Below are positions 1 through 64,000 of a stretch of DNA of 64,000 nucleotides, in pieces. Location: contig SKRM01000031.1 of assembly GCA_007118495.1 (NCBI GenBank), forward strand, positions 1 to 64,000, read 5' to 3'. The translations under genes and the position numbers were made by a program. The DNA comes from Bacteroidales bacterium (GTDB taxonomy: Bacteria; Bacteroidota; Bacteroidia; Bacteroidales; UBA7960). The notes under the pieces are model-generated. The model was not told the origin of the DNA. It did no database searches and worked only from the letters and a program-made list of their open reading frames with translations. Position 1 is the first letter of the stretch, and each line of letters starts with the position of its first letter.

Positions 1-116
1 AGTTAGGCGGCTGCGCCGCAGTTAGGCTCGGCACTTCGTGCCTCGCTGTTGGCACCTCGCTGCGCTCCGTGCAGTTAGGCGGCTTCGCCGCTGTTAGGCA
101 TCGCTTCGCGATGCGG
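1..116. repeat. Cluster of short GC-rich hairpins separated by GTTAGGC
   Basis: The block is a run of small perfect inverted repeats: GCGGC-TGC-GCCGC (7-19), GGCAC-TTC-GTGCC (30-42), a weaker GCAC/GTGC stem (52-72), GCGGC-TTC-GCCGC (79-91) and GCATCGC-TTC-GCGATGC (98-114). The heptamer GTTAGGC recurs at 2-8, 21-27, 74-80 and 93-99. An A/T-rich linker of repeated TTGAAAG/TTTGAAAG follows at 117-136, then the first gene. Related units occur in inverted orientation at 1372-1384 and 13742-13800. It looks like a dispersed intergenic REP-like repeat. Function is unknown and the left edge is cut by the window. Confidence 0.75.
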
Positions 117-153
117 GTTGAAAGTTTGAAAGTTTGTATAATGGAAAATAATT

Positions 154-1338
154 ATGGTGATGATGACAAATAAATGGTCTTTTATAATTGTTGTTATGGT
201 GGTTATTGGTGGTTTGGGGTTGGCTGATGCGGATGCTCAGTCTCTTGCAGGCAGGGCGCGGGCTCAGGAATTGGGGGTTCATGTTGGGATGATGACGCCC
301 GGCCCCCTGAACATGATTACCGATGTCCCCGGAGTAAAGGTTGGTCATGTCACCAGGTTTGAGGGAGACAATATCAGAACGGGGGTTACAGCCATCTTGC
401 CCCATGGTGGCAATTTGTTTCGTGACAAGGTGCCCGGTGCGATCTATAACTTTAACAGTTTCGGAAAGATGGCGGGTTCGTTGCAGGTTGAAGAATTGGG
501 CAATATTGAAACCCCCATTGTACTTACCAATACACTGAATGTAGGTACTGCTGTGGAGGCCCTGGTGGCCTACATGCTGGGTCTGGAAGGGAATGAAAAC
601 CTACGCTCAGTGAATGCCCTGGTTGGGGAGACAAATGACGGATACCTGAATGACATTCGGGGACAGCATATAACAGCTGCCGATGTTTTTGCTGCCATCG
701 ATAACGCACGCACAGGCCCTGTGGATGAAGGCAGTGTGGGTGCAGGTACCGGAACAACAAGCTTTGGTTATAAGGCTGGTATCGGGACAGCTTCACGCAT
801 ATCCATGCCTATCGGCGGGCAGACTTATACAGTGGGCGTATTGGTTCAGGCTAATTTTGGTCGTTTCCTTTATATAAATGGGGTTCCCTTTACCCGTGAA
901 ATTGCTGAGGAGGCCTTTGTCAGAGATGATGACGGATCAGCCATGGTTATCATTGCCACTGATGCGCCTCTGTCTGATCGCAATCTGGAAAGGTTAGCCA
1001 AAAGATCCTTCATGGGTATGGGGCGAACAACCGGATTTATGTCAAACTCATCAGGTGACTTTGCCATTGCCTTTTCTACGGCTTATACCATTCCGAATGC
1101 GGGTATAAGGCAAGTGGATAATATGCCTGCTTTCATCAGCAACAATGAAATGAACACCTTATTTCAGGCTGTTGAGGAGGCCACCCAGGAGGCTATCTAC
1201 AACGCTCTGTTTATGGCTGAGACAGTTACCGGCGACAGGGGTAATACCAGTGAGGCCATTCCCCTTGATAAAGTGATAGAAATCATGAAAAAATACAATA
1301 TGTTACACCTGAACGACCGCCTCAAATGGCGCCCCTAA
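154..1338 (+). CDS. Exported P1-family (S58, DmpA-like) peptidase
   Basis: This 394-aa protein matches the S58 family of L-aminopeptidase/D-esterases, which are made as a precursor and cleave themselves to expose an N-terminal nucleophile. An N-terminal hydrophobic signal sequence (about residues 7-26, ending ADADAQ) predicts export. The family start LTDVPGVKVGH-like segment is present near residue 55 (ITDVPGVKVGHVT), and the glycine-rich autoprocessing region GAGTGTTSFGYKAGIGTASR lies at about 195-215; the nucleophile should be in its last few residues. A second start at codon 4 is equally possible. The gene stands between two hairpin-repeat blocks and is followed 61 bp later by a second exported hydrolase. 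Substrate cannot be read from sequence. Confidence 0.9.
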   Translation: MVMMTNKWSFIIVVMVVIGGLGLADADAQSLAGRARAQELGVHVGMMTPGPLNMITDVPGVKVGHVTRFEGDNIRTGVTAILPHGGNLFRDKVPGAIYNFNSFGKMAGSLQVEELGNIETPIVLTNTLNVGTAVEALVAYMLGLEGNENLRSVNALVGETNDGYLNDIRGQHITAADVFAAIDNARTGPVDEGSVGAGTGTTSFGYKAGIGTASRISMPIGGQTYTVGVLVQANFGRFLYINGVPFTREIAEEAFVRDDDGSAMVIIATDAPLSDRNLERLAKRSFMGMGRTTGFMSNSSGDFAIAFSTAYTIPNAGIRQVDNMPAFISNNEMNTLFQAVEEATQEAIYNALFMAETVTGDRGNTSEAIPLDKVIEIMKKYNMLHLNDRLKWRP

Positions 1339-1348
1339 ACCCGTCAAC

Positions 1349-1390
1349 CTTAAAACTTATAACTTACAAACGCGGCGAAGCCGCCAAACC
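1349..1390. repeat. Single hairpin unit with A/T-rich heptad linker
   Basis: The gap between the S58 peptidase and the next gene holds the perfect hairpin GCGGC-GAA-GCCGC (1372-1384). This is the reverse complement of the unit at 79-91, so the same element occurs in the opposite orientation and brackets the peptidase gene. It is preceded by a linker of near-heptad repeats (ttaaaac-ttataac-ttacaaa). It could act as a weak terminator, but there is no T-run. Confidence 0.6.
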
Positions 1391-1399
1391 CACACACCC

Positions 1400-2458
1400 A
1401 TGAAACCAATCAACCACTTGCCCATAATCTTGTTTCTGGCCTTATTTGTTGCTTGTTCTACTTCAGAAGTTGACAGATTCCCCGGTGAACAGTGGGAGCA
1501 TGCAGCCAAGCCTGAAGACCTGGGCTTTGATGCATCAAAATTGGCTAAAGCCAGAGAGTACAGTCAAACCATCAATACTTCGGCCGTGATGATTATTGCC
1601 GACGGCATGATCGTAGATGAATGGGGTGAAGTTGAAACCAAATACATGACCCACTCTCTCAGAAAGAGTTTTTTGAGTGCCATGTTTGGGCCTTACATTG
1701 AAAACGGTACCATTGACCTTAACTGGAGTATGGAGGATATTGGCATTGACGATGTACCGCCGCTTACACCCTTAGAACGCACAGCCACCATAAGGGATCT
1801 GCTGAAAACCCGTTCAGGCATCTATCATGATGCCCTGTATGAATCACAACGAATGAAAGATCTTAAACCTACTGGCCTGGTGGTTCGTCCGGGGACTTTC
1901 TGGTATTATAATAATTGGGATTTTAACGCAGCGGGTACCATATTTAATCAGCTAACCGGACGAGACTTTTTTGTTGTCCTGAAAGAAGATATTGCCGACC
2001 GCATTGGAATGGAGCAATTTGAAGCTGATGACGGCTGGTATGTAACCGGAGAAGAATCCATTCACCCAGCTTATCCCTTTGCCATAAATTCAAGAGACCT
2101 GGCCCGCTTCGGTTTACTTATGCTCAGGCAGGGTCGATGGAATGATGAGCAGATTATTCCTGCAGATTGGGTGTATGAAAGCACCCGGTATCATTCTGAT
2201 GCCACCCTGTATGGCACAGATGGCTACGGATATATGTGGTGGGTGGCCCGCGACTTTAATACATTTCCGCACTATCCTGTAGCCAATATTCCCGATGGAT
2301 CTTATTCTGCCAGGGGAGCCGGCGGACACCATTTGCTGATTATCCCGGAAAATGACCTGATCATTGTACACCGGGTAGACACCTACCAAAGAGGAAACAG
2401 CGTTTCTGATGCTGAGGTTGGTACACTCATACATCTCATCCTTGAAGCCAGGCTTTGA
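1400..2458 (+). CDS. Beta-lactamase-fold serine hydrolase lipoprotein (PF00144)
   Basis: A 352-aa class C beta-lactamase/DD-peptidase-like protein. The N-terminus is a lipoprotein signal with lipobox FVAC before Cys20, so it is likely anchored in an envelope membrane. The catalytic SxxK motif is SLRK at about residues 85-88, the YxN motif is YNN at about 168-170, and the third motif is GGHH near 306-309 in place of the usual HxG or KTG. The family includes esterases, DD-carboxypeptidases and D-amino-acid amidases rather than true beta-lactamases, so the substrate is open. It lies 27 bp upstream of a racemase gene and could be co-transcribed with it. Confidence 0.9.
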   Translation: MKPINHLPIILFLALFVACSTSEVDRFPGEQWEHAAKPEDLGFDASKLAKAREYSQTINTSAVMIIADGMIVDEWGEVETKYMTHSLRKSFLSAMFGPYIENGTIDLNWSMEDIGIDDVPPLTPLERTATIRDLLKTRSGIYHDALYESQRMKDLKPTGLVVRPGTFWYYNNWDFNAAGTIFNQLTGRDFFVVLKEDIADRIGMEQFEADDGWYVTGEESIHPAYPFAINSRDLARFGLLMLRQGRWNDEQIIPADWVYESTRYHSDATLYGTDGYGYMWWVARDFNTFPHYPVANIPDGSYSARGAGGHHLLIIPENDLIIVHRVDTYQRGNSVSDAEVGTLIHLILEARL

Positions 2459-2485
2459 TACTTTACTGGCAATAATATTTTTGTT

Positions 2486-3253
2486 ATGGTTGAACAGAAA
2501 GGCATTATTGGTATTGTGGGAGGGATGGGGCCTTCTGCAGGCATAGACTTGTCATCCAAAATCATCTCCCAGACCGTGGCAGGTTCAGACCAAAAACACC
2601 TGCCTCAATTATTGTTTTCATTTCCGTCAAGTATCAGTGACCGGACCAGGTTCATTCTTGGACAAGAAACAGTTAATCCGGCCCTGGCCATTGCCCGGGT
2701 GTTGCAGAAACTTGAGATGTGTGGTGCAACTGTTGCAGGAATGGCCTGCAATTCGGCCCATGCTCCGGTGATTTTTAATGAGGTTGTCAGACAAATAGAA
2801 AACCATAACCTCACGATCAGGTTGCTGCATATGATAAAAGAGGTCGGTTTATTTATCAGAGACCGGTATCCCCATGTAAAAAGTGTGGGTGTACTGGGTA
2901 CCACAGGTACTTTTGTGTCTGGCTTATATGAGCAACTTGAAGAATTTGGACTTGATGTACGAAACGTCAGCGAAAGAGAACAAGCCAGTCTGCATTCATC
3001 CATTTACAGTCAGACATATGGCATTAAGTCGTTCCCTGATAATATTCCCGCCAGGGCCATTGACTTATTATGTGATGCTTGCCGGTCATTGAAAGAGAAG
3101 GGTGCTGATTTACTGGTTTTTGGATGCACAGAATTTCCGCTTGCCTACAGACAGCCCATGTTTGAAGGAATTCCTGTAATAGACTCAAATATGGTTCTGG
3201 CCAGGGCTTTGATCCGTGAGGTTGCTCCAGATAAACTCAGACCGTGGAAATAG
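2486..3253 (+). CDS. Aspartate/glutamate racemase family protein
   Basis: A 255-aa protein of the cofactor-independent Asp/Glu/hydantoin racemase family, which uses two cysteines on opposite faces of the active site. Visible motifs are the N-terminal VGGMGPSAG, the first catalytic Cys in ACNSAHA (about residue 88) and the second in GCTEFPL (about residue 213). Length and motif order fit amino-acid racemases of the aspartate racemase group rather than MurI. It probably makes a D-amino acid, or interconverts Asp/Glu enantiomers, in the cytoplasm; no signal peptide is seen. The gene follows a serine hydrolase and precedes a tRNA unit with its own promoter. Confidence 0.9.
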   Translation: MVEQKGIIGIVGGMGPSAGIDLSSKIISQTVAGSDQKHLPQLLFSFPSSISDRTRFILGQETVNPALAIARVLQKLEMCGATVAGMACNSAHAPVIFNEVVRQIENHNLTIRLLHMIKEVGLFIRDRYPHVKSVGVLGTTGTFVSGLYEQLEEFGLDVRNVSEREQASLHSSIYSQTYGIKSFPDNIPARAIDLLCDACRSLKEKGADLLVFGCTEFPLAYRQPMFEGIPVIDSNMVLARALIREVAPDKLRPWK

Positions 3254-3263
3254 ATGCTGATGA

Positions 3264-3295
3264 TTTGCACATATCACCATAAAGGCGTATTTTTG
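3264..3295 (+). promoter_or_regulatory. Bacteroidota-type promoter for tRNA-Arg
   Basis: TTTG at 3264-3267 and TATTTTTG at 3288-3295 are separated by exactly 20 bases. They match the known Bacteroidota sigma consensus of a -33 TTTG and a -7 TAnnTTTG. The start of transcription would fall near 3302, about 30 bases before the tRNA. The element lies in the gap after the racemase stop codon. Confidence 0.7.
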
Positions 3296-3330
3296 CAATT
3301 CCATTGGAAAGCATTTTCCTTTGATGAAAT

Positions 3331-3404
3331 GGTTCCGTAGCTCAGTTGGATAGAGCAACAGCCTTCTAAGCTGTGGGTCCTTGGTTCGAATCCAAGCGGA
3401 ATCA
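3331..3404 (+). tRNA. tRNA-Arg (anticodon UCU)
   Basis: The cloverleaf folds fully. The acceptor stem is GGTTCCG (3331-3337) with CGGAATC (3397-3403), including one G-T pair. The D-arm is GCTC/GAGC, the anticodon stem is ACAGC/GCTGT around loop CTTCTAA, and the T-arm is CTTGG-TTCGAAT-CCAAG. The anticodon TCT at 3365-3367 reads AGA. The discriminator base is A3404. CCA is not encoded directly after it (CACC follows), so it must be added enzymatically. Confidence 0.97.
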
Positions 3405-3408
3405 CACC

Positions 3409-3435
3409 AGCCCCTTTCATAAAGGGGCTTTTTTT
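3409..3435 (+). terminator. Intrinsic terminator after tRNA-Arg
   Basis: A 9-bp stem AGCCCCTTT / AAAGGGGCT with a three-base loop CAT is followed directly by a run of T. It begins five bases after the tRNA discriminator, so with the upstream promoter it makes the tRNA a self-contained transcription unit. Confidence 0.9.
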
Positions 3436-3464
3436 ATAGGTTAGCTGCCTCTTCAGTTATGAAG

Positions 3465-3491
3465 TTGCTCAGCAAATTGTTAGTATCTTTG
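3465..3491 (+). promoter_or_regulatory. Probable promoter for the TPR lipoprotein gene
   Basis: TATCTTTG at 3484-3491 fits the -7 box TAnnTTTG exactly. A TTG at 3465-3467 gives a spacing of 16, shorter than the usual 19-21, so the -33 element is uncertain. The gene start lies 60-75 bases downstream. Confidence 0.45.
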
Positions 3492-3564
3492 AGACCAACA
3501 TATAAAGAATGCAATTTTATTTCTTTTGTGTCCGTTCAATAGTTGAATTATGCTTTACCAGAAT

Positions 3565-4713
3565 ATGAAAAGAACTTTGTTATTTTTATCAGTAGCTATA
3601 TTGGCAGGTTGTACCACCCTAACACCACTTCAGAGGAGCAAATTTCTAACAGTATCACATCTTATTGAGACGGCGAAGTTCAGTGATGCCAAGGGATTGG
3701 TTGAAGAAATGATTGAAGATGAAGAAATGGCCAGCTGGCCAAGAACCTGGTATCTGAGAGGGGTTTTGGCCCAGGATGCTTACCGCTCAGGTATTTCGGC
3801 CAATGACAGAAGACGGTTTGAATTATATCCTGACCAACTCTATGTAGCTTATGAATCTTTTGAAAAGGCGATAGAGCTTGCGGGTCGGGGCAGGATGGAG
3901 TCACAGTTAAAGCCCAGATATGTTTTACTGGCTAACGATTTCCAAAGATTGGGAGAGCGTCAGTTTAATGGCAAAAATTACAAAGAAGCTTTGCGGGCTT
4001 TTGAAAAGGCTATGACCATTATGGAAAAACCCCATCTGTCGTTCGAACAAGACACAAGCCTGTTGTACAATGCTGGCATGTCAGCCTTTGAGGCTGGCTT
4101 GTTCGATAAAGCAGTGAAGCATTTTGGCGAATTGCATAATTATGCATTTTCTACAAATGTCACCCACCTGTTGTATAAATCATATCTGGCAAAAGACAAC
4201 AGCCATGAGGCACAAAGGGTATTGATTCAGGGGATAGAGCAATATGAGGATAATGAAGAATTGGTATTATTACTGGTCGACTACTTTACAGATAACGAAG
4301 ACTTTGATCAGGCACTTGAGGTATTGCAGCAAGCCATCATCAACGATCCATCCAAAGCCAGATTTCATTATACTGCTGGTCTGATTTACCAGAGGCTTGA
4401 AGAATACGAAAAAGCCATCTTGTCGTATTTTGATGCCAATGAGCATCAACCTGATGATCCTATGACACACTTGAATATAGCCACTTCTTACTACAACATA
4501 GGTGTGGAGATTGAAGAAGAGTCAAGGAGACTGTCAAACATCCAGGCGGTGCAGCAGAAGAGGGCGCAATCTGAAGCAGCATTTGAAGCAGCAATTACCT
4601 GGCTTGACAAGGCGCAGGAACTTCAGCCCCAGGACCAGGTCGTATTTGCCAGAATTCTTGATTTATACAGGCAACTTCGTCTGCACGACAGGATTAGGAA
4701 TATGGAGAATTAG
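3565..4713 (+). CDS. TPR-repeat lipoprotein
   Basis: A 382-aa protein starting with a lipoprotein signal (MKRTLLFLSVAILAGC, lipobox AILAGC). I chose the start at 3565 because it puts the lysine/arginine n-region at the N-terminus; an in-frame ATG at 3550 adds five residues. The rest is helical, with several tetratricopeptide-like repeats, for example the units around YKEALRAFEKAM, FDQALEVLQQAI and YEKAILSYFDANEHQPDD. These are protein-protein interaction scaffolds. The conserved exported position suggests an envelope assembly or complex-organising role, but no specific function can be assigned. It ends 11 bp from the convergent DUF3078 gene. Confidence 0.85.
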   Translation: MKRTLLFLSVAILAGCTTLTPLQRSKFLTVSHLIETAKFSDAKGLVEEMIEDEEMASWPRTWYLRGVLAQDAYRSGISANDRRRFELYPDQLYVAYESFEKAIELAGRGRMESQLKPRYVLLANDFQRLGERQFNGKNYKEALRAFEKAMTIMEKPHLSFEQDTSLLYNAGMSAFEAGLFDKAVKHFGELHNYAFSTNVTHLLYKSYLAKDNSHEAQRVLIQGIEQYEDNEELVLLLVDYFTDNEDFDQALEVLQQAIINDPSKARFHYTAGLIYQRLEEYEKAILSYFDANEHQPDDPMTHLNIATSYYNIGVEIEEESRRLSNIQAVQQKRAQSEAAFEAAITWLDKAQELQPQDQVVFARILDLYRQLRLHDRIRNMEN

Positions 4714-4724
4714 CGCAGCAACTG

Positions 4725-6683
4725 TCAGAGCCTGAGCGAAACGGTTAATCCAAGAAATTGGTTTATTTGTGGTCTGGGAACTTTTTTCTCACTTCCGTCA
4801 GGCAAAAGTATCGGGTTTCCTGCTGCATCCATTTTGGTAAATCTGACATCATCGTTGTAGATCAGGTGGAAATTGAAGCGGATGGTGAAATACCAATTGA
4901 TCTGCTGTTCCAGACTTAACTCCCAGTCAACATCAACATTCTGAGGTTTTCGAAGGTAGTTTGAGAACAACCTGACCCTGTTGTTCATTCTCAGGCTTTC
5001 GCTTATATTCATTTCATTCCTGACAACAAGCTGACCTCCCATTTCCTGTCTGGAGCGTTTCCCTACTTCAATACCATGGGTTGTTTGCCTGATACTGGCT
5101 GTGTCAAGGACAAATGTATTTCGATATGACAGGGCTGAGAAATTTATCAGGGTTTTCTCAATGGGCTTGTATTCAATACCCACACCAACCGTCATTGCTC
5201 CCGGATTGAGGAATTTTGAAATAGGTACTGAATCATTTGGATATTTATACCCTTTGGCTACCTGGGTTTTCATGAAAAACACGGCACTAAAGTCAAGCTT
5301 GTCGGCGGCTCTTTTGTTGAATTGCGAGTTGAGTTCAATAATATCACTGCTTGTTCTTGATCCGTGTTCTTCTGTCCAAATGGTTCCATATCTTAGCCGG
5401 CCACTGTTGGTCCACCTGGTATTACTCTCTCTGTTATGATATACGGCACCTGCTGTTACATCAAGCATACCTGAAATTGAATTGTCTCCACCCCTGGCCC
5501 AGTTGTCAAGATAGTTTTGATTTAAAGACAACGAACTTGAAAGTGACCGGTCCCAGAAAACCGGGATTTCATTTAGCGGTACAACCCTCATGAGTGATCT
5601 TGAAGGTTCGGCAACTGTTATGGGGATATCATCAACGGTTTTTTTCTCAAGCCTTTCAACAAAAATGTCATCTTCAAGGCTCAGTGTCAATTCATATTTT
5701 GCCGGGTTTCCTATCCAGACTGTGATCGAGTCATTTTCCTGATTCCTCACCCAGTATCTGTAAAGGTCATCTTCACCTGCTGATAACCAAAAGGGTGTGC
5801 GGTTCCCCTCCAGATCGTGTATGTGAATCAGAATGGAGTCGCGCTGGTATGTATAATTAACCAAGATATCAATGGCTTGATGAAGAGAGTCAGGCATGTT
5901 TGGGCCAGGTACAATATAGAATGGTGATTCCTGGTTGGCCATGATCACCCTGTTGCTTTCTGAAAAAACTACATGTGATGAATCAGGCAGAAAACTTACC
6001 GACAGCCCGCTGCCGGGCAAAAGCAGGGGCGGTTCTATCTCTTGATTTCTAATGTTATGAATCTGTATGTTTTTTGAGTTCAAGTAGTCTTGGTCTATAA
6101 ACACCTCGATGATGGTATCAGTGGTTTGCGCCAAAGAGTCAACCATATTTCTTAACTCCGCAATTTTCTGGGCATACATTGCAGCCAGGGTGTCAGGATG
6201 ACTGATGCTATCTTGCAGTATCAGTGAATCAAGCTTGGTTTTGGGATCAATTGTCCTTAGAATAATGGTTTTTTTTGTGATGAATGGATCCTTTTCAAGG
6301 GGAATGGTGTCAACAAAAAACATAGATTGGTCCAGCCATTTTAAGGGAAGGGTGTCATGTTTGACAATATAGGCGGGTTGCAATTCAATGATATCAAATG
6401 GAAATTTAAGCAAGCTGTTCATGACACTGTCAAAGGGCTGGTTGTACTGATCAACCAATCTTTGGAGCCAGTGTTTTTCAGCATACCCGTGTTCTCTCCA
6501 TACCTTTTCCTGTTCGATAAGTCGGATCAGATATGCAGAAGCTTGCTCTGGTGTCAATAAGATGGATTCGTGGGAGCTGTCCGATGTATTTTGTGTGGTG
6601 TTTATTCCCCTGTCATTGGCTGAGGTAAGACCTGCTGATGCAATCATCAGGATAGTTATTACCATAGATGATAAACGGTGCAT
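4725..6683 (-). CDS. DUF3078 outer-membrane protein with long N-terminal region
   Basis: A 652-aa exported protein with signal peptide at residues 1-22 (ending SAND). The C-terminal part, about residues 385-652, matches DUF3078. It has the Bacteroidota-typical LNQNYLDNWARGGDNSIS segment followed by alternating beta-strands and ends on LRL, which suggests an outer-membrane barrel. The roughly 360 residues before it are unusually long for this family and I do not recognise them; they include a helical stretch around 165-190 and beta-rich segments. Role unknown. The gene lies downstream of typA on the same strand, with a promoter-like box of its own. Confidence 0.8.
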   Translation of the reverse strand: MHRLSSMVITILMIASAGLTSANDRGINTTQNTSDSSHESILLTPEQASAYLIRLIEQEKVWREHGYAEKHWLQRLVDQYNQPFDSVMNSLLKFPFDIIELQPAYIVKHDTLPLKWLDQSMFFVDTIPLEKDPFITKKTIILRTIDPKTKLDSLILQDSISHPDTLAAMYAQKIAELRNMVDSLAQTTDTIIEVFIDQDYLNSKNIQIHNIRNQEIEPPLLLPGSGLSVSFLPDSSHVVFSESNRVIMANQESPFYIVPGPNMPDSLHQAIDILVNYTYQRDSILIHIHDLEGNRTPFWLSAGEDDLYRYWVRNQENDSITVWIGNPAKYELTLSLEDDIFVERLEKKTVDDIPITVAEPSRSLMRVVPLNEIPVFWDRSLSSSLSLNQNYLDNWARGGDNSISGMLDVTAGAVYHNRESNTRWTNSGRLRYGTIWTEEHGSRTSSDIIELNSQFNKRAADKLDFSAVFFMKTQVAKGYKYPNDSVPISKFLNPGAMTVGVGIEYKPIEKTLINFSALSYRNTFVLDTASIRQTTHGIEVGKRSRQEMGGQLVVRNEMNISESLRMNNRVRLFSNYLRKPQNVDVDWELSLEQQINWYFTIRFNFHLIYNDDVRFTKMDAAGNPILLPDGSEKKVPRPQINQFLGLTVSLRL

Positions 6684-6753
6684 AAGGTAACGTTTAATTT
6701 GATAAAGCTAGTTAAGGGCTCTAAAACCCGGCAACGAATTTCGTCAAGTTTTG

Positions 6754-6761
6754 CAAAATTA
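6754..6761 (-). promoter_or_regulatory. Possible -7 box for the DUF3078 gene
   Basis: On the minus strand TAATTTTG fits TAnnTTTG and lies about 70 bases before the start codon, between the typA stop and this gene. No good -33 TTTG is seen at the expected distance. Confidence 0.35.
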
Positions 6762-6777
6762 CCAAGTTCATCACTGA

Positions 6778-8586
6778 CTATTGCTCTTTCTTCGATGCGC
6801 GTTTTCGTTCATGTTCATCGAGGATCAGCTTTCGAAGACGAATATGTTTCGGGGTAAATTCAACACATTCATCTTTCCCAATGTATTCGAGAGCTTCTTC
6901 CATTGAAAATTTAACTGCAGGAGCAATGGAAACCTTGTCGTCTGAGCCTGATGCACGAATATTTGTTAGTTTCTTGGTCTTGATAACATTGATCAGCAGG
7001 TCGTCATGCCTGGTGTTTTCACCAATAACCTGTCCTGCATATATTTCTTCACCCGGATCAATAAAAAACCGACCCCTGTCTTGCAGTTTATCAATAGAAT
7101 ATGCAATAGCTGTACCCGTCTCCATGGCAATGAGTGCACCATTTCGTTTTGCTCCAAAATCACCTTTGTACTTTTCATAAGCCTTAAAACGGTGGGCCAT
7201 GATGGCTTCACCCTCTGTGGCGGTTAGCATATTGCTCCTGAGGCCAATAAGCCCCCTGGCCGGGATGTCAAATTCAAGCTGTGTCCTTTCTCCTTTTTGT
7301 TCCATGTTGATCATCTCGCCTTTGCGCTGTGAGACCATTTCAATAACTTTTCCGGCAAATGCATGGGGTACATGTACCATCAGGTATTCAACAGGTTCCA
7401 TCTTTTGTCCTTCAACTTCTTTCATGATTACCTGAGGTTGGCCAACCTGTAATTCATAACCTTCACGGCGCATGGTCTCAATCAGAATCGACAAATGAAG
7501 AATTCCCCTTCCGTAAACAAGGAATGAGTCTGCTGAATCTGTCTCTATAACGCGCAATGCCAGGTTTTTTTCCGTTTCACGGGCCAGTCTGTCTCTGAGG
7601 TGCCTGCTGGTGACAAATTTTCCATCCCTGCCAAAAAATGGGGAGTTATTGATTGAGAATAGCATACTCATGGTTGGCTCATCAATGGCGATAGGCGCAA
7701 TTCCTTCGGGTTGTTCGAAATCAGCTACTGTATCACCAATCTCAAAATTCTCAAGACCAAGAATGGCACAGATCTCACCCGCACATATTTCATGTTTTAT
7801 CTTTTCTTTTCCGAGTCCTTCAAAAACATAGAGCTCTTTGATGCGTGATTTGAGGATGCTCCCATCTCTTTTTACAAGAGAGACAGGCTGGTTCTGAATT
7901 AATGTCCCCCTGGTCAGTTTGCCAACTGCAATACGACCAACATACGAACTATAGTCTAATGAGGTGATCTGTAGTTGTGGGTTACCTTCGGGATACTTAA
8001 TAACAGGGATATGTTCAAGGATGATATCAAGAAGGTAAGAGACATCACTTGCCGGATTACGCCAATCATCAGACATCCAGCCTGCCTTTGCAGAACCGTA
8101 AACAGTTGGAAAATCGAGCTGTTCTTCAGTGGCATTCAGACTAAACATCAGGTCAAAGACTTTCTCCTGTACCAACTCGGGGTCACAGTTTGGTTTGTCA
8201 ACCTTGTTGATAACAACGATGGGCTTCTTATTCAGTGCAATGGCTTTTTCAAGCACAAAACGGGTCTGCGGCATAGGCCCCTCAAAGGCATCTACTATGA
8301 GTAAAACACCGTCGGCCATATTGAGTACCCTCTCTACTTCGCCTCCAAAGTCAGCATGCCCCGGTGTGTCTATGATATTGATCTTGGTGTCTTTATATCT
8401 TACTGAGCAGTTTTTTGACAGAATGGTTATACCCCTTTCGCGCTCAAGGTCATTGCTGTCCATGATCAAATCACCTGATTCCTGGTTTTCTCTGAAAAGC
8501 TTCACCTGGTGGAGCAGGCGGTCAACCAGGGTGGTTTTTCCGTGGTCCACATGGGCAATGATTGCTATGTTTCTGATTTCGTGCAT
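6778..8586 (-). CDS. typA: Translational GTPase TypA/BipA
   Basis: A 602-aa translational GTPase of the EF-G-like family that binds the ribosome and supports 50S assembly and stress or cold growth. The G1 loop AHVDHGKTTLVD is at residues 8-20, followed by RERGITI (switch I), DTPGHADFGGEV (G3) and NKVDK (G4). The later domains and the TypA-specific C-terminal domain are intact (ARGLIGLRSNMLT). I placed the start at 8586 because MHEIRNIAIIAHVDHGK is the normal family N-terminus; an upstream in-frame start would add ten unsupported residues and would cover the promoter. It has its own promoter with a very short leader. Confidence 0.97.
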   Translation of the reverse strand: MHEIRNIAIIAHVDHGKTTLVDRLLHQVKLFRENQESGDLIMDSNDLERERGITILSKNCSVRYKDTKINIIDTPGHADFGGEVERVLNMADGVLLIVDAFEGPMPQTRFVLEKAIALNKKPIVVINKVDKPNCDPELVQEKVFDLMFSLNATEEQLDFPTVYGSAKAGWMSDDWRNPASDVSYLLDIILEHIPVIKYPEGNPQLQITSLDYSSYVGRIAVGKLTRGTLIQNQPVSLVKRDGSILKSRIKELYVFEGLGKEKIKHEICAGEICAILGLENFEIGDTVADFEQPEGIAPIAIDEPTMSMLFSINNSPFFGRDGKFVTSRHLRDRLARETEKNLALRVIETDSADSFLVYGRGILHLSILIETMRREGYELQVGQPQVIMKEVEGQKMEPVEYLMVHVPHAFAGKVIEMVSQRKGEMINMEQKGERTQLEFDIPARGLIGLRSNMLTATEGEAIMAHRFKAYEKYKGDFGAKRNGALIAMETGTAIAYSIDKLQDRGRFFIDPGEEIYAGQVIGENTRHDDLLINVIKTKKLTNIRASGSDDKVSIAPAVKFSMEEALEYIGKDECVEFTPKHIRLRKLILDEHERKRASKKEQ

Positions 8587-8605
8587 TGTTTTAAATTTTG
8601 GCCTG

Positions 8606-8613
8606 CAAAGGTA
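8606..8613 (-). promoter_or_regulatory. -7 box of the typA promoter
   Basis: On the minus strand TACCTTTG matches TAnnTTTG exactly. It predicts a transcription start near 8600 and a leader of only about 14 bases before the ATG at 8586. A matching -33 TTTG is not evident. Confidence 0.5.
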
Positions 8614-8640
8614 CAATTTTTTGGAGCTCGAATAGGATAT

Positions 8641-8675
8641 AAAAAGACCTGCCGGAATTGAATCCGGCAGGTCTT
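8641..8675 (-). terminator. Intrinsic terminator of the coiled-coil lipoprotein gene
   Basis: A perfect 13-bp stem, AAGACCTGCCGGA (8644-8656) with TCCGGCAGGTCTT (8663-8675), encloses a six-base loop. Read on the minus strand it is followed by TTTTTATA, the orientation needed to end the gene at 8704-9129 just before the typA promoter. Confidence 0.9.
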
Positions 8676-8703
8676 AAAAAATCTATATCCCAAATCAATT
8701 GAT

Positions 8704-9129
8704 TTACTCAAGCAAGTTCCTGACCTTGAGAGATACCTCATTGGTCTTTTTTCTTGCATCTGCAATGATTGCTCCCGCTTCACGGAGGGCATCAGACCAT
8801 CCTTCATACGTGGCATCTTTGACAGTTTTCATTGCCTGGTTAAGATGTTCCTTTTGCTTTTTAAGCTCCTCGCGGGCTTCTTCCAGTTGCTCTTTAAGCT
8901 CACCGCTGGCTTTTTCAATTTCACCATCCACATATCTGATGCGTTTCTCAACATCCATGATTACATCTTCAATCTGATAACTGGTGGTTTGTTTGACTTC
9001 TTTTAGCTTCTCCTTTTGGGCTTGATTTTGACCACCTCCTCCGCATGACCAGAATCCGAGGGTCAGAATTATTATCCCTGCGATGGGGAGAACTGATACA
9101 AGTGATTTTAAAAAAGCTTTCATTATCAA
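8704..9129 (-). CDS. Small coiled-coil lipoprotein, unknown function
   Basis: A 141-aa protein with an N-terminal hydrophobic signal and a lipobox-like LGFWSC before a run of glycines (CGGGG), typical of Bacteroidota surface or envelope lipoproteins. Residues about 40-110 are almost all charged helix with heptad character (EIEKASGELKEQLEEAREEL), which predicts a coiled coil. The C-terminal part contains TYEGWSDALREAGAIIADARK. The start could also be codon 3. The gene ends at a strong terminator, so it is a single-gene unit or the last gene after the amidohydrolases. I do not recognise a family. Confidence 0.8.
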   Translation of the reverse strand: MIMKAFLKSLVSVLPIAGIIILTLGFWSCGGGGQNQAQKEKLKEVKQTTSYQIEDVIMDVEKRIRYVDGEIEKASGELKEQLEEAREELKKQKEHLNQAMKTVKDATYEGWSDALREAGAIIADARKKTNEVSLKVRNLLE

Positions 9130-9189
9130 TCTTTTTTAGGTTTTTTAAATAAGCGCTAATTTTCACGAAAAATAAGAAAAATTCACGAC

Positions 9190-10500
9190 TTAAAGGCTCT
9201 CCTGGCGATGTTTTTCCTTATAGTGTTCGTATAGCCTGTTGTGTTTGTCAGTCATGTCGATTTTTCGACCACGGATAAATACCTGGTCAATTTCGGTCCA
9301 CATTTGCAGGGGGCTTCCGTTGGTAATCATGATGGTGGCATCCTTTCCGGTTTCTATACTGCCCACCAGGTCGTCAATGCCCAATATCTTTGCAGCATTG
9401 ATTGTGACTGATTTAAGCCCTTCTGCTTCAGGCAATCCAAAGGCAACGGCTGATGCGGCATGATGTGGAAGCCTGAGGGCATATGCTGCTGATGCGTCTC
9501 CGGCAATACAAAACGTAACTCCGGCCTCATATAACCGCAGCGGGGTCTTATAACCTTCATCATATCCCTGCCACTGATGGTTTGGTCCTCCAATCACCCC
9601 GGTAAGAATAACGGGAATATTTTTTGCTGCCAATTGTTCTGCCACGATATCCATATCCCTGTCGCCAACAAGTACGGTATTCAGGCCTTCTTTTTCTGTC
9701 CAGGCCAAAGCGGCCTGTATCTGACGCAAATCACCAGCCGACACAAGAACTGGCATTTCACCCTTGAGCACAGGAATCATGGCTTCCCACCTGATGTCGA
9801 CATTATGGTTTGGACCCTGGCCGCTCTTCATGGCTTCTCTTGCTTGCTTATACCTTCTTGCATCATCAAAGGCCTGTTGCAGCTCATCTATGGCTTGCCT
9901 GTATGACGATGGGTTTTGTAGTGATGGCCAGTTGATTGACATACCAACACCCTCTCTCAAGGTCATTTGTTCCCAGGTCCAGCCATCTGTCATCATAGCG
10001 GCAGGTTTTCCGGCAATCAGGCTGCCCGTTGGGGTTGGAACCACTGTGAGTACACCATTGACAGCGGCCACCGGAATGTGTTCACTGATGGGGTGAAAGG
10101 CCACCTGGGCCCTGATGTTTGGATTGATATTACCGTCTTCGGTCAGGTCTGTGCTTTCTGCGATACGGCTAATTTCAGTTAGTCCAAGTGTAGTGCGGCC
10201 ATGGATTAGCCCGGGGTAAATATGTTTACCTCGGGCATCGATATTTTCAGCCCCGGCTGGAATTTCAACATTTGCTCCGACGGCGGTGATTTTTCCGTTT
10301 TCAATAACAATGGTTCCATTTTCAATGACACCATGGCTGACTGTGTGTATGGTCCCGCCTGTGATGGCTATGGGTTGCTGTTGTGGGGGAGCAGGTGTCT
10401 GAGCCTGAACCCACGTGCTGTAAAGAAAGATAGATAACAGCAAGAATATTTTGGGAATAATTGATGACATGTTTCTGTCTTTTATTTTTAGATGCTTCAT
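9190..10500 (-). CDS. Exported amidohydrolase-family protein lacking HxH
   Basis: A 436-aa member of the metal-dependent amidohydrolase superfamily, imidazolonepropionase-like branch. A signal peptide is present (FLLLSIFLYSTWVQAQ); a start at codon 11 (10470) would give a more ordinary signal. The family beta-sandwich start is seen in VIENGTIVIENGKITAVGAN, and YPGLI marks the entry to the barrel. Where the HxH metal ligands should follow, the sequence is HGRTTLGL, so one canonical ligand is missing. The C-terminal NAAKILGIDDLVGSIETGKD segment is typical. It is 46 bp downstream of a larger two-domain homologue, so the two are probably co-expressed and may act as a complex. Confidence 0.88.
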   Translation of the reverse strand: MKHLKIKDRNMSSIIPKIFLLLSIFLYSTWVQAQTPAPPQQQPIAITGGTIHTVSHGVIENGTIVIENGKITAVGANVEIPAGAENIDARGKHIYPGLIHGRTTLGLTEISRIAESTDLTEDGNINPNIRAQVAFHPISEHIPVAAVNGVLTVVPTPTGSLIAGKPAAMMTDGWTWEQMTLREGVGMSINWPSLQNPSSYRQAIDELQQAFDDARRYKQAREAMKSGQGPNHNVDIRWEAMIPVLKGEMPVLVSAGDLRQIQAALAWTEKEGLNTVLVGDRDMDIVAEQLAAKNIPVILTGVIGGPNHQWQGYDEGYKTPLRLYEAGVTFCIAGDASAAYALRLPHHAASAVAFGLPEAEGLKSVTINAAKILGIDDLVGSIETGKDATIMITNGSPLQMWTEIDQVFIRGRKIDMTDKHNRLYEHYKEKHRQESL

Positions 10501-10546
10501 TTGTATGTTGATTTGAATGTGTTACGTCAAAACATTTACCCGGTTA

Positions 10547-13465
10547 CTATTCCTGATCATTGCGCATGGCAGCTTGTTGCTCTTCCAGAATACGGCTGAT
10601 CAGCAGGGCTCTTTCCTGCTTTACCTGTTCACGCAATACCATATCTTCGTCACGGTCAAAGTATTTTCTGCCGTCAACCCAGGTTTGATCAGGGGTTGAG
10701 AATGTTGACATCGGGTGACCATTCCATATGACAAAGTCAGCATCTTTACCTGGTTCAAGTGAGCCAGTACGGTGGTCAATTCCCATCACTTTGGCAGGAT
10801 TCAGGGTGATGAAATTCATGGCGTCAATCTCTGACACGCCTGTTCTCATGGTTTTGGCGGCTTCCCAGTTCATCCTGGTTGACAGTTGTGTATTGTCAGA
10901 GTGAAGTGTGGTCAATACGCCAACATCATTTAAGAGTTTGGCATTATGCAAAATCCCATCATATGATTCGACCTTGAATGCAGACCAGTCACTCCATACA
11001 ACTGCTGCTGCGCCATGCTCTCTTAATTCATCAGCAATCTTATAACCTTCAAGACCATGTTCAAATGTGCCGACAGTAAATCCAAAATCTTCAGCCACCC
11101 TGAGCATCATTAACATTTCGTCCTGGCGGTAGGCGTGAACGTAAGCCAAACGGTCACCCTTGATCACTTCAAGAATAGGTTCAAGCGTCAGGTCACGACG
11201 CACAGGGATTCCACTTCTGTTCCTGGTCCATCTTTCCCGTGCTTCACCATATTCAACGGCAGCCTGGAATGCATCTCTGATTATTTGTTCAGTGCCCTGC
11301 CTGCTTGATGGATACCTGCCCATACTTCGTTTTACGTTCTCGCCCAAGGCCATTTTAAGACCCGGTGTGGCGTCCTCAATGAGCAAGCCATCGGGCAGTA
11401 GCCCCCAACGCATTTTAATGACAGCATTCTGGCCTCCTATGGGGTTGGCCGAACCATGGAAAAGGGTTGCTGAAGTAATACCTCCGGCCAAAAGTCTGTA
11501 AATCCATACATTATCACCATCCATGACATCGGTAATGCGTGTTTCGCTGGTAATGGCATCTCCGGTTTCGTTTACACCCGCAGCAATACTGGCATGGATA
11601 TGCGGATCAATCAGCCCTGGTGTTACATGCCGTCCGGCAGCGTCAATAATGACGGCTCCTCTTGGTGCTGCAATATTATAACCAAGCTGTGCAATTTTAC
11701 CATTGGTCACCAGCATATCAGCATTCTCCATGATTCCTTCAGGACCTTGTGTCCAAATGGTGGCATTTCTGATCAGGACATTACGCACTTGCTCTGGTTG
11801 CGATGCAAGGCCAAATTCCATTGAGGGGTAACGGGTAGGCAACTGCAGGGGAGATTTTGGAGTACGTTGTCTCTGTTGCTCAGCCCTGGCAGGTTCGGTA
11901 CGGTTAGCGCTCCAGGCAAAATAGTTGCTTTGGTGACCTTCACCTACGCCAAGCAATTCATTTTCGGCCAGATTGGCCGACATGCGGTAAACACCCTGCA
12001 ACCCTAGTGAGTCTGCTGAAAAGGCAAGCACAAGCCGGTTGTTCTCCATCCTTACCCGAATCAACCTGGTACTCTTTTCTTCAAGTGTAATGGTTCCGCG
12101 CAGACGATCAGTTGTCCCTTCAATGTGAACGATGGCACCACCAAGGCCTTCACCACCCTGCACAAGCCACTTGCCACGGGCGTCATCACGCAGCGGCTTT
12201 ATCTGGAATTTCTTTCCGTCTATCCAGACCTGTTCAATATTGCTTTGTTGCTCAAAGATATCCCCGTCGGCGATTATAAAGCTGGCAACTTTGCCCCTTG
12301 AAAGGCTTCCGTAGCTGTCTGAAATGCCAAGCAATCGGGCTGGGGTGGTGGTAAGTGCAGCCAGGGCGTCCTCTTTTTTCAAACCCCGCTCAACCGCTGT
12401 CCTGAGGTTTTTCATGAATTGGTCACCGCTGCCATGGGCTGTCAGAGCCATGGTAAGCCCGGCCTGGGCAATCTTTGATGGGTTTTCGGGCGCCAGATAC
12501 CAGTGTCTTAATGCCTCGAGTGAGACATTCATTGACTGTTCTGGTGTTGCCAGGTTGGGTGCTGATGGAAAGTTTATGGGAAGTATGATTGGCTTACCGG
12601 TTTGTCTGATGGCGTCAAGCCTGCGATATTCACGACCACTGCCTCTGACCCAAATATTCAGTCCGAATTCGTCAGCTATTTCAATGGCTTTTAAAAACCA
12701 CAATTCATTTTCAGCTTCGACAACAAAGGGAACTGACTGCTGTCTGGCCAGTGATAAGGCTTCAAGGGCATGATTGGTTTCTGGCCTTTGCAGTGTACGG
12801 TTGGCGCTGAAAGCATTGTGGGCTTCAGCATACCAGTCGGCATCGTACATGGTTTGTCTGACAAGTGCCACAGTACCCATTCCTGAGGTTGGATATCCGC
12901 GGCCCATAGCCATCGAACGACGAAATGACAATGCCTGTGTGAAATCAGGCCTGATGATTTGGTGATTTGCTTCTCCTTCACCTAAGCTGGTTACACTACC
13001 ATAACCACTTAGCAGTCCGTGTTCTGGTAATGTATGAACTGCCACAAAACCCTGCGAACGCAGATTCGATGATTTATCCGCATCAGGGCGAAAGTTCTTT
13101 GCGCTGCTGTAATGGCTTCTGATCTGTGCATTCCAGTGAATGTGTTCTTCTCCTTCGGGCTGAGGTAGTCCGTAGTTGGCAAACATATCGATAAAACCAG
13201 GGTAGATGGTTTTACCTGTCATGTCGATTACTGTTGCATCAGCAGGTATATCTACACGCCGGCCAATGGCCTCAATAATACCGTCTCTGATTACCAGTGT
13301 GGCATTTGACTGGATACGTCCGGGTTCGGTTACGATATCCGCATTTGTAAAGGCGAACACCTGGGGTGTGTTTTGGCGAAGGCCAAACTGACGGGCTGTT
13401 TGGGAGAAAACCGCACCATGCAGTATAAGTAAAGTGAAAACAAGAAATAGATGTAAACGCTTCAT
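10547..13465 (-). CDS. Exported tandem amidohydrolase (two domains)
   Basis: A 972-aa protein with a signal peptide (LVFTLLILHGAVFSQ) and two amidohydrolase-fold domains. Domain 1 (about 35-435) has YPGFIDMFANYG where HxH is expected and ends ATLTTTPARLLGISDSYGSLSRGK. Domain 2 (about 560-960) keeps the metal motif DPHIHAS after VTPGLI and ends ITLNPAKVMGIDHRTGSLEPGKD. Only domain 2 looks catalytically competent; domain 1 may be structural or regulatory. The linker is beta-rich. It is the first gene of a pair with the 436-aa homologue. Secreted dipeptidase or cyclic amidase activity is plausible, but the substrate is unknown. Confidence 0.9.
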   Translation of the reverse strand: MKRLHLFLVFTLLILHGAVFSQTARQFGLRQNTPQVFAFTNADIVTEPGRIQSNATLVIRDGIIEAIGRRVDIPADATVIDMTGKTIYPGFIDMFANYGLPQPEGEEHIHWNAQIRSHYSSAKNFRPDADKSSNLRSQGFVAVHTLPEHGLLSGYGSVTSLGEGEANHQIIRPDFTQALSFRRSMAMGRGYPTSGMGTVALVRQTMYDADWYAEAHNAFSANRTLQRPETNHALEALSLARQQSVPFVVEAENELWFLKAIEIADEFGLNIWVRGSGREYRRLDAIRQTGKPIILPINFPSAPNLATPEQSMNVSLEALRHWYLAPENPSKIAQAGLTMALTAHGSGDQFMKNLRTAVERGLKKEDALAALTTTPARLLGISDSYGSLSRGKVASFIIADGDIFEQQSNIEQVWIDGKKFQIKPLRDDARGKWLVQGGEGLGGAIVHIEGTTDRLRGTITLEEKSTRLIRVRMENNRLVLAFSADSLGLQGVYRMSANLAENELLGVGEGHQSNYFAWSANRTEPARAEQQRQRTPKSPLQLPTRYPSMEFGLASQPEQVRNVLIRNATIWTQGPEGIMENADMLVTNGKIAQLGYNIAAPRGAVIIDAAGRHVTPGLIDPHIHASIAAGVNETGDAITSETRITDVMDGDNVWIYRLLAGGITSATLFHGSANPIGGQNAVIKMRWGLLPDGLLIEDATPGLKMALGENVKRSMGRYPSSRQGTEQIIRDAFQAAVEYGEARERWTRNRSGIPVRRDLTLEPILEVIKGDRLAYVHAYRQDEMLMMLRVAEDFGFTVGTFEHGLEGYKIADELREHGAAAVVWSDWSAFKVESYDGILHNAKLLNDVGVLTTLHSDNTQLSTRMNWEAAKTMRTGVSEIDAMNFITLNPAKVMGIDHRTGSLEPGKDADFVIWNGHPMSTFSTPDQTWVDGRKYFDRDEDMVLREQVKQERALLISRILEEQQAAMRNDQE

Positions 13466-13810
13466 GTGTTGGATGGGTTAAATGGTTTAATGAGCTGATT
13501 TATGGTGCCTAAAAATAAGTATAAATATTATATGTAATTATGCAGAGCAAAGCTTGCCGCCATAAAGGTTAAGGATTTCGCTAAATGCCTCTCCCGTAAA
13601 GACGAATTATGTTTTTGCCAGGGCGTTTCTGATGTCCGTACCAATAAAAAAATGTTTATTTACACAGCCCGCATATGTTACCAAATAAAATATATTACAT
13701 ATATTTGAACCCATAATTATTATAGCTGCATCGCTTACGTCGCCAAACTGCGGCCGCATTGCCGCCAAACTCTTTAACCTCGTCGCTTGCGACGCCAACC
13801 AACACCTGCC
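13466..13810. other. Intergenic region with inverted hairpin repeats
   Basis: No gene is supported in this 345-base stretch. The left part is A/T-rich leader sequence for the divergent amidohydrolase. The right end (13727-13800) carries the same repeat family as the window start, in the opposite orientation: GCCAAAC at 13742-13748 and 13764-13770, GCCAACC at 13794-13800, the palindrome TGCGGCCGCA at 13749-13758 and the hairpin CGTCGC-TT-GCGACG at 13781-13794. These units sit immediately upstream of the following gene. Confidence 0.7.
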
Positions 13811-14422
13811 ATGCTCTTATACAGCTTTATGCGAAAACATGTGCCGGGCTTGCGTATCCTCCCCCTGAGCACAGACAGCTACGTCCCCGGAGTAATTCTC
13901 GAACGGGATAAAATGCGTTTTCTGGGACATTGTCGCGATGTGCTGCCTGATGAGCCTGAGTCATCCTGGAAATTTTCAAAGTCTGATGCCAGCATTATAT
14001 ATGGGACCATCTCTATGGACAGGAAAATTGACAACAATGCCAAAGTGCTTGGTGTTTTTTCATTTAGGGGGGCGTATGGCCGCGGTTTGTATGTTAATAT
14101 AGATATACAAGACGTCCGGGGGGCTTTCCTCGCCCTCAACCAATTGCAACTCCACCCTAAGCTCAATGCACTCAGACAGGTTGATCGCCGAGGCAGATGG
14201 CGGCAGGTTAACAACCAACTCGTTGTACTTGAAGCCTATTATGCAAGTGAATTTAAAGCCTGCTTTAAACGCAACAACAAGATTATTACCAAAGGAGAGC
14301 TTGAGGATATAACCATGATGGATGTGGGCGCTGGTGTTGAATATGCGTGGGAAACCGATAAATCTCTAATCATTACCAGAAACAAGCATTTACCATTTGG
14401 GGTGCGCGGTTTTACAGTTTAA
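13811..14422 (+). CDS. Hypothetical protein, 203 aa
   Basis: I do not recognise this protein. I chose the ATG at 13811; a TTG at 13787 in the same frame would start inside the hairpin repeat. It has no signal peptide or membrane segment. It is basic, with about ten Arg/Lys-rich patches (QVDRRGRWRQVNNQ, FKACFKRNNK), a central FSFRGAYGRGLYVNIDIQD segment and a C-terminus of predicted beta character. The frame is open throughout and has no competing frame, so it is probably real, but it lies alone between a repeat block and a promoter. Low family visibility and the repeats make it a possible accessory gene. Confidence 0.65.
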   Translation: MLLYSFMRKHVPGLRILPLSTDSYVPGVILERDKMRFLGHCRDVLPDEPESSWKFSKSDASIIYGTISMDRKIDNNAKVLGVFSFRGAYGRGLYVNIDIQDVRGAFLALNQLQLHPKLNALRQVDRRGRWRQVNNQLVVLEAYYASEFKACFKRNNKIITKGELEDITMMDVGAGVEYAWETDKSLIITRNKHLPFGVRGFTV

Positions 14423-14449
14423 ACTGCCTTGGCCACATGCTTTTCTTTC

Positions 14450-14480
14450 TTGGCGGGGTGGTTTATTTGCTTTATCTTTG
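14450..14480 (+). promoter_or_regulatory. Bacteroidota-type promoter for the DUF3127 gene
   Basis: TTG at 14450-14452 and TATCTTTG at 14473-14480 have a 20-base spacer, a near-perfect fit to the phylum consensus. Transcription would begin near 14487, giving a leader of about 40 bases before the start at 14529. Confidence 0.7.
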
Positions 14481-14528
14481 GCAGATCAAGCACAGTAAAA
14501 TCAACCAGTATATAATCAAGTACAGAAA

Positions 14529-14897
14529 ATGGAAATAAGTGGAAGCATCCTGAATATTCTTCCTGAACAAAGCGGTGAGGGGAAAAACGGAACGTGGCGA
14601 AAACAAGACTTCATCATTGAAACTGAGGGGCAGTTCCCAAAAACTGTCTGCATCACCGTTTGGGGTGATAAGATTGACCAGTTTGCACTAAAGCAGGGTG
14701 AGCGTATTACAGCTTCAGTAAATGTTGAAAGCCGCGAGTTCAATGGTCGCTGGTATACAGATGTAAAGGCCTGGAAAATTGACAGGGTCGAAGCAGCTGC
14801 CGGATTTGGAGGCCAGGAACAACCACCATTCATGGATTCACCTCTACCACCTGAAGCACCTCCCGCCTCTGCCGAAGAGGATGATCTTCCCTTTTGA
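14529..14897 (+). CDS. DUF3127 protein with SSB-like acidic tail
   Basis: A 122-aa Bacteroidota-typical DUF3127 protein. The first 90 residues form an OB-fold-like beta domain (FPKTVCITVWGDKIDQF, ITASVNVESREFNGRWY). A flexible Pro/Ala/Glu-rich linker then leads to a C-terminal tip EEDDLPF. This tip closely resembles the DDIPF tail through which single-stranded DNA-binding protein recruits repair and replication partners. From this I infer a single-strand nucleic-acid-binding protein that can use the same partner interfaces. It has its own promoter and sits 20 bp upstream of a decarboxylase gene, with which it may be co-transcribed without a functional link. Confidence 0.9.
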   Translation: MEISGSILNILPEQSGEGKNGTWRKQDFIIETEGQFPKTVCITVWGDKIDQFALKQGERITASVNVESREFNGRWYTDVKAWKIDRVEAAAGFGGQEQPPFMDSPLPPEAPPASAEEDDLPF

Positions 14898-14917
14898 CAT
14901 TTGATTAAATTTGATAT

Positions 14918-16333
14918 ATGGACAAAGATTCTTTTCGCCGCCATGGCCATGAATTTATTGACTGGCTTGCAGATTATTTTGAGCATATAGAGTCTTACCC
15001 TGTAAAATCTCCTGTAAAACCCGGGGATATCCTGGTGCATTTACCTGAATCTGCCCCTGAAAAGGGAGAGTCGATGGATGAGATTTTCAATGACTTCAAA
15101 GAAATAATCATGCCCGGAATATCCCATTGGCAGCATCCCGGATGGTTTGCATATTTTCCGGCCAATAACAGCCCGGCATCGGTTCTGGCTGAATTACTCA
15201 CAGCCGGGCTTGGCAGTCAGTGCATGATCTGGCAAACTTCGCCAGCTGCCGCTGAACTTGAAGAGAGAATGATGGAATGGTTGCGCGACCTGATAGGTTT
15301 GCCCTCTCATATGACAGGTGTAATTCAGGATACAGCCTCCACAGCCACACTTTGTGCATTATTGTCTGCCAGGGAGCACCTGACCAATTATGCTGTTAAT
15401 GCCAGTGGTTTTACAGGCCCCATGTCTGTTTATGCCAGTGCGGAAACCCATTCGAGCATTGAAAAGGGTGTTAAAATTGCCGGATTCGGAAAAGACAAGC
15501 TAAGGGTTATAGATACCCTGAACGACATGTCAATGAATCCTGAAGCCCTGGAAGCAGCCATTGTCAGCGATCTGGAGAATGGCATCACACCTACCTGTGT
15601 TATCGCAACACTAGGAACCACTTCGTCTATGGCCATGGATCCCATTGAGTTAATTGCGCAGATTTGCAGTAAATATAATATTTGGCTGCATGTTGATGCT
15701 GCTTTTGCCGGAACAGCTGCAGTTTGTCCCGAACACAGGTGGTTTATGAAGGGCGTTGAAAAGGCTGATTCATTTGTTTTCAATCCCCATAAGTGGATGC
15801 TTACCAATTTTGACTGCTCGGCCTATTATGTAAAAGACCACGATATCTTGTTGCGCACCCTGAGTATAACACCTGAATACCTGAAAACAAAGGCAGATAA
15901 CCAGGTAAGGAATTACCGTGACTGGGGCATACAACTGGGCCGCCGTTTCCGTGCGCTGAAGCTATGGTTTGTACTCAGAAACTATGGAGCTGAAGGCATT
16001 CGCAAGTTAGTCAATGACCATATTGATGCAGCCAGGCATTTTGCCGGTCTGATTGAGTCATCAGATACATTTGAGATACTCGCTCCCGTGAATTTGAGCC
16101 TTGTATGTTTCAGATACAATCCCGGAACTATTACAGAAGAACAACTCCTGATCCTTAATCAGTCATTGCTCGACAAAATCAATGATTCGGGCCAGGTATA
16201 CCTGACCCATACTTCACTGAAAGGAAAATACGCTATTCGTCTTTCGGTTGGGCAGCGCACCACTGAGAAACGACATGTTGAAAAAGTGTGGGAGCTCCTA
16301 CAAGAGGCGATCAACTCCTCAGGGCTTGTTTAA
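14918..16333 (+). CDS. Group II PLP-dependent (aromatic) amino-acid decarboxylase
   Basis: A 471-aa PLP enzyme of the aromatic-L-amino-acid decarboxylase family (tryptophan/tyrosine/DOPA type). The PLP lysine is in FNPHKWMLTNFDC and the cofactor-binding aspartate in WLHVDAAFAG. The N-terminal signature GHEFIDWLADYFEHI and the substrate-side segment HPGWFAYFPANNSPASVLAE are also typical. Length matches the family. It would make an aromatic amine plus CO2 in the cytoplasm; tryptamine or tyramine are likely products, but specificity cannot be set from sequence. Its last 15 bases overlap the end of the convergent PLP enzyme gene. Confidence 0.93.
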   Translation: MDKDSFRRHGHEFIDWLADYFEHIESYPVKSPVKPGDILVHLPESAPEKGESMDEIFNDFKEIIMPGISHWQHPGWFAYFPANNSPASVLAELLTAGLGSQCMIWQTSPAAAELEERMMEWLRDLIGLPSHMTGVIQDTASTATLCALLSAREHLTNYAVNASGFTGPMSVYASAETHSSIEKGVKIAGFGKDKLRVIDTLNDMSMNPEALEAAIVSDLENGITPTCVIATLGTTSSMAMDPIELIAQICSKYNIWLHVDAAFAGTAAVCPEHRWFMKGVEKADSFVFNPHKWMLTNFDCSAYYVKDHDILLRTLSITPEYLKTKADNQVRNYRDWGIQLGRRFRALKLWFVLRNYGAEGIRKLVNDHIDAARHFAGLIESSDTFEILAPVNLSLVCFRYNPGTITEEQLLILNQSLLDKINDSGQVYLTHTSLKGKYAIRLSVGQRTTEKRHVEKVWELLQEAINSSGLV

Positions 16334-17494
16334 AAACTCTCTGATGCCCTGGGTAAGGCGGTTAATATCATCCAGGTTGGTGAAGTAGTTGCATGACACC
16401 CTGATGTTGTCATTCCTGATGGCAGCAATGACTCCTTTTTTGGCCAGATATTCAACACAAGCCTGGTTATTCCTTTGCCGCAGATCAAAACTGATGATGG
16501 CTGACTGCTCGCCTGCATGGCTATGGGGAGTATGAATTTCAACCTCCTGAATCTGGTTTAGGTGGGCAATGGTTTGGGTGACAAGTTCAAGCACGCGCTG
16601 GCGAATATTTTCAAAGCCAATACCAGACATATAAGTCCAGGCAGCCTTTAGCCCGAGAACACTTTGAAGGTTGCTTGTACCATACTGATACTGCATGGCG
16701 GTTGGGTGGATATTCACTTTCTGTCCTTTGGCCGTAATGATATACTCATCTTCAGGGGGCTTTACCGAGAGCCACCCGGCCAGGGGTGAAGGGAAAGCTT
16801 TTCTATACGATTCAGATGTGTAAAATAATGAGCCCACATGGCCAGCACACCCCCATTTATGTAGAGAAGCTGCCATCACATCAATGTGCATTTTTTCAAC
16901 ATCGATAGGAAAAAACGGAAAGCCCTGGGTTGCATTTACAATGAACAGCAGACCTTTTTTATTGGCGGCCTTTCCCAGACTTTCAATGTCTTGCCTGAAC
17001 CCGCTGCTGTACTGAACATATGAACACACTATAGCCTTTGTCGACTCATCAACTAAAGACATCATAGCATCAATGCTGTATCGGCCATTGGCGGGTTGAA
17101 CGTATTTTACAGGAATATCCTGGTACTCGAACGGAATATTGGTCGCCGGAAATTCATCTTCAGTTGAGACAATATTGAAGGGTGAATTGATGTGGCGCTT
17201 AAGCGACAGCGCAACCATTGACATGGCCATGGATGTATTGGGAAGTAAAGCCAGGTTTTCTGCACTTGTATTAAGGTGGTCTCCCAGGCTGCCCAGTAAT
17301 TTCATGCTTTCATCCAGGTCATTATGCCAGTCGAGATCGCCAACTTCGTATAGTCGTTTGTACGATTTTCTGATGGCCTTGTAAACAGCTTGTGGTATGG
17401 GTGAAAGTCCGGCGCTGTGAAAATACGCCAGTTTTTTACAAATTTTAAAATCTTTGCGGATATTTTCCCAAAAGTCAGTATGCATAAAACGCAA
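16319..17494 (-). CDS. Aminotransferase class V-fold PLP enzyme
   Basis: A 391-aa fold-type I PLP enzyme related to cysteine desulfurases and isopenicillin N epimerase-like proteins. The PLP lysine is expected in ASLHKWGCAGHVG. Other landmarks are AENLALLPNTSMAMSMVA, the conserved VNATQGFPF segment at the cofactor aspartate position (here Asn-Ala-Thr-Gln replaces the usual DGAQ) and the C-terminal RVSCNYFTNLDDINRL. The D-to-N change at the usual PLP N1-binding aspartate deserves attention. It is the last gene of the amn-holA-EVE-cvpA operon, 5 bp after cvpA. Reaction not assigned. Confidence 0.87.
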   Translation of the reverse strand: MRFMHTDFWENIRKDFKICKKLAYFHSAGLSPIPQAVYKAIRKSYKRLYEVGDLDWHNDLDESMKLLGSLGDHLNTSAENLALLPNTSMAMSMVALSLKRHINSPFNIVSTEDEFPATNIPFEYQDIPVKYVQPANGRYSIDAMMSLVDESTKAIVCSYVQYSSGFRQDIESLGKAANKKGLLFIVNATQGFPFFPIDVEKMHIDVMAASLHKWGCAGHVGSLFYTSESYRKAFPSPLAGWLSVKPPEDEYIITAKGQKVNIHPTAMQYQYGTSNLQSVLGLKAAWTYMSGIGFENIRQRVLELVTQTIAHLNQIQEVEIHTPHSHAGEQSAIISFDLRQRNNQACVEYLAKKGVIAAIRNDNIRVSCNYFTNLDDINRLTQGIREFLNKP

Positions 17495-17499
17495 ATAAA

Positions 17500-18015
17500 T
17501 TATAGGGTAACTAAAAAGGTTGATTCAGGTATTTTGTCTAATCTGATTCCCTGCAGCAATCTGTCAGAGAGTCGGTCTAAATGCCTGTACAAATAGCTTG
17601 AATCTTGCATTTCTTGCGATATGAGGCGCTTCTCGCCATCGAAATAGTCAATGATAACAAATGCCAGCGACATAATAAGGGCCCATTTGATCAGACCGGT
17701 TACAAAACCTGCGAGGCGGTTTATGAAACCAAGAAAGAGTGCTTTCATCAGTTTGGTCAGCAAATGTCCCAGGCCCCTGATGGTGATGGCTACGGTGAAG
17801 AATACCAAAATAAAGACAATGATCTTAACAATTTGAATATTCCAGTCGACAATACCCGAAACGATATGTCCTGCAATATTTGAAGCCAGAATAGCCAGGT
17901 AAATACCGACAATGAGAGCCAAAAGCGTTGCCACTTCGTGGAAAAAACCTTTCTGAAATCCCCTGGCTGCACCCAGCAGCAACAGGACGGCAATTATGAG
18001 GTCAAGCAGGTTCAT
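17500..18015 (-). CDS. cvpA: CvpA family membrane protein
   Basis: A 171-aa CvpA-family protein with four predicted membrane helices and the family N-terminus (LLDLIIAVLLLLGAARGFQKGF). In other bacteria CvpA is linked to envelope homeostasis, colicin V export and biofilm traits; the biochemical role is unclear. It lies between the EVE-domain gene (6 bp) and the PLP enzyme gene (5 bp) on the same strand, so it is translated from the same message. Confidence 0.9.
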   Translation of the reverse strand: MNLLDLIIAVLLLLGAARGFQKGFFHEVATLLALIVGIYLAILASNIAGHIVSGIVDWNIQIVKIIVFILVFFTVAITIRGLGHLLTKLMKALFLGFINRLAGFVTGLIKWALIMSLAFVIIDYFDGEKRLISQEMQDSSYLYRHLDRLSDRLLQGIRLDKIPESTFLVTL

Positions 18016-18021
18016 GGGCTA

Positions 18022-18435
18022 TCAGCTTTCAGGGTTTCCCAGTTCAACGATGGTATCAAACTCTGCTGGCTTTAATGGCATGACCGAAAGCCTTGATTGT
18101 TTAACCAGGGCAATCTGGTCAAGACGCGGGTCAGCTTTGATGGTGGCCAGGGTGACAGGTGAAGAAAATTTTGTTTCAGGAACCAGCTCAACCACCACCC
18201 AGCGGTCATCACTTGCTGTGGGATCGGGATAGGCCGTTTTCACAACCCTTCCTATTCCCATAACCTGTTTTTCAGAAACACTATGGTAGAAAAGCACCAT
18301 GTCATCTTTTTGCATTGCTTGCAAGTTGTTTCTGGCCTGGTAATTTCTTACCCCTTCCCACATGGTTTTACCGTCTTTTTCAAATTGCTGCCAGGAGTAG
18401 GCACCGGGTTCGCTTTTAACCAGCCAATATTGCAT
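18022..18435 (-). CDS. EVE (YTH-like) domain protein
   Basis: A 137-aa single-domain EVE protein, a PUA/YTH-like fold thought to bind modified bases in RNA or DNA. Family landmarks are the start MQYWLVKSEP, the WEGVRNYQARNNL segment, MVLFYHS and the C-terminal LVKQSRLSVMPL. Length is full for the stand-alone form found across bacteria. In this operon it follows holA and precedes cvpA. Its ligand is not known. Confidence 0.95.
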   Translation of the reverse strand: MQYWLVKSEPGAYSWQQFEKDGKTMWEGVRNYQARNNLQAMQKDDMVLFYHSVSEKQVMGIGRVVKTAYPDPTASDDRWVVVELVPETKFSSPVTLATIKADPRLDQIALVKQSRLSVMPLKPAEFDTIVELGNPES

Positions 18436-18449
18436 ATGAAAAACTTTAA

Positions 18450-19457
18450 TTAATTTAGTATCATGTATGTCAGCTCTTTGAGGAGATCGTCTGTGTCGGC
18501 CGAATCATTGTTTACTCCCTTTGATTTTAAATCAGTGGTTCGCAAAAGCGAAAGTATCCTTACAGCTTTTGCTTGAGAGAAATTTTGCGCGGCCAGGGCA
18601 TAATCTTTCACAAAATGCATGTTTGTGCCCAGTTCTGAGGCTACATGTCTTGGGTTTTTGTCTTTCAGGTTGTGGTAAAGTAAAATCTTCGAAAAAAACT
18701 GATACAAAACGCCCATTACCATGAATACCTGAACCGACTTTGGATTGTCAGCAAAATATTTTGCAATGCGGTAGGCTTTTTCTTTGTTTTTGCTTCCCAG
18801 GGCATTTTGATATTCAAAAATATTGAAGTCTTTGCTGATTCCTATGTTTTTTTCAATTACTTCTTCGGTTATCTCGGTTCCCTTTTCAAGATTGATGAAA
18901 AGCTTTCGTATTTCATTCACAATTTTGCCCAGGTCGGTACCCAGGTGGTCTGCCAACAACTGAACTGCCCTTGGGCCGATGCTGTATCCCCTTTTGGTAA
19001 CATAACTTTTAATCCACCCGGGTACCTGGTTGTCATAAAGCTTTTTCCCGTTAAAAATTACCCCGGCCCCCTGAAAAGCTTTATAGGTTTTGGTTCTTTT
19101 GTCAAGGGTTTTGTATTTATAGCAAATGACGAGTATGGTCGAATTAAGAGGCTTCTGGACATAAGGAAGCAAATCGTCCATATTTTGAATATGGTGTGCC
19201 TCTCTGATGATAACCACATTATGGTTCGACATCATGGGATACCGCCTGGCCATACTTATGATGGTTGGAATATCCGTATCCTTACCGTATACGATGCTCA
19301 GGTTGAATTCCTTTTCGGTTTCTGTGAGAACCTGTTCTTCAATATAGTCAGCAATGACATCAATATAGAAGCTTTCTTCGCCCATGAGCAGGTAAATGGG
19401 GTATAAGACCTTATTTCTTATATCCCTAAGTATATCTTCAAACTTATCTGACTCCAT
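18450..19457 (-). CDS. holA: DNA polymerase III subunit delta
   Basis: A 335-aa delta subunit, the clamp-loader wrench that opens the beta sliding clamp. Recognised by the N-terminal PIYLLMGEESFYIDVIADYI segment, the central VQLLADHLGTDLGKIVNEIRK AAA+ lid motif and the C-terminal collar domain (AVRILSLLRTTDLKSKG). Family length is about 340 aa. It lies 23 bp after amn and 14 bp before the EVE gene, in a five-gene reverse-strand operon. Confidence 0.95.
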   Translation of the reverse strand: MESDKFEDILRDIRNKVLYPIYLLMGEESFYIDVIADYIEEQVLTETEKEFNLSIVYGKDTDIPTIISMARRYPMMSNHNVVIIREAHHIQNMDDLLPYVQKPLNSTILVICYKYKTLDKRTKTYKAFQGAGVIFNGKKLYDNQVPGWIKSYVTKRGYSIGPRAVQLLADHLGTDLGKIVNEIRKLFINLEKGTEITEEVIEKNIGISKDFNIFEYQNALGSKNKEKAYRIAKYFADNPKSVQVFMVMGVLYQFFSKILLYHNLKDKNPRHVASELGTNMHFVKDYALAAQNFSQAKAVRILSLLRTTDLKSKGVNNDSADTDDLLKELTYMILN

Positions 19458-19480
19458 CTGCTAGCGGGGCTTAATCATGG

Positions 19481-20263
19481 TTAATCTTCATATTCAAACT
19501 TCAGGTGCTTCACGGTTAGTCCGTTATTGATCAGTTCTTTCAGGGCATCAACCCCTATACTCAAGTGCGATCTGACAAACTTTTCTGAGACTACTTTATC
19601 ACTTTTTTCAGTTTTAACCCCAGTTGAGATCATGGGCTGGTCAGAAACAAGAAGTAAGGCCCCTGCAGGTATGCCATTATAAAAACCAACTGAGAAAATG
19701 GTTGCTGTTTCCATATCGATTCCCATACACCTGATTTTTCTCAGATAGTTTTTGAAGGCGTCATCATGCTCCCAAACCCGCCTGTTGGTTGTGTAAATGG
19801 TACCTGTCCAATAATCTCTGCCGTGGTTACGGATATTGGTTGAAACGGCTTTTTGCATACTGAATGCAGGAAGCGCCGGGACTTCGGGCGGAAAATAATC
19901 ATTTGATGTTCCCTCTCCTCTGATGGCGGCAATGGGCAAAATGAGATCACCCAGGTTATTGACCTTTTTTAAGCCGCCGCACTTTCCAAGAAAAAGAACA
20001 GCTTTTGGTCTGACTGCACTCAGCAGATCCATGATGGTTGCTGCATTGGCGCTACCCATGCCAAAATTGATGATGGTGATATTCTCTTTTGTAGCACAGG
20101 GCATCATCCGGTCTTTTCCAATAATGGGAACACCATACTCCTCAGCAAACATCTCGACGTATTGGTTGAAGTTTGTCAATAAAATATACTGACCAATGTC
20201 TTCAACACTGCTGCCGGTATACCTTGGCAACCAGTTCTCGACAATTTCACTTTTTGTTTTCAT
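19481..20263 (-). CDS. amn: AMP nucleosidase, short form
   Basis: A 260-aa purine phosphorylase-fold protein of the AMP nucleosidase type, which splits AMP into adenine and ribose 5-phosphate. Motifs include NFGMGSANAATIMDLLSA, VLFLGKCGGLKKV and MGIDMETATIFSVGF. It lacks the large N-terminal regulatory domain of the E. coli enzyme (about 480 aa), as is usual in Bacteroidota. It is the first gene of the operon, with a -7 box upstream. Confidence 0.93.
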   Translation of the reverse strand: MKTKSEIVENWLPRYTGSSVEDIGQYILLTNFNQYVEMFAEEYGVPIIGKDRMMPCATKENITIINFGMGSANAATIMDLLSAVRPKAVLFLGKCGGLKKVNNLGDLILPIAAIRGEGTSNDYFPPEVPALPAFSMQKAVSTNIRNHGRDYWTGTIYTTNRRVWEHDDAFKNYLRKIRCMGIDMETATIFSVGFYNGIPAGALLLVSDQPMISTGVKTEKSDKVVSEKFVRSHLSIGVDALKELINNGLTVKHLKFEYED

Positions 20264-20304
20264 ACAAAAGCTGTTAGATTGTATTTCGCAGCCTGTGGCT
20301 TAAG

Positions 20305-20312
20305 CAAAAATA
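20305..20312 (-). promoter_or_regulatory. -7 box for the amn-holA operon
   Basis: The minus-strand TATTTTTG fits TAnnTTTG and predicts a start near 20299, about 35 bases before the amn ATG. A clear -33 element at the right distance is not seen. It is back to back with a box for the divergent gene. Confidence 0.45.
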
Positions 20313-20346
20313 GTCAAACCCTTTCAAAGGCTGTGTATTTTTGGAT

Positions 20347-20354
20347 TAAATTTG
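20347..20354 (+). promoter_or_regulatory. -7 box for the HsdR-N gene
   Basis: TAAATTTG matches TAnnTTTG and puts the transcript start about 25 bases before the ATG at 20386. The -33 region has only a partial match (TTTC). Confidence 0.45.
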
Positions 20355-20385
20355 CCTTGAACCATAATGGCAGGGTACACTGGTT

Positions 20386-20850
20386 ATGAACCAAACATTA
20401 AACCTTCCGGCTTTTGAGCACCAGATTGTTGAAAAGGCTGGTAAGCAACTTATATTTGATGTTTTCAGAAAAAAATATGTATCCCTGACCCCTGAAGAGT
20501 GGGTAAGGCAGCATTTTTTGCATTGGATTGTCAGAGAAAAAGCCTATCCTGCAGGTCTGATTGCTGTAGAAGCCAGCCTGGTGTATAACAAGATGGCCAG
20601 AAGGGCTGATGCCATTGTGTATGGCAGGGATGGGAAAGCGCTTATGATCATTGAATGTAAGGCTTCTGAAGTGAAAATCACCCAGGATGTCTTTGACCAG
20701 GCAGCCATGTATAACTTCCCTATGGGTGTTAGGTATCTGGTCATTACCAACGGAGTTGACCATTATTGCTGCTTTCGTGAAAACAATGCGTGGACATTTC
20801 TTGATGATGTACCCGATTACCATAAGCTTGATAACCGGTCTCAAACCTGA
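20386..20850 (+). CDS. Stand-alone HsdR N-terminal (PD-(D/E)xK) domain protein
   Basis: A 154-aa protein corresponding to the N-terminal nuclease domain of type I restriction HsdR, without helicase or partner subunits. The PD-(D/E)xK core is visible as the Asp in RADAIVYGRDG, then IIECKA with its Glu and Lys, and downstream VFDQAAMYN. Such isolated domains are common next to holA in Bacteroidota, which argues for a housekeeping nucleic-acid role and not restriction. It is 5 bp upstream of the subtilase gene. No methylase or specificity gene is in the window. Confidence 0.88.
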   Translation: MNQTLNLPAFEHQIVEKAGKQLIFDVFRKKYVSLTPEEWVRQHFLHWIVREKAYPAGLIAVEASLVYNKMARRADAIVYGRDGKALMIIECKASEVKITQDVFDQAAMYNFPMGVRYLVITNGVDHYCCFRENNAWTFLDDVPDYHKLDNRSQT

Positions 20851-20855
20851 ATGAG

Positions 20856-23747
20856 ATGAAGAACCATCTATTTCATGCAAAATCTGACAGTATGCGAATG
20901 GGCTTACTTACTATGCTACTGCTTGGGCTTGTCATCTGTGCTTATTCTCAGCCACAGCTTGTGTTGCCACAACAAGAATCATTGCAGCATACTTTGCCAG
21001 GGCATATCATTTTCAAGATCAGGGCAGACATAGATTTGCATGGCAGTCAGCGGGATAAACCTGCAGAATTGCTGGAAAAACTGCAGGTGGATAAATCAAT
21101 TGCCAGGGTTACGAGGGTATTCCCTTTCCACCAAAAACCAGAAGAAACTTATGGCAAGTCAGGATTTCGCCAAACCGACCTTTCACGTATTTACGAAGTG
21201 GTTTTATCTGACCCGGAGCTGACTGCCGACCTGATGAAGGAGCTGGCTGCTTCGGGCCTGGTTGAATATGTTCAGCCCAGGTTTATTCCTGAATCACTGA
21301 TCATGTATGATTTGTTTTCAAATGGAATATTTATCCCCAATGATTCACTGGTGTCATACCAGTATTACCTGAAAACCATTTGGGCTTTTGAGGCCTGGGC
21401 CATATCAAAGGGTGATACAAGCGTTGTGATTGGAATTGTAGATACCGGAACTGATCTGCATCATCCTGATCTGATTGATGCCATTGCCTACAATTACAAT
21501 GATCCGGTCAATGGTGAAGATTCAGACGGCGATGGGTATGTGGATAATTTTTATGGATGGGATCTTGGTGAAGAAAACAACGACCCGGGGTTTAACAAGT
21601 CTGCCCATGGGCTGCACGTAAGCGGTATTGCTGCCGCTTCATCAAATAACCGTGAAGGCATTGCAGCAACCGGCTTCTATTCGCGCTTTTTACCGGTAAA
21701 GGTTGATGATGAATTCGGTCGATTGGTTAAGGCTTATGAGGGGATCGTGTATGCAGCAGACCAGGGGGCATCTGTTATTAACTGTTCGTGGGGCAGCCAT
21801 TTGCACCCGGGACCTTTTGGACAAGACATTATCAATTATGCCGTTTTCAACAGAGATGCCCTGGTGGTCGCGGCAGCGGGCAATGCATCAGACAACAGAC
21901 CGTTTTATCCGGCTGCTCTTGAACATACCCTGAGTGTGGCAGCCACTGACAGTCTTGATGTAAAGGCCGGCTTTTCATCTTATGGACATTTTGTTGACCT
22001 GGTGGCCCCTGGTCTGGGTATTCTTTCTACATGGGTCAATGGCTCTTATATGCGCTCGGGTGGAACTTCAATGGCTGCACCAATCGTTTCGGGTGCAGCG
22101 GCCATCATAAGGTCATATTACCCTGAGCTTAATGCCATTGAGGTTGCGGCTTTGATCAAAACCACCACTGATCCCGTTGATCTGCTTGCGGGTAATCAGG
22201 CCTATAGTCGACAATTGGGATTTGGTCGCTTAAATTTATTCAGGGCGCTGTCTGAACCCATGCATTCATATGTGCGCATTGAGAACCACAGACAGGATGA
22301 AGATCAACTTGCCGCAATCAGAACCGGGCAGACTTTTTCATTGTCGATGGATTTTTTGTGTGAGCTGGCTCCGGCCGACATGCTTAAAGCTGTTTTATCA
22401 GTCGACAGTGAATATGTATCAGTTGAAACTGACACACTCAGCTTTGTGTTTGCTGAACCGCTTTACTCATTTGATAATCACACCGCACCCTTTGTGCTGA
22501 AGGCTTTGCCAGGAATACCCGAAAACCATCGGGTATTGTTTACAGTCAGTTTCTTAGATGAGAAAGGGAGTTTGACAGGCAGGCAGTCGTTTGTAAGGGT
22601 ATTGAATGCTCAATACCTCCATATCAGGGCTGGTGACCTGCTTACGACCATATCCTCAACAGGGGCCATCGGCTATAATTATCCGCGTTATGACCAGGGT
22701 ATGGGATTTTTATTCCAAAATAGTTATACCCTGCTCAAGGCAGGAGGATTGCTCATTGGCAGCGATCAATTTCATATTTCTGATCAGATTTACGGTGAGA
22801 CAGAAGGGAGTTTTAGTGCCGTATTTCAGGTCAACAGTATCCCGGAGCGTCATAAGGGCAGCGCAGCAGGGCATTACTATGTTGACGGGAGCGTATCCGA
22901 TAACAAGACAGGGTATGAAATTGGTCTTTTCTACAGGCATCATTACTGGGATGGGGATGAGGCAGAAGATTTCCTGATCCTTGACTATGACCTGGTTAAC
23001 CTGTCGGGGAAACAACGTAGCGAATTGTATACCGGTTTTTTTGCCGATTGGGTTCTCAGAGACAACAAATACCATCGGGCTTCATTTATCCCTTCTTTTC
23101 GCATGGGTTATGCCTGGGATGACAGCGGAGGCCATTACACGGGTATTCAGCTGCTATCACCCGGAGGGGTCAGACATTATGCCTTTGATAACACTGGTTT
23201 AGGTGGGAGTATTAAAATTACTGATGGATTCGGCCATTTTCAAAAATATACCGCTTTGACATCAAATCGTATTGTAGCCGGCAAATATGAAGCTGTAAAT
23301 GATATTTCTACCCTTGTTAGCACAGGTCCGTTTGTTCTCGATCACGGAGACAGTCTGCATATTGCATTTGCCCTGCATGCTGCTGCTTCATATGAAGACC
23401 TGCTGCAAAATGCCCAAAGAGCTGCCATGCGGTATGACCAGCTTAGGGGTACGCCAACCCATGCAGCCTGGCCCGGCAAATACAAGAACAGAGAACCAAT
23501 ACGGGCCATGCCCAATCCGTTTTCTCAGCGCTTGCATGTAGAATTTTCTGCATCCTTGCAGGGAACTTTCACACTGCAGTTAATTGATGTTACCGGAAGG
23601 GTATATATTAGCAGAAGTATTTTACTGCGACAAGACGGCATAGATCAGCTGATCCTTGACACCTCAGGAATGCCTGGTGGAATGTATGTATTACAGCTTG
23701 CTGGTGAAGGAAACATATTTTCGGTCAAACTAATTTGTCATCCCTGA
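20856..23747 (+). CDS. Secreted subtilase (S8) with T9SS sorting domain
   Basis: A 963-aa secreted serine protease. After a signal peptide (LLTMLLLGLVICAYSQ; a start at codon 13 is possible) comes a prodomain. The S8 catalytic domain has Asp in GIVDTGTDLHHPDL (about 196), His in AHGLHVSGIAAA (about 251) and Ser in GGTSMAAPIVSG (about 403). Two or more beta-rich domains follow. From about 884 the protein ends in a type A T9SS C-terminal domain (PNPFSQRLHVEF ... DTSGMPGGMYVLQL), which directs export through the type IX system and cell-surface attachment or release. Likely role: extracellular protein breakdown. Confidence 0.93.
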   Translation: MKNHLFHAKSDSMRMGLLTMLLLGLVICAYSQPQLVLPQQESLQHTLPGHIIFKIRADIDLHGSQRDKPAELLEKLQVDKSIARVTRVFPFHQKPEETYGKSGFRQTDLSRIYEVVLSDPELTADLMKELAASGLVEYVQPRFIPESLIMYDLFSNGIFIPNDSLVSYQYYLKTIWAFEAWAISKGDTSVVIGIVDTGTDLHHPDLIDAIAYNYNDPVNGEDSDGDGYVDNFYGWDLGEENNDPGFNKSAHGLHVSGIAAASSNNREGIAATGFYSRFLPVKVDDEFGRLVKAYEGIVYAADQGASVINCSWGSHLHPGPFGQDIINYAVFNRDALVVAAAGNASDNRPFYPAALEHTLSVAATDSLDVKAGFSSYGHFVDLVAPGLGILSTWVNGSYMRSGGTSMAAPIVSGAAAIIRSYYPELNAIEVAALIKTTTDPVDLLAGNQAYSRQLGFGRLNLFRALSEPMHSYVRIENHRQDEDQLAAIRTGQTFSLSMDFLCELAPADMLKAVLSVDSEYVSVETDTLSFVFAEPLYSFDNHTAPFVLKALPGIPENHRVLFTVSFLDEKGSLTGRQSFVRVLNAQYLHIRAGDLLTTISSTGAIGYNYPRYDQGMGFLFQNSYTLLKAGGLLIGSDQFHISDQIYGETEGSFSAVFQVNSIPERHKGSAAGHYYVDGSVSDNKTGYEIGLFYRHHYWDGDEAEDFLILDYDLVNLSGKQRSELYTGFFADWVLRDNKYHRASFIPSFRMGYAWDDSGGHYTGIQLLSPGGVRHYAFDNTGLGGSIKITDGFGHFQKYTALTSNRIVAGKYEAVNDISTLVSTGPFVLDHGDSLHIAFALHAAASYEDLLQNAQRAAMRYDQLRGTPTHAAWPGKYKNREPIRAMPNPFSQRLHVEFSASLQGTFTLQLIDVTGRVYISRSILLRQDGIDQLILDTSGMPGGMYVLQLAGEGNIFSVKLICHP

Positions 23748-23792
23748 ACTGATACAGATAGGTTGTGTGTGTTTCTCCTGTAAAAAAGCATG

Positions 23793-23800
23793 TATATTTG
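23793..23800 (+). promoter_or_regulatory. -7 box upstream of ccmF
   Basis: TATATTTG matches TAnnTTTG. The predicted transcript would start about 16 bases before the ATG at 23823. A TTTC 17 bases upstream is only a partial -33 match. Confidence 0.45.
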
Positions 23801-23822
23801 TTGGAAATTAGAATAAAATCAA

Positions 23823-26225
23823 ATGGATATTCAATACGTTGGTGAGCATTTGTTTTGGGGTTATTTTGGGCGTTTTGCCTTATTTATGGCCTTCTTTTCT
23901 GCGATTGTCTCTGCCTTTGCCTATTGGCGCGGTGCTGATTCTGCCCTCATCGACTACAGGCAGTGGAAAAGTTGGGGACGAAGAGCTTTCAGGTTTCACA
24001 GCCTCATGGTCGGACTGGCATCTTTTGCCCTGATTTTTATTTTGCTTAGCAGGTTTTACGAATACCGCTATGTCTGGATGCATATGGAGAATGATCTTGC
24101 ACTTGGATACAAGATAGCAAGTTTTTGGGCAGGGCAGGAGGGAAGTCTTTTGTTTTGGGCCCTTTGCCAGGTGGCCTTTGGTTTGTTGCTCATTCGCTTT
24201 GCCCGGCAGTGGGAGGCTCCTGTGATGGGAGTTTTTGCACTATCGCAGGTGTTTATGATCAGCATGTTGCTGGGTTTGCGCTTCGGTGCATTGCGGATAG
24301 GGTTTGACCCTTTTTTGCTGTTACGTCTTTCGCCTGAAAACATTGACAACCATTTTTTCCATAACCCTGAATATTTAAGCTTCATTGCTGATGGCAACGG
24401 GCTGAACCCTTTGTTGCGTAACTTTTGGATGTTGTCTCACCCACCGGTCACCTTTATTGGTTATGCAGCTGTGCTGGTACCTTTTGCATATGCGCTTTCG
24501 GGGCTATGGAAAAGACAATATCATGGGTGGATACGTCCGGCTTTGCCCTGGACTGTTTTGGCGGTATTTTTTCTGGGTGCGGGAATCTTATTGGGTGGTG
24601 TATGGGCATATGAATCGCTCACATTTGGAGGTTTTTGGGCATGGGATCCCATTGAAAACGCTTCACTTGTTCCCTGGTTGATTTTGGTGGCAGGGCTTCA
24701 CCTGATGCTTGTATCATATAAACGAAAACACAGCTACTTTCCTGCTTTTCTGTTTATCATGCTGTCATTTGTATTCGTGATCTATGCAACTTACCTGACC
24801 CGTAGCGGTGTGTTGTCAGAAACTTCGGTGCATTCATTTGGCAGTGACGGAATGGGCAGGCATATCCTGATCTATTTGTTTTCATTTCTGGTATTGGGAT
24901 TGGTTTTATTATTCAGACGCTACAGCCAACTCCCTTCAAAAGACAACGAAGAAGTATTTACCAGAGAGTTCTGGCTTTTTGTTGGGGCTTTGGTGCTGGT
25001 ACTTTCAGCATTTCAGGTGATCTTTTCTACATCCATCCCGGTTTTTAATAAGCTGCTTGGAACCAATATGGCTCCTCCGGTTGATGTGGTAAATTATTAC
25101 AATACCTGGCAACTTCCGTTTGCAGTTGTAATTGCCATACTTATTGCCGTCACCCATTTTATTGGCTGGGGCCGGAATGATTACAAAACGTTTTTAAAGA
25201 ATATGGCACTTCCCCTGGGGTTATCATTGGTTGTGTCACTGCTTTTTATTCTTTTTTACGGCATCAGCGGAACAGGATATGTGCTTATGCTGCTGGCATC
25301 ATCCTTTGCCATTTTCTCTTCACTTGACATGCTTTTCCGTTTCAGAAAGCGATTGATGAATACAGGTGCGGCTATTAGCCATCTGGGTATGGCGATGTTT
25401 ATCCTGGCTACATTGCTCACTTTTTCAAAAAAAACCACCATCTCAGAAAATACTTCAGGATATTTTCTTGGTGAAAATTTTCCTGAAACTGAAAACCTCT
25501 TGCTGATCAAAGGCGAAGTTCTTCCGATGGGAGAGTACCATGTAACATATGTGGGTCGGACCTTTGATGGAGAAAGATACCTATACCAGGTTGATTTTTT
25601 AAAGGAAAACAAAGAGGGTGACTTTTATCTGGCATTTAGCTCTTTCCCCACCATTCTGTTAAACGAAAGGATGGGAAATGTGTATGAGCCTTATGCCCGG
25701 ATCTTTCCCCTCAGGGATATATTTACTTACGTGACTTTTGCCGATTTGTCTCAGCAAGAATTGCCTGAACCCTATGCCCTGCTTGATGAAATCAGGATTG
25801 CCCTGAATGACAGCATTCCATTTGGTAATAACATTTTAGTATTAAATGGGATTGAAACCGACTCAGAACCTGGACAGATTGATCCCGACAACCTGTCGAT
25901 TACTGCCAGGGCTGAGGTTGTAACCCATTTTGGCAGGTCGTACACAGTAGCCCCAACATACATGATCAGAAATGGCCAGATTATGTTCAGAGATGATAGT
26001 ATCAAAGACCTTGATCTGATGATCAGATTCCGCAGGGTAACTGATGAACCTTATACCATTGTTTTAGAAGTTTATGAAGAAAGGCCAGAATTCATTATCA
26101 TTAAAACGGTGATCTTTCCTTTAATCAATCTGCTGTGGCTAAGCATTATTATCATGCTTGCAGGCTTGTGGATCGCTTTTCGGAAGCGTTACCTGGCAGC
26201 AGTAAATGTGGATAAAAAAGAGTGA
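23823..26225 (+). CDS. ccmF: CcmF-type cytochrome c haem lyase (CcmF/CcsA family)
   Basis: An 800-aa polytopic membrane protein of the haem-handling family that attaches haem to apocytochrome c outside the inner membrane. The tryptophan-rich haem-binding WWD-type motif is FGGFWAWDPIENASLVPW at about 268-286, and the CcmF N-terminal segment with GQEGSLLFWALC is near 103-114. About 14 hydrophobic helices are visible, then a large soluble domain (about 530-770) before a final helix. Databases often label this Bacteroidota form CcsA. No other ccm gene is adjacent. Cytochrome c maturation fits an organism with respiratory chains, such as the reductase encoded later in the window. Confidence 0.9.
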   Translation: MDIQYVGEHLFWGYFGRFALFMAFFSAIVSAFAYWRGADSALIDYRQWKSWGRRAFRFHSLMVGLASFALIFILLSRFYEYRYVWMHMENDLALGYKIASFWAGQEGSLLFWALCQVAFGLLLIRFARQWEAPVMGVFALSQVFMISMLLGLRFGALRIGFDPFLLLRLSPENIDNHFFHNPEYLSFIADGNGLNPLLRNFWMLSHPPVTFIGYAAVLVPFAYALSGLWKRQYHGWIRPALPWTVLAVFFLGAGILLGGVWAYESLTFGGFWAWDPIENASLVPWLILVAGLHLMLVSYKRKHSYFPAFLFIMLSFVFVIYATYLTRSGVLSETSVHSFGSDGMGRHILIYLFSFLVLGLVLLFRRYSQLPSKDNEEVFTREFWLFVGALVLVLSAFQVIFSTSIPVFNKLLGTNMAPPVDVVNYYNTWQLPFAVVIAILIAVTHFIGWGRNDYKTFLKNMALPLGLSLVVSLLFILFYGISGTGYVLMLLASSFAIFSSLDMLFRFRKRLMNTGAAISHLGMAMFILATLLTFSKKTTISENTSGYFLGENFPETENLLLIKGEVLPMGEYHVTYVGRTFDGERYLYQVDFLKENKEGDFYLAFSSFPTILLNERMGNVYEPYARIFPLRDIFTYVTFADLSQQELPEPYALLDEIRIALNDSIPFGNNILVLNGIETDSEPGQIDPDNLSITARAEVVTHFGRSYTVAPTYMIRNGQIMFRDDSIKDLDLMIRFRRVTDEPYTIVLEVYEERPEFIIIKTVIFPLINLLWLSIIIMLAGLWIAFRKRYLAAVNVDKKE

Positions 26226-26226
26226 T

Positions 26227-27021
26227 ATGACCACCATGGAACCCATCAGAAGCATCGTGTTGCTGGGCGCCGGAAATGTGGCCTTCCATCTTGGCACTGC
26301 TTTTAAACAGGCAGGTTTGGATGTTCTGCAGGTTTATAGCCGAACCATGCATTCGGCAAAAATTCTGGCGCATACATTGGGATGCCAGGCCACCAACCAA
26401 CTGTCAGAATTAACCCCTGGGGCTGACATTTACATCATTTCTGTCACTGACGATGCAATTGCTGATGTGGTCAGAGAATTTCCGCATCATGGCAGCTTTC
26501 TTGTCCATACATCAGGCAGTATCTCAATCGATGTGCTATCAGCCTGCACAGACAGATATGGAGTATTCTACCCGTTGCAAACATTTTCGAAAGGCATATC
26601 AATTGACTACACAAGCATTCCTGTTTGTCTTGAATCGGTTCAGGAAACAGACAGCACGGGTTTGGAACGCTTTGCAAGATTAATGACGAACTCGGTTCAT
26701 TGGGTGAATTCAGATAAGCGCAGACAACTGCATATTGCAGCGGTATTTGCCTGTAATTTTGTGAACCACATGTACGCAATGGCCGCTGATGTGGCCGGAT
26801 CAGCAGCATTACCCTTTGAACTGCTCAGGCCCTTGATCAGAGAAACTGCCAGAAAGGCTCTGATGGCTGAACCCCAAACAGTGCAAACTGGTCCGGCACG
26901 CCGAAAAAACCACAAGGTAATAGAAACACATTTGTCACTTTTATCGGGTAGCCAAAGCTTGCAGCGAATGTATAAGCTTATTAGTGAGGATATTATGAAT
27001 ACTTACCTTGGCAAGGAATAA
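26227..27021 (+). CDS. Rossmann-like/DUF2520 dehydrogenase-family protein
   Basis: A 264-aa protein with an N-terminal NAD(P)-binding fold (IVLLGAGNVAFHLG) and the C-terminal DUF2520 helical domain (AAVFACNFVNHMYAMAADV), related in layout to pyrroline-5-carboxylate reductase and ketopantoate reductase. I set the start at 26227, one base after the ccmF stop; an in-frame start at 26206 would overlap ccmF. The substrate is unknown. It is followed 15 bp later by kdsC and appears to belong to the same forward operon. Confidence 0.88.
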   Translation: MTTMEPIRSIVLLGAGNVAFHLGTAFKQAGLDVLQVYSRTMHSAKILAHTLGCQATNQLSELTPGADIYIISVTDDAIADVVREFPHHGSFLVHTSGSISIDVLSACTDRYGVFYPLQTFSKGISIDYTSIPVCLESVQETDSTGLERFARLMTNSVHWVNSDKRRQLHIAAVFACNFVNHMYAMAADVAGSAALPFELLRPLIRETARKALMAEPQTVQTGPARRKNHKVIETHLSLLSGSQSLQRMYKLISEDIMNTYLGKE

Positions 27022-27036
27022 ATAAATTAACAAACC

Positions 27037-27558
27037 ATGACGAATTATAAACAACTGCTCGGTGATGTCAAGACTTTTATTTTTGATGTTGACGGGGTGA
27101 TGACCGATGGAATAGTACTGCTTACCGCTGAAGGAGAAATGCTCAGAAGCATGAATGTTAAAGATGGATATGCCCTGCAACTTGCCGTAAAAAAGGGCTA
27201 CCGCATCATCATCATATCAGGGGGGAGATGTGAGGCTGTCAGAAAACGCTTTCAATTATTGGGCGTAAAGGATATATTTTTAGGGGTTTCTCATAAAATC
27301 AGTGTTTGGCAAGAGTTGATGGACCGGGGCGATATTGACCCCATGCGTACATTGTACATGGGTGATGATATTCCTGATTTTGAAGTGATGGAAAAGGTGG
27401 GGGTACCAGCGTGTCCGGCCGATGCAGTTGAAGAAATTAAAAAGATCTCCAAATATATTTCTTCTTTTAATGGTGGTTATGGCTGTGTGCGGGATGTTCT
27501 TGAGCAGGTGATGAAAGTGCATGGCACCTGGTTCAACGAAGACGGCTTTACCTGGTAA
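27037..27558 (+). CDS. kdsC: KdsC-type HAD phosphatase (Kdo 8-phosphate phosphatase)
   Basis: A 173-aa HAD hydrolase of the cap-less C0 type. It dephosphorylates 3-deoxy-D-manno-octulosonate 8-phosphate to Kdo for lipopolysaccharide core synthesis. Motif I is FIFDVDGVMTDG, motif II IIISGG and motif IV YMGDDIPDFEVM. Length is as expected for KdsC. Together with lpxB further along, it indicates a Gram-negative envelope with lipid A. Close paralogues act on other sugars, so the substrate is inferred. Confidence 0.88.
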   Translation: MTNYKQLLGDVKTFIFDVDGVMTDGIVLLTAEGEMLRSMNVKDGYALQLAVKKGYRIIIISGGRCEAVRKRFQLLGVKDIFLGVSHKISVWQELMDRGDIDPMRTLYMGDDIPDFEVMEKVGVPACPADAVEEIKKISKYISSFNGGYGCVRDVLEQVMKVHGTWFNEDGFTW

Positions 27559-27594
27559 TGGACAAATGCATTTATTTGGTGTTGAATTTTAACT

Positions 27595-28212
27595 ATGATG
27601 AACTTGTTGCAATGTTTTAACCAGTTTGATATCATCCTGGCTTCGCAGTCACCCAGACGAAAAGCCTTACTCGAAAATGCCGATATTCCGTTCCGTGTTG
27701 AGGTGAGGCCCACGCCCGAAATATTTTCAGGCAACCTTGCTCCGGTTGACGTAGTCAGGTTATTGTGCAGAGAAAAGGCACGGTGTTTTTCAGAAGAATT
27801 AAAAGATAACCGTGTTGTGGTAATAGCTGCAGATACCATTGTGGTTCACAAGGGTCAGATCATCAATAAACCAGAAGACGCTGAACATGCATTCAATATG
27901 TTGAGTACACTTTCGGGCGACACCCATGAGGTATATACTGGCGTATGCATAAGACACCGCTCAGAAGAGCTTGTTTTTTATGACCATTCATTAGTCACTT
28001 TCAGAGAGTTTACTCCGGATGAAATATGGTATTATGTCAGGAATTACGCACCCTTTGACAAAGCGGGCGCCTATGGTATCCAAGACTGGATAGGCACTGT
28101 GGGGATTACCAAAATAGAAGGGTCCCACCACAATGTGATGGGACTCCCTGTTCATATGCTGTATACCCGGTTAAAGGAGATGCTGTGTCAGATCAGTTCC
28201 GTCTCCCCATAA
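27595..28212 (+). CDS. maf: Maf-like nucleoside triphosphate pyrophosphatase
   Basis: A 205-aa Maf/YhdE-family house-cleaning pyrophosphatase that hydrolyses dTTP, UTP or modified pyrimidine nucleotides and is linked to septum control in other bacteria. The active-site loop is LASQSPRRKALLE, followed by AADTIVV with the catalytic Asp and the KPEDAEHAFNMLSTLSG segment. The last 20 bases overlap the end of the convergent zinc peptidase gene. Confidence 0.93.
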   Translation: MMNLLQCFNQFDIILASQSPRRKALLENADIPFRVEVRPTPEIFSGNLAPVDVVRLLCREKARCFSEELKDNRVVVIAADTIVVHKGQIINKPEDAEHAFNMLSTLSGDTHEVYTGVCIRHRSEELVFYDHSLVTFREFTPDEIWYYVRNYAPFDKAGAYGIQDWIGTVGITKIEGSHHNVMGLPVHMLYTRLKEMLCQISSVSP

Positions 28213-28870
28213 AAATCATAATATAATACATCAGGGTTGCAAGTGATGCCAATGCTGCGACCACATAAGTGAGGGCAGCCCATTTGAGGGCATCCTTAGC
28301 GTTGCTGTGTTCTTCACCAACGGTAATACCCGTATCGGTGAGCCATGCGAGTGCTCTGCGTGTAGCATCAAATTCAACGGGCAGTGTAACAAAACTAAAC
28401 AGCGTAGTGGCTGCAAACATGATGATTCCGGCCAGTAAAATTCCGGGTGCAGTTTCAACCATCAGAATACCTGCCAGCAAAACCCATTGCATATAACGTG
28501 AACTGACGCTGATAACAGGTACAAGAGCTGAGCGCATTTTAAGAAACGCATAAGCCCTGGCATGTTGTACGGCGTGTCCGCATTCATGTGCCGATACTGC
28601 AGCAGCAGCTACTGAGCGTCCCTGATAAACTTCGGGACTCAGATTAACGGTGCGGTCTAAGGGGTTGTAATGGTCGGTGAGGCGTCCGGGGGTGGATATA
28701 ACCCTTACGTTTTCCACACCACTTTCGCGAAGCATTTTTTCTGCAATTTCCTTGCCTGATAAGCCACTGCGCAAAGGCATCCGTGAGTACTTGGCAAAGC
28801 GTGATTTAAGCCGGGATGATACCATCCAGCTCAGGAGCATGAATATACCGAAAATGATGAAAATTTCCAT
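28193..28870 (-). CDS. YugP-type membrane zinc metallopeptidase
   Basis: A 225-aa membrane protein of the Zn-peptidase family exemplified by Bacillus YugP. An N-terminal helix (FIIFGIFMLLSWMVSS) is followed by the zinc-binding motif AAVSAHECGHAVQHA (HExxH variant HECGH, about residue 93), then two or three further helices and the EFDATRRAL segment with a likely third ligand. Probable role: membrane-associated proteolysis or quality control. It is convergent with maf. Confidence 0.92.
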   Translation of the reverse strand: MEIFIIFGIFMLLSWMVSSRLKSRFAKYSRMPLRSGLSGKEIAEKMLRESGVENVRVISTPGRLTDHYNPLDRTVNLSPEVYQGRSVAAAAVSAHECGHAVQHARAYAFLKMRSALVPVISVSSRYMQWVLLAGILMVETAPGILLAGIIMFAATTLFSFVTLPVEFDATRRALAWLTDTGITVGEEHSNAKDALKWAALTYVVAALASLATLMYYIMIFMGRRN

Positions 28871-29013
28871 TTTATAAGTTTTATATATAGTTCATAACAG
28901 GTTGGGCAAAATTACTCAAAAAACGGACCAGTTGATGATTGCTGCCAAATTGGCGGTTGTTAAAAAAAGTTAAGCCTGTTAATACTTTGATTCAGGCCTT
29001 TTTTGCGCCACTG

Positions 29014-29045
29014 TTTGTAATCAGTGAATATTCTCATTAGTTTTG
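29014..29045 (+). promoter_or_regulatory. Bacteroidota-type promoter for the surE-lpxB operon
   Basis: TTTG at 29014-29017 and TAGTTTTG at 29038-29045 with a 20-base spacer match the consensus well. The leader to surE would be about 105 bases, long enough to carry regulation. It is the only strong box in the 285-base gap between the divergent zinc peptidase gene and surE. Confidence 0.65.
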
Positions 29046-29155
29046 TAAAAGACAAACGGACAAATTGATATTAGCCGTGACCATTATGCAATAAATGGTT
29101 GCATAACCATGGGATGGTGATTTCAATCTAACCTCTTTAATCAAACAATGCCCAA

Positions 29156-29935
29156 ATGAACAAACCTTTGATCTTGGTTACCAATGATGACGGAGTAATG
29201 GCACCAGGCATACGCCACCTGGTAAAATACATGATCGAACTCGGAGAGGTTGTGGTTGTTGCACCAGACAAACCCCAAAGTGGAATGGGACACGCAGTTA
29301 CCATAACCAATCCCCTCAGGCTTGAAAAAATAACTGTTGATGGAGATCATGATGAATATAGTTGCAGCGGAACGCCAGTTGACTGCGTTAAGCTGGGGGT
29401 GAAAGTGGTACTCAAGCGTAAACCTGATTTACTGGTTTCAGGCATTAACCATGGTGCCAATTCTTCAATCAATGTAATCTACAGCGGAACCATGTCTGCA
29501 GCTATCGAAGGCGCCATGGAAGGAATCCCATCCATTGGTTTTTCATTGTTAGATTATCGGTTTGATGCAGATTTTACCCAATCTGAGCGCTTTATCAAAG
29601 CCATTGCCCTGAATACGTTGAAGTATGGCTTACCAAAAGGAATTTGCCTGAATGTCAATATACCGGCCGTTAAACACGATATGATAAAAGGAGTAAAAAT
29701 ATGTAGGCAGGCCCGTGGAAACTGGGATGAGTCATTTGATCACCGGAATGATCCCAGAGGAAAGGATTATTATTGGCTGGCCGGGCGGTTTGACCTTCAT
29801 GAGAACAGCAATGAAACTGATGAGTGGGCCCTGGCTGATAATTATATTTCGGTGGTGCCGACACAATTTGATCTGACGGCCCATGATCTGATTCCTGAAA
29901 TTACCAAATGGACTTTCGATGTTGAACAAAGATAA
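29156..29935 (+). CDS. surE: 5'/3'-nucleotidase SurE
   Basis: A 259-aa SurE acid phosphatase acting on nucleoside monophosphates. Metal-binding residues are in LVTNDDGVMAPG (DD pair) and the family signature SGINHGANSSINVIYSGT is intact. Length is typical. The last 17 bases overlap the start of a small membrane-protein gene, suggesting coupled translation and a shared operon with lpxB. Confidence 0.96.
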   Translation: MNKPLILVTNDDGVMAPGIRHLVKYMIELGEVVVVAPDKPQSGMGHAVTITNPLRLEKITVDGDHDEYSCSGTPVDCVKLGVKVVLKRKPDLLVSGINHGANSSINVIYSGTMSAAIEGAMEGIPSIGFSLLDYRFDADFTQSERFIKAIALNTLKYGLPKGICLNVNIPAVKHDMIKGVKICRQARGNWDESFDHRNDPRGKDYYWLAGRFDLHENSNETDEWALADNYISVVPTQFDLTAHDLIPEITKWTFDVEQR

Positions 29936-30197
29936 CTGGGTGCTGGGATTTTTGCTTGGTTTACTGGTTCCCATGGTGGTATATGGTATAATCCTTCTGA
30001 TTCTGATGCCCCATGGTCATGTTGACGGATTGATTTACCGGCCAAGACCAAATGCACCGTCGCTTGCAGCAATATGTTCAAATCTTTTTCTTTTCAGGTA
30101 CTACATGGTAAACAAGAAATTTGATCGCACAGGCCGGGGATTGTTGCTGGTTACTTTTGCCCTGATTCTCTTTTCCTTTTACTTTTTTTCCAGATAA
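29919..30197 (+). CDS. Small membrane protein, unknown function
   Basis: A 92-aa protein with two strong hydrophobic helices at about 8-28 and 75-90, and a central soluble loop HVDGLIYRPRPNAPSLAAIC followed by FRYYMVNKKFDRTGRG. The RYY-NKKFDRTGRG part is basic and probably cytoplasmic. It overlaps surE by 17 bases and ends 4 bases before lpxB, so it is almost certainly part of the operon. The position next to a lipid A gene hints at an envelope role, which is inference only. Confidence 0.8.
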   Translation: MLNKDNWVLGFLLGLLVPMVVYGIILLILMPHGHVDGLIYRPRPNAPSLAAICSNLFLFRYYMVNKKFDRTGRGLLLVTFALILFSFYFFSR

Positions 30198-30201
30198 ACC
30201 A

Positions 30202-31326
30202 ATGGCCAGATATTATATCATAGCAGGTGAAGCTTCGGGCGACATGCATGCTGCCAACCTGATGCGTGAGATCATGGTTAAAGATCGCCACGCATGTTTC
30301 AGATTTTGGGGAGGTGACCGCATGGCAGAACTTGGGGGCAAGCCGGTGAGACACATCAATGAGCTTGCTTTTATGGGCTTTATGGAAGTGGCTGCCAACC
30401 TGCCGACAATTTTACGGAATATCCGTTTCTGTAAGCGCGATATCATTTCTTTCAGCCCCGATGTGCTGATACTTGTTGATTATCCTGGCTTTAACCTCAG
30501 GATGGCAGAATTTGCCCATCAGCAGTCTTTCAAGGTGGCTTATTACATTAGCCCACAGGTATGGGCCTGGAAGCAATCACGGGTTGCAAAAATCAAACGT
30601 TTTGTTGACAAAATGCTTGTGATCCTTCCTTTTGAAAAAGAATTTTATGCAAAGCATGGTCTTGAGGTAGAGTTTCCCGGCCATCCCCTTTTGGATGAGC
30701 TTGATCGGGACAATCCTGAAGAAGAGCATGTATTTTATGAAATAAATAAACTGCCACAAAAACCCATTGTGGCACTGCTGCCTGGCAGCAGGAAACAAGA
30801 GATAAGCCGGATGCTCGCAAAGATGGTTGCTGTTGCAGACTATTTTCCCGACTATCAGTTTGTTGTTGCAGGAGTGCCTGCCTTTGGGACCTCTTATTAT
30901 AATCAGTTCTTTAAAAAAAACAACATATCTCTGGTTTATAACCAGACTTACTCTTTGCTAAGACATGCCAGGGCCGCGCTTGTAGCCTCCGGAACAGCCA
31001 CCCTTGAGACAGCTCTGCTTGGTGCACCGCAGGTTGTATGTTACAAAGCCAACCGCGTATCTTATTTTATCGCCCGTAAGCTGGTAAAAATCAAATATAT
31101 TTCACTAGTTAACCTGATCATGGATAAACCCCTTGTCAGAGAATTAATCCAGGATGGTTTTTCAGGGCAGACCCTGGTGGGCGAATTGGACAGCATATTG
31201 CACGATGACACCATTCGGAATACCATGCTGGAGGGTTATGCTGAACTCAAGATCAGGCTTGGCGGAACAGGTGCATCGGCAAGGGCTGCGCAGTGTATTA
31301 CAGATATGATAGATTCCAGACCTTAA
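30202..31326 (+). CDS. lpxB: Lipid-A-disaccharide synthase
   Basis: A 374-aa GT19 glycosyltransferase that joins UDP-diacylglucosamine and lipid X to make the lipid A disaccharide at the inner membrane. The start YYIIAGEASGDMHAANLM is diagnostic. Further landmarks are YYISPQVWAWKQSR, FPGHPLLDE, LLPGSRKQEI and SGTATLETALLG. Full length. It is between the small membrane protein and the SpoIID-like gene in a tight operon. Confidence 0.96.
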   Translation: MARYYIIAGEASGDMHAANLMREIMVKDRHACFRFWGGDRMAELGGKPVRHINELAFMGFMEVAANLPTILRNIRFCKRDIISFSPDVLILVDYPGFNLRMAEFAHQQSFKVAYYISPQVWAWKQSRVAKIKRFVDKMLVILPFEKEFYAKHGLEVEFPGHPLLDELDRDNPEEEHVFYEINKLPQKPIVALLPGSRKQEISRMLAKMVAVADYFPDYQFVVAGVPAFGTSYYNQFFKKNNISLVYNQTYSLLRHARAALVASGTATLETALLGAPQVVCYKANRVSYFIARKLVKIKYISLVNLIMDKPLVRELIQDGFSGQTLVGELDSILHDDTIRNTMLEGYAELKIRLGGTGASARAAQCITDMIDSRP

Positions 31327-31328
31327 GT

Positions 31329-32477
31329 ATGCTAAAGCGGCTAATCCTGACAATTATAGCATTTCATGTGCTGGTGTTTGTATCACATGCGTGGCCACCC
31401 GAAACCATTGATGTGGGGATATTTCATGACCGTCGGCCATCAGGGGTTACCATTATTCCTGCTTCGGGCGCATATAAGCTGACCGACGCCGGGGGTGGTA
31501 TTATTTGTGAACTGTCACTACATGAGTCGGTACGTATAGAATCAATGGGTGACCACCTGGCAGTAAGCTGGTCAGATACTACAGTATATCTGCGTGGTGA
31601 AATGCACTTAAAGGGCATCCGCTGGGAGAATTTTTTTATTGTGCGTGCTGATGGCATTCCATACAGAATCTATGATGATGACCTCATTATCAGGCCAGGA
31701 GCAGGAGGTTTAAGTTTTGTAAACAGGGTCGCACTTGAAAAGTATATTGCCGGGGTGGTACAATCTGAATCAGGCTGGAGCAGACATCCGTCATTTTATG
31801 AGGTACAGGCAATAATTGCCCGCACATATGCCCTAAGAAATCAGCAGACAAACGGACATCATGGTTTTGATCTTTGTGATGGAGTGCATTGCCAGGCCTA
31901 TTACGGACGGACAGCCTATGAACATATTATTGAAGCAGTTTACCTGACCAGGGGTGAGGTAGTTGTTGATGTCTCAGGAAATCTTATCAATGCTGTGTAT
32001 CACGCCAATTGTGGAGGTGAAACCGTGGCCAGCGAGCATGTCTGGCAGCAGGCCGAACCCTATTTAAAACAGGTTTTTGACCCCCATTGCGAAGGTCAAC
32101 CCGGGTCAACCTGGCAAACCACCATCGGACAAGAAGAACTTTTCAGTTTTTTGGCTGGAAATTTCGGGCTTGTGCCAAATGCATCGCAAAGAAGCCAGAT
32201 ACTGTCTTTTTCACAGGAACAACGCACACACTACCTCATACCATTTCGACAGGTTTCACTTCGTTTTATAAGGTCAGCATTCAACCTGAGGAGCACCTTT
32301 TTTACTTTTTCACATTATAATGACCAGTTATTTATCCAGGGAAGGGGATATGGTCATGGTGTGGGCCTTTGCCAGGAGGGAGCCATGGAGATGGCCAGAA
32401 AAGGATACAGGCGTGAAGAAATTATCAGCTTTTACTACCAAAATGTCAGGCTGACCGAACTTCATGGTGGTCAGTAA
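31329..32477 (+). CDS. SpoIID/LytB-domain protein
   Basis: A 382-aa exported protein with a signal peptide (LILTIIAFHVLVFVSHAW). The start at 31329 is two bases after lpxB; an upstream start would overlap it. The SpoIID domain, a lytic transglycosylase on denuded peptidoglycan in sporulating bacteria, is recognised by QSESGWSRHPSFYEVQAIIA, AYYGRTAYEH, the NAVYHANCGGET segment and GRGYGHGVGLCQEGAMEMA. In non-sporulating Bacteroidota it is probably a cell-wall glycan-cleaving or amidase-enhancing protein. Confidence 0.92.
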   Translation: MLKRLILTIIAFHVLVFVSHAWPPETIDVGIFHDRRPSGVTIIPASGAYKLTDAGGGIICELSLHESVRIESMGDHLAVSWSDTTVYLRGEMHLKGIRWENFFIVRADGIPYRIYDDDLIIRPGAGGLSFVNRVALEKYIAGVVQSESGWSRHPSFYEVQAIIARTYALRNQQTNGHHGFDLCDGVHCQAYYGRTAYEHIIEAVYLTRGEVVVDVSGNLINAVYHANCGGETVASEHVWQQAEPYLKQVFDPHCEGQPGSTWQTTIGQEELFSFLAGNFGLVPNASQRSQILSFSQEQRTHYLIPFRQVSLRFIRSAFNLRSTFFTFSHYNDQLFIQGRGYGHGVGLCQEGAMEMARKGYRREEIISFYYQNVRLTELHGGQ

Positions 32478-32524
32478 CCCTTTTAAACCAAAAAAGCTTC
32501 CGCTTACGCTTTCTCCTTCATGGG

Positions 32525-32559
32525 TTTGCTCAGGTAAACAACCCGGGTAAGTAGTTTTG
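32525..32559 (+). promoter_or_regulatory. Possible internal promoter before comEC
   Basis: TTTG at 32525-32528 and TAGTTTTG at 32552-32559, spacer 23. The predicted transcript start would fall right at the comEC ATG (32567), giving a leaderless or near-leaderless message. The long spacer lowers confidence. Confidence 0.4.
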
Positions 32560-32566
32560 CAGACAG

Positions 32567-34699
32567 ATGTCTGTCCATCCATTGTTTCCTCCGCTTCCAC
32601 GCCTGGCAGTCCCATTTGTATCAGGGATTGCAGTATGGATATGCTTTGGCTCAGTTTTTAACCCGCATTATGCTGTTTGCCTTTCTTTAATCTTGATTCT
32701 TCCCTTGAGTTCTATGATACGTGGCAGAGTCAGGGTATACGCTTACAGGTGGCTTTTCGGATTTCTTACCGGGTTACAGTTTCTTTCAGCGGGTTATTAT
32801 CTTGCTGCTTCGCATGACCAATTAAGATGCAGCATGCATTTTAGTCATGCTTCAGATGCCGATGGTCACTTGCTGGTAACCCTGATAGAACCGGTGTCGG
32901 TAAAGCCCAATTCTATTCAGCTTATTACAAAAGTTGAGATGTATATGCAACACTATGTTGTTGAAAGAACTACAGGCAGACTTATGATATATCTTGAGAA
33001 AGACAGCCTTGCTTCAACCCTTCAGTATGGTGATCAGTTGATTATCGAAAGTGAATATCAAAAATTGATGCCGGCAGTTAATCCCCACGCCTTTGACTAC
33101 AGCAGACACCTTTCACGGAAGAACATCTATCATTCAACGTATATACCATCAGGGCAGTGGCATGTAAGCGCCAGCAATCGTAAAAACCCCCTTCTGTCTC
33201 TGGCTCTGGATATGCGTACAAAGGCTTTGATAATGATGGAAGGTATGCCTTTCGGGCAGCGGGAATTTGCTGTGTTGTCAGCATTGGTGCTTGGTTATCG
33301 CGAATTATTGGATGATGACCTGCGCAATGAATTTGCAGGTGCCGGAGCCATGCATATTCTCTGTGTTTCGGGTTTACATGTCGGCATCATTTATCTGATC
33401 CTGAAAAACCTGTTGTCATTATTCGGAAGATTAAAATCATGCGCAAGCCTCAGGCTTGCAGTTCTGATGACACTCATATGGCTCTATGCTGCCATAACAG
33501 GTTTCTCACCATCGGTTCTGAGGGCATCTGTGATGTTTTCATTTGTGGCACTGGGCCATCACACACAAAAACCAGGCAATTTTTTTAATACACTGTCAGC
33601 CTCTGCCATATTTCTTTTAACCATTAACCCTTTTTTGCTGGCGCATATTGGTTTTCAACTGTCGTATCTGGCCGTTGCAGGTATTGTTTGCCTTAAAGGA
33701 CACCTTTACCGTCTCATTTGCTGGAGGTATTCTATGATGAATAAAATATGGACATTATGCTGTGTATCCCTGGCTGCCCAACTTGCCACCGGGCCCCTGG
33801 CAGTTCATTACTTTAACCAGTTTCCCAATTATTTTCTGATAACAAACCTGATCGCAATACCACTTGCTGGGTTGATCATATACTTATGGTTGGCCACATT
33901 TTTATTTTCTTTTATTCCCCTGGTTTCGTTTTGTTTTTTCTCCCTGCTCAACTGGGCACTTCAATTGCTTACCCATGCCGTATCTGCCATTGAATCATGG
34001 CCATATTCAACCCTTTCTGGTATATATATGCCGGCTTATGAGGTCATTTTTTGTTTTGGTATTATTGCTGCCCTGTTTGTTTTCATTGAGTTGAGGCAAC
34101 AATCGGCTTTCATGCTGTTTTTGATTTGTGTTTTTCTGATGGTTGGTTCTGCAACTTTGCGCAAAACACTCCATTTTCATGATCCGGTTTTTGTGGTTTA
34201 CCACACCGGCAGAGAAACCGTGGCAGACTTTTTTACAAGCCGGCAGCTTATTATGCTTGCCACCCATAATGACGGGACGTCAAACAGAAACATTGATTTT
34301 TCAGTTTCAGGGATGAGAATCAGACGGGGGCGGCCCGAACCTGCGCTTGAAATAAGCCTCGATGATGATAATATCCATATGCCGGAAAAAACTTTTTTTC
34401 GCATAGGGCCCTTCATAGGGTTTCACCAGTTGGCTATCGTTGTAGTTTGTGACGTGGGTGGTCACATGATTAGCAGCATGAGAGCCGGAGAACTGTCAGT
34501 TGACTACTTGCTGGTAACAGAAAATCAGCCATTTGACCCGGCTGATTTGATCAAAAAATCACAGCCGGCTAAAGTTTTGCTTGGTGGTTCACTGGCTCCA
34601 TGGTATGCAGGCAGATGGGAGGAGGCTGCCCGCGAAACAAAAACTGCTGTTTGGAATGTCCGAAAGCAGGGGGCCTATGTGGGCCGGCCCCTGAGGTAA
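32567..34699 (+). CDS. comEC: ComEC/Rec2-family DNA-uptake membrane protein
   Basis: A 710-aa polytopic protein of the ComEC/Rec2 family that forms the inner-membrane channel for single-stranded DNA in natural transformation. After two or three N-terminal helices comes an OB-like DUF4131 domain (about 95-190), then the Competence domain with FAGAGAMHILCVSGLHVG and YAAITGFSPSVLRASVMFS. The C-terminal region (about 545-710) is where many family members have a metallo-beta-lactamase domain. Here no HxHxDH motif is seen, so that part is degenerate or different. The window has no other competence pilus genes. Confidence 0.92.
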   Translation: MSVHPLFPPLPRLAVPFVSGIAVWICFGSVFNPHYAVCLSLILILPLSSMIRGRVRVYAYRWLFGFLTGLQFLSAGYYLAASHDQLRCSMHFSHASDADGHLLVTLIEPVSVKPNSIQLITKVEMYMQHYVVERTTGRLMIYLEKDSLASTLQYGDQLIIESEYQKLMPAVNPHAFDYSRHLSRKNIYHSTYIPSGQWHVSASNRKNPLLSLALDMRTKALIMMEGMPFGQREFAVLSALVLGYRELLDDDLRNEFAGAGAMHILCVSGLHVGIIYLILKNLLSLFGRLKSCASLRLAVLMTLIWLYAAITGFSPSVLRASVMFSFVALGHHTQKPGNFFNTLSASAIFLLTINPFLLAHIGFQLSYLAVAGIVCLKGHLYRLICWRYSMMNKIWTLCCVSLAAQLATGPLAVHYFNQFPNYFLITNLIAIPLAGLIIYLWLATFLFSFIPLVSFCFFSLLNWALQLLTHAVSAIESWPYSTLSGIYMPAYEVIFCFGIIAALFVFIELRQQSAFMLFLICVFLMVGSATLRKTLHFHDPVFVVYHTGRETVADFFTSRQLIMLATHNDGTSNRNIDFSVSGMRIRRGRPEPALEISLDDDNIHMPEKTFFRIGPFIGFHQLAIVVVCDVGGHMISSMRAGELSVDYLLVTENQPFDPADLIKKSQPAKVLLGGSLAPWYAGRWEEAARETKTAVWNVRKQGAYVGRPLR

Positions 34700-34721
34700 A
34701 AATAAAAGGCTTCCTTTTATT

Positions 34722-35324
34722 TTAAATCGTTAATATCAGGGTGACAAGCATCGGGACCAGAACTGTCAGAATGATACCATGAAACAGTGCTATAATGGCG
34801 TACTCTTTACCACTTGAAGCGGTGATGATGGGCAGGGTTGTATCCATGCTGGTAGCCCCTGCCGAAGTAATAGGGGCCAGGCGGCCCAGAGTGACGACCA
34901 TTATGGGGGCCAGCAAAAGTGTAATTATTTCTCTGATCACGTTTGAAAGCAGGGCTACAACACCCAGGGCCTCACTGTGTAGTTGTGTAATAATGATACT
35001 TGAAAGGCTGTAATATCCAAAACCGGCTCCTACAGCCAGGCCTTCACGTATGCTGAGGCTCCCGGTAAGGCCCACCACCAGCAACACGCCTGCAAATGTG
35101 CCAATAATGGTTGCCAGCGGAACCAGCAGTAACCTTAAGCCCTGGCTTTTGATAAGCAGCAGTGAGCTTTTATCTGCTCCAATACTTATCCCCACAAGCA
35201 GCATAAGCAAATAAAGTGCGTACTTGCTTGGATCAGTGTCATTGAGCCAGGCAGGTATCCATTGCCCATATCCGAATAAAACCCCGGCTACGAAAAACAG
35301 AAGAATGTACAGGCTATTCTTCAT
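34722..35324 (-). CDS. lysO: Lysine exporter LysO, C-terminal half
   Basis: A 200-aa membrane protein matching the C-terminal two-thirds of E. coli LysO (YbjE), which exports lysine. Conserved segments are AVGAGFGYYSLSSIIITQ, LLSNVIREIITLLLAP and GATSMDTTLP. I set the start at 35324, where ATG overlaps the stop of the upstream half by 11 bases (ATGAAGAATAG), which points to coupled translation. About six helices. Confidence 0.9.
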   Translation of the reverse strand: MKNSLYILLFFVAGVLFGYGQWIPAWLNDTDPSKYALYLLMLLVGISIGADKSSLLLIKSQGLRLLLVPLATIIGTFAGVLLVVGLTGSLSIREGLAVGAGFGYYSLSSIIITQLHSEALGVVALLSNVIREIITLLLAPIMVVTLGRLAPITSAGATSMDTTLPIITASSGKEYAIIALFHGIILTVLVPMLVTLILTI

Positions 35325-35604
35325 GGCTGCTTTTTTTCTCCCTGAAAAATATCCGCCAAAGAACATAAGCCATGATGACACTCCCGCCAATACCACCCAG
35401 ACTCAGTATCATAGCGGTAAGCCCCAATGTGCCCAAAGCTTGCATGATTTCAGGGTTGCGCCCGATGGCAATACCCAGAAGAAAAAGCAGCAGAAAAATA
35501 CTCCACATGATCAGTTTTTCGAGCACATTGACCAGTTTTTTCCTGGATGAGATCACATGACCGATGATCATTCCTCCAAACATCAATATGAGAATTTCTG
35601 CCAT
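35314..35604 (-). CDS. Lysine exporter LysO, N-terminal half
   Basis: A 96-aa protein with three hydrophobic helices that corresponds to the N-terminal part of LysO (FGGMIIGHVISSRKKLVNVL, IFLLLFLLGIAIG). Its stop overlaps the start of the C-terminal half, so the two chains are made together and presumably assemble into one exporter. Two-gene LysO is seen in other lineages, so this is more likely a natural split than a frameshift. Confidence 0.88.
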   Translation of the reverse strand: MAEILILMFGGMIIGHVISSRKKLVNVLEKLIMWSIFLLLFLLGIAIGRNPEIMQALGTLGLTAMILSLGGIGGSVIMAYVLWRIFFREKKSSHEE

Positions 35605-35636
35605 ATTGCTTCATTTAACTTTGCTGAGGGCAAAGA

Positions 35637-36644
35637 TCAGGGACGCCTCATAAGATATTCAATTACAGAACCCTCAAAACCCCTGAGTAGTATTTTCTGG
35701 TCTGGTTCCGGTTCCATACCATATGTCATATCATTGCGGCGGTACAGGTTTTCAATCCGGATACCATATTCTTGCGATATTTCATGCATGGTATCACCTT
35801 CACGTGCAATGTGGTATCTTTCACCACCCATGCGCCGCTTGGGTTGAAGATATACTCTTTGACCCGGAACCAGTCTGTTACCTTCATCCAGGTTATTATA
35901 TCTCCTTATCTGCCAAAGGCGCATGCCCAACTCTCTTGCCAGTGACTCAGGCGTGTCACCTTGCCGGGCGGTTACATACCTTATCCTGTTGTAACTGCGG
36001 GTTTCTCTTTGTTCGCCTGCATCAATGGGCGAAAAATCTTCATCTGCGTCAGTTGCGGCCGTGCCGGGTATCCTGGCTGGTCCCCTGAGTAAATGTTCTG
36101 CAATATGGTAGTTTCTGTCCAGAGCTTTTTGATCAAAACGGTACAGCTCATGCTCTCTGATCAGCCTGATCAACAGTTGGGGATACTGGGGGTTGGTGGC
36201 ATATCCGGCTTGTCGAAGCCCATGAGCCCACGCTTCGTAATCGGTTTGATTCAGGTCAAAAAGAAAAGCATATCTGGGCCTTGTGGCAAGAAATTCTGTG
36301 TGATCAATAAATGATTGAACCGGGTCGGTATACACCCTGAAGCATTCACCAGGTTCGTCGTCATCATAATAGTAGGTTCGCCCTGTCCATCCATGGCATT
36401 TAATGCCAAAATGGTTGTTTGCGTTTACGGCCAGTTCGCTGTTGCCAAACCCTGATTCAAGAATGGCCTGTGCCAATTTAATGCTGGCAGGTATTCCTGA
36501 CTGCCGCATTTCAGATATGGCGATGTATTTATAGGTTTCTATGTACTGCTGGAGGGTAAGCCCCTGCTGAGAAAACAGGCCGGTCGGGACCAATAACAGT
36601 CCAATGAGCAGCTTTTTAAAAATGCATTGAAATAATTGGTGCAT
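35637..36644 (-). CDS. Exported glucosaminidase with two LysM domains
   Basis: A 335-aa peptidoglycan hydrolase. The start at 36644 gives a proper signal peptide (KKLLIGLLLVPTGLFSQQ); a longer frame upstream is only antisense to rsmG. The N-terminal glucosaminidase domain has SIKLAQAILESGFGNSELA with its catalytic Glu, NNHFGIKCHGW, and the later AWAHGLRQAGYAT segment. Two LysM modules follow (about 235-280 and 290-335: VTARQGDTPESLARELG, HIAREGDTMHEISQEYG). Likely role: septum or sidewall remodelling. It is divergent from rsmG. Confidence 0.92.
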   Translation of the reverse strand: MHQLFQCIFKKLLIGLLLVPTGLFSQQGLTLQQYIETYKYIAISEMRQSGIPASIKLAQAILESGFGNSELAVNANNHFGIKCHGWTGRTYYYDDDEPGECFRVYTDPVQSFIDHTEFLATRPRYAFLFDLNQTDYEAWAHGLRQAGYATNPQYPQLLIRLIREHELYRFDQKALDRNYHIAEHLLRGPARIPGTAATDADEDFSPIDAGEQRETRSYNRIRYVTARQGDTPESLARELGMRLWQIRRYNNLDEGNRLVPGQRVYLQPKRRMGGERYHIAREGDTMHEISQEYGIRIENLYRRNDMTYGMEPEPDQKILLRGFEGSVIEYLMRRP

Positions 36645-36737
36645 AAACACTATTTTTGATAGACCAAAGGCCAACAGCCATTTTGGCTGACTGGCAGATA
36701 TCAAAGGCCAAAAATACAGCAATTCCTGCACCCTGAA

Positions 36738-37382
36738 ATGGAAATCATAAAAAAATATTTTCCTGATCTTTCTCCTGACCAGTTTGAGCGCCTGGAAGCT
36801 TTGTGGCCCGCATATCAAGAGTGGAATAAGAAAATCAATGTGATATCGCGAAAAGATACTGAACATTTTTTTCTGAGGCATGTCCTGCACTCCCTGTCTG
36901 TGATGAAGGTAATCAGGTTCAATGATCAGACTGCCATCCTTGATGCCGGAACCGGAGGAGGGTTTCCGGGAATACCCCTTGCCATATGTTTTCCTGCATG
37001 CCGGTTTACCCTGGTAGATAGTATTGGCAAGAAAATAATGGTTGTAAAGGATGTTGCCAAAACGCTTGGTCTTGAAAATGTTACAGCCATACACGATAGG
37101 GTCGAGAACATAAGCGGGCAATTTGATTTCGTTATCAGCAGGGCTGTTAAGTCTCTGCCTGTATTTATGCCATGGGTTGCTGATAAGATAAAACCTGATG
37201 GAACCCACAAATTACCCAACGGGGTAATCTATCTCAAGGGTGGTGATTTTAAGGAAGAAATTGAAGCGGTAGGCTACAAGTACAGGATATTTTCTTTAGC
37301 CGAATATTTTGACGAAGATTTTTTTGAGACAAAAAAAATGCTGATCATGTGGGATGGGAATAAAAAAAAACATAAAAACTGA
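36738..37382 (+). CDS. rsmG: 16S rRNA (guanine-527-N7)-methyltransferase
   Basis: A 214-aa SAM-dependent methyltransferase that methylates N7 of G527 in 16S rRNA. Motif I is ILDAGTGGGFPGIPLA. Other landmarks are NVISRKDTEHFFLRHVLHSL, ITLVDSIGKK (as FTLVDSIGKK) and FDFVISRAVKSLP. Length fits the family. recA follows 34 bp downstream. Confidence 0.96.
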   Translation: MEIIKKYFPDLSPDQFERLEALWPAYQEWNKKINVISRKDTEHFFLRHVLHSLSVMKVIRFNDQTAILDAGTGGGFPGIPLAICFPACRFTLVDSIGKKIMVVKDVAKTLGLENVTAIHDRVENISGQFDFVISRAVKSLPVFMPWVADKIKPDGTHKLPNGVIYLKGGDFKEEIEAVGYKYRIFSLAEYFDEDFFETKKMLIMWDGNKKKHKN

Positions 37383-37416
37383 ATAAATTTACAAACAGTA
37401 GTAAAAAAGTGATTGT

Positions 37417-38451
37417 ATGAGTGATGAAAAGGAAAAATCTGCCGGGCAAGACCGGGCAGTGAACAAGGAAAAGCTAAAAGCACTGCAACTTACCCTTGAT
37501 AAGATCGAAAAGTCGTATGGTAAAGGTACCATCATGAAATTGGGTGATTCGGCTGTGGTACCCGTTGATGTGATCTCAACAGGTTCACTTACCCTCGATA
37601 TGGCACTGGGTACAGGAGGGCTTCCGAGGGGGCGTGTTGTTGAAATATACGGACCCGAGTCGTCGGGTAAAACAACCCTGGCTATTCATGCCATTGCCGA
37701 GGCTCAGAAGCAGGGGGGCATTGCAGCCTTTATAGATGCCGAGAATGCCTTTGACAGCAATTATGCAGCCAGACTTGGTGTGGATATAGAGAATCTCCTG
37801 GTAAGCCAGCCCGATAATGGAGAACAGGCTTTGGAAATAGCCGAGAACCTGATCAGATCAGGAGCCATTGACATTATCGTCATTGACTCGGTGGCAGCTC
37901 TTACCCCAAAAAGTGAAATAGAGGGTGAAATGGGAGATTCAAAGATGGGTCTTCAGGCCAGGCTGATGTCTCAGGCATTGCGAAAGCTTACCGGCACAAT
38001 CAATAAGACTAATTGCTGCTGCATATTCATTAATCAGCTCCGCGAAAAGATTGGTGTCATGTTCGGTAATCCCGAAACCACTACTGGCGGAAATGCCCTG
38101 AAGTTTTATGCTTCTGTAAGGATTGACATACGCAGGACATCGCAGATCAAAGAAGGCGACAGGGTTACAGGAAACCGGACCAGAGTGAAAGTAGTGAAAA
38201 ACAAGCTTGCACCACCTTTCAGACAGGCTGAATTTGATATCATCTACGGGTTGGGCATTTCAAAAGTAGGAGAGATTATTGATCTGGCTGTTGATCATAA
38301 TATTGTGAAAAAATCAGGCTCATGGTTCAGCTATGGTGAAACCAAGCTTGGGCAGGGCAGGGATGCTGTTAAACAATTACTGGCAGACAATGTGGAACTA
38401 TCAGAAGAACTGGAGACAAAGATTAAGGAAGTATTGGCTGAAATTAATTAG
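37417..38451 (+). CDS. recA: Recombinase RecA
   Basis: A 344-aa RecA that forms filaments on single-stranded DNA for homologous recombination and SOS signalling. Walker A is GPESSGKTT (about residue 71), and the sequence includes [13 protein letters not shown] (with Asn-Ala in place of the usual His-Ala), [15 protein letters not shown] and the L2 loop region [17 protein letters not shown]. It is full length with no intein. No clear SOS box is visible upstream, and it probably also shares the rsmG message. Confidence 0.98.
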
Positions 38452-38490
38452 GCATACGATCTGTTATCATTCAATCATCATTTAACCAAT

Positions 38491-40515
38491 ATGATCATGA
38501 AAAGAATAATCGCAATGGCTATCATTATCTGCACTGCATTTCCCCTGCTATCAAGCGGGCAGTCGCAACTTTTAACCCCCGAAACCTTGTGGGAATTTGG
38601 TCGGCTCAGTGATGTCAGGGTATCACCTGATGGCAGCAAATTGTTGTACGGGACAACCTGGTATGAGCTTGAGGCTAACAGAGGCACCCGTGATTTGTTC
38701 GTGGTTCCGGTTGCAGGAGGAGAACCCGTTAATATCACCCGGTCTGACGTATCTGAATCGTCAGCTGTATGGCGTCCTGATGGCCAACGCATCGGGTTTT
38801 TGAGGGGCGGTCAGCTTTGGGAGATCAATCCTGATGGATCAAATGCTCGTCAGGTGAGCCATATTGAGGGAGGTATCACAGGCTTTGATTATGCACCTGA
38901 TATGCGGCATATATATTATACAAAAAAAGTGAAGATAAAGCCTATGGTTCAGGATGTCCATGCTGACTTGCAAAAGGCCAATGCTTATGTAGCTGATGAT
39001 CTGATGTACAGGCACTGGGACAGATGGCATGACGGTACATACAGCCATGTTTTTATTGCTTCATATAATAACGGCGAGCTTGGCCAGGGCAAAGACATCA
39101 TGGAGGGTGAACCATTCGATTCACCGGTGCCTCCCTTTGGCGGCAGCGCCCAGATCAGCTGGAATGCTGATGGAACAGCCCTGGCATATATATCCAAGAA
39201 AAAGGAAGGTGTTGACTGGACAGTTTCTACCAACACAAATATCTACCTGTATAATCTGGCCAGTGGTCAGACTGTTGACCTCACGCCATTCAATGACGGA
39301 TATGACAAAAACCCTGTATTCTCGCCCGATGGCAGATATATGGCCTGGGAAAGCATGGCCAGGGACGGTTTTGAGTCGGACAAGAACCGCATCATGATCA
39401 TGGACCTGCAAAGCGGAAAATACCGTGACTATTCGGCTGGTTTTGATCAAAGTTCCAGCGGATTCGCCTGGTCGGCTGACTCACAGACCCTTTATTTTGT
39501 AAGTGGCATTCATGCCACCTTCCAGCTTTACGGCCTCGATATGCGTACCGGAAACATCAATCAGCTGACAACAGGCCAGCACAACTACCAATCGGTGGCT
39601 GTGGCTGGTAATTACCTGGTGGCAGAACGGATGTCTATGTCTGTACCCACTGAAGTATACAGGATGGATACATCGGGCAACCAGATACAGCAGCTTACAT
39701 TTGTAAACAGGGACATTCTGGCACGTACCGCCATGGGTCGCGTTGAAGAGAGATGGGTGACAACCACCGACAATAAAGAAATGCTTGTCTGGGTTATTTA
39801 TCCACCCAATTTTGATCCTTCAAAAAAATATCCCGCACTGCTATATTGCGGCGGTGGTCCACAGAGTGCTGTGAGTCAGTTTTTCTCATACAGGTGGAAT
39901 TTCCAGATCATGGCAGCCAATGATTACATTGTAGTGGCTCCCAACCGGCGCGGACTGCCTACTTTCGGACAAGAGTGGAACGACCAGATCAGCCTTGATT
40001 ATGGCGGTCAGAACATGAAAGACTATCTGAGTGCCATAGATGCAGTAAGCAAAGAACCCTTTGTGGATGAAAACAGGCTCGGTGCTGTAGGTGCCAGTTA
40101 TGGAGGTTACAGTGTGTTCTGGCTTGCGGGTAATCATGATAACCGATTCAGCGCATTTATTTCACACTGCGGACTCTTCAATCTTGAAAGCTGGTATGGA
40201 ACCACTGAAGAATACTTTTTTGCAAATCATGATATAGGGGGTGGATATTGGGAAGATCCAAGGCCCCATAGCTATGACTTCTCGCCCCACTTGCATTTGC
40301 ATAAATGGGACACCCCCATTTTGGTTATCCACGGAGCCAAAGACTACCGCGTACCTTATGCTGAAGGCATCCAGGCGTTCAATGCGGCTCAGTTGATGGG
40401 GATCCCCAGCCGTTTGTTGTTTTTCCCTGATGAAAACCACTGGGTACTCCAACCCCAGAATGGCATTCTTTGGCAAAGGGAGTTTTTCAGGTGGCTTGAT
40501 CAGTGGCTCAAATAA
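38491..40515 (+). CDS. Exported S9-family prolyl oligopeptidase-like peptidase
   Basis: A 674-aa peptidase with signal peptide (AIIICTAFPLLSSGQ). Residues about 25-400 carry PD40/beta-propeller repeats (VRVSPDGSKLLYG, PVFSPDGRYMAW). The alpha/beta-hydrolase domain has its nucleophile in GASYGGYS (about 536), Asp in HGAKDYRVP (about 615) and His in DENHWV (about 649). The family cuts small peptides, often releasing dipeptides. An M15 peptidase gene starts 12 bp downstream. Confidence 0.94.
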   Translation: MIMKRIIAMAIIICTAFPLLSSGQSQLLTPETLWEFGRLSDVRVSPDGSKLLYGTTWYELEANRGTRDLFVVPVAGGEPVNITRSDVSESSAVWRPDGQRIGFLRGGQLWEINPDGSNARQVSHIEGGITGFDYAPDMRHIYYTKKVKIKPMVQDVHADLQKANAYVADDLMYRHWDRWHDGTYSHVFIASYNNGELGQGKDIMEGEPFDSPVPPFGGSAQISWNADGTALAYISKKKEGVDWTVSTNTNIYLYNLASGQTVDLTPFNDGYDKNPVFSPDGRYMAWESMARDGFESDKNRIMIMDLQSGKYRDYSAGFDQSSSGFAWSADSQTLYFVSGIHATFQLYGLDMRTGNINQLTTGQHNYQSVAVAGNYLVAERMSMSVPTEVYRMDTSGNQIQQLTFVNRDILARTAMGRVEERWVTTTDNKEMLVWVIYPPNFDPSKKYPALLYCGGGPQSAVSQFFSYRWNFQIMAANDYIVVAPNRRGLPTFGQEWNDQISLDYGGQNMKDYLSAIDAVSKEPFVDENRLGAVGASYGGYSVFWLAGNHDNRFSAFISHCGLFNLESWYGTTEEYFFANHDIGGGYWEDPRPHSYDFSPHLHLHKWDTPILVIHGAKDYRVPYAEGIQAFNAAQLMGIPSRLLFFPDENHWVLQPQNGILWQREFFRWLDQWLK

Positions 40516-40527
40516 GACCATAATTAC

Positions 40528-41406
40528 ATGAGTAAGAAAAACAGGAAACCGCCATGGCATCAGTATTTTCTGATCGCCATGGCGATACTCCTGAGCCTTT
40601 TGATGGTTGTTTCACGCGCATACCGTGCCTCACGCAGAGCAGGTATTGCCCATTCGGAAACTACGGCTGTTTTTGAACAGGCTGTGTCAGGGGTGCCTGA
40701 TACAGAAGAACGATCAGAAATATATGAACCCATGTATCCACTTCCAGAAAAATTAGCTTTACTGGGTCATATAGATCCGGTGTCAGATGATGGTTTTACC
40801 CTGATCGACAGGCGTTACGCAAACAGGCAGGGAATGTATATGCGGTCAGAAGCCTATGATGCATTTTTGCAGATGCATAAGGCAGCCCAGTCTGATGGTA
40901 TTAACCTGATTATACTTTCGGCTACCCGCCCATTTGATCACCAGAAAAGAATTTGGGAAGATAAATGGTTTGGCCGCAGGGTGCTCTACGGAAATATTCT
41001 TGCCACTGATATAGATGATTTGGCTGAAAGGGCCAGAGAAATATTGCGATTCAGTGCCATGCCGGGTACTTCAAGACACCACTGGGGTACAGATATTGAT
41101 CTGAACAGCTTGGACAACAGTTATTTTGCTTCAGGTGAGGGGAAGGCCGTGTACGATTGGCTCATAAAAAATGCTGCTGGTTTTGGTTTTTGTCAGCCAT
41201 ATACTGCCCATGGTGATAATAGAGAAGGAGGCTATGAAGAAGAAAAGTGGCATTGGTCATACCAACCCATATCATCTGTCTTTTTAAAAGCATATGAAGA
41301 TATGGTTGACTACGGGGATATTACTGGTTTTGCAGGATGGGAAATGGCTTCAGAACTTGATGTTATCTCGCGCTATGTGCTTGATATCAGCCAGTCGTGT
41401 TACTGA
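40528..41406 (+). CDS. M15-family D-Ala-D-Ala carboxypeptidase-like protein
   Basis: A 292-aa membrane-anchored protein with one N-terminal helix (YFLIAMAILLSLLMVV) and an extracytoplasmic M15 (VanY/DacB) domain. Zinc ligands are His and Asp in SRHHWGTDIDL (about 192-202) and His in EEEKWHWSYQP. YMRSEAYDAFLQMHKAA and SATRPFDHQKRIW are family segments. Probable role: trimming D-Ala from peptidoglycan side chains. Its last 20 bases overlap the convergent mobA gene. Confidence 0.92.
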   Translation: MSKKNRKPPWHQYFLIAMAILLSLLMVVSRAYRASRRAGIAHSETTAVFEQAVSGVPDTEERSEIYEPMYPLPEKLALLGHIDPVSDDGFTLIDRRYANRQGMYMRSEAYDAFLQMHKAAQSDGINLIILSATRPFDHQKRIWEDKWFGRRVLYGNILATDIDDLAERAREILRFSAMPGTSRHHWGTDIDLNSLDNSYFASGEGKAVYDWLIKNAAGFGFCQPYTAHGDNREGGYEEEKWHWSYQPISSVFLKAYEDMVDYGDITGFAGWEMASELDVISRYVLDISQSCY

Positions 41407-41986
41407 TCCCACGTGCATCGTCCCGGTAGTTGATGTTGTGGAATATCCGTTCATGGTAAAATCCTTCGTTTTCCACATCCAGAAATAGTACATCCATATC
41501 TTCAATTGCGTCAAGTATTTTAAACTTTTTTTTCTGGAGGGCTTCTTCTACCAGGGGCAGGCAGCTCACCTTGAAAATGGAACAGAGGGTCTCACTGTAT
41601 CCCTTATGGGTTGGGATGACCACCTGGTGATTTCCGGCATGATCAAGCAAAAACCTATATAGTTCGTTTGGTACAAATGGGGTATCGCATCCGGTAACCA
41701 ACAGGTAATCACCTTTTGCATGGGTAAGGGCACTGTGGATTCCCCCCATAGGACCGCAATGCTGATATATATCAGAAATGCATTCTGCCCGAATTGCCCG
41801 GTAATCTTCTTCCTGGTTGGTGCTTACAAAAACATGCTTGCAAAGTGGCTCCAGGCTGCTGAGGGCATGGAGTACCAAAGGTTTTCCGTCAAGCAGAAAA
41901 AGCCCTTTGTCCTGACCAAAGCGGCTGCTTTTTCCACCTGCCAGCACCACGCCACTGCAGCTAACATAATTAATGATTCTGTTCAT
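41387..41986 (-). CDS. mobA: Molybdenum cofactor guanylyltransferase
   Basis: A 199-aa MobA-family enzyme that transfers GMP from GTP to molybdopterin to make the bis-MGD cofactor used by DMSO-reductase-family enzymes. The nucleotide-binding motif GVVLAGGKSSRFGQDKG is at about residues 12-28. HCGPMGGIHSAL and the metal-binding VTGCDTPFVP follow. It is the last gene of the oxidoreductase operon and overlaps the upstream gene by 17 bases, so cofactor completion is co-expressed with the enzyme needing it. Confidence 0.94.
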   Translation of the reverse strand: MNRIINYVSCSGVVLAGGKSSRFGQDKGLFLLDGKPLVLHALSSLEPLCKHVFVSTNQEEDYRAIRAECISDIYQHCGPMGGIHSALTHAKGDYLLVTGCDTPFVPNELYRFLLDHAGNHQVVIPTHKGYSETLCSIFKVSCLPLVEEALQKKKFKILDAIEDMDVLFLDVENEGFYHERIFHNINYRDDARGISNTTG

Positions 41987-43703
41987 TTATGTAGTTGAAT
42001 ATTTGTCTGGCTGCCTGTTCTGGTTTGCTATGGCCCGCATGTATAATAAATGCAGCTTCGGTGTTATATTTTGCCAATACCTGTTCAACCATTGATTCTC
42101 TCACAACCCAGATCATTGGTTTTTGTCTGTCATTAACCAGTTGCCTGATGGTGGAGTCCCAACCCCGCCCCTTCATTTCCATAGGTCCAATTTCATCAAG
42201 AATAACCAGTTTGTCGGTTTTATAACTTTTGCATAGCACATCTTTACCGAACTGAAGGCCTTCTTCATTAAACACAAAGGGCCCGCTGCCATTTTCTTCA
42301 GTATTATTACGGGCAATCAAGAGTTTTTGAGATCCGAGCTGAATATCTTCAGCCCAGTAGCTGGTGTTTATCCCATTTTTATATTCAGCAACAGCGAGAA
42401 CACCCCCGGTTTTTATGTTTTTCTGATTGAGATTGCAGGCAAGTTCTCTTGCAAATGTGGTTTTTCCTTCGCCCTGCGAACCTGTTATTATGAAAACCGG
42501 CCATTTTGCAAGATGTTGTTTTTTAATATAATCTAATGAGTATTTCATGTTACCTACCATATGGGTGAGAACCCTCACGGGATTTGTCCATTCACGTTTT
42601 TCGGGAATTACCTGAATGAAAAGTGGTGTTGTCTGAAAGGCAAGCTGAACAGCATGATAAAACTGGCTGCCGTTTTTACCCCTGAAAAGTCTGATCAGTC
42701 CTGATGACCTGATAGATTTGCTGATCAATCCAAAGCCGGTTATGACATATAAGGCCCTCATCAGCATCTCAAGCCCGGCCAGAAACCCATGGTAGCTGAA
42801 ATATCCCCCATAGCCTGGATCACCCATCAGGAGGCTGGCCAATAAAAGCATGATGAGCATCCCGGCCCAGAAACCTTTTTTCCGGATAAACCTTTGCAGA
42901 ATCTGCTTATCGTAAATAAATGAAAACCATAGAAACAGAATAAGCAACCCCATGGCTGCAAAGACAGGAAGCACATTGATTGAATACAGACCTGCAATAA
43001 GTAACAGCAGCATAACAAATGGCCCGGCCAGTGATCCCCGTGTGTGATTGGTTGGCGAAGAGAATGCCCTGACAGGCATGCTGTCAGGGAAATTCCATTG
43101 TCCCTTATAGTTTACAGCCTCACGTGAAATCCATATTCCTGCTGCTCCTGCAACCATACCTGTTAGGAAAAAAACTGCCAGCAATATGATCAATGGGGTC
43201 CAGTATCCGGTGGTCGTAAGGCCAAGCTGATCCATTAGATATACAACCAGATTTTGGTATAATTCAACGAAAGTCAATCCATACAATACCAGAGATGAAA
43301 CAATACGGTATATCAGGTTGTAGCTCATAGCCATGCCTCCTCCAACCAAATAAGCGGGCCATGATCTTTTACCTGCCGAAACAGCCAGTTCCATCAGGCT
43401 TGCCTGCATGAAAATGGCCAGCATGGGACCAAAAATGACCGGACTTGGTGAAATCGACTTGAGTGCAGCACAAATCAAACCTGCCCTGAATAATACGCCC
43501 CTTTGGGGCCAGATGCGGTGTCCGGATACCATGATGATGATACCAATGGCAGTGAGGATATTACCAGAAAAGGGGATTTTTAAATTATGCAGAAAGCTGC
43601 CGAGTACAATCTCAGATGCTCCCCACAAACTGCCAATGACGGCTGCTTTGAGCCATATGTCTTTTTTGTCTTGCATCTTGATGTTGGTCACATTGTCTGG
43701 CAC
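41970..43703 (-). CDS. Polytopic membrane protein fused to THEP1-like P-loop NTPase
   Basis: A 577-aa fusion. Residues about 15-205 form about six hydrophobic helices reminiscent of an ECF transporter S component. Residues about 225-390 have more helices and a VQLAFQTTPLFIQVIPEKRE segment that resembles the membrane-coupling part of EcfT/CbiQ proteins. From about 400 comes a nucleotide-binding domain with Walker A GSQGEGKTT (about 404-412) and Walker B-like LVILDEIGPMEMKG (about 499-512), the pattern of nucleoside-triphosphatase THEP1. There is no ABC signature motif. It lies between the DmsC-like subunit and mobA (17-base overlap), so a role in molybdate, molybdopterin or nucleotide handling for the reductase is inferred. 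The S/T-component resemblance is by eye only. Confidence 0.8.
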   Translation of the reverse strand: MPDNVTNIKMQDKKDIWLKAAVIGSLWGASEIVLGSFLHNLKIPFSGNILTAIGIIIMVSGHRIWPQRGVLFRAGLICAALKSISPSPVIFGPMLAIFMQASLMELAVSAGKRSWPAYLVGGGMAMSYNLIYRIVSSLVLYGLTFVELYQNLVVYLMDQLGLTTTGYWTPLIILLAVFFLTGMVAGAAGIWISREAVNYKGQWNFPDSMPVRAFSSPTNHTRGSLAGPFVMLLLLIAGLYSINVLPVFAAMGLLILFLWFSFIYDKQILQRFIRKKGFWAGMLIMLLLASLLMGDPGYGGYFSYHGFLAGLEMLMRALYVITGFGLISKSIRSSGLIRLFRGKNGSQFYHAVQLAFQTTPLFIQVIPEKREWTNPVRVLTHMVGNMKYSLDYIKKQHLAKWPVFIITGSQGEGKTTFARELACNLNQKNIKTGGVLAVAEYKNGINTSYWAEDIQLGSQKLLIARNNTEENGSGPFVFNEEGLQFGKDVLCKSYKTDKLVILDEIGPMEMKGRGWDSTIRQLVNDRQKPMIWVVRESMVEQVLAKYNTEAAFIIHAGHSKPEQAARQIFNYINEQNH

Positions 43704-43721
43704 TTGTATAAAGTTACTGCT

Positions 43722-44588
43722 TTATATGCCGATGCGATAATAAGATGCATAAAAAAGGAAACGATCAAAGATGCTGGCAAGAAAAAGAAAGGTAAAAGCG
43801 ATATATACAAGGTTGGAGAAATCTCCCCCTGCCTTTGGTAAAACAAAGGCAAACCAATATGTAAGTATGCTAAAGCCAATCATCAGGAAAAAAGCCTGTC
43901 CTGCCCTGATCCAGGCAGGCAACTCAGGTGGTGGAAAACTACCGGCAGTGGCCAGCAGGTCTGGCTTAAGCCACAACACATTGGCCAGATGAATAAGTAC
44001 GGCTGCTGCCACCACCATAAACATCACTGAATGCATGAGTCTGGTTGGGCCGGGCATACCTTTCTTTGCCAGAAAGACCGTTGTCAGCATGACAAAACCG
44101 GCTCCAAGCAATAGTGCAGTATTGAAAAATGAAACAACGGTAGCCGGGGTATTCCAGGCAGGTACTGTCGGAATCATATAAAGCTTTGACATTGACCAAA
44201 TATAGATGATACCGGTTATACATGATGCCAGGTAGAGGTACCCGAATATATCCCTGTGAGGAATGTTGAATCTGTAAGATGAGTAGCCGAGCGCAAGAGT
44301 GAAGAAAAAAAGTGAAGCCAGCAGAATTTCTCTGCTCAGCCACGAGGTAGCCACATTGCTTAATGCGAAAACCGAATGCAGAGGGCTTGCCAGGTGAAGA
44401 AAAGAAATGACAAGCGCCACGCCCATGCTGCCCGTGGCTACTGTCATGATTACCCTGCGCATGTCATTTACTGCCAGTGGATGCGATTCTTTGATTGCCA
44501 ACCACAGAATCAGACCTGAAAGAATTACACCCAGACTTAGCTGAGACAAAATGGTGAAAAACACCAAAGGCCATTCGTTGTTGTTCAT
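43722..44588 (-). CDS. DmsC-like membrane anchor subunit
   Basis: A 288-aa membrane protein with eight predicted helices, matching the DMSO reductase anchor family. Family signs are the N-terminal PLVFFTILSQLSLG segment and the helix containing SFLHLASPLHS, with a conserved His in the region expected to take part in quinol oxidation, then SWLSREILLA. It would pass electrons from menaquinol to the Fe-S subunit. It starts two bases after the Fe-S gene ends, so the two are translated in equal amounts. Confidence 0.9.
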   Translation of the reverse strand: MNNNEWPLVFFTILSQLSLGVILSGLILWLAIKESHPLAVNDMRRVIMTVATGSMGVALVISFLHLASPLHSVFALSNVATSWLSREILLASLFFFTLALGYSSYRFNIPHRDIFGYLYLASCITGIIYIWSMSKLYMIPTVPAWNTPATVVSFFNTALLLGAGFVMLTTVFLAKKGMPGPTRLMHSVMFMVVAAAVLIHLANVLWLKPDLLATAGSFPPPELPAWIRAGQAFFLMIGFSILTYWFAFVLPKAGGDFSNLVYIAFTFLFLASIFDRFLFYASYYRIGI

Positions 44589-44590
44589 GG

Positions 44591-45205
44591 TTAAACCTCC
44601 TCTTTGTTGGCTATTTTTAAGTCACGATTACCAGATTTGCGACTGTCTCTGTGGGGCTTGACTACCAATGCAGGATTGGTAAATCTGTTTTCAGGCAGCG
44701 GAAAATATTCATTGCCGGCTCCGTACTTCAGTTCGAGGTCTTCAAGCAGACCAAAATCAAGTACACGCATCGGACAGGCAGAAACACATGCAGGTGGTTT
44801 TCCCTCTTCAATATAGTCAGCGCAAAGCGTGCATTTGGTCATAACCTTTTGTTCGTTGTCAAACTGGAGCGCTCCATAGGGGCATGTCCATTCACAATAT
44901 TTGCACCCCATACAACGATCGTAATTGATAAGCACAATTCCTTGCCCGTCTTTGACAATGGCTTTATTCGGGCAAGAATGCATACATACCGGGTCTTTGC
45001 AATGGTTGCATGCCATCGATACATGGTATGCAGAAATATTGTGGGTCCAGGCTTCACCCTGTTTGATCCAGTCTCCTCCGCAAACTTCGTATACCCTTCT
45101 CCATCTCACACCCAGGGGAGAATTGTGTTTGTCCTTACAGGCTACCTGACAGGTTTTGCAACCTGAGCAGGAGGATGAGTCAAAATAAAAGGCAAGTTGC
45201 TTCAT
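44591..45205 (-). CDS. DmsB-like four-cluster Fe-S subunit
   Basis: A 204-aa ferredoxin-like electron-transfer subunit. Four cysteine groups for four [4Fe-4S] clusters are visible: CSGCKTCQVAC (13-23), CNHCKDPVCMHSCP, CMGCKYCEWTCP and CTLCADYIEEG with ACVSACP. The start MKQLAFYFDSSSCSGC is typical of DmsB. It relays electrons from the membrane anchor to the molybdenum subunit on the outer face of the inner membrane. No signal peptide; it probably rides out with the Tat-exported catalytic subunit. Confidence 0.94.
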   Translation of the reverse strand: MKQLAFYFDSSSCSGCKTCQVACKDKHNSPLGVRWRRVYEVCGGDWIKQGEAWTHNISAYHVSMACNHCKDPVCMHSCPNKAIVKDGQGIVLINYDRCMGCKYCEWTCPYGALQFDNEQKVMTKCTLCADYIEEGKPPACVSACPMRVLDFGLLEDLELKYGAGNEYFPLPENRFTNPALVVKPHRDSRKSGNRDLKIANKEEV

Positions 45206-45220
45206 AAATCAAATAACGTA

Positions 45221-47650
45221 TTATTTATGGCTTTTAACCTCTACCATGATGGTATGTTGTGCATTGCCAAAGGCCAGCGGAGTCCACCGGTGGCTTGTCA
45301 GAACGTTGACATTGCCTCTTCTGTCAATGCCATCTTTGTCGGGTTCCCACCAGGCTCCCTGTGGAATATTCACAACCCCTGGCATGATTTTATTTGTGAT
45401 ACGGCATGGAATACTGATTTTCCCCCTGTCGTTGTATATAAGTACCTGTTCACCGTCACGTATACCTCTTGCCTGGGCATCGATAGGATTCATAAACAGC
45501 CTTTGCGGAAATGCTTCTTCAAGCCAGTCAATCCCATCATGTGTTGAGTGTACCCTCGACATATAGTGGTGTCCGAGGGCTTGCAGGGGATATTGTTTGC
45601 TTTCTTCTCCAAACGGACTTTCCCATTCCTGTATGTATTTGGGTACCGGCGGAATGGTGTCTGGCTGTCTCATATCAAACAGTGTTTTTGAGAACAACTC
45701 AATTTTTCCGGATGGAGTGTTAAGCGGGTGTTTGCCAGGGTCAGCCCTGAAATCTCTGAAGGCAATCTTTGGTTCGGTTACCGGATTGGTATACACGCCA
45801 CGGTTCAACTCGTGGAGTGTTTCCAGGTCGGGAATATCCGGGAAACGTGTATTGCGGTAGTACCTTACGGACCATTCAATCCACTCATATTCGTTGCGAC
45901 CCAGGGTGTACTCGTCTCTGAGTCCGAGTCGTTCTGCCAGGTCTGCTGCAATCTGGTAATCACTTTTACTCTCGTAAGCTGGTTCCAGTACCTTGGGCAT
46001 CATGATGACCTCATCGCCATATTTCCAACCATCCTCAATTCCCCAGACTTCAAATTGGGTGCAGGCCGGAAGCACCAGGTCAGCAAACCTGGCCGAAGGA
46101 GTCATAAACTGATCTTGAACACAAATGAATTCAACCAGGCTTTCATCCCTGAGAATTTCTGCGCTTCGGTTGGTATCTGCATGTTGGTTGATGAGTATAT
46201 TGGAGGCAACGCACCATATCAGTTTCAGATTGTTGTCAAGTTTGTCAACACCCCTCACACCTTCCCGGGCTCCCATCTCTTTTCCACGCAGGATGGCTTC
46301 TGTCCATAAAAATACCGGGATGGATGCCCTTACCGGGTTTCGTCCAACCGGAAAAATATTCCAGAATGGTCCGCCGTCGTCTGCCTGCAGGGCTATTCCA
46401 CTGGCCCATCCACCTGAAACACCCACATTTCCCGTTATGGCCGCGAGAACACATCCGCCCAATACAGGTTGCTCTCCATAGGCTCTTCTTTGCATCCCAT
46501 AGCCCTGGTAAAGCATGGCCGGTTTTATGGAGCCGTATTCTCTGGCTATTCTGATGATTGTTTGTTGCGGTATGCCGGTGATGGCCTCGGCCCATTCTGG
46601 TGTTTTTGGCTGCCCGTCGTGGGTTCCGAAGATATAATCAGTGTAGCTTTCTTCGTTCTCAAGCCCTTCAGGCATCTGTGATTTATCAAAGCCAATGCAA
46701 CATCTGCTGATAAATTCTTTATCATGCAGACCTTCTGAAATGATCACAAAAGCCATGGCACTCATCAGGGCAGTGTCGGTGCCAGGCCTGATGGGAATCC
46801 ATTCATCGGCCAGAGATGTGGCGCTCATACTCATGCGGGGGTCGATGCAGATAACCTTTGCTCCATTTTGCCTGGCTTTTTTGATATAGTATTCACTGTT
46901 GGTCCCGTCTCTCATTTCAGCCGGGTTCCAGCCCCACATGATGATATATTTTGAATTGACCCAGTCTTGTCTTTGATTTCCTGTCACACTTGTTCCGTAA
47001 ACATAGGGGGTGGCCCGGCTTATGCAGGCCCAGCTATAGCTATTGTAAAAACCCAGCGATCCGCCAAACAGATTGATTAATCTGGCTGCGGTTTGCCTGC
47101 CGTTTGTCTGGTTGTAGCTACCGGTACCGTATGGAACCAAAATGGCTGAATTTCCATACTTTGCCTTGACCCTTTTAAGCTCATGGGCAAGCAAATCAAG
47201 GGCTTCATCCCAACTGATCCGCTCAAATTTTCCTTCACCACGCTTACCTGTACGTTTCATGGGATATTTTAGCCTGTCAGGATGATATTGCCTTCGGCGG
47301 TATGCCCTGCCCCTTATACAAGCCCTTAATTGCGGGTCACTGATCTCGTCCGTTGGTCTGTCATCGGTTTCAATCCGGACAATCTCGCCTTCTCTGAGAA
47401 AAAGTTTCAGAACGCAACGACCACCACAGTTGTGGGCCGGACAACCAGCTCTAACCACAACAGTTCCGTCTTTTTCAAGCCTGCCCGGGAGCCGTATCCT
47501 TTGTTTGCTGTCAGTACATCCGATCAGGCTGCCAAATGCACCCAGCCCACCTGCCAGGATGGTTCCCATTTTCATGAAACAGCGGCGGTCTATCCCCTGC
47601 AAATCGGGATTTCCATCAGGCTTTTGGTAGTCTATATCATGTTCACGCAT
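45221..47650 (-). CDS. DmsA-like molybdopterin oxidoreductase, catalytic subunit
   Basis: An 809-aa bis-MGD enzyme of the DMSO reductase family. The N-terminus has a twin-arginine signal (DRRCFMKMG) followed by SLIGCTDS, which could also be a lipobox. A [4Fe-4S] site is formed by GCPAHNCGGRC with a later Cys in LRACIRG. The Mo-ligand position aligns with DmsA: SYSWACISRATPYVYG, with Ser where DmsA has its serine ligand. Other motifs include IMWGWNPAEMRDG and a C-terminal cofactor-binding domain (PVPKYIQEWESPFG onward). The serine ligand and DmsB/DmsC partners argue for an S- or N-oxide reductase-like terminal reductase, but the substrate is open. It begins 3 bases after the M28 gene. Confidence 0.93.
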   Translation of the reverse strand: MREHDIDYQKPDGNPDLQGIDRRCFMKMGTILAGGLGAFGSLIGCTDSKQRIRLPGRLEKDGTVVVRAGCPAHNCGGRCVLKLFLREGEIVRIETDDRPTDEISDPQLRACIRGRAYRRRQYHPDRLKYPMKRTGKRGEGKFERISWDEALDLLAHELKRVKAKYGNSAILVPYGTGSYNQTNGRQTAARLINLFGGSLGFYNSYSWACISRATPYVYGTSVTGNQRQDWVNSKYIIMWGWNPAEMRDGTNSEYYIKKARQNGAKVICIDPRMSMSATSLADEWIPIRPGTDTALMSAMAFVIISEGLHDKEFISRCCIGFDKSQMPEGLENEESYTDYIFGTHDGQPKTPEWAEAITGIPQQTIIRIAREYGSIKPAMLYQGYGMQRRAYGEQPVLGGCVLAAITGNVGVSGGWASGIALQADDGGPFWNIFPVGRNPVRASIPVFLWTEAILRGKEMGAREGVRGVDKLDNNLKLIWCVASNILINQHADTNRSAEILRDESLVEFICVQDQFMTPSARFADLVLPACTQFEVWGIEDGWKYGDEVIMMPKVLEPAYESKSDYQIAADLAERLGLRDEYTLGRNEYEWIEWSVRYYRNTRFPDIPDLETLHELNRGVYTNPVTEPKIAFRDFRADPGKHPLNTPSGKIELFSKTLFDMRQPDTIPPVPKYIQEWESPFGEESKQYPLQALGHHYMSRVHSTHDGIDWLEEAFPQRLFMNPIDAQARGIRDGEQVLIYNDRGKISIPCRITNKIMPGVVNIPQGAWWEPDKDGIDRRGNVNVLTSHRWTPLAFGNAQHTIMVEVKSHK

Positions 47651-47653
47651 AGT

Positions 47654-49171
47654 CTAGGGTGTTGATACAGGAATTTTATCCATGTTTGCTGCTTCAATAA
47701 TGGTCATGGTCAAAACCTTGATCACGTCGCGCATGATTTCAATGTCAATTTGGTCCATTGTGTCTTCAGGGACATGGTACAAGGTTGGCGTAGTCGCTCC
47801 CCTGGTGCTGAATGTAATGGCAGGAATGCTGGCGTTCGAAAAAACGGCGCCATCTGTTCTGGGTCTTATCTGATAATTCCAGGGGCCTGTTCTGGTTGTA
47901 AATGATCTGTGTACCCACCTGTCGTTATTTCTGTCAATAATATCCAGAACACCTTTCCAGGGCTCTGCGGTTGAAGCAAATAAGGCATTGCCCCTGCCCA
48001 CCATGTCAAGGTTGATCATCATGGTGATTTGCTCAGCAGGGTAGGGGAAATTTTCTACAAAATGTCTTGCACCTACCAGTCCGACTTCTTCGGCTCCAAA
48101 CAGCATAACAATAAGTGTCCTTTTCAATTCGACATCTGCTGTGGCGAGTGATTTGGCAATACCCATAACCAGTGCGCAACCAGATGCATTGTCAAGTGCC
48201 CCCGGAAACAAGACAGGCATCATGCCAAGGTGGTCGAGATGGGCTCCGATTATCATATACTCATGCTTTAGTTCGGGGTCGCTCCCTTCGATCATGGCTA
48301 CGACATTTGAAGTTGTCCCATCGGGGAAATAGTCGGTGGTAAGGGCTATGGTAGCTTGTTTGCCTGTTGCAAATGATTGGGGTGTGAGTGTATTTCTAAT
48401 CTTTTCCCTTACCTCGGTGAGGTTTTTGCCTGTTCCGGCAAACAAGTCTTCAACTACGCGGTCAGATGCCGCCAGAAAGATGAAATCGGGATCAACAGTT
48501 GGCCTTGGACTGGCTACATGGTAGGCAAAAATCAGACCGGCCGCACCATTTTCAAGGGCAAATCTTATTTTATTTGAATGATCAACATAGGGTGCCCACA
48601 TCATCAGGCTGTCTTGATTCTGCCCACTGTAAGGCACACCCAATTCGGTGATAACGATTTTTCCACTTACGTCAACACCTGCATAATCATCATATCCAAG
48701 TTCAGGAGCACTGATGCCGTGTCCCACATAGACTACCCCGGCAGTAACTTCACCGCTTCCGGATATTCCCCACGGCCAGTAGTCGTCACCATAGGTGTAG
48801 TTTTTTGTTACCATGTCATTGCCCTGGGGAATATGAATTTCAAGTTTGCCCTTGTCTCTCACCAGGGTATATGGCTGATCAAATTCCTGGAAAAAACCCT
48901 TGTCAGGGAAAAAAGGTTTTAGTCCCCATGATTCAAAGTGAGATGCGGCCCATTCAGCCGCGAGGTCGTATCCCACGTCACCGGCAAGCCTGCCACGCAT
49001 TTCGGGAGAGATCATGGTATGCATCCAATCGCGTATTTGGTCTTCTGAAACGCTGTGCAGTGCACGTATCAGGGTAGCATGGTCATTGTTACCGTATTGG
49101 GCTGCAACCGGTTGAAACAATCCGGTGCCCAACGCAAGCAATACAGTAACTATCAGTGGCTTTTTAAACAT
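47654..49171 (-). CDS. Exported M28-family zinc peptidase
   Basis: A 505-aa peptidase with signal peptide (LLALGTGLFQPVAAQ), a PA-type insert (VSGKIVITELGVPY) and a co-catalytic zinc domain. Ligands and catalytic residues are in IGAHLDHLG (about 310), GALDNASGCAL, FGAEEVGLVGA, NLDMVGRG and the late YHVPEDT. The family includes aminopeptidases and glutamate carboxypeptidases. It is the first gene of the reverse-strand operon that runs into the molybdoenzyme genes with only 3 bp between. Confidence 0.93.
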   Translation of the reverse strand: MFKKPLIVTVLLALGTGLFQPVAAQYGNNDHATLIRALHSVSEDQIRDWMHTMISPEMRGRLAGDVGYDLAAEWAASHFESWGLKPFFPDKGFFQEFDQPYTLVRDKGKLEIHIPQGNDMVTKNYTYGDDYWPWGISGSGEVTAGVVYVGHGISAPELGYDDYAGVDVSGKIVITELGVPYSGQNQDSLMMWAPYVDHSNKIRFALENGAAGLIFAYHVASPRPTVDPDFIFLAASDRVVEDLFAGTGKNLTEVREKIRNTLTPQSFATGKQATIALTTDYFPDGTTSNVVAMIEGSDPELKHEYMIIGAHLDHLGMMPVLFPGALDNASGCALVMGIAKSLATADVELKRTLIVMLFGAEEVGLVGARHFVENFPYPAEQITMMINLDMVGRGNALFASTAEPWKGVLDIIDRNNDRWVHRSFTTRTGPWNYQIRPRTDGAVFSNASIPAITFSTRGATTPTLYHVPEDTMDQIDIEIMRDVIKVLTMTIIEAANMDKIPVSTP

Positions 49172-49197
49172 TATATTACAGATTTTGATTGGTGGTT

Positions 49198-49205
49198 CAA
49201 AACTA
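49198..49205 (-). promoter_or_regulatory. -7 box for the M28-dms-mobA operon
   Basis: The minus-strand TAGTTTTG fits TAnnTTTG and would start transcription near 49192, about 20 bases before the M28 ATG. A -33 TTTG at the right distance is not clear. No space for another promoter exists between M28 and the dmsA-like gene. Confidence 0.4.
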
Positions 49206-49215
49206 CAAATTTTCT

Positions 49216-49246
49216 TTTGCAGGCATATGATATTCTTATAACTTTA
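49216..49246 (+). promoter_or_regulatory. Promoter for the tricorn-like protease gene
   Basis: TTTG at 49216-49219 and TAACTTTA at 49239-49246 with a 19-base spacer match the consensus at all but the last base of the -7 box. The leader would be about 40 bases. It is divergent from the M28 promoter. Confidence 0.5.
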
Positions 49247-49292
49247 GACCCCCGGAACCCCTTATTAATCATCAATCAAAATAACATACAAC

Positions 49293-52200
49293 ATGATAGC
49301 AAGATTTTTTTTGGTTTCCATGGTTCTTGGACTATGGGGAACCTTTGTGCACGCCGGTGAAGGCACCCTGCTTCTGCGGCAACCCACCATCAGCGACAAC
49401 CATATTGTATTTGTTTATGCCAACGACCTTTGGGTTGTCGACCGGTATGGAGGTGATGCCACACGGCTCACCAGTAATGAAGGTTCAGAAAGCCTGCCCC
49501 ATATTTCGCCTGACGGAAGCCTGGTAGCATTTACAGCTGAATATGATGGCAATACCGATGTGTATGTTGTTCCTATTGAAGGTGGACAACCCAAACGCCT
49601 GACCTGGCATCCCGGAGCTGATTTGGTCAGGGGTTGGACACCTGACGGTCAGAAAGTTTTGTTTACATCAGGGAGAGAGTCTGCTCCCACCCGTGAATCA
49701 AGATTTTATGTTGTTGACAAAGAAGGCGGTATGCCAGAGGTCCTGCCTATTCCAAGGGCATCAAGGGGCCGGCTTTCGCCCGATGGCCGTTTTATTGCCT
49801 ACCAGGAGGTTGGCTTTATAGATCCTGAATGGCGAAATTACCGTGCAGGTCAGGCCAAACCTATCTGGATCGTATCACTTGACGACTATTCACTGATTAC
49901 CACCCCGCAAACAGATGGAGAAAGGCATATGAATCCGATATGGCTCGGAAATACAGTTTATTTTATTTCTGAGCGTGACTATGCTGCCAATATCTGGTCG
50001 TACGATATGGATACCCGTTCGTTGAAACAGCTGACATTTCACACTGACTTTGATGTGAAGAATATTGATGCCGGAGGCGGAATCATTGTATACGAACAAG
50101 GTGGGGCGTTACATTTGCTTAATCCGTCAACCGGAAAACATGAACCATTGGTTATACATGTCAGGGGAGACTTTCACTGGTCGCGGACCAGGTGGATGGA
50201 TGTTCCTGCAGGAGGATTGCAGAATCCCTCACTTTCACCTAATGGAAAGCGGGCTCTGTTTGAGTACCGTGGCGAAATATTCACTGTGCCCAAAGAACAC
50301 GGTGATTCCCGGAATATTACAAACAGCCCTGGGGTGGCCGATCGTTATCCGGTTTGGTCGCCTGACGGAAGTCAGATTGCCTGGTTTGCTGACAAGGGTG
50401 GCGAGTACCAGTTAATGATCGGGGACCAGTTTGGGATGGAAAAGCCAAGGATGATTGCATTGCCTGATCCTTCATTCTTTTTCCGCCCGGCATGGTCGCC
50501 CGACGGTAAATATATAGCCTATACCGACACACACCTGAATCTGTACGTAGTGCAACTTGAAACAGGACAGATCAGGCTGGTGGATACTGACAGGTATGTA
50601 ACACCCGAAAGAACCATGAATCCGGTTTGGTCACCCGACAGCAGATGGATAGCCTATGCCCATACCCTTGAAAGCATGTTCAAGGCCATTGTTTTATACA
50701 ATGTTGAAACCGGACAGCGGATTCAGGCAACAGATGGTATGGCTGATGCCATTACCCCGGTGTGGGATGCTGGTGGTGAATATCTGTATTTTCTGGCAAG
50801 CACAGATTTTGGACCCAATACCGGATGGCTTGATATGAGTGCTTACGATAGCCCTGTTACACGCTCACTTTATGTGATGGTGCTTGCCAGCGATGGTAAA
50901 TCACCCCTGTTACCACTTAGTGACGAAGAAGAAAAGCAGGATAAAGGCGTAGACAGCGGAAATACAGAGGTCATTGTCCGGATTGATGAAGAGGGTTTGA
51001 TGGAAAGACTTGTGGCTGTGGATATTCCTGCACGCAACTACACCGGGCTTGTATCCGGGCCGAAGGGCTTTGTGTTTTATACACAGAGTGTCCCTAACCA
51101 GCAAGGCCTGAGTCTGCACAGATACAACTTCGGTACACGCAAGTCAGAACTATTCCTGAATAACATTATTGTAGCGGTTACCTCGGCAGACCGAAAGTCG
51201 CTGCTTTACAGAAGCGGAAGCACCTGGGGCATAGTAGATGCAGGAGGCAGAATTCCTGGTTCAGGAGACGGAAGGCTTGAAGCAGCTTCACGCATCAGGC
51301 TGCGTATTGACCCTGTTGAAGAGTGGAAACAGATTTTTCATGAAGGCTGGAGGTTGCAGCGTGACTTCTTGTATGTAGACAACGTACATGGTGCGCCCTG
51401 GAATGATGTATATCAATGGTACAGACCATGGGTAGACCATGTACAGCATCGTTCAGATCTGAATTATGTAATTGAAATCATGGGAGGCGAGGTTGCCATT
51501 GGTCACTCATATGTGCGCGGAGGCGACATGCCAGGTGTTGACCGGATTCCTGTCGGATTGCTTGGCGCTGACTATGAAGTGGTTGATGGGCATTATCGGA
51601 TTGCTAAAATATACACGGGTGAACAATGGAATCCCGGTCTGAGTGCCCCCCTGTCAGTTCCCGGCCTGCATGTCAATGAAGGAGATTATATCATTGAGGT
51701 GAACGGAGTCAGGGTAGAACCAGGTGTTAATCTGTACAGCTATTTTGAGGGCACTGCCAACCGACAGACAAAGATTCGCCTGAACAACAGGCCTGTTATT
51801 GAAGGGTCACGAACCATTACCGTAGTTCCCATTGCCAATGAGAATCAGCTCAGACTTATGGACTGGGTTGAGGGCAACCGCAGGCTGGTGGACGAATTAT
51901 CAGGGGGACAACTTGCATATGTGTACCTGCCCAATACCAGTGGTGCCGGGTACCAGTTTTTTAACCGCTATTATTTTGCCCAACAAGACAGAAAAGGCGC
52001 GGTTATCGATGAAAGGAACAATGGGGGTGGGTCTGCTGCCGACTATATGGTTGATATCATGGCCCGTCAGCTTCACGGGTATTTTAACTCCCGCGCAGCA
52101 GACAGAAGGCCATTTACCACACCCATGGCTGGAATCTGGGGCCCAAAGGTGATGATTATCAATGAAAGAGCCGGATCAGGAGGTGACCTTTTGCCTTATA

Positions 52201-52535
52201 TGTTCCGCAACCTGGATATTGGACCGCTGATCGGTACCACCACCTGGGGTGGATTGGTCGGGATCTGGGACACACCTTCATTTGTGGATGGGGGCAGTAT
52301 GATGGCCCCAAGGGGCGGTTTTTTTGATACAGATGGCCAATGGGCTGTTGAGGCCGAAGGGGTTGCTCCTGACATTGAGGTTGAGCAAACTCCTGCACTC
52401 GTTATACAGGGGAGGGATCCCCAGCTTGAAAGGGCGGTTGCAGAAGCACTGCGCCTGCTCGAAACTGAAGCCATAGAACTTAAACCCGAACCTGCACCTC
52501 CTATCCGCTATCGCAGGCCTGAACCCCGTAACTAA
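49293..52535 (+). CDS. Tricorn-like S41 protease
   Basis: A 1080-aa exported relative of archaeal tricorn protease. After a signal peptide (LVSMVLGLWGTFVHAG) come two beta-propeller blocks rich in PD40 repeats (LPHISPDGSLVAFT, YPVWSPDGSQIAWF). Then follow a core domain with a His in VAIGHSYVRGGDMPG, a PDZ-like segment (GLHVNEGDYIIEVNGVRV) and the C-terminal S41 domain with NNGGGSAADYM and the nucleophile Ser in NERAGSGGDLLPY. It probably degrades peptides in the periplasm. A Na+-dependent transporter gene starts 6 bp downstream, which links peptide cleavage to amino-acid uptake. Confidence 0.94.
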   Translation: MIARFFLVSMVLGLWGTFVHAGEGTLLLRQPTISDNHIVFVYANDLWVVDRYGGDATRLTSNEGSESLPHISPDGSLVAFTAEYDGNTDVYVVPIEGGQPKRLTWHPGADLVRGWTPDGQKVLFTSGRESAPTRESRFYVVDKEGGMPEVLPIPRASRGRLSPDGRFIAYQEVGFIDPEWRNYRAGQAKPIWIVSLDDYSLITTPQTDGERHMNPIWLGNTVYFISERDYAANIWSYDMDTRSLKQLTFHTDFDVKNIDAGGGIIVYEQGGALHLLNPSTGKHEPLVIHVRGDFHWSRTRWMDVPAGGLQNPSLSPNGKRALFEYRGEIFTVPKEHGDSRNITNSPGVADRYPVWSPDGSQIAWFADKGGEYQLMIGDQFGMEKPRMIALPDPSFFFRPAWSPDGKYIAYTDTHLNLYVVQLETGQIRLVDTDRYVTPERTMNPVWSPDSRWIAYAHTLESMFKAIVLYNVETGQRIQATDGMADAITPVWDAGGEYLYFLASTDFGPNTGWLDMSAYDSPVTRSLYVMVLASDGKSPLLPLSDEEEKQDKGVDSGNTEVIVRIDEEGLMERLVAVDIPARNYTGLVSGPKGFVFYTQSVPNQQGLSLHRYNFGTRKSELFLNNIIVAVTSADRKSLLYRSGSTWGIVDAGGRIPGSGDGRLEAASRIRLRIDPVEEWKQIFHEGWRLQRDFLYVDNVHGAPWNDVYQWYRPWVDHVQHRSDLNYVIEIMGGEVAIGHSYVRGGDMPGVDRIPVGLLGADYEVVDGHYRIAKIYTGEQWNPGLSAPLSVPGLHVNEGDYIIEVNGVRVEPGVNLYSYFEGTANRQTKIRLNNRPVIEGSRTITVVPIANENQLRLMDWVEGNRRLVDELSGGQLAYVYLPNTSGAGYQFFNRYYFAQQDRKGAVIDERNNGGGSAADYMVDIMARQLHGYFNSRAADRRPFTTPMAGIWGPKVMIINERAGSGGDLLPYMFRNLDIGPLIGTTTWGGLVGIWDTPSFVDGGSMMAPRGGFFDTDGQWAVEAEGVAPDIEVEQTPALVIQGRDPQLERAVAEALRLLETEAIELKPEPAPPIRYRRPEPRN

Positions 52536-52541
52536 TACATA

Positions 52542-54035
52542 ATGTCAGCAGATCTTTCGGTAAATCAACGTTTTGGAACCAGGGCCGGGTTATTACTGAG
52601 TGCCCTGGGTATCGCAGTAGGAACTGGAAATATTTGGAGATTTCCGCGAATTGCCGCCCAAAGTGGTGGCGACGAAGGAGCAGGGGCATTGATTCTTGCC
52701 TGGGTTATCTTTCTATTACTTTGGAGTGTACCCCTGATTATTGCCGAATACATGATCGGCCGGCGGCACCGCTTTGGTGTCGTAGGGTCGTTTGTTAAAG
52801 GCATAGGCAAACGTTTTGCATGGATGGGAGCCTTTGTGGCATTTGTTGCCACGGCCATAGGGTTCTTTTATGCCGTTATCGTTGGCTGGGCCATGTATTA
52901 TTTTATTCAGATGTTATTTTTTCCACTCCCTGCAACCAATACTGAGTCACTTGTGATATGGGAACAATTTCAGTCATCACACTGGCCTTTTGTTATGCAC
53001 TTTCTTGCCATAGCTGCAGGAGGAATTGCCATCTGGAAGGGCGTCAGGTCTATTGAAAAAATCAATAAGATCCTGATCCCCACACTGATTGTTATCATTT
53101 TTATAGCTGTGATAAGGGCCATATCCCTTCCTGGATCGGGTGAGGGGATAGCCTACCTTTTCCGCATTGAATGGAGTCAGTTGAGAACCCCGGATATTTG
53201 GTTGCAGGCACTGACCCAAAATGCGTGGGATACAGGAGCGGGGTGGGGTTTATTCCTGTCTTATGCTGCTTATATGCATGTCAAGCATGGTACTGTTAAA
53301 AACGCCTTTATAACAGGTTTTGGAAACAATATCATATCGCTTCTGATGGCCACTATGATTTTTGGAACAGTATTTTCTGTTCTGCAGCACGGATCAGGTT
53401 ATGCCGATGCTGAAGTTCTCGAGGTAATGAGAACCAGTGGTCCGGCGTCGACCGGGCTAACCTTTATCTGGATGCCACAGCTGTTCTCTCTGATGGGCGC
53501 TGGCGGAATACTGGCCATTCTGTTCTTTCTTGGCCTGGCCTGTGCAGGTTTTTCTTCTCTGATGTCAATGCTCGAATTATCTACCAGGGCATTGGTTGAC
53601 AGAGGTGTTAGCAGAAAGAAGGCTGTGTTGATTATTGTGGCATTTGTGTATCTTTTGGGCGTGCCTTCAGCCATGAGCCTGAATGTACTCAGTAACCAGG
53701 ATTTTGTATGGGGCCTGGGCCTCATGATTTCAGGAGTGTTTATAGCATTTTTCTGTATCAGGTACGGATTGGAAAAGTTGAAAAATGACACCGAGTTAGC
53801 ACCGGGTGACTGGCCGCTTGGCCGGTGGTGGAATATCCTGATCAGGTATTTTGTGCCTGCGGCGGGGCTTATACTCCTGCTCTGGTGGATGTGGCTTTCA
53901 GTAACCCAGTTTGCTCCTGAAACCTGGTATAATCCGCTTGACCCATTCAGCCTGATGACCGTATTACTGCAATGGGGAGTGGTAATAACCCTTTTTGTGC
54001 TGTTCAATAAGAAGCTGGGTAAGCTCTATGGCTGA
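52542..54035 (+). CDS. Sodium-dependent transporter, NSS/SNF family
   Basis: A 497-aa membrane transporter of the neurotransmitter:sodium symporter family (LeuT fold), with about 12 helices. The N-terminal signature GIAVGTGNIWRFPRIAAQSG covers the first Na+ and substrate site. Downstream are EYMIGRRHRFG and AWDTGAGWGLFLSYAAYM. Bacterial members take up amino acids or indole compounds. Placed directly after the tricorn-like protease and before a peptidyl-dipeptidase, it probably imports the products of peptide breakdown. Confidence 0.95.
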   Translation: MSADLSVNQRFGTRAGLLLSALGIAVGTGNIWRFPRIAAQSGGDEGAGALILAWVIFLLLWSVPLIIAEYMIGRRHRFGVVGSFVKGIGKRFAWMGAFVAFVATAIGFFYAVIVGWAMYYFIQMLFFPLPATNTESLVIWEQFQSSHWPFVMHFLAIAAGGIAIWKGVRSIEKINKILIPTLIVIIFIAVIRAISLPGSGEGIAYLFRIEWSQLRTPDIWLQALTQNAWDTGAGWGLFLSYAAYMHVKHGTVKNAFITGFGNNIISLLMATMIFGTVFSVLQHGSGYADAEVLEVMRTSGPASTGLTFIWMPQLFSLMGAGGILAILFFLGLACAGFSSLMSMLELSTRALVDRGVSRKKAVLIIVAFVYLLGVPSAMSLNVLSNQDFVWGLGLMISGVFIAFFCIRYGLEKLKNDTELAPGDWPLGRWWNILIRYFVPAAGLILLLWWMWLSVTQFAPETWYNPLDPFSLMTVLLQWGVVITLFVLFNKKLGKLYG

Positions 54036-54057
54036 TCAATGATATGCATAAATTAGC

Positions 54058-54065
54058 TATCTTTG
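54058..54065 (+). promoter_or_regulatory. -7 box before the M3 peptidase gene
   Basis: TATCTTTG matches TAnnTTTG, giving a leader of about 32 bases. No -33 TTTG is seen at the expected distance. Confidence 0.4.
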
Positions 54066-54103
54066 CTCCCAACCAATTATAAACCATAACAAATAACCAA
54101 CGT

Positions 54104-56203
54104 ATGAAACGCTTATTGTTTTTTCTAATCCCATTGACTATGATGTTTGCCGGATGTGCTGACAGGTCTGATAATCCGTTTTTTGCGGATAAATACAACA
54201 CCCCGTTTGAGGTTCCTCCTTTTGATAAAATAGATAACGAGCATTATCTGCCCGCCATCGAAGAAGGAATCAAAAGGCACAGGGCCGAGATTGATGCCAT
54301 TATCAACAACCCCGAACCACCAACTTTTGAAAATACAATTGTGGCGTATGATCAGGCCGGCGAAATGCTAAGCAGGGTCAATGCCGTTTTTGGAGGTTTG
54401 CGCAGCGCAGAAATCAACCCCCGCATGCAGGAAATTGCCCGCGAGACAACTCCGATGCTCTCTGCGCATTCAAATTCTATCCGCATGGATCAGGATCTTT
54501 TTGCAAGGATCGCTGCCGTTTATGAGCAACGCCATGAGCTTGGCCTTGACCTTGAACAGATGCGTGTTGTTGAAATGTATTACCGTGATTTTGAAAGAAG
54601 TGGTGCAGCCCTGCCTGAAGCAGAACGCGAGAGGCTAACGCAGCTGAGTGAGCGTATGTCAATGATATCTTTGCAATTGGGTGAGAATGTCCTCGCTGAA
54701 ACCAACGCCTTTCAGCTAAGGCTTGAAACGGAAGAAGATCTGGCAGGTCTGCCTGAAAGCGTAAGATCTTCAGCCGCTGACGCAGCCCGCAGTGCAGGTG
54801 TTGATGCACTTGGCATCGTAACTCTGCATAATCCAAGCTGGATTCCTTTTTTAATGCACTCTGAGAGAAGAGATCTGAGAGAGAAGGTGTTCACAGCCTA
54901 TTTTATGCGTGGTGACAATGACAATGAGAATGACAACAAAGATTTGTTTGCTGAGCTGATGCAAACCCGCCAGGAAATGTCAAGACTTTTGGGCTATAAC
55001 AATTATGCAGAATTTTTCCAGGCCATTCAGATGGCCGAACATCCGGAAAATGTGTATGACTTTCTTTATGAGATTTGGGAGCCTTCATTGGCAAGGGCCA
55101 AGAGCGAGCGTGACCAGATGCAACGCATAGCTGACCGTGAAGGCGCTAATTTCAGGCTGGAGCCATGGGATTGGTGGTTCTATGCAGAGAAACTTCGCAA
55201 AGAACTTTATGATCTGGATGATTCAGAACTCAGACCTTACTTCCCCATTGACAGGGTTCGTGACGGAAATTTCTTGCTTGCCAATAAATTGTTTGGGTTG
55301 ACTTTTGAATACAGACCTGAAGTGCCTGTTTATCATGAAGAAGTAGAAGCTTTTGAGGTGTTTGACAGAGATGGTAGCCACCTGGGTATCCTTTTCATTG
55401 ATCCGCATCCCCGTCCGGGTAAGCGTGGTGGAGCATGGTGTGGTACATACCGCAGTGGCTCATACCAAAACGGTGAAAAAATATATCCCATTGTTACCAT
55501 TGTTATGAATTTTAGCCGTCCCTCAGGTGACAGGCCAGCACTGCTGACCTTTGATGAAACCACCACTTATTATCATGAGTTTGGCCATGCATTGCATAAC
55601 TTTTTTGCCGATGGACGTTATAGCCGTACTTCAAGAAGTGTACCAAGAGATTTCGTAGAGCTGCCATCACAGGTACTTGAAAACTGGGCTGCCCATCCGG
55701 ATTTCTTAAACAAATATGCACTACATTATCAAACAGGCCAACCCATGCCTGAAGAGCTCCAGCAACGCTTGCTGAACTCACAGTTGTTCAACCAGGGATT
55801 TGCCATGACAGAGTATCTGGCTGCAGCCATCCTGGATATGGACTGGCACACCACAGAGCACGGCAGCGAAATTGACGTTCGTGCATTTGAGAAAGCATCG
55901 CTTGGCCGTATTGGCCTTATTGATGAGATCAAGCCACGTTACCGTACCACCTATTTCAACCACATCTTTGGCACCGGGTATGCAGCGGGCTACTATGTCT
56001 ATCGTTGGGCGGGAGTTCTTGATGCTGATGCATTCCAGGCGTTTGTTGATTCAGGTGATCTGTATAACCAGCAACTGGCTGAAAGTTTCCGTAAATATAT
56101 CCTGGCTGAGAATGCCCTTAGAGATGGAATGGAAGCTTATATTAAGTTCCGTGGTCAGGAGCCTGATATCACACCTTTTTTGAGTCGTTATGGCTTAAAT
56201 TAA
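54104..56203 (+). CDS. dcp: M3-family peptidyl-dipeptidase lipoprotein
   Basis: A 699-aa Dcp/oligopeptidase A-type metallopeptidase. A lipoprotein signal (LLFFLIPLTMMFAGC) places it on the envelope. The zinc motif is TTYYHEFGHALHNFF (HEFGH at about 490), preceded by the family segment KRGGAWCGTYRSGSYQ and followed by the tyrosine-rich HIFGTGYAAGYYVYRWAG. M3 enzymes remove C-terminal dipeptides or cleave short oligopeptides. It completes a protease-transporter-peptidase set and ends at a terminator. Confidence 0.95.
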   Translation: MKRLLFFLIPLTMMFAGCADRSDNPFFADKYNTPFEVPPFDKIDNEHYLPAIEEGIKRHRAEIDAIINNPEPPTFENTIVAYDQAGEMLSRVNAVFGGLRSAEINPRMQEIARETTPMLSAHSNSIRMDQDLFARIAAVYEQRHELGLDLEQMRVVEMYYRDFERSGAALPEAERERLTQLSERMSMISLQLGENVLAETNAFQLRLETEEDLAGLPESVRSSAADAARSAGVDALGIVTLHNPSWIPFLMHSERRDLREKVFTAYFMRGDNDNENDNKDLFAELMQTRQEMSRLLGYNNYAEFFQAIQMAEHPENVYDFLYEIWEPSLARAKSERDQMQRIADREGANFRLEPWDWWFYAEKLRKELYDLDDSELRPYFPIDRVRDGNFLLANKLFGLTFEYRPEVPVYHEEVEAFEVFDRDGSHLGILFIDPHPRPGKRGGAWCGTYRSGSYQNGEKIYPIVTIVMNFSRPSGDRPALLTFDETTTYYHEFGHALHNFFADGRYSRTSRSVPRDFVELPSQVLENWAAHPDFLNKYALHYQTGQPMPEELQQRLLNSQLFNQGFAMTEYLAAAILDMDWHTTEHGSEIDVRAFEKASLGRIGLIDEIKPRYRTTYFNHIFGTGYAAGYYVYRWAGVLDADAFQAFVDSGDLYNQQLAESFRKYILAENALRDGMEAYIKFRGQEPDITPFLSRYGLN

Positions 56204-56224
56204 CTTCATATTGACATTGTCAAT

Positions 56225-56262
56225 AAAAATGGGGCGACTGGTGCAGTTGCCCCATTTTTATT
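56225..56262 (+). terminator. Intrinsic terminator after the M3 peptidase
   Basis: AAAATGGGGC and GCCCCATTTTT form the stem, extended by an ACT/AGT pair across one mismatch, with loop ggtgc and a T-rich tail. It starts about 20 bases after the stop codon. Confidence 0.85.
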
Positions 56263-56388
56263 TACCTTTATGCGTTCATCTGTTAGTAATTTTTATTTTT
56301 CGGTCAGATGAAGCTTGCCATGCACCAGGCAACGTTGTGTGTGACTAACAATCTGGCATGGCTCGGTTCATCCAATCAAGCAATTATC

Positions 56389-57075
56389 ATGGCTCTCGAT
56401 ACCATAATTGAACTGCAGGACGTGTCGGTATTTCAAAAGAATATACTGGTGCTTTCAAATGTTTCCCTGCAAATTGAAAGGGGTCAGTTTTGTTACCTGA
56501 TAGGGCGAACTGGTTCAGGGAAAAGCAGTTTGTTAAAAATTCTCTATGCTGACCTCCCTATGGTTGATGGGTCTGGTCGGGTGGCAGGGGTAGATTTGTT
56601 TGGGATCAAAGATAAAGAGATACCTTTTCTCAGACGAAAAATCGGAATTGTATTTCAAGACTTTCAGCTGCTTACAGATCGGTCTATTAAAGACAATCTG
56701 CTATTTGTCATGAAGGCAACAGGCTGGCGTGATAAAATCGCCATGGAAGAACGTATGGAAGACGTGTTGGAAAAAGTGGGACTGCAAACCAAGGGCTTTA
56801 AAATGCCACATCAGCTTTCAGGTGGGGAACAACAGCGGGTGGTTATTGCCAGGGCCCTGATCAATGACCCCGATATCATTCTGGCCGATGAGCCTACCGG
56901 TAACCTCGACCCAGAGACCAGTGAGGGCATTATGCAGTTGATGTTTGATATCAGTACCTCGGGTCGAAGTGTGCTGATGGCCACCCACGATTATACTTTG
57001 TTCAATAAGTTTCCTGCACATATTTTTAAGTGCGAGGGAGGTAAGGTGGTTGAATTGCCTAAAGAAAGTCTCTGA
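56389..57075 (+). CDS. ftsE: FtsE-type cell-division ABC ATPase
   Basis: A 228-aa ABC ATPase. I chose the start at 56389 because [20 protein letters not shown] is the FtsE-like N-terminus; an earlier start adds 27 unsupported residues. Walker A is GRTGSGKSS, the Q-loop segment is [12 protein letters not shown], the signature LSGGEQQR and Walker [13 protein letters not shown]. FtsE normally pairs with FtsX to activate cell-wall hydrolases at the septum, but no ftsX is next to it. The last 17 bases overlap the convergent glycosyltransferase gene. Confidence 0.9.
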
Positions 57076-58183
57076 AAATTTCCTTAAGCCGGGATTCTTC
57101 TTTTTCCCAGCACAAATCACGGGCAGCCACCAGACAATTTTCGCCCCAATTTTTTAGTCTCTCCTTATCGGCAAGCATATCGGCGATGGCTTTTGCAATG
57201 TCAGCAGGTTCATGTGATGAAATAACCATACCGGTATTGTACTTGCTGACGATTGCCGACACTTCAGGCAGGTCAGAAACCAACTGGGGGGTTCCGGCCA
57301 TAATGTAGTCAAATAATTTATTAGGTAAGCTGTAAAGGTAGTTTAGGCTTATACCCTTATCAAGACTGATGCCTATGCTGGCATGAGATGTGTATTCGTG
57401 CAGAAGTTCAGAAGTCATCCTGTCAAAAAATAAAACACTATCATGCAGTTGTTCTTCAGCAGCCATTTTTTTAAGGGCCGGTAGCACATCGCCAGATCCG
57501 ATAATCAGTAATACAACATGTTTTAGTCCGTAACGTGGATGCATGGCAAGCAAAAGCTCTTCTGCCCCCCTTTCCATATTTATCCCGCTACCCTGAAGAA
57601 TTATAAAGTCTTTCAGTGGCGGCAGGCTTAGTTCGTCGGCAGGAATTCTTGATACAGGCTTTTTGAAGTAGGGCAGATTTCTCACTACTACCGCTTTGAT
57701 TCCGTATTCTTTTTCATACAATGCGGCAATGGAATCATTTACGGTGATCATATGTTTCTGCCTTGTGATAAGGCATTTTTCGAGGGTTTTCCAGAACCAT
57801 TTAACAATTGGCCGGTCTCTGAGTTCAGGTGAACCTGTGAAATACTCATGGCTGTCGTATATGAGTGGGATACCCTTGATTCGGGCAGCCAGGTAGTTGG
57901 GAAGCAGGGTGTCCAGATCATTGGCAACAAGCAACTGGTATTTGGCGGTGAGCAGATAAAAAAACAGACGCAGGTTATACTCTGCATAAAAAAGGAATCC
58001 GCTCTGGAATAAAAGTCGTAAACGCCTTATGCTGGCATGTGGTTGATTGAAAGCCTTGCTGTCGGGCCTCATAACACCTGTCAGGCTGACCTGGAATCCC
58101 ATCGCGTGAAGGGTCTGTGACACCCTGTTCACCCGTTGGTCAGTATAAAGGTCATTGCTTACTGACAGATGTATCTTTTTCAT
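57059..58183 (-). CDS. Glycosyltransferase family 4-like protein
   Basis: A 374-aa GT-B glycosyltransferase. The N-terminal acceptor half contains DLYTDQRVNRVSQTLHAMG and YDSHEYFTGSPEL. The C-terminal donor half contains ILQGSGINMERGAEELL, VLLIIGSGD and the SLPNKLFDYIMAGTPQLVS segment with the conserved donor-site region. The sugar is unknown; surface polysaccharide or glycolipid synthesis is likely. Its first codon overlaps the end of the NhaC gene by four bases, so the two are translationally coupled. Confidence 0.92.
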   Translation of the reverse strand: MKKIHLSVSNDLYTDQRVNRVSQTLHAMGFQVSLTGVMRPDSKAFNQPHASIRRLRLLFQSGFLFYAEYNLRLFFYLLTAKYQLLVANDLDTLLPNYLAARIKGIPLIYDSHEYFTGSPELRDRPIVKWFWKTLEKCLITRQKHMITVNDSIAALYEKEYGIKAVVVRNLPYFKKPVSRIPADELSLPPLKDFIILQGSGINMERGAEELLLAMHPRYGLKHVVLLIIGSGDVLPALKKMAAEEQLHDSVLFFDRMTSELLHEYTSHASIGISLDKGISLNYLYSLPNKLFDYIMAGTPQLVSDLPEVSAIVSKYNTGMVISSHEPADIAKAIADMLADKERLKNWGENCLVAARDLCWEKEESRLKEIFRDFL

Positions 58184-59640
58184 GGCTGGGGAGGCTTTTC
58201 ACCTTTTTTGAATCTTGCAATACGGATATTCAGGTAGGCGAATAATATGGTCATGAAAGGGCTGATAAGGTTAAAGAATGCGTAGGGGAGAAAGGCCAGG
58301 GTTGATACGCCAAGAACGGTTGATTGTGTTGCACCGCAGGTATTCCAGGGTACAAGAACCGAAGTTACCGTACCACTGTCTTCAAGTGTGCGGCTTAGGT
58401 TTTGCGGTTTTAACCCCCTTTTTTTGTATGTGTCGGCAAACATGCGGCCAGGAACCACAATGGCCAGGTATTGATCGCTGGCTGTAAGGTTGAAGAAAAT
58501 ACAGGTTCCGGCAGTGGAGGCTACCAATGAGCCCGTATTGTGTGCCAGTTTGATGACAGACTCGGTGATTCGTTTCAGCAGGCCGCTTGACTCCATAATG
58601 CCGCCAAAAATCATGGCACAGATAATGAGCCAGACAGTATTTAGCATCCCACTCATGCCCCCGGTTTCGAGCAGGCTGTTTACCATTTCATGGTCGGTTG
58701 TTATAGAGATATCGGTGTACATGGCCTTCATGATGGCAATGTAGGCAGCAATATGGAATTTGTCATCCATGCCACTTACCTGTTCAATAATATGTGGCTG
58801 AAAGATCAGGGCAAAAAGCGCACCTGCAAGGGTTCCGGCCAGCAAGGCAGGCAGGGCGGGTACTTTCCGTATGATTAAGGTTATGACAAGTGCGGGTACA
58901 AGAAAAAGCACCGGTGATACAAAAAAAGTTCCCTTGATGGCCTGCAGAACCGGTTGTATGTCGTTGATTACACCGTCTTGTGAACGAGTCAGCCCAATGA
59001 TGGTGAATAAGATAAGTGCAATAGTAATAGAGGGAACCGTTGTCCATGCCATGTAACGGATATGGGTAAAAAGATCAGTGCCAGCCATGGCGGGTGCCAG
59101 GTTGGTTGTATCTGAAAGCGGTGACATTTTGTCTCCAAAATAAGCTCCTGATATGATGGCGCCTCCAATGATTCCTTCAGGTATACCCAGGGTCCGTCCT
59201 ATACCAAGCAATGCCACGCCAAGGGTTGCAACCGTACTCCAACTACTGCCTGTGGCCAGTGAAACGATGGCACTCACTATACATGCAGCCACAAGAAATA
59301 TGGTTGGATTCAGTATCTGAAGGCCATAATATATCATAGACGGCACAATGCCGCTGAGCAGCCAGGTGCCTGCCAGAGATCCGATGAGAAGCAGTATGAG
59401 TATGGCAGACATAGCTGAGCCAATGGCCTTGACAATACCCTTATGCAATGTTTCCCACTGGTGGCCTAGCCTGATTGAAACAATGGCGGCCATGGCTGCT
59501 GAAAGAATCAGGACTATTTGGTTTGACCCGGCCAGGGCATCATCTCCAAATATGAAAACATTGATAGAGATTAGCGCAGTGAGGAATATAACTGGAATTA
59601 AGGCCTCTATGAGTTTGGGTCTCCTGGTGGTTGTGCCCAT
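58180..59640 (-). CDS. nhaC: NhaC-family Na+/H+ antiporter
   Basis: A 486-aa membrane protein with about 12 helices of the NhaC antiporter family, exchanging Na+ for H+ at the inner membrane. Family landmarks are AIVSLATGSSWSTVATLGVALLG, GAIISGAYFGDKMSPLSDTTN and SGTVTSVLVPWNTCGATQ. It could recycle Na+ imported by the sodium-coupled amino-acid transporter in this window, though they are not in one operon. Some relatives exchange organic acids, so substrate is not proved. Confidence 0.93.
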   Translation of the reverse strand: MGTTTRRPKLIEALIPVIFLTALISINVFIFGDDALAGSNQIVLILSAAMAAIVSIRLGHQWETLHKGIVKAIGSAMSAILILLLIGSLAGTWLLSGIVPSMIYYGLQILNPTIFLVAACIVSAIVSLATGSSWSTVATLGVALLGIGRTLGIPEGIIGGAIISGAYFGDKMSPLSDTTNLAPAMAGTDLFTHIRYMAWTTVPSITIALILFTIIGLTRSQDGVINDIQPVLQAIKGTFFVSPVLFLVPALVITLIIRKVPALPALLAGTLAGALFALIFQPHIIEQVSGMDDKFHIAAYIAIMKAMYTDISITTDHEMVNSLLETGGMSGMLNTVWLIICAMIFGGIMESSGLLKRITESVIKLAHNTGSLVASTAGTCIFFNLTASDQYLAIVVPGRMFADTYKKRGLKPQNLSRTLEDSGTVTSVLVPWNTCGATQSTVLGVSTLAFLPYAFFNLISPFMTILFAYLNIRIARFKKGEKPPQP

Positions 59641-59685
59641 GCGGTCGGATATAGGGAATTGGTGTATTTATACGTGCTTCAAAAC

Positions 59686-59707
59686 CCCGTAAAATAACGG
59701 GATTTTT
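59686..59707 (+). terminator. Weak hairpin between dus and nhaC
   Basis: CCCGT (59686-59690) pairs with ACGGG (59697-59701) around a six-base loop, followed by seven T on the plus strand. Minus-strand transcription from dus would meet the same stem with a weaker G-T-rich tail (GTTTTG). It may partly separate dus from nhaC. Confidence 0.4.
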
Positions 59708-59743
59708 TTCACATGAGCAAACTATGGAGATACTTTTCTGTAT

Positions 59744-60748
59744 CTAGAACTTTGTGGATAATTTCTTGAAATATGATTCAAGCTCCTGATCTGAAGCAAA
59801 AGCCTGTTCTAAGGCAAAAGCGATTGACTCCGTATATGTATGCCTGGTTTTTGCCCGCTTGATGCGTTTAAAGACATCTGATCCATTTGAAAAAACACCT
59901 GCCATATAATACCAGATGGCTTTAAGCATGCCCAGGCTTCTTTTTTCCTGACCTGATGACATGTAATATGACCAAAGTTCGTGGTGGAAATCACCTAATA
60001 TATTCCTTTTTTGCTGGTCACTGTATATAACCCCCCTGATCTCTGAAGGGAGAAAAGGGTTGATCAGTACTCCGCGTCCCAGCATCCAGCTGCTCACATC
60101 GGGCAGCAACTCCCTTAGCTGATTATATCGGGAGAGGTTAAAAACATCTCCGTTATAGATCAGCTTATGTTGGGTGCGCGTGGTTGCTTCAAGAAAAGCA
60201 TCTGTTGAGGCTTGTCCGCCGTATGCCTGAAGCCCGGTTCGCGGGTGGAGGATTATATGCTTAAGGGGATATGCATTCAGAACAGACAGTACCTGCCCGA
60301 TTTCTGAGGCATCTTTGTACCCCAGACGCATTTTAATGGATAGGTTGATGCTGATATTTGGATAAACTTCATGAAGTATCTGATCAATTTCTGCCGGATA
60401 TGGCAGCATACCACATCCCCTTTTTTTGTTGGCAATGCGGGCAAAGGGGCAACCCAAATTCCAGTTCAGGTGATCAAAACCCGCATCTTCAATAGCTTTG
60501 GCATACAGGATAATTTCTTTGGCATTGTTTCCAATAATTTGTGGTACTGTGGGTGAAAGCATGCTTTCATATGGGAGGATATCTGCCAGCTTTCCAGGGC
60601 TGATCTTATGTTCTCCAATTCCACTGACAAATGGGGCATATGCCTCATTAAAGTATCCAAAGTGTCTTGACAATGCATTTCGGTAAGCCTTAACGGTAAT
60701 ACCCCTGAACGGGGCGATGAGAATATCGGATGTGTTTGTGGCAGGCAT
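59744..60748 (-). CDS. dus: tRNA-dihydrouridine synthase
   Basis: A 334-aa FMN-dependent enzyme that reduces uridines in the tRNA D-loop. The start at 60748 (MPATNTSDILIAPFRGITVKA) puts the beta-strand 1 motif APFRG in place and lies five bases after the preceding gene's stop; the longer frame would overlap that gene. The catalytic Cys is in WNLGCPFARIANKKRG, followed by SIKMRLGYKD and IILHPRT. The segment after the catalytic Cys reads RGCGMLPYP, a little unlike the common GGAALL. Which D-loop position it modifies is not clear. Confidence 0.92.
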   Translation of the reverse strand: MPATNTSDILIAPFRGITVKAYRNALSRHFGYFNEAYAPFVSGIGEHKISPGKLADILPYESMLSPTVPQIIGNNAKEIILYAKAIEDAGFDHLNWNLGCPFARIANKKRGCGMLPYPAEIDQILHEVYPNISINLSIKMRLGYKDASEIGQVLSVLNAYPLKHIILHPRTGLQAYGGQASTDAFLEATTRTQHKLIYNGDVFNLSRYNQLRELLPDVSSWMLGRGVLINPFLPSEIRGVIYSDQQKRNILGDFHHELWSYYMSSGQEKRSLGMLKAIWYYMAGVFSNGSDVFKRIKRAKTRHTYTESIAFALEQAFASDQELESYFKKLSTKF

Positions 60749-60752
60749 GTGT

Positions 60753-61775
60753 TTATGGGCTGCTTTCATTGATGTAACGTATGGCGTACTCCAGAATGTT
60801 ATCGCGGCCGTGTACCTCAAAGCTGACCCTTAAATTGATCCGGACATCTGGCTGAATGCCGTGCTCAACATTGAAACCTTCAGGGTCGAGGGTCATGGTA
60901 GCAGAATACCTTAACAACCATCCATTTGGGAGTTCCTTATCGACCGGAATTCCGCCTCCCCCTCCACTTTTGTCACCCATAAGCGTTACATGGGGCAAGG
61001 CGCTCATCTTTAAAATAAAATCATTTGTAGCACTATATGAAAACCTGTTCATGAGAATCACCACCGGTTTTAAAAATTGTTGGGCACCTTCAGGTGAAAG
61101 GTACTGAGCAAAGGGTTCATGAAAGTCGTCATGAGCGGGTCCTCTTTTGTACAAATGGTTCGAGACATGTCTGGTTTTATCTGCAAACCTTGACGCCAGT
61201 ATCCTGCCGTTGCGGCTGCTGCCCCCGCCATTGCTCCTGACATCAATGATGATTCCATTCAGATCAGAATAATCCCTGATCAGTGCATCAATATCATTGG
61301 CCTTTATTTCTGAAGAAAAACTTTCATAATAGATATAGGCAACAGAATCTATGACCTGTGAGACAAACGGCCCTGAATGGCTGGCATCTATACCCAGATA
61401 GGTCTGGAAAATATTGGTGCGGTTAAAATTCAGTGGTGACTCCATAAACCAGGTATGACTGCGTGAAGATCCAAACTGACTATACAGGTTTACATGCCCG
61501 TCTTTCATGAGAAAAAGCAGATCATCCATCAGGTAAAAGAAATCTTCCTGTTTCATGGCATGGGTTACCTGTGGTCGAAACTCATGGTAGATGCTATCCC
61601 AGTTGATGTCTTTGTATTCAAAAAAAACATATTTTTCATCAAGGGTTTTCCATAGATACTCAAAATTTTTTACAGGATCATCACTGGCCAGATCATCCAT
61701 CCATACTTTTTCACAGGCACCACCCAGCAAGGCCAGTACCACTAAAATGAAAAAATGTTTTTTCCCGGCTTTCAT
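60753..61775 (-). CDS. S41-family peptidase lipoprotein
   Basis: A 340-aa lipoprotein (signal ILVVLALLGGAC) with a C-terminal-processing-protease-like S41 domain. Landmarks are GIIIDVRSNGGGSSRNGRIL and the nucleophile Ser in NRFSYSATNDF (about 247), then MGDKSGGGGGIPV. No PDZ domain is evident, so it is a compact form. It sits between an outer-membrane barrel gene (7 bp) and dus (4 bp). Confidence 0.92.
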   Translation of the reverse strand: MKAGKKHFFILVVLALLGGACEKVWMDDLASDDPVKNFEYLWKTLDEKYVFFEYKDINWDSIYHEFRPQVTHAMKQEDFFYLMDDLLFLMKDGHVNLYSQFGSSRSHTWFMESPLNFNRTNIFQTYLGIDASHSGPFVSQVIDSVAYIYYESFSSEIKANDIDALIRDYSDLNGIIIDVRSNGGGSSRNGRILASRFADKTRHVSNHLYKRGPAHDDFHEPFAQYLSPEGAQQFLKPVVILMNRFSYSATNDFILKMSALPHVTLMGDKSGGGGGIPVDKELPNGWLLRYSATMTLDPEGFNVEHGIQPDVRINLRVSFEVHGRDNILEYAIRYINESSP

Positions 61776-61782
61776 AGTCGAT

Positions 61783-62583
61783 CTAAAAACTGAACATTGT
61801 TTTCACCACCAGCTGATGGCTGGCTGATTTCAATGGGTTTAACACAGTAAGCTGGTTATATTGCCATTGGTACCCCAGGCCAATTGCATGTCCATTAATT
61901 ATTGTTCGGGTTAATCCTGCATAGATCCCCAAACCTGAATAATCAGGCCAGGTGAGAAACCGGCCATTTGTGATATAGGTTGAGAAACGCTGTGGTGTAT
62001 TACCCAGCCAACCTTCAGGCAGTGGATAAGAATAGGAGTGACGTACAACATATGCCAGCAAAGGAAAGTTTACATCGGCCTCAATACAGAAAGTACGGTC
62101 GGATACCTTGATGTGTTGAAGTAAAGATAATTGCAGTGAGAATTGGCTTAATAAATAGTTTTGCCTTTCGCTGTTACGGAACTTATGATGTAGCTTGCTG
62201 GTATATTGAGTCGAGAGCATGCTCCCCACCTTTATGATCCGATTATCGTCTGAAATTTTTGAAATTCGCCGGGTATGTCCGGCGGTAACAATCATGGCTG
62301 CATGATCCATGGCCGATTGCATGACATGGGTTTTGGATGTGGTCATTTGCCCGGTCAGATACTGAAAGTTCAGAGATGTCTGGCTGTTTAAAGACTCTTT
62401 GTGATAAGATATGGTTGAAGTCCACTGAAGGCCACCATATATGAGTGGTGAAAAGCCCTGATCTTGAGTTTGTACAAAACCTGCACCTGTACCGGCTGAA
62501 AGCCACCTGGAATTATCGGCGCTGACAGTGTAGCCTGGCAGAATAAGGTAAAGCACGACGATGATGGTTTTCAGCAATTGCAT
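61783..62583 (-). CDS. Predicted outer-membrane beta-barrel protein
   Basis: A 266-aa exported protein. I chose the start MQLLKTIIVVLYLILPG at 62583; an in-frame ATG at 62607 adds eight residues. The signal peptide is followed by alternating polar/hydrophobic strands (SFQYLTGQM-like, FSLQLSLLQHI, IGLGYQWQYNQL) and the chain ends on Phe (KTMFSF), as required for BAM-dependent outer-membrane insertion. No family is recognised. It is co-transcribed with the S41 lipoprotein. Confidence 0.75.
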   Translation of the reverse strand: MQLLKTIIVVLYLILPGYTVSADNSRWLSAGTGAGFVQTQDQGFSPLIYGGLQWTSTISYHKESLNSQTSLNFQYLTGQMTTSKTHVMQSAMDHAAMIVTAGHTRRISKISDDNRIIKVGSMLSTQYTSKLHHKFRNSERQNYLLSQFSLQLSLLQHIKVSDRTFCIEADVNFPLLAYVVRHSYSYPLPEGWLGNTPQRFSTYITNGRFLTWPDYSGLGIYAGLTRTIINGHAIGLGYQWQYNQLTVLNPLKSASHQLVVKTMFSF

Positions 62584-62607
62584 ATTGGCGCATATTCGAT
62601 AATGCAA

Positions 62608-62659
62608 ATATACAGAAGGTTGCTGTTATTCATTGAATAATCAGCAACCTTCTGTATAT
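62608..62659. repeat. Long near-perfect palindrome between two outer-membrane genes
   Basis: ACAGAAGGTTGCTG (62612-62625) pairs with CAGCAACCTTCTGT (62642-62655). The stem extends outward with ATAT/ATAT and inward through TTATTCA/TGAATAA, giving about 24 bp with one offset base. There is no T-run after it on either strand. It lies between the OmpA-family stop codon (62700) and the next start (62583) on the minus strand. It may stabilise the OmpA message end or set the downstream expression ratio; it could also be a protein-binding site. Confidence 0.75.
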
Positions 62660-62699
62660 GCACGCCTAATGCAATTACAATAAACCGAATGCGCCTTGT

Positions 62700-63872
62700 T
62701 TAATTTTGCACCCGGAACTCAACCCTGCGGTTCAGTGTCCTTCCTTGTTCAGTATCATTGGTTGCTCTTGGATTACTTTCACCAAGTGCCCGAATTGTAA
62801 GCCTGGAAGGATCGATCCCCTTGTTGACAAGGTATGCTTTTACTGATTCTGCACGTCTTTGTGACAGACCGATGTTATATTCTGCAGGCCCCGTAATATC
62901 AGTATGACCAACAACGACAATACGAATGCCCGGATTTTCTCTCATGAACTGTACAACATTGTCCAGAATACTGTGATACGCCGGCTTGATGTTATAACGG
63001 TCAATGTCGAACTGTACATAGGATATTTCAGGATTAAGTGCTTCCTGTGCTTGTTCCCTTGCCAGTTGAGCTTGTCTTCTTTCTTCTTCAAGTCTTAGTC
63101 TTTCAGCCTCTTCAGCTTGCCTTCTGGCTTCTTCAGCTCTTCTTTGCTCTTCGAGCCTTTGCCTTTCAGCTTCTTCAGCGCGTCTTCTTGCCTCTTCAGC
63201 TTCACGGCGGAGTCTTTCGGCCTCATGGTCAACTACCTCAACAGGAACTTCTTCAACAGGAGGCCTGCCAAGGGTGAAAATAAACCCGGCACTGTGCTTC
63301 AAATACCTGTCATTGTCATCACTGTCGATCAGGTCTCTTTTACTGCTGTTGGGAAAATTGGCTGTTGACTGCAGCTGTAAGGCCAGTCTTCGGCTGAACT
63401 GAAACTTCAAACTTAACCCGGCACCAAGCAAGATGTCAATTCCTTCATCGTCGATTCGGTGATCTTCATCATCGACAACGCCATAAAATGCAATACCTGG
63501 TCCGGCCACAATGGACGGAGCAAACCAGGAATCCTGACTTAAAATATATCCATTGTTCAATTTATAGGCAAACAATAGGGTTACATCGTTCTTGTACCCG
63601 CGAAAATCTTGTTGCCAATCTTTTCGGCGGCCATAATGACCCCGGGTGCCTTCTAGCCTAAGGTCAAAACTGGGAGTAAGAAATCGGTTAATGGTTACCC
63701 CTCCAAAGCCGTAAAAGGCTTTATTCAGATCGAAAAATGCATTGGTCAGGTCACCTTTGTACTCGTTCTTTCCACCAATGAAGCCCAGAGCCCATTTATT
63801 GGTTTCATTTTGCGTTAGCCCACTCAATGGAATAAGTAAACAAATCGACAAAAATAGTAGCATTGTTCTCAT
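62700..63872 (-). CDS. OmpA-family protein with barrel and long helical linker
   Basis: A 390-aa outer-membrane protein. A signal peptide (LLFLSICLLIPLSGLTQ) leads to a beta-barrel of about 170 residues. A highly charged repeat of EAERLRREAEEARRRAEE type follows (about 210-275), predicted to be a long single helix or coiled coil. The C-terminal OmpA domain binds peptidoglycan (IRIVVVGHTDITGPAEYN, LSQRRAESVKAYL, NRRVEFRV). The helix could span the periplasm between barrel and cell wall. It is the first gene of its strand here. Confidence 0.93.
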   Translation of the reverse strand: MRTMLLFLSICLLIPLSGLTQNETNKWALGFIGGKNEYKGDLTNAFFDLNKAFYGFGGVTINRFLTPSFDLRLEGTRGHYGRRKDWQQDFRGYKNDVTLLFAYKLNNGYILSQDSWFAPSIVAGPGIAFYGVVDDEDHRIDDEGIDILLGAGLSLKFQFSRRLALQLQSTANFPNSSKRDLIDSDDNDRYLKHSAGFIFTLGRPPVEEVPVEVVDHEAERLRREAEEARRRAEEAERQRLEEQRRAEEARRQAEEAERLRLEEERRQAQLAREQAQEALNPEISYVQFDIDRYNIKPAYHSILDNVVQFMRENPGIRIVVVGHTDITGPAEYNIGLSQRRAESVKAYLVNKGIDPSRLTIRALGESNPRATNDTEQGRTLNRRVEFRVQN

Positions 63873-64000
63873 AATGGCTTGTTTTAGTGAGTAATTGTCT
63901 TGTATAAAGATATGAAATATAATTTGAACATGATGTTACATTTTGGCACAAGATGCTTACAATATTTACACATTTCAACGACAAACACCACCTGCATTAA
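63873..64000. other. A/T-rich upstream region of the OmpA-family gene
   Basis: No gene is seen in these 128 bases. On the minus strand there are partial -7-like words (TATATTTC, TATCTTTA), but none fits TAnnTTTG fully, so I do not call a promoter. The window ends here. Confidence 0.5.

Follow-up and report, generated by a model that had tools for sequence, protein, structure and literature searches.

A candidate one-chain importer with ECF-like membrane domains and a THEP1-type NTPase, linked to molybdenum and tungsten cofactor genes in Bacteroidota

In a 64,000-nucleotide stretch of DNA from a Bacteroidales bacterium (the window), one open reading frame (ORF) appears to combine three modules, as judged from its translation and from predicted models: an S-component-like membrane domain, an EcfT-like (T) membrane domain, and a THEP1-type NTPase domain. 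We read this protein as a one-chain importer in which the S and T parts are served by a THEP1 engine and the cargo serves the molybdenum or tungsten (Mo/W) cofactor, a reading to which we give a probability of roughly 0.6. S and NTPase genes co-occur in several arrangements in the phylum, and they are linked to Mo genes and to Moco-type riboswitches. Transport by the fusion, NTP hydrolysis as its motor, and the exact cargo are inferred.

The fusion gene and its operon

The fusion belongs to a closely packed same-strand run of genes in the order M28 peptidase, dmsA, dmsB, dmsC, fusion, and mobA, with spacings of 3, 15, 2, and 18 bp in that order and an overlap of 17 bp between the fusion and mobA. 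The features are as follows:

45221..47650, minus strand: DmsA molybdopterin oxidoreductase (TIGR02166, 933.5 bits, above cut-off)
44591..45205, minus strand: DmsB iron-sulfur subunit (TIGR02951, 227.8 bits, above cut-off)
43722..44588, minus strand: DmsC-like membrane anchor (PF04976, E 3.8e-24)
41970..43703, minus strand: S-T-THEP1 fusion ORF, 577 aa, GTG start (translation, PF03266 profile)
43095..43673, minus strand: S-component-like membrane domain, residues 11-203 (fold match to 5edl)
42498..43061, minus strand: EcfT-like membrane/coupling domain, residues 215-402 (fold of a separately predicted model)
41982..42500, minus strand: THEP1-type NTPase domain, residues 402-574 (PF03266 and fold 1ye8)
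42456..42482, minus strand: Walker A motif GSQGEGKTT, residues 408-416 (translation; kept in relatives)
42168..42197, minus strand: Walker B region DEIGPMEMKG, residues 503-512 (translation; kept in relatives)
41387..41986, minus strand: MobA-like molybdenum cofactor guanylyltransferase (PF12804, E 3.3e-38, 131.8 bits)

An earlier note on this DNA had described the ORF without naming its strand, had read the motifs GSQGEGKTT and DEIGPMEMKG in it, and had placed it between a DmsC-like subunit and mobA. The 577-aa translation is found on the minus strand and contains both motifs, PF04976 and PF12804 mark the two flanking genes, and the plus strand across 41970-43703 holds many stop codons. The fusion is not a product of chance: within its family, 36 of 47 genomes, counting the one that the window comes from, have a match. 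Relatives start near Met10, which makes the ATG at 43676 a possible true start. The MobA-like gene of the window also matches NF001457 at E 8.7e-40, under the cut-off, and lies below the MobA equivalog cut-offs.

Three modules in one chain, by sequence and predicted fold

The same note had taken the P-loop domain for THEP1 and not ABC, the first membrane block for an ECF S component, and the later membrane region for an EcfT-like segment, and profile and fold comparisons support each of these assignments. For the P-loop domain, the PF03266 (NTPase_1) profile covers residues 404-549 (E 4.5e-21, 75.9 bits, cut-off 23.9), and in a VIA comparison of the predicted model, residues 402-574 align with THEP1 1ye8 over 162 residues (Z 16.9, rmsd 3.0). 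The full-chain predicted model was built from 16 sequences and has a mean pLDDT of 74 and a pTM of 0.44. The domain thus shares its family, fold, and Walker motifs with THEP1/NTPase_1 proteins (PF03266; 1ye8, 2i3b). Known THEP1 proteins are free and soluble NTPases for which no clear role is known; in contrast, the window-type NTPase is fused to, or in an operon with, ECF-like membrane parts. In open-licence papers, we found no account of THEP1 together with ECF parts and no earlier case of it driving transport.

For the S-component-like domain, VIA aligned 169 of residues 11-203 with 5edl (Z 12.6, rmsd 4.0, model pLDDT 74), a match just below the line of Z 13 under which helical bundles can reflect a common arrangement. 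Entry 5edl belongs to a paper that concerns the ECF S component YkoE with bound thiamine (PMC5037267). Foldseek with the full chain also returned 5edl (prob 1.00, E 0.022), and apart from this entry and 2i3b the list was mixed, with many MFS proteins. At the sequence level, Pfam matched no family inside residues 1-383 at E up to 1, a search for relatives of the membrane part against solved structures found none, and the viral contigs scanned held no relative. The YkoE family profile PF09819 does not match the window's S domain; it matches 3 of 26 S domains, at best with 3e-4 and in one case with 20.6 bits against a cut-off of 25.2, which lends weak independent sequence support.

The T domain (residues 215-402) was modelled alone, giving a weak model (5 sequences, pLDDT 63), and the seven best rows of its VIA comparison all belong to chains of ECF complexes (Z from 8.7 to 6.8), followed by an unrelated row at 5.8. 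The output names the ECF complex and not the subunit; on the basis of length (240-263 aa), we assign the matched chains to EcfT. Foldseek gave a weak ECF match only (E 0.58), and PF02361 (CbiQ) adds faint support with E 0.038 for one separate T gene.

Arrangements and distribution in Bacteroidota

Recurrence of the S and NTPase pairing in other Bacteroidota, where the earlier note had proposed to look for the same fusion, is borne out, with several fusion orders and also separate genes. The 66 non-redundant S genes comprise 35 S-T-NTP fusions, 4 NTP-S-T fusions, 18 long S ORFs (>290 aa, enough for a T part), and 9 short S ORFs. Matches to the T profile are limited to the S-T-NTP and split forms; for the 4 NTP-S-T fusions and the 18 long S ORFs, the T part is deduced from length. 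An NTPase gene lies within 3.5 kb of 8 of the 18 long ORFs, and a T gene adjoins 5 of the 9 short ones. After T, all five of these split loci carry a gene for a TonB receptor; three of the operons run S, T, TonB receptor, and NTPase in order, with genes close or overlapping, and at two loci the NTPase gene is located elsewhere. The best NCBIfam matches of the five receptors are B12 or heme receptor models, and because all fall below every listed NCBIfam cut-off, the receptors name no cargo. On a quick tree, the 35 S-T-NTP rows lie on one side of a branch (SH-aLRT 99), and the 4 NTP-S-T rows likewise (SH-aLRT 99).

S is present in 29 of 296 genomes of the phylum (the carriers), spread over 12 families. 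A good NTPase_1 match, counted at E 3.9e-7 or better plus G016 with the limit set after the data were seen, occurs in 22 of the 296 genomes, and 21 of these 22 carry S (Fisher 1e-24, relatedness not corrected); 8 of the 29 carriers have no such match. Weaker or partial NTPase_1 rows were left out of this count (e.g., G018, G108, G228, and G270), and at E 1e-3 the list grows to 134 of 296 genomes, many with a short P-loop match only.

Linkage to Mo/W cofactor genes

Within 12 kb of S, a limit set after the data were seen, mobA or a PF00384 molybdopterin oxidoreductase gene occurs in 19 of the 29 carrier genomes, against 1.25 expected from the TIGR02665 and PF00384 counts under uniform placement. 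In 200,000 draws, the number of linked genomes was never above 8 (relatedness not corrected). PF00384 is linked in 15 of the 29 genomes and MobA in 14. Counted as linked are G116, through its NTPase gene and not its S gene, and G070, through a weak MobA match (TIGR02665 8e-7; PF12804 5.9e-25); G267 (12.0 kb), G006 (16 kb), and G016 (26 kb) were scored as unlinked. In the remaining 10 of the 29 carriers, no Mo gene falls inside the 12-kb limit, and the linkage is seen only in families f1, f17, f20, and f35, i.e., 4 of the 12 carrier families. The earlier note had proposed molybdate, tungstate, pterin, or guanylate handling from the place of the gene and had named homologues occurring mostly without molybdoenzyme genes as evidence to the contrary. 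Recurrence of the cofactor-gene link in distant relatives, together with the riboswitch described below, strengthens the proposal. On the whole, the homologues do not behave in that contrary way, since 19 of 29 carrier genomes are linked; no linkage was seen in 8 of the 12 families.

Matches in the window's family were found at 38 places, and the neighbourhood count takes in 31 loci. In the window's own group of 12 loci, one of which is on a contig that stops inside the fusion, dmsA is present in 12 of 12, and mobA lies downstream on the same strand in 8, at one of which it is 2.5 kb off. In a second group (~30% identity, 19 loci), 7 loci have mobA no more than 0.35 kb upstream, beside the fusion, and no reductase was found at them; an oxidoreductase lies ~3.4 kb off in 2, and neither gene was seen nearby in 10, several of which are on short contigs. 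The enzymes near S are of the DMSO/selenate type in the window and a type II DMSO reductase at L095, both over cut-off, and the closest NCBIfam models, below cut-off, are Nap-like at L089 and Phs-like at L168. Because the nearby enzymes differ, the factor that they share is the cofactor.

Two further neighbourhoods were noted. Sulfur-transport and rhodanese genes lie near S in two loci examined (L120 and L098). Cobalamin as the cargo, prompted by a recurring three-gene block in f17, was rejected, the block consisting of sugar-nucleotide genes at the one locus tested.

Moco-type riboswitches at the split loci

All five split loci (L089, L091, L092, L094, and L095) have an RF01055 element upstream of S on the same strand, with scores of 53-70 bits (gathering score 36) and an end ~140 bp or less from S. 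This RNA precedes genes for molybdate transporters, Moco synthesis, and Mo enzymes (PMC2408646). In the five split-locus alignments, the third hairpin of the RF01055 consensus, which we take to be P3, is missing, and the same source ties P3-lacking RNAs to the tungsten cofactor (PMC2408646). The genome of L089 has another RF01055 copy (L090) with letters at the third-hairpin place, which precedes a CMD-ChrA-moaA-moaC-MOSC-moeA-mobA operon. The riboswitch association may be one evolutionary event, because the five S genes group on a single branch in the S tree (SH-aLRT 84). No RF01055 element was detected in the other architectures tested, and the window gave no Rfam match to a TPP, cobalamin, or Moco riboswitch. 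When the RNAs of the five split loci were made into a model and run on 65 sources, one weak match was added to these five, at L090 (E 0.019), which Rfam also calls.

Pterin cofactor or oxyanion as the cargo

For the cargo, we tentatively and only slightly favour a pterin cofactor or precursor over an oxyanion. Unexpectedly, MoaC has no match in 17 of the 29 carrier genomes; in 11 of these 17, a molybdopterin oxidoreductase is matched at E 1e-30 or better. MobA reaches E 1e-20 or better, a limit set after the data were seen, in 144 genomes; MoaC is missing in 8 of them, and carriers make up 7 of these 8 against 10 of the 136 with MoaC (Fisher 7e-7, relatedness not corrected). With MobA at E 1e-10 or better, the figures are 12 of 13 without MoaC against 11 of 155 with it (Fisher 2e-11, relatedness not corrected). 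MobA without MoaC is thus found mostly in carriers, and therefore the cargo could be a pterin cofactor and not molybdate or tungstate; uptake of a pterin cofactor would explain the loss of MoaC, whereas uptake of the metal would not. The operon of G051 consists of CMD-moeA-mobA; in its congener G062 and in G148, a chromate-transporter-like gene (in G062 incomplete at the edge of the stretch and named by similarity), moaA, moaC, and a MOSC gene stand in between. A tBLASTn search of 0.93 Mb of G124 found no moaA, moaC, MOSC, or moeA gene, this part (25%) being too small to establish absence. The window genome has moeA, moaC, and moaA, its MoaA being short (266 aa), with Mob_synth_C matched only at positions 57-99 of 128. 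On another contig, beside moeA-moaA-moaC, it also has a WtpB/WtpC-like pair (below cut-offs). Because of these genes, the window genome may need neither cargo from outside.

The alternative that the protein is specifically a high-affinity importer of molybdate or tungstate, free or as a metal chelate, and not of a pterin, is doubtful, although several observations would suit it: (i) the linkage to mobA and Mo-enzyme genes; (ii) the Moco-type riboswitch, which at the split loci has the form without the third hairpin, the kind linked to the tungsten cofactor (PMC2408646); (iii) no carrier (0 of 29) having ModB over cut-off, compared with 100 of the 267 other genomes (Fisher 4e-6, relatedness not corrected); and (iv) the conservation of a basic residue at position 82, seen in 65 of 66 S domains. 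However, 6 of the 29 carriers have a ModB-related permease under the cut-off (E 1e-37 to 1e-49; the one identified, in the window genome, is WtpB-like), and many non-carriers with MoaC also lack ModB. In addition, the structural match YkoE binds thiamine (PMC5037267), and import of a metal would leave the loss of MoaC in genomes with Mo enzymes unexplained. The fusion also differs from the ABC importers ModABC, WtpABC, and TupABC, which likewise occur beside genes for Moco synthesis and Mo enzymes: the fusion and the five operon-side neighbours scanned contain no binding protein, ABC permease, or ABC ATPase.

Proposed mechanism and the ABC alternative

Under the importer reading, the S-type domain would bind the cargo and the T-type scaffold would hold it; on the cytoplasmic side, the ABC ATPase pair of ECF transporters would be replaced by a THEP1-type NTPase that drives or gates release. 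In the window, the cargo might then feed MobA and the DmsABC enzyme of the same operon. A THEP1 domain powering the importer is the simplest reading of the fusion, the co-occurrence, and the loss of the ABC signature, with NTP hydrolysis as the putative transport motor. The fusion may work like an ECF transporter with a swapped engine. The more specific proposal of a new class of primary active importers, in which ECF-type S and T parts with a THEP1 engine take up the Mo/W pterin cofactor (or cPMP/MPT), is unlikely as a whole.

It is unlikely that the fusion is an ordinary ECF S-T pair that uses ABC ATPases encoded elsewhere, with THEP1 as an accessory that substitutes for MobB or acts as a regulator. 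Such sharing has a parallel, some ECF modules being common to several S units (PMC3246461), and an accessory role would accord with the THEP1 genes that adjoin mobA or mocA in some genomes and with PF03205 (MobB) having no match in the fusion or anywhere in the window's genome, G000. However, T units contact ABC ATPases through two Ala-Arg-Gly signatures (PMC3246461), and this pair is not conserved here: at least two motif-like sites occur in 1 of 29 aligned fusions, and none in the window. Fusions of THEP1 to S exist in both orders, S is present in 21 of the 22 genomes with a good NTPase_1 match, and the fusion has its own dedicated T domain. A motif search found an ABC ATPase ORF within 5 kb at 1 of 35 loci with enough flank, the other 34 having none, and Pfam found none within the fusion chain.

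The closest known system is the ECF group I transporter YkoEDC (YkoE 5edl), with which the fusion shares the S fold (Z 12.6), an EcfT-like scaffold (Z up to 8.7), and possibly a small-xxx-small pattern in helix 1. It differs from YkoEDC in having S, T, and a THEP1 engine in one polypeptide, in having no ABC ATPase in the chain or nearby, and in having no conserved Ala-Arg-Gly pair. ECF transporters are defined by their ABC ATPases, and by the features tested, the fusion should not be classed as one of them.

A receptor or an unrelated cargo

A receptor in which the S fold senses Mo or the cofactor and THEP1 signals to MobA is very unlikely. The S-component fold is found in receptors and is common to sensor kinases (PMC11109136), and THEP1 genes pair with MocA-like genes at two loci with no S nearby (L179 and L180). 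However, the AXXXA motif of S helix 1 binds S to T, and the same-fold receptors lack it and carry bulky residues at the small positions of this helix (PMC11109136). In the fusions, small residues spaced by four are kept at this place, A20/G24 in 34 of the 34 that have the position and A21/S25 in 33 of 34; the window itself has A21xxxS25 and A20xxxG24, and strict AXXXA occurs in some separate-gene relatives (L089 and L092). The fused EcfT-like domain and the TonB receptor gene that follows T in 5 of 5 split loci also argue against a receptor.

An unrelated cargo, such as a vitamin or a sulfur compound, with the Mo neighbours incidental, would fit the 10 of 29 carrier genomes with no Mo gene within 12 kb and the sulfur-transport and rhodanese genes near L120 and L098, but is very unlikely in view of the linkage in 19 of 29 genomes against 1.25 expected, the riboswitch at 5 of 5 split loci, and the 7 of 19 second-group loci with mobA directly beside the fusion and no reductase found.

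Implications

If the importer reading is true, the S/T machinery of ECF transporters would be drivable by another engine, and THEP1 would gain a function. BtuB together with an ECF transporter or BtuCD is a system of cofactor salvage, and the split relatives resemble it in pairing a TonB receptor with inner-membrane parts under a cofactor riboswitch; they differ from it in the Moco-type riboswitch, the company of mobA, and THEP1 in the place of the ABC ATPase. Moco is so labile that its salvage from outside would be unexpected. If the cargo is a pterin, external Moco salvage would become directly testable, and bacteria without MoaC could run molybdoenzymes, which would account for the 17 of 29 carriers in which MoaC had no match.

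Gene neighbourhoods in the window's group and at the split loci

In the window, a gene of the M28 peptidase type lies on the same strand as dmsA, with 3 bp between its end and dmsA, and this gene adjoins dmsA in 11 of the 12 loci of the window's group.
47654-49171, (-), M28-type peptidase gene

At the five split loci, where S, T and TonB receptor are separate genes (L089, L091, L092, L094 and L095, from genomes of the window's phylum), the Moco-type riboswitches lack the third hairpin and precede a transport operon that contains the TonB receptor.

S and THEP1 genes apart from one another

Short S-only paralogues were found at four of the compared loci, with neither T nor NTPase found nearby. 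By Pfam, the genes adjoining the L090 copy are those of multihaem cytochromes and of cytochrome b; the other three have neighbouring ORFs of about the same size.
L090, 10582; L093, 888; L094, 4852; L185, 5534: short S-only paralogues

In two further stretches a THEP1 gene and a gene for a MocA-like cytidylyltransferase (match below cut-off) overlap, and neither stretch showed an S or a T.
L179, 7701-8862; L180, 7560-8706: THEP1/MocA-like pairs

Molybdenum and tungsten genes

On contig 1 of the window's own genome, moeA-moaA-moaC adjoin WtpB/WtpC-like genes; the MoaA encoded there is short, and no binding-protein gene was evident among the neighbours inspected by eye.
L167, 7505-9351, WtpB/WtpC-like tungstate ABC genes (matches below cut-offs)

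Several carriers (G124, G132, G014 and others) have MobA and molybdopterin oxidoreductases and lack a MoaC match; two of these genomes are single-contig assemblies.

A small carboxymuconolactone-decarboxylase-like (CMD) protein is encoded by the first gene in Moco operons at the loci compared, and genes of this type also adjoin long S genes.
L090, 322-639; L188, 8619-8939: CMD-like gene, by similarity
L170, L178, L182, L104: CMD-like gene, by similarity
L099, L168: CMD-like gene, by Pfam

Moco operons also contain a chromate-transporter-like gene, whose product is possibly a molybdate transporter.
L090, 636-1160, chromate-transporter-like gene (PF02417, E 6e-45)
L178, 2-316, chromate-transporter-like gene, by similarity
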